In this document: one piece after another, positions 1-10,292 of the stretch | Numbering within the stretch: the stretch's first letter is position 1 | Layout: each line of letters starts with the position of its first letter | DNA from: Candidatus Fermentibacterota bacterium | Lineage (GTDB): Bacteria; JAFGKV01 | Reading direction: 5' to 3' | DNA: 10,292 nt | Assembly (NCBI GenBank): GCA_030620115.1 | Contig: JAUXFG010000140.1 | Span: forward strand, 1 to 10,292 | Made by a program: the position numbers and the translations under genes | Notes under the pieces: model-generated | What the model saw: the letters and a program-made list of their open reading frames with translations, nothing else | The model's database searches: none | Told to the model about the DNA's origin: nothing

Positions 1-30
1 GAATCTCTCCTACATCCTTCCTCCGTCATC

Positions 31-76
31 TGAACGCTGAACGCTCTCTTCTTCCCCATTCACCCATTCACCCATT
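31..76. repeat. Two short tandem repeats downstream of ftsZ
   Basis: TGAACGC occurs twice head to tail (31-44), and CCCATTCA occurs 2.75 times (55-76). Both lie in the 94 bp after the ftsZ stop. No gene, terminator hairpin or promoter is recognisable in 1-94. Confidence 0.7.
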
Positions 77-94
77 TCGGAATTCTTCCCTTTC

Positions 95-1285
95 CTAATC
101 CGCCTGCCTCCTGAGGAAAGAAGGTATCTCGTGATCAACGGGATTCTGGCGCCTCACAAACGTCGGCACGGCGTGCTCGGCGCCGTCACGCTCCCTGATC
201 CTTGTCTCCCTATCTCGTGAGCCGTATTCATAGCCCTGATCATCACCACGATGTCGATGCCCGGGAAAAATGGCCACACTCCGATCACGATCCACCGGGA
301 GCAGTCGCTCCTGATCAGCACCGAACCCGGTCGCAATGACCGTCACTCTGAGAATGCCGTCGAGGGTCTCATCCTTTCCAACACCCATATACATGTCTGC
401 TTCGCCTCCGGCAGCCTCCTGGATCACGCTGCAGCAACTATTGACCTCGTGAAGCGTGAGACTGTTGTCGCCTTCGACGTGTACGAGCACCGCCCTGGCG
501 CCTTCTATGGAGGTATCCTCCAGCAGATGGCTGGATATCGCCTGGTCAGCGGCAGACTGTGCGCGGTCCTCACCGGATGCTTCACCGATTCCCATCAGCG
601 CGTCACCGCCTTTGGACATGACGGAGCATACATCCTTGAAATCCCTGTTGATCATGCCCACCTTGCTCACGAGATCAACAATCCCTCTCGTGGCATTGAG
701 GAGGATCTTGTCTCCTTCAAACAGCGCCTCTTCCAGGGGAGTATCCTCAGGTACCACGCTGAGGAGTCGCTCGTTGGGGATGGCGATCAACGTGTTGACA
801 TGTTTCCGAAGCTCTTCGATCCCTGCTTCCGCGTTTCTCCTCCTACCCGGTCCCTCGAACGTGAATGGTTTGGTGACCACCGCCACGGTGAGGGCTTTCT
901 GTTCCCTCGCCAACCGCGCAACAACAGGGGCGGCGCCAGTTCCCGTACCACCGCCCATGCCGGCGGAGACAAATACCATATCGGCGCCCTCGAGCAGACC
1001 CCGGACGTCTTCCTCATTCTCCTCGATGGATCGACGGCCGATCTCGGGATCGCCTCCCGATCCTTCCCCATTGGTGGTTTCCACACCAATCTGAAGCTTC
1101 GTCGGAGCAAGGGACTTGTAGAGATCTTGGCAATCGGTGTTCAGCACAGAGAATTCAACACCTCGTAAATTCGCCGAGATCATCCGGTTCACGGCGTTGC
1201 CGCCGGCCCCTCCAATACCCATGACTTTGATTCTTGCGACGGCTCCTGCGCCATCATCGGGCAAAGGCAGTATGCGAACATCCAT
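95..1285 (-). CDS. ftsZ: Cell division protein FtsZ (tubulin-like GTPase)
   Basis: FtsZ polymerises with GTP at midcell into the Z-ring that recruits the divisome. Seen in the 396-aa product: the N-terminal nucleotide loop GIGGAGGNAVNRM (residues 23-35), the tubulin signature GGGTGTGAAP (111-120), the PFTFEG segment (140-145), and the T7 catalytic loop GMINRDFKDV (210-219), which keeps Asn213, Asp215 and Asp218. A charged linker (about 325-370) precedes the tail. The tail carries a standard C-terminal peptide, IPSFLRRQAD (387-396), and 14 residues upstream a second similar motif, VPTFVRRQ (373-380). The ATG start is set by a perfect AGGAGG (1294-1299) eight bases upstream. The stop is TAG. 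It is last in the cluster and the only gene separated from its upstream partner (101 bp after ftsA), which suggests independent translation and perhaps its own promoter. Length is normal for the family. Identification is firm. Confidence 0.99.
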   Translation of the reverse strand: MDVRILPLPDDGAGAVARIKVMGIGGAGGNAVNRMISANLRGVEFSVLNTDCQDLYKSLAPTKLQIGVETTNGEGSGGDPEIGRRSIEENEEDVRGLLEGADMVFVSAGMGGGTGTGAAPVVARLAREQKALTVAVVTKPFTFEGPGRRRNAEAGIEELRKHVNTLIAIPNERLLSVVPEDTPLEEALFEGDKILLNATRGIVDLVSKVGMINRDFKDVCSVMSKGGDALMGIGEASGEDRAQSAADQAISSHLLEDTSIEGARAVLVHVEGDNSLTLHEVNSCCSVIQEAAGGEADMYMGVGKDETLDGILRVTVIATGFGADQERLLPVDRDRSVAIFPGHRHRGDDQGYEYGSRDRETRIRERDGAEHAVPTFVRRQNPVDHEIPSFLRRQAD

Positions 1286-1293
1286 CGTATGAC

Positions 1294-1299
1294 CCTCCT
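1294..1299 (-). promoter_or_regulatory. Strong Shine-Dalgarno of ftsZ
   Basis: AGGAGG on the minus strand, eight bases before the ftsZ ATG. It is the best ribosome-binding site in the cluster and contrasts with the coupled, weak-site starts upstream, fitting the need for FtsZ to be made in excess over FtsA. Confidence 0.85.
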
Positions 1300-1354
1300 T
1301 CTATTCGACGGTGAACCGTGAAATGCTGCTTTGTGTGAGATTCTGTTCTATCCA

Positions 1355-1390
1355 TAGCCCGAGCCCGGGCACATGAGAAATGCGGGCTAA
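1355..1390. repeat. Copy 3 of the dispersed palindromic repeat, at the ftsA stop
   Basis: TGAGAAATGCGGGCTAA (1374-1390) matches the arm of the 10124 palindrome at 14 of 17 positions. Its CTA (1387-1389) is the TAG stop of ftsA. A 7-bp inverted repeat, TAGCCCG (1355-1361) with CGGGCTA (1383-1389), encloses a 21-base loop that contains the self-complementary GCCCGGGC (1363-1370). It fills most of the 3' part of the gap between ftsA and ftsZ. No T-run follows, so termination is unlikely. Confidence 0.6.
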
Positions 1391-2622
1391 CCAAGATCAT
1401 TCCATCGCTCCCTTATCCACGCCCATATCCTGCCGGGCGTCGAGCCTGTTCGCCGCACCGTACGACCGGAGACTGCTGCCCGAAGGAGCAGCCCCATTCC
1501 GGTGGCATGTTCCGGTGAGAGCACAATGCCCCGATCTCCGCGTATGTCGCGGACCGTACCGCACCGCGTGCGTACCCTGAAAAATCGCTCTGCCAACTCC
1601 TCCAAACCCTTGATGCGCGAGGTGCCGCCCGTGAGCACGACTCCCCCCGCCAATGGCTCTCTGAATCTTTTTGCCTCCAATGCCCTTGCAGCCGCTTCCA
1701 GGATCTCCTCCAGTCGCGCTCGTATCACATCGCTGACAAGAGTGGCCGGAACATCATGAACTGCTCCCCCACCAATGGGTGTCACCTCGATGCTTTCAAG
1801 CCCTTCGGCTGCTGCCGCTCCGGAGAGCCCCAAGGAGATCTTGAGATTCTCCGCCACGTGCATCGGCGCACCCAGAACCTTTGCCAGATCTGTAGTAACC
1901 GCTTCTCCCCCCATGCTGATGGGAGCCGTCGCCCGGAGCGCTCCACGCTGGTAGATGGCCAAATCACTGGTCCCCCCACCAAGATCCAGCACTGCGGTGC
2001 CCAGGAGCTTCTCATCAGAATCCAGAACCGCCTCAGCCGAAGCCACCGGTTCGAGCACAAGCTCCGTTGCCTCTGCCCCTGCAAGCCGTACACATCGCCT
2101 CAGGTTGTTCACTGCGGCCACGGAAGCAGTGATCACAAGCGCATAAAAATCCAGCTTGATACCCCACATCCCAATAGGATCAGTGGTGGAGATGCGTCCG
2201 TCGATGACGTATTCCTGCGGCTCTACGTGCAGCGCGATCTCATCCTCCGAGAGCCCTGCTCGCGCGCGATCGCGGAGCTTCGATACATCACCTGCCTGTA
2301 TCTCCCTGCCTCTCTCGCCGAACCCTTGCGATATGTTCGCCTCTTTGCTATTCACATCGGTGCCGGCAATGCCAACCACCACGGATCGAATAGTGGTCCC
2401 GCTTGACTTCTCAGCCTCTGCCAAGCTCTCCCGTATGGAATCCGAAGCATCTCTCACGTTGCTTACTGCCCCGCCTCGCACCCCGTCTGACGGCACCACA
2501 CCAGCGCCAATGAGCTCCACCACGCCCTCATCGGTTTGCATGCCCACAAACGATGCCACCTTGGAGGTACCGATATCCAGCGCAGCAAAGGTCTCCTTAC
2601 TGTGGGAGGAGAAACTCCTCAT
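1387..2622 (-). CDS. ftsA: Cell division protein FtsA (actin-like membrane tether)
   Basis: FtsA is an actin-fold ATPase that anchors FtsZ to the inner membrane and signals to the FtsQLBWI complex. Seen in the 411-aa product: phosphate-1 motif DIGTSK (16-21), phosphate-2 motif DLGGGTSD (213-220), adenosine motif TGGTS (331-335), and a terminal amphipathic helix GRIWAWIRERWNDLG (397-411) matching the family's membrane-targeting sequence. I chose the ATG at 2620-2622 because it overlaps the ftsQ TGA as ATGA. The frame stays open upstream to 2670, but the extra 16 residues lie inside ftsQ and do not look like FtsA. The TAG stop lies inside a copy of the dispersed palindromic repeat described separately, immediately after the amphipathic helix, so the protein is not truncated. 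Confidence 0.97.
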   Translation of the reverse strand: MRSFSSHSKETFAALDIGTSKVASFVGMQTDEGVVELIGAGVVPSDGVRGGAVSNVRDASDSIRESLAEAEKSSGTTIRSVVVGIAGTDVNSKEANISQGFGERGREIQAGDVSKLRDRARAGLSEDEIALHVEPQEYVIDGRISTTDPIGMWGIKLDFYALVITASVAAVNNLRRCVRLAGAEATELVLEPVASAEAVLDSDEKLLGTAVLDLGGGTSDLAIYQRGALRATAPISMGGEAVTTDLAKVLGAPMHVAENLKISLGLSGAAAAEGLESIEVTPIGGGAVHDVPATLVSDVIRARLEEILEAAARALEAKRFREPLAGGVVLTGGTSRIKGLEELAERFFRVRTRCGTVRDIRGDRGIVLSPEHATGMGLLLRAAVSGRTVRRTGSTPGRIWAWIRERWNDLG

Positions 2623-3317
2623 GTTTCCCGCCCCTCGGAGGAGAGTCTGACAATGATCTGATTGCTCCATCGCAAATCCGCATACGAAGGTGTTTCGCCC
2701 CGATGCCGTGCATCAGCCAATACATTACGCAAAGAAGCGAGACGATCTTCGAGACCGGGATCATCCGGGCAGGGGAGCACGAGTTGAAGCGGCGGTGACA
2801 CGAGCCTCACACGGAGTGTGCCCCGGTTCGGAGGACCAAGCACCCGGGCCCCTACCAGCATGTCGGCGCCATTGGCGGCAATGCGCTGAAGAAGTGCGAG
2901 CGCTGAAAGCCAATGTGTATCTTGTGGAGCCCAACTTTGGAGAAAGGGCAAACTCCGGGGAACCCGAATTCCGGTATGGCAGGCGCCCTCCATGTCGATG
3001 CCCACAGGCCCATGATATTCCGCCCACGCCACCAACTCCCGCTCTTGCACAATGACCTCTATCGTCGCAAGACCACGGCGCCGCGCCTTGGCATGGAGGA
3101 TGAGGGGATGCTGCAATACTGTTTCCTCGATCTCCCGACAGGTTAGGAGGCCGAAACTCAAGCCGGCAAACGGGCTGATGAGTTCGGTGATGACGGCCTC
3201 TTCAACAACGCTTGTGCCGCTGACTTCCACCTCTCTGACGTGGAAACCAAGAGGCCCGGGATCCCACCACAGATAGCTGCCAAGACAGAAGAACCCCATG
3301 AGTACGGCCGCTTTCAT
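2619..3317 (-). CDS. ftsQ: Cell division protein FtsQ/DivIB
   Basis: FtsQ is a bitopic membrane protein that scaffolds FtsL/FtsB and links early and late division proteins. Seen in the 232-aa product: one N-terminal transmembrane segment (about residues 3-18) with almost no cytoplasmic tail, then a periplasmic POTRA-like domain (about 25-98, beginning FHVREVEVSG), then the FtsQ beta domain ending in YADLRWSNQIIVR (212-224), a pattern typical of the family. The missing cytoplasmic tail is shorter than usual. A second in-frame ATG at residue 7 would cut into the membrane segment, so I keep the first. The start overlaps the murB stop as ATGA and the stop overlaps the ftsA start as ATGA, implying translational coupling in the order murB-ftsQ-ftsA. 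No ddl gene lies between murB and ftsQ. Confidence 0.92.
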   Translation of the reverse strand: MKAAVLMGFFCLGSYLWWDPGPLGFHVREVEVSGTSVVEEAVITELISPFAGLSFGLLTCREIEETVLQHPLILHAKARRRGLATIEVIVQERELVAWAEYHGPVGIDMEGACHTGIRVPRSLPFLQSWAPQDTHWLSALALLQRIAANGADMLVGARVLGPPNRGTLRVRLVSPPLQLVLPCPDDPGLEDRLASLRNVLADARHRGETPSYADLRWSNQIIVRLSSEGRET

Positions 3318-4231
3318 ACTCCTGCCGTCCTCACAAGAACAATCTCGGTTTCCAGTAGAATGCCGGTAGATTCGTGGATCCGTTTTCTGGTGAATTCGAT
3401 GAGCCGCATCACGTCCTTGCTTGTGGCCGGCCCGTCCAACACAATCCAGTTTGCGTGTGTATCCGAAACCACGGCGCCGCCGACGCGGGCGCCTTTGAGG
3501 CCTGCCTCATCCATAAGCTTCCCCGCACTTTGTCCCGCAGGATTCTTGAACACACAACCCGCCGATGGCTCTCCACTGGGCTGTTTTTCCGACCTCTCTT
3601 TGAGCGCGGCGCGAGCACGGGCGCGAAGCATGTCCGGGGCATCGGGTTCCATGGCCCACTCCGCCGCACATACCACCGATCCAGAGGGGATCCCGCCCTG
3701 ACGATATCCGTGATCCAACTCGTCCGCGGCAATCCAGCGAATTGTCCCATCTCGATCCACGAGTTCGACTCTCCGCAAGGGAGTGAACACATCATGCCCC
3801 TGGACCCCCGCATTACCTGCAATGGCCCCTCCGATGGTTCCTGGTATGCCCGCCAATTCGGTGAGGCCGGCCAAACCCGACCGGATCGAGCACGTGACAA
3901 TCCTGGCCAACGGTACCCCTGCTTCAGCACGAATGACTCTGTCCGACACCGAGTATCGCTGCAAACGAATGGTGGAGATGATGACGCCGTCGAATCCGGA
4001 GTCAGGAAAGAGCAGATTGGTCCCTCCTCCCATCACCATCCACTGGATGCCACTGGCCTCCGTGCCTTTCACCACAGCCGCCAAGGCGGTAAGAGTCCCC
4101 GGTTCAACCCATAATCGCGAAGGCCCTCCGAGGCGAAAGCTCGTATGAAGAGAGAGCGGTTCAAGACGTTTGATCACCGTATCGGCCACAGATCTCAAGG
4201 AATCTTCCAACAGCCGCAGTGATGGGCTCAT
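3314..4231 (-). CDS. murB: UDP-N-acetylmuramate dehydrogenase MurB
   Basis: MurB is a cytoplasmic flavoenzyme that reduces UDP-GlcNAc-enolpyruvate to UDP-MurNAc with NADPH. Seen in the 305-aa product: FAD-binding segments VMGGGTNLLF (66-75) and GLTELAGIPGTIGGAIAGNAG (about 122-142), the YR pair with the active-site Arg177, PSAGCVFKNP (222-231), and the terminal LLETEI (292-297) containing the expected catalytic glutamate. The proton-donor position in the GxVFKNP motif is Cys226 rather than the more common Ser, a variant known in the family. The compact form without extra C-terminal insertions resembles type II MurB. The start overlaps the ftsW stop as ATGA. It is the only precursor-synthesis enzyme left in the cluster: murG and murC are missing on the ftsW side and ddl on the ftsQ side. 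Confidence 0.97.
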   Translation of the reverse strand: MSPSLRLLEDSLRSVADTVIKRLEPLSLHTSFRLGGPSRLWVEPGTLTALAAVVKGTEASGIQWMVMGGGTNLLFPDSGFDGVIISTIRLQRYSVSDRVIRAEAGVPLARIVTCSIRSGLAGLTELAGIPGTIGGAIAGNAGVQGHDVFTPLRRVELVDRDGTIRWIAADELDHGYRQGGIPSGSVVCAAEWAMEPDAPDMLRARARAALKERSEKQPSGEPSAGCVFKNPAGQSAGKLMDEAGLKGARVGGAVVSDTHANWIVLDGPATSKDVMRLIEFTRKRIHESTGILLETEIVLVRTAGV

Positions 4232-5370
4232 GGGTTGCTCCGATGTACTGAATCCAGCATTCCAATGGAAACAAGATTGACCATGGTGGCAGCGCCCCCA
4301 TATGAGAGAAACGGCAGGCTCTGCCCTGTGGTCGGCACAAGAGCCGTGGTGACGCCTGCGTTGATCATGGCAAAAATGGTGATGTTCAAGGTGAGCCCAG
4401 CGGCCAAGAGGAACCTGAAGCGATCAGATGAGGCCAGTGCGATCCGGCCGCCCCGGTACAGGATCACCCCGAAGAGAAGCACCACCAGCGAAGTTCCCAG
4501 GAATCCCATCTCTTCGCCCACGACAGCCAGGGGATAGTCCGTATGTATTTCGGGAAGAAACCCGTATTTCTGCCGACCCTGCCCGATGCCTGCCCCGATC
4601 AACCATCCGTGCCCAAGCCCGATGAGGCTCTCTCGCGGGTGATACGGAAGAGACATGGGGTCAAGCTTCCAGGGAAGCCCATAGCCATTGACACGCTTCG
4701 AACGATATTCAGAGCCCATGGTGAGGAGGGTCATCACCAGGAGCCCTGAGAGCACGATGCCAAAGAGCGCAACCTTACGGACTCCTGCGATGAAGAGCAG
4801 GAGCAAAGCCACTGTCGCAAGGCCCAGACTGGTACTGAATGAGGGTTGAAAGAGGAGGAGCAAGACCGCCAGGCCGAGCATTCCCAAGGGGATGACGAAT
4901 GTCTTGCCCTTCAAAGGCTTGCGTTGGTGAATCGACAGGAAGTGAGCCAGCCACAGGATGAACGACACCTTAACGAACTCGCCAGGCATGAACGAGAAAG
5001 AGCCGAAGCAGAGAGCCCGGTAGGCGCCGTTCTTCTCATCGCATACGAGATGCAGATCGACTCCCAAGCGGCGCAATGCAGGTGGCAGCAAAAGGAGGAA
5101 CGAAATGATAAGCATCCACTTCGCGTACCGTTGCCAGCGCTCAGGGTCGGTCTTTGCCGCCACGAGCAGTCCAAGGCAGCCGGCAAGCACCCGGGTAATG
5201 TGCTTTCGAAACAAAAGCGAGATCGGCAAGCCATTGAATGACACTTTCGCCGAGCTTGTACTGGCCAACTCCACAATGCCCAGGGCCACCAGAACCGCCA
5301 CGGAGATCAAGAGTACGATATCAGGCCGAGGCGGTAATGATGGCCGCGGTCTATGCCTTCGGGGCGCCAT
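4228..5370 (-). CDS. ftsW: FtsW, SEDS-family septal peptidoglycan glycosyltransferase
   Basis: FtsW polymerises lipid II into septal glycan strands together with FtsI. Seen in the 380-aa product: about ten hydrophobic segments, the extracellular loop LPEIHTDYPLAVVGEE with the essential-type Asp278 (HTD at 276-278), and PFLSYGGAATM (353-363). Several usually invariant positions differ: QPSE is MPGE (128-131) and the QPD-type motif is QPSFS (175-179). I chose the ATG at 5370, which overlaps the end of ftsI by 20 bp. A GTG at 5385 is in frame and would add five residues, and neither start has a strong Shine-Dalgarno. FtsW is preferred over RodA because of context: it directly follows ftsI and precedes murB. 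The usual murE-murF-mraY-murD block before it is absent. Confidence 0.93.
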   Translation of the reverse strand: MAPRRHRPRPSLPPRPDIVLLISVAVLVALGIVELASTSSAKVSFNGLPISLLFRKHITRVLAGCLGLLVAAKTDPERWQRYAKWMLIISFLLLLPPALRRLGVDLHLVCDEKNGAYRALCFGSFSFMPGEFVKVSFILWLAHFLSIHQRKPLKGKTFVIPLGMLGLAVLLLLFQPSFSTSLGLATVALLLLFIAGVRKVALFGIVLSGLLVMTLLTMGSEYRSKRVNGYGLPWKLDPMSLPYHPRESLIGLGHGWLIGAGIGQGRQKYGFLPEIHTDYPLAVVGEEMGFLGTSLVVLLFGVILYRGGRIALASSDRFRFLLAAGLTLNITIFAMINAGVTTALVPTTGQSLPFLSYGGAATMVNLVSIGMLDSVHRSNP

Positions 5371-6961
5371 GAGGTCTCTCTGCACGGGCGACAGTGGTTT
5401 CGACTCGGGGTGCGGTAGACAGCATCGCCGCGAGTTCAGGATAGAGCGATCCTCCGGAAGCCACCAGGAGATGATCGGTCATCCTACGGAACGCCGGCGC
5501 ACAGAGTTGGCCGGCATAATAGATCTCTTGTGGCTCGTCCACGATGATGAGCATGGCCGCCACGGGATTATCTGCGGGGAAAAATCCCACAAAGGTCGAA
5601 ACATAGGCTCCCGGCAGATAGCCACCGCCTCCGGGAGCAGCCTTTTGGGCGGTGCCGGTTTTTCCTGCCACATCCAAGAGCGGGTGCTTGGCCTGCTTCC
5701 CCGTGCCGTGGTCCACCACCCCTCGCAAGAGCTCGGTGGCTATACGAGCAGTCTTTGGCGAGAGGGCCTGCCTGACCACGACGGGGCTTGCCTCGCGGCA
5801 GTCATCAAGCCGCCGCACCAAAAACGGTTGCACAAGCTCCCCTCGATTGGCAACACAGCAATACGCGTTGAGCAGCTGCACTGCGGTAACCATAACTTCA
5901 TGTCCCATGGACATGGCTGAGAGTGAAACAGATCGGCTGGGCCGAATGAGAAAACCATCCGTCTCCGCGGGAAGATCGACACCCGCCGACTGCCCGAATC
6001 CTAATGCCCATGCCGTGTTGAAGAAACGATCCGCACCAACTTGCTGGCTCAATTTCGCTGCAGCGATGTTCGAGCTTTGGGCAATGGCTTCGTAATAGGG
6101 GACTTTGCCCATGGGATGCGTATCGTGCCAGTTTCTTCCGTCGCTGTGCCATACGCCGTTCTCGCAGTCCGTGGTGGTCTGGGCGGAGACGACTTGGTGT
6201 TGGAGTGCGGCGGTCATCACCACGAGCTTGAACGAAGAACCCGGTTCGAATTGATAGCTCCACAGCTGGTTCGCGGAAGAGCTTCCGGGATCGGGACGCG
6301 AGGGATCAAACGGCGGCACCACCGCGGCGGCAAGGATTTCTCCTGTGGAGGGCTTCATCAGAAGCACACCTGCCCATTTGGCGCTCGACTGAACCACAAG
6401 GTGCCGCGCTTCCATCTGGGCGAGCCCTTGATAGATGGCATCAAGCGTGAGCCGAAGATCTTCGCCCGGTGTGGGGCGCTCCTCCACGATCACAGGCTCA
6501 TAGGGCGAAACGCCCCCATTCCCCACCCTAGGGAGAACGACCATTCCGTCCCGCCCACGAAGCAAGGCGTCGAATCGTCTCTCGACTCCTTCGAGCCCCA
6601 TGCCCTTATAGTTCACAAACCCAAGGACACGGCCCACAAGGGGTCCCATGGGGAAGACCCTCCGATAGAGCCGACCACCCGGAGGAGCGCATCGTTTCGT
6701 GTGGGTTGAGAGTGCCACGCTACAGGCTAACGGCAGCCCGTGTCGATCAACCACGGTACCCCTCCGTGCTTCGACGACCTCGATCTTTCTCCAATGCGCA
6801 ACGGCGAGCCGCGAGAGCATTCTGCTTTCCACGATCTGGATCTGAAAGAACCGAGCCTCCAGAACGAGCCAGCCAAGAATACAGCAAGCCATCACCAGCA
6901 CGGCCCGCCTCTTGGCCATCCCATCAATTCCCACGGGATGCGGATCCTTGAATGGTCTCAT
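5351..6961 (-). CDS. ftsI: FtsI/PBP3, class B penicillin-binding protein (septal transpeptidase)
   Basis: FtsI cross-links septal peptidoglycan and partners with FtsW. Seen in the 536-aa product: an N-terminal transmembrane helix (about 19-35) after MAKRR, the RGT motif of the pedestal (67-69), and all three transpeptidase motifs: SSFK with nucleophile Ser242 (242-245), SSN (296-298) and KTGT (434-437). No PASTA domains follow, so it is FtsI-like rather than SpoVD-like. The span from CSVAL (80-84) to RVFPMG (101-106) is only about 16 residues, where E. coli PBP3 has roughly 75-80, so the pedestal lacks a subdomain. The start is uncertain. ATG 6961 has GGAG ten bases upstream and overlaps ftsL. 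ATG 6919, just past the ftsL stop, would remove 14 residues before the membrane helix. The frame is open further upstream to 7054. Confidence 0.95.
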   Translation of the reverse strand: MRPFKDPHPVGIDGMAKRRAVLVMACCILGWLVLEARFFQIQIVESRMLSRLAVAHWRKIEVVEARRGTVVDRHGLPLACSVALSTHTKRCAPPGGRLYRRVFPMGPLVGRVLGFVNYKGMGLEGVERRFDALLRGRDGMVVLPRVGNGGVSPYEPVIVEERPTPGEDLRLTLDAIYQGLAQMEARHLVVQSSAKWAGVLLMKPSTGEILAAAVVPPFDPSRPDPGSSSANQLWSYQFEPGSSFKLVVMTAALQHQVVSAQTTTDCENGVWHSDGRNWHDTHPMGKVPYYEAIAQSSNIAAAKLSQQVGADRFFNTAWALGFGQSAGVDLPAETDGFLIRPSRSVSLSAMSMGHEVMVTAVQLLNAYCCVANRGELVQPFLVRRLDDCREASPVVVRQALSPKTARIATELLRGVVDHGTGKQAKHPLLDVAGKTGTAQKAAPGGGGYLPGAYVSTFVGFFPADNPVAAMLIIVDEPQEIYYAGQLCAPAFRRMTDHLLVASGGSLYPELAAMLSTAPRVETTVARAERPHGAPKA

Positions 6962-7376
6962 TGACGTCGGTCTCCGCAATGCGCGTACCACGGAAACCAT
7001 GGGATGGACTATCCATGGATATGCCCCGCCATGCGGCAGGAAGCCTGTAGGCAAGACGCCGAGTCAGCACGCCGCCGGACCAGGGTACCGAACCGTCAAA
7101 CATGATGAAACGTAGCGACAAGCTCGATGGTGGGAAAAAACAAGAGTCTTGGAGCACACCATAGATACGATCCGGGCTGCACAGCTTGGACAGAAGAAGG
7201 CGATACTCCAGATTCACTACGGAAAGACTGTCGCGCAGCCCATGGAGCTGCTCGGCTTCTAGCTCTGTCTCCCTCATGAGATTCGCTCGAGTGACCACCG
7301 CAATACCCAGCGAAACCACCACTACGGCTAATACTCCCACGTACACAAATTCCCCAAACAGCCGATTAGCCTGCAT
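6924..7376 (-). CDS. ftsL: FtsL-like bitopic division protein
   Basis: FtsL is a small bitopic protein that pairs with FtsB through a periplasmic coiled coil and activates FtsWI. The 150-aa product shows a short cytoplasmic N-terminus, one transmembrane helix (about 9-29), a heptad-like coiled coil (about 33-66) and an LCSPDRI segment (65-71) like the D-P/S-x-R-I ending seen in many FtsL proteins. Assignment rests on this architecture plus position between rsmH and ftsI, because FtsL sequences are poorly conserved. The start has GGGGAG (7381-7386) four bases upstream and overlaps the end of rsmH by 11 bp. The last roughly 75 residues have no FtsL counterpart I recognise and extend over the ftsI start. 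They may be a genuine extra periplasmic domain. Confidence 0.8.
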   Translation of the reverse strand: MQANRLFGEFVYVGVLAVVVVSLGIAVVTRANLMRETELEAEQLHGLRDSLSVVNLEYRLLLSKLCSPDRIYGVLQDSCFFPPSSLSLRFIMFDGSVPWSGGVLTRRLAYRLPAAWRGISMDSPSHGFRGTRIAETDVNETIQGSASRGN

Positions 7377-8277
7377 TTTTCTCCCCGCCCCAAAGCCTGG
7401 CGCTCCGCGCTCTTGGATTCACAGAGACCTCTTCGGTGGAAGCATATTTTCCGAACGGACGCAGAAACCGGAGCCTCTCACGGGCTCCGCATCCACACAC
7501 AGGAAGCCCAGGCGGACAAATGCACATACCGCTTTCCCGTTTGAGGAAGCGTCGAACGCGCCGCTCCTCTCCTGAGTGGTAGGTGAGTACCCCGACGCGT
7601 CCACCATCCCGGAGAAGGTCGACCGCCGCGGCAAGACCGCGCGAAAGTTCCTCTTGCTCACGATTCACCACCATACGCAGAGCCTGGAAAATCTTGGCGA
7701 GATTCTTGATCCTCCGCCGCGGTGGGAAACATTTTTCTGTGGCGCGGACAAGGCCCAGCGTGGAACTGGGGGGTCCGGCACGCAGAATGGCGCGTGCAAC
7801 ACGCCTGGGCGTGGGCACATCTCCTAGTTCAGAGAGCCATTGAGAAAGCTGTTGTTCAGTGGCATCGCGAAGCACGCGAAAGGCGGGTGTGCCCCTGGAT
7901 CGATCCATGCGCATGTCCAGCGGACCGTCATCCAGGTAAGAGAAACCCCGCGCCTTATCCTCGATCTGGAGCCGACTGGTGCCCAAATCGAATAGAACAG
8001 CGTCGACGTTTTCCACAGCCAAGCTGCCAAGCTCGGAGAAATTCGCGTGGACGAGATGGAGGTGCCCGCTCCATTCCTTCAAGCGGGCCCGTGCACGTGA
8101 GAGTGCGGCGGGATCTCGATCTACGCCCACGACATCTCCCCCAGCTTTGAGCCAGGCCAACGCATGCCCCCCATCGCCAAGCGTGGCGTCAACCAGTAAT
8201 CGTCCTGAACCCGGCCGAAGAAGATCAAGCACTTCTTCGGCCATGACCGGTTGATGCAGAGGCACACGGGCTTCCAC
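7366..8277 (-). CDS. rsmH: 16S rRNA (cytosine1402-N4)-methyltransferase RsmH (MraW)
   Basis: RsmH methylates N4 of C1402 in 16S rRNA using S-adenosylmethionine and is the usual second gene of dcw clusters. Seen in the 303-aa product: HQPVM near the N-terminus (8-12), SAM motif DATLGDGGH (30-38), GVDRDP (51-56), FDLGTS (96-101), GPLDMRMD (118-125), HSGEER (234-239, family consensus HSLEDR) and NPRARSA (287-293). I chose the GTG at 8277, 17 bp after the STAS gene stop, because it keeps the HQPVM motif and gives the normal length. The frame is open up to 8433, but that 52-residue extension is low-complexity and lies over the STAS gene, so it looks like a shadow. The Shine-Dalgarno for the GTG is weak, so coupling to the upstream gene is likely. 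Confidence 0.95.
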   Translation of the reverse strand: MEARVPLHQPVMAEEVLDLLRPGSGRLLVDATLGDGGHALAWLKAGGDVVGVDRDPAALSRARARLKEWSGHLHLVHANFSELGSLAVENVDAVLFDLGTSRLQIEDKARGFSYLDDGPLDMRMDRSRGTPAFRVLRDATEQQLSQWLSELGDVPTPRRVARAILRAGPPSSTLGLVRATEKCFPPRRRIKNLAKIFQALRMVVNREQEELSRGLAAAVDLLRDGGRVGVLTYHSGEERRVRRFLKRESGMCICPPGLPVCGCGARERLRFLRPFGKYASTEEVSVNPRARSARLWGGEKNAG

Positions 8278-8294
8278 ACCGTTGTCCGAGCTGC

Positions 8295-8612
8295 CTATTC
8301 CTGAGCTTTCAGAGCTTCCCGCGGCGTTGAAAAAAGCTTGAGGGTTCCCTCTTCGTCCCGGTGCTTGAGCATGCTCTTCACCGGCGGACGCGCCCCCGCC
8401 AGCCTCAGCTCCGAACCATATGCCCTCATCCATCGAGCCCTCCTGAGCAGAGGAGAAACTGTCTTGGGCGAGAGCTTCTTCAGGGATCTCATATCGAGGA
8501 GTATCATGGGAAAGGACTCGAATACTCTCTCTACGATGGTTCTATCGATTTCGAGGTACGTCGCTGGATCGAGTACACCATCAAGTCTGATTACCTGACT
8601 CGCAAGATTCAC
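8295..8612 (-). CDS. STAS-domain protein (anti-sigma factor antagonist-like), unknown role
   Basis: The 105-aa product resembles a single STAS domain of the SpoIIAA/anti-anti-sigma type. It has an opening strand ending in RLDGVLD (9-15), a helix, the buried strand MILLDMRSL (36-44), a helix with an L-R-x-A-R pattern (56-60), AYGSELRLAGARPPV (64-78), and a final LFSTPREAL (93-101) like the family's F-x-S-x-E-E-A-L ending. Where active antagonists have a D-S-x-G phosphorylation site, this protein has LSPKT (47-51). The phosphoacceptor Ser aligns with Pro49, though Ser48 is adjacent. It starts with GTG in a GTGA overlap with the mraZ stop and has a purine-rich Shine-Dalgarno. No kinase or sigma factor gene is visible nearby. 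The gene is not a standard dcw member, and its function in division is unknown. Fold confidence is good, function is not assigned. Confidence 0.82.
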   Translation of the reverse strand: MNLASQVIRLDGVLDPATYLEIDRTIVERVFESFPMILLDMRSLKKLSPKTVSPLLRRARWMRAYGSELRLAGARPPVKSMLKHRDEEGTLKLFSTPREALKAQE

Positions 8613-9157
8613 TTCTCCGTCTCCCCCTCTCCCCGCACACGGGGAAGTACACTCTCCTCTGCGCAGGAGAGATCCAAGAATAGATCATCAACTGAAAGAT
8701 CTTTGGAGCCCTGGTACTCACCTCGCCCTTGTTGTGTCCAGATCTCCACATGATCGAGGTTTCCGATGAGAAGCACCTTCCCCAGAAGCCCCACACCCTC
8801 GCGAATGTCGGATTTGATGGGCAACCGACCATTTTGGTCCATGGTGACCATGTGTGTGTGCTCGAGAATACGGCGATGCCTCTCGCGCAGACCGGGGCTA
8901 TCGCCCAGCTCACGTTCTCTCCGCATACGATCCCGGATCCGTTCCCATTCCCCGCTGGGGTACACACCCACGCATCTCTCCGGCCATAGAATGGTGATAA
9001 GGTATCGCTCCTGTTCTCCGGGCATGATCTTGCGCCACTCGGAAGGGAAGCTTATCCTTCCCTTGCTGTCGATGAGATGCGTGTAGTTCCCCGTGTAGAA
9101 ACCAGAGGCTTGGGAATCGGCGGCACTCAACATATCCCTCATTTCATGGGATGCCAT
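8609..9157 (-). CDS. mraZ: Transcriptional regulator MraZ
   Basis: MraZ is a double SpoVT/AbrB-fold DNA-binding protein that regulates its own dcw operon. Seen in the 182-aa product: first repeat with YTGNYTHLIDSKGRISFP (21-38, DxKGR at 30-34), second repeat with MDQNGRLPI (106-114, DxxGR at 107-111), and an IEIW-like VEIW (137-140). At 182 residues it is longer than the usual 140-155, with about 18 extra residues before the first repeat and about 30 after the second. The start is uncertain. ATG 9157 lies close to the predicted transcription start and has no clear Shine-Dalgarno. ATGs at 9142 and 9133 and a TTG at 9130 are in frame, and a GAGGGA lies just upstream of the last two. The 3' end overlaps the STAS gene as GTGA. 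Confidence 0.95.
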   Translation of the reverse strand: MASHEMRDMLSAADSQASGFYTGNYTHLIDSKGRISFPSEWRKIMPGEQERYLITILWPERCVGVYPSGEWERIRDRMRRERELGDSPGLRERHRRILEHTHMVTMDQNGRLPIKSDIREGVGLLGKVLLIGNLDHVEIWTQQGRGEYQGSKDLSVDDLFLDLSCAEESVLPRVRGEGETEK

Positions 9158-9161
9158 GGGT
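9147..9161. promoter_or_regulatory. Possible MraZ box (two TGGGN repeats, 5-nt spacer)
   Basis: On the plus strand TGGGA (9147-9151) and TGGGT (9157-9161) are separated by exactly five bases, the spacing reported for E. coli MraZ-binding repeats (TGGGN, N5). They overlap the mraZ start region just downstream of the predicted promoter. Only two repeats are present, on the strand opposite to the gene, and part of the pattern is constrained by coding if ATG 9157 is the start. Tentative. Confidence 0.35.
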
Positions 9162-9182
9162 TTTCATACCACAAATGAAGAC

Positions 9183-9210
9183 ATTTTACGAAATCTGACG
9201 CCATAGTCAA
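9183..9210 (-). promoter_or_regulatory. Predicted sigma70-type promoter for mraZ and the dcw operon
   Basis: On the minus strand TTGACT (9205-9210, five of six consensus bases) is followed after 16 bp by TAAAAT (9183-9188, five of six). Transcription should begin near 9176, only about 19 bases before the mraZ ATG at 9157. The downstream genes overlap, so this could drive everything to ftsA and perhaps ftsZ. Position and motif quality support it; the start site itself is inferred. Confidence 0.75.
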
Positions 9211-9287
9211 GAGCTAAATGGGATTTTTCAACACCCACATACCACCGCCATGAGATTCGATGTCTCGCCCAAGGCTTTGGGTGCGGG

Positions 9288-9331
9288 ATGAGAAGTTCGG
9301 GTTAGGCTATTGGGTTTGTTTCTCTTCTCAT
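9288..9331. repeat. Copy 2 of the dispersed palindromic repeat, spanning the phosphodiesterase stop
   Basis: TGAGAAGTTCGGGTTAG (9289-9305) matches the arm of the 10124 palindrome at 15 of 17 positions. Its TTA (9302-9304) is the TAA stop of the phosphodiesterase on the minus strand. ATGAGAAG (9288-9295) also pairs perfectly with CTTCTCAT (9324-9331), giving an 8-bp inverted repeat around the stop codon, but the full second arm of the element is not present. Confidence 0.6.
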
Positions 9332-10090
9332 TTCTTGCTTCCATCCAGTCCGACAAAGGGCACGACACGTTTCGCCGGAATCATTTGTCAGCAGAGCATC
9401 ACAGTGAAGAGCTCGATAGAGAAGCAGTCGAGAGTCTGGTTCAGGGTCGAGGGGGCAGACCAGCTGACCTCGCCTGTGCGCAATCCAGACGAAGAATGGA
9501 TTTAAGAGAAGCATAGGCCACAAAGACCCAAGGAGCTCAGCCCCTGAATGCGGCCAGACATCGAACACCGTGATCCTGCCGATGGGGGTATCACGCGCCA
9601 CAGAACGAAGCGCCTGGAGACGAGGAAACGAGAAGGAGATGACAATCGTACGGTTTCGAACACCGAGTTTGTCCAGTTCGTCGACCAATTGACGAGCAAC
9701 TTCAGGTTGAAGGAATCGATCGTCTTTCAGCTCCAACGCCAAGCCGATATCATTGGGGAGAATCTCAGCGACATCACCAAGCGTGGGAATTTGCTCTGAT
9801 TCGAACTCCCTCCTGCCGCACGAAGCACTGAGCCGTTTGATTTCGTCGAGCCGCATATCGGCGATTGCTCCGGATCCATTGGTTGTTCGATCCACTGTAG
9901 GGTCATGAATGCAGACAAAAACCCCGTCCGCGGTTTGATGGATGTCCGTTTCGAGAATATCCGCTCCGTCGTCTAGTGCGCGTTTGAATGCCGCAAGGGT
10001 GTTTTCAGGGCATACCACTTTGTTGCCACGGTGCGCCAGGACGTATGGCTTGTGCCGCCAAGTAAGGGTGAGCTCAGATTTTGTCGTCAC
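9302..10090 (-). CDS. Glycerophosphodiester phosphodiesterase family protein
   Basis: This family hydrolyses glycerophosphodiesters to sn-glycerol 3-phosphate and an alcohol in a metal-dependent TIM barrel. Seen in the 262-aa product: LAHRG with the catalytic His20-Arg21, CPENTLAAF (27-35), LETD (46-49) with the metal ligands Glu47 and Asp49, CIHDPTVDRTTNG (60-72) with His62, IPTL (101-104), LALELK (117-122) with the expected Glu120, and the C-terminal CDALLTN typical of the barrel end. No signal peptide is seen, so it is probably cytoplasmic like UgpQ. The GTG at 10090 is chosen because AGGGAGG (10097-10103) lies six bases upstream. The in-frame ATG at 10111 would put that site inside the gene and has none of its own. 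The substrate cannot be told from sequence. The TAA stop lies inside a copy of the palindromic repeat. A promoter separates it from mraZ, so it need not be part of the dcw operon. Confidence 0.94.
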   Translation of the reverse strand: MTTKSELTLTWRHKPYVLAHRGNKVVCPENTLAAFKRALDDGADILETDIHQTADGVFVCIHDPTVDRTTNGSGAIADMRLDEIKRLSASCGRREFESEQIPTLGDVAEILPNDIGLALELKDDRFLQPEVARQLVDELDKLGVRNRTIVISFSFPRLQALRSVARDTPIGRITVFDVWPHSGAELLGSLWPMLLLNPFFVWIAHRRGQLVCPLDPEPDSRLLLYRALHCDALLTNDSGETCRALCRTGWKQEMRRETNPIA

Positions 10091-10123
10091 ACGAGACCTC
10101 CCTGGATTCATTTTGAGACATGG

Positions 10124-10182
10124 CTAGCCCGGACTTCTCACCATTCCCGCGAGACATAGGGCTGGCGAGAAGTCCGAGCTAG
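10124..10182. repeat. Long imperfect palindrome, copy 1 of a dispersed repeat
   Basis: CTAGCCCGGACTTCTC (10124-10139) is the reverse complement of GAGAAGTCCGAGCTAG (10167-10182) except at one position. In minus-strand RNA that position is a G-U pair, and a further U-G and two G-C pairs extend the stem to about 19 bp with a 21-base loop. No T-run follows on either strand, so it is not a classic intrinsic terminator. It sits 34 bp upstream of the phosphodiesterase GTG start. The arm sequence recurs at 9289-9305 and 1374-1390. It could be a REP-like or MITE-like element, or an RNA regulatory hairpin. Confidence 0.8.
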
Positions 10183-10292
10183 TATCGTGTTTCAGAGGTT
10201 CTGTACCTGTTTCCGGCAATTCTACATCCTTCACAGCAGCCGGCAATGTCACCCACCCGCGCCCGTGTCGCAGAATCCGGAGATGTCTCATC
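10179..10292 (-). CDS. Possible 3' end of an unidentified upstream gene (partial)
   Basis: A minus-strand frame is open from the window edge for 37 codons and ends at TAG (10179-10181), inside the right arm of the palindrome in the same register as the ftsA and phosphodiesterase stops. A second minus frame is also open, from an ATG at 10291 through 55 codons to TAG at 10124-10126 in the left arm, and its translation looks somewhat more protein-like. I recognise neither, and at most one can be real. Sequence beyond the window is needed to choose. Confidence 0.25.
   Translation of the reverse strand, partial: DETSPDSATRARVGDIAGCCEGCRIAGNRYRTSETRY

Follow-up and report, generated by a model that had tools for sequence, protein, structure and literature searches.

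A dcw cluster of Candidatus Fermentibacterota in which murB is the only remaining precursor gene

A genome of the Candidatus Fermentibacterota, a phylum that the NCBI taxonomy places within the FCB group, carries a dcw cluster in which the genes mraZ-STAS-rsmH-ftsL-ftsI-ftsW-murB-ftsQ-ftsA-ftsZ follow each other on one strand and murB is the only gene of precursor synthesis. The window analysed in this work is a stretch of 10,292 bp that constitutes one entire contig (C121) of the genome G000 (4.1 Mb, 98% complete, 296 contigs). It very probably contains a genuine, old and fully eroded dcw cluster, that is, an operon for the septal machine whose precursors come from separate units. This reading is based on the direct observation of the gene content, order and joints of the cluster, of the missing genes elsewhere in the genome, of a second genus with the same arrangement, and of intermediates in other lineages.

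The dcw cluster has been described as an ancestral group of 17 genes subject to parallel reduction, and in the FBC superphylum murB and ddlB have been lost from it (PMC8871954). As in those reduced clusters, single genes were lost or relocated from an inherited cluster and the remaining order was kept; in contrast to the FBC case, the window retains murB alone of the precursor genes. It is therefore a further variant, at the extreme end, of a known erosion and not a new kind of system. Together with its part-way relatives, a lineage that has lost all but murB provides a natural series in which to ask what genes depend on being clustered and what genes can be dispersed.

Gene content, joints and flanks of the operon

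The genes of the window were identified with Pfam, which matched all the genes of the operon with the exception of ftsL (Table 1). A previous sequence-only reading of this DNA had proposed the same ten-gene order, and Pfam together with gene position supports it; the span that it gave, 4228-9157, covers mraZ to ftsW only, and the operon as described extends from 95 to 9157. It had also proposed that the blocks murE-murF-mraY-murD, murG-murC and ddl are absent from the cluster, and in fact the window contains none of the Mur ligase genes and neither mraY, murG nor ddl. The backbone that defines a dcw cluster is complete and on one strand, as in Escherichia coli (NC_000913.3, 89634-106456), where it reads mraZ-rsmH-ftsL-ftsI...ftsW...ftsQ-ftsA-ftsZ and also has tight joints. 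Compared with the E. coli cluster, that of the window lacks murE, murF, mraY, murD, murG, murC and ddl and has murB and a STAS gene, so that of the precursor genes expected in the ftsI-ftsW interval and after ftsW only murB is found. The remaining set is almost purely made of divisome genes, plus mraZ, STAS and rsmH.

Table 1. Features of the window and loci encoding MurG with a HEAT-repeat tail (positions in the window unless a locus is given)
Feature	Position	Strand	Evidence and remarks
ftsZ	95..1285	-	Pfam Tubulin 9.7e-48 and FtsZ_C 6.4e-26; single copy in genome
ftsA	1387..2622	-	Pfam FtsA 6.9e-29; ATG within ATGA overlap with ftsQ, longest frame from 2670
ftsQ	2619..3317	-	Pfam POTRA_1 2.5e-8
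murB	3314..4231	-	Pfam MurB_C 2.8e-29
ftsW	4228..5370	-	Pfam FTSW_RODA_SPOVE 4.8e-77; proposed start ATG 5370, longest frame from GTG 5385
ftsI	5351..6919	-	Pfam Transpeptidase 7.1e-63; proposed start ATG 6919, longest frame from 7054
ftsL	6924..7376	-	Called from position, size and an identity of 36% with its G001 counterpart
rsmH	7366..8277	-	Pfam Methyltransf_5 7.8e-74; proposed start GTG 8277, longest frame from ATG 8433
STAS-domain gene	8295..8612	-	Mraz-rsmH interval; Pfam STAS 22.7 bits, at the cut-off of 22.6
mraZ	8609..9157	-	Pfam MraZ 1.9e-12; 39% identity to G001
Sigma-70-like promoter, putative	9183..9210	-	TTGACT-16-TAAAAT, just upstream of mraZ; 10/12 consensus matches
MurG-HEAT, G000 (C7)	L079:1288-3294
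MurG-HEAT	L080:6182-8266
MurG-HEAT	L081:1653-3740
MurG-HEAT	L205, L206, L207, L208, L209, L211, L212

The joints had been described as seamless, with ATGA or 20-bp overlaps, and reading the sequence verified it: the overlap between ftsI and ftsW amounts to 20 bp, given the proposed start of ftsW, and ATGA overlaps are present at ftsW/murB, murB/ftsQ and ftsQ/ftsA. The overlap between mraZ and the STAS gene is 4 bp long (GTGA). From this anatomy, a single transcript would most likely run from the sigma-70-like site before mraZ through ftsZ, and the translation of the overlapping genes is likely to be coupled. The counts of promoter-like and terminator-like sequences in the window were not above those of shuffled sequences; hence, position is the sole argument for the proposed promoter. 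A search of the window against Rfam gave no match, and only weak, chance-like pairs of repeats were found at the gene joints. The gap between ftsA and ftsZ (1286-1386, 101 bp) is the widest of the operon and might be the site of a separate ftsZ promoter; a promoter scan of this gap found none.

Upstream of the operon there is a gene that resembles those for glycerophosphodiester phosphodiesterase (9302-10111), preceded by a 20-bp inverted repeat (90%) at 10124-10182. The genes upstream of the dcw cluster of the sister genus are different.

A STAS-like gene fills the mraZ-rsmH slot in eight other distant loci (e.g. L149, L164 and L171; weak in L184), and it is missing from this slot in the sister genus. 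This distribution suggests that the STAS gene is an old accessory gene of the dcw cluster that was lost in that genus.

A sister genus and the dispersed precursor genes

The phylum was sampled with three genomes (G000, G001 and G002) that belong to one family and two genera, and a dcw cluster was assembled in two of them, G000 and G001. In G001, an independent assembly from the other genus, contig C107 carries mraZ-rsmH-ftsL-ftsI-ftsW-murB-ftsQ-ftsA-ftsZ, the same order without STAS; its joints at ftsW/murB, murB/ftsQ and ftsQ/ftsA are also ATGA, and ftsI and ftsW overlap as well. The identity between the proteins of the two clusters is 34-58%, and given that the order is common to both genera at this identity, the arrangement must be older than the split between them. 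The stripped order is, in consequence, a trait of the lineage and not a one-off. G002 (82% complete) gave no match for MurB or FtsZ, and its FtsW-family match is RodA-like only, with none of the dcw type; being incomplete and devoid of these matches, this genome cannot confirm the order of the cluster.

These data bear on a trivial explanation, namely that the window was misassembled or recently lost these genes in this MAG, which is fragmented and of which the window makes up one short contig in full. We rejected it on the evidence of G001, whose cluster has this order and equivalent overlaps at so low a protein identity, and consider its probability negligible; the earlier statement that the arrangement reflects neither an assembly gap nor a recent deletion is therefore upheld.

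In G001 there is a second, divergent rsmH away from the dcw cluster (L043:2840-4060), and an rsmH fragment of the same divergent type is located at a contig end in G002 (L044:1-453).

The genes absent from the cluster were searched in the genome family by family; NCBIfam was used to check murD, murE and murF, whereas murC and mpl were named from sequence and mutual similarity. The sequence-only reading had suggested that the precursor genes moved elsewhere, and all of them (murG, mraY, murE, murD, murF, murC and ddl) were indeed found at other places in G000. An adjoining pair murE-murD is present on C257 and on C148 of G001; murF is alone on C250, beside an engB-like gene, and on C146 in G001; murC ends a similar run of glycosyltransferase-like genes on C70 and on C183 of G001; and a second MurC-type ligase, probably mpl, is encoded on C169 and on C25 of G001. 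The ddl gene is on C280. On C7 there is a murG-mraY pair, preceded upstream by murJ and a cca-like gene, and such a pair recurs on C282 of G001 and on C380 of G002. The two pairs and the context of murC are thus conserved in both genera.

The possibility of a single second mur cluster, also raised earlier, was rejected: the missing genes were located, but in several small units, the pairs murG-mraY and murE-murD, with murF, murC and ddl apart. Loss of peptidoglycan synthesis was likewise rejected, given that the genome has the full set of ligase genes as well as mraY, murG and ddl. On C24/C307, separate from the precursor units, there is a RodA-PBP2 pair close to an MreB-like gene. murB is single-copy in G000 and G001 and occupies the same position of the cluster in both, which fits either a relic or a selected link.

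With the absent genes located elsewhere in the same genome and the arrangement inherited, as seen in G001, we propose that in the ancestor of the family the Mur ligases, mraY, murG and ddl would have left the cluster in several steps, whose order we infer. What stayed would be a tight unit from mraZ to ftsZ dedicated to the septal machine, comprising the FtsL-FtsI-FtsW synthase, FtsQ, FtsA and FtsZ, along with MraZ/STAS/RsmH and murB. Lipid II would be supplied by the separate small units to both the division operon and the elongation operon (MreB-like gene, PBP2-RodA).

Partially reduced clusters in other lineages

The order of the window was compared with that of 93 rsmH-centred loci, obtained from 55 other genomes, each from a different family, and 38 contigs; this sample is broad but small. 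Annotation of the loci relied on HMMs whose seeds came from E. coli MG1655 and G000 and which were extended by iteration. A gene could be called in the 1.6 kb that follow ftsI in 75 of the 93 loci; it was murE in 56 of these and murF in the other 19. In the remaining loci, ftsI was not within 4 kb of rsmH (12), the sequence ended (4) or nothing was called (2). None of the 93 showed ftsW directly after ftsI, an adjacency that among the sampled loci is confined to the window and G001. The earlier reading would, on its own terms, be refuted if this order were standard for the phylum; this holds in part, as the order is common to the sister genus, but it appears in no other lineage sampled.

Partially reduced clusters (INTERMEDIATES) were identified in four genomes. 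In G009 an otherwise full dcw cluster lacks mraY and murG; in G114 the cluster lacks mraY, murG and murD; in G081 murF stands alone between ftsI and ftsW, and ftsQ comes right after ftsW; in G053 murF is kept in the same interval, and murB is also kept. The clusters of G081 and G053 resemble the window in that ftsI and ftsW are almost adjacent and a murG-mraY pair encoding a MurG with HEAT repeats (see below) lies outside dcw; they differ from it in the murF still present in the ftsI-ftsW interval. In all four genomes murG and mraY are together outside the dcw cluster. This series reads as a stepwise erosion, with the family of the window at its far end. On a quick core-gene tree with weak deep nodes the intermediate genomes formed no single clade and no clean ladder, and for this reason some of the gene losses were probably independent between lineages.

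A different explanation is that selection split the division genes from the precursor genes, freeing the regulation of division from precursor supply, with murB as a deliberate supply link. The synthase pairs of division and elongation each occupy a separate locus free of mur genes, and the retention of a single murB in one conserved position across the two genera would agree with this idea; nonetheless, the genes that left the cluster are dispersed and the leftovers differ in other lineages, such as murF in G081 and G053, which looks more like piecemeal loss than like a designed split. We consider the selective explanation unlikely.

A MurG with a HEAT-repeat tail

The MurG encoded on C7 of G000 is a protein of 668 aa that includes both GT28 domains (PF03033, 7.5e-28; PF04101, 1.4e-25) and a C-terminal region of HEAT repeats (1.3e-11) of approximately 270 residues; its NCBIfam murG score, 221.8 bits, is below the cut-off of 250.25. 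A MurG match was obtained in 143 of the 145 genomes searched. Outside the phylum, 13 of the genomes with long MurG frames were inspected, and seven of these 13 have a HEAT-type tail; with the three members of the phylum, MurG-HEAT is present in at least ten genomes (Table 1). The ten tails align and share motifs, e.g. F-RRN, D-Y-E-R, and L-TS--F-P-F near the end, and the MurG cores of these proteins form one clade (support 100/98). As far as the assemblies show, MurG-HEAT is encoded outside dcw in the ten genomes, and mraY follows directly in nine of them; the exception is G083, where the annotation gave no mraY in the vicinity.

In the literature searched we found no description of a MurG with HEAT repeats, and the co-mentions, judged from their titles, concern unrelated proteins. 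In Bordetella, MurG has been proposed as a scaffold for the Mur ligases (PMC6420597), and this proposal suggests a testable role for the HEAT arm. It is conceivable, though we regard it as improbable, that where dcw disperses the arm would act as a docking scaffold for the scattered Mur ligases at the membrane beside MraY, replacing clustering. The arm would then be a built-in and dedicated version of the role proposed for MurG elsewhere, and would provide at the protein level a benefit that is commonly ascribed to gene clustering. MurG-HEAT is thus a concrete protein with which to ask whether physical scaffolding can replace gene clustering.

The distribution of MurG-HEAT also bears on an alternative to simple erosion, in which horizontally acquired or duplicated copies, chiefly the murG(HEAT)-mraY unit, displaced the native dcw copies, which then decayed. 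The single clade of MurG-HEAT cores contrasts with the scattered position of its hosts on the core-gene tree, as displacement would predict; yet that tree was built by a quick method and is weak at its deep nodes, nothing indicates displacement for murC, murD, murE and murF, and the mraY genes of these genomes were not recovered as a clade in a quick tree. Displacement is a possibility to which we give somewhat more weight than to selection, and less than to the stepwise erosion of an inherited cluster. A case that would fit it is G095, which has, besides a MurG-HEAT-mraY unit elsewhere, a dcw cluster (L221:6906-8021 for its murG) from which mraY is gone and whose murG is very divergent; this divergent murG is possibly a displaced copy.
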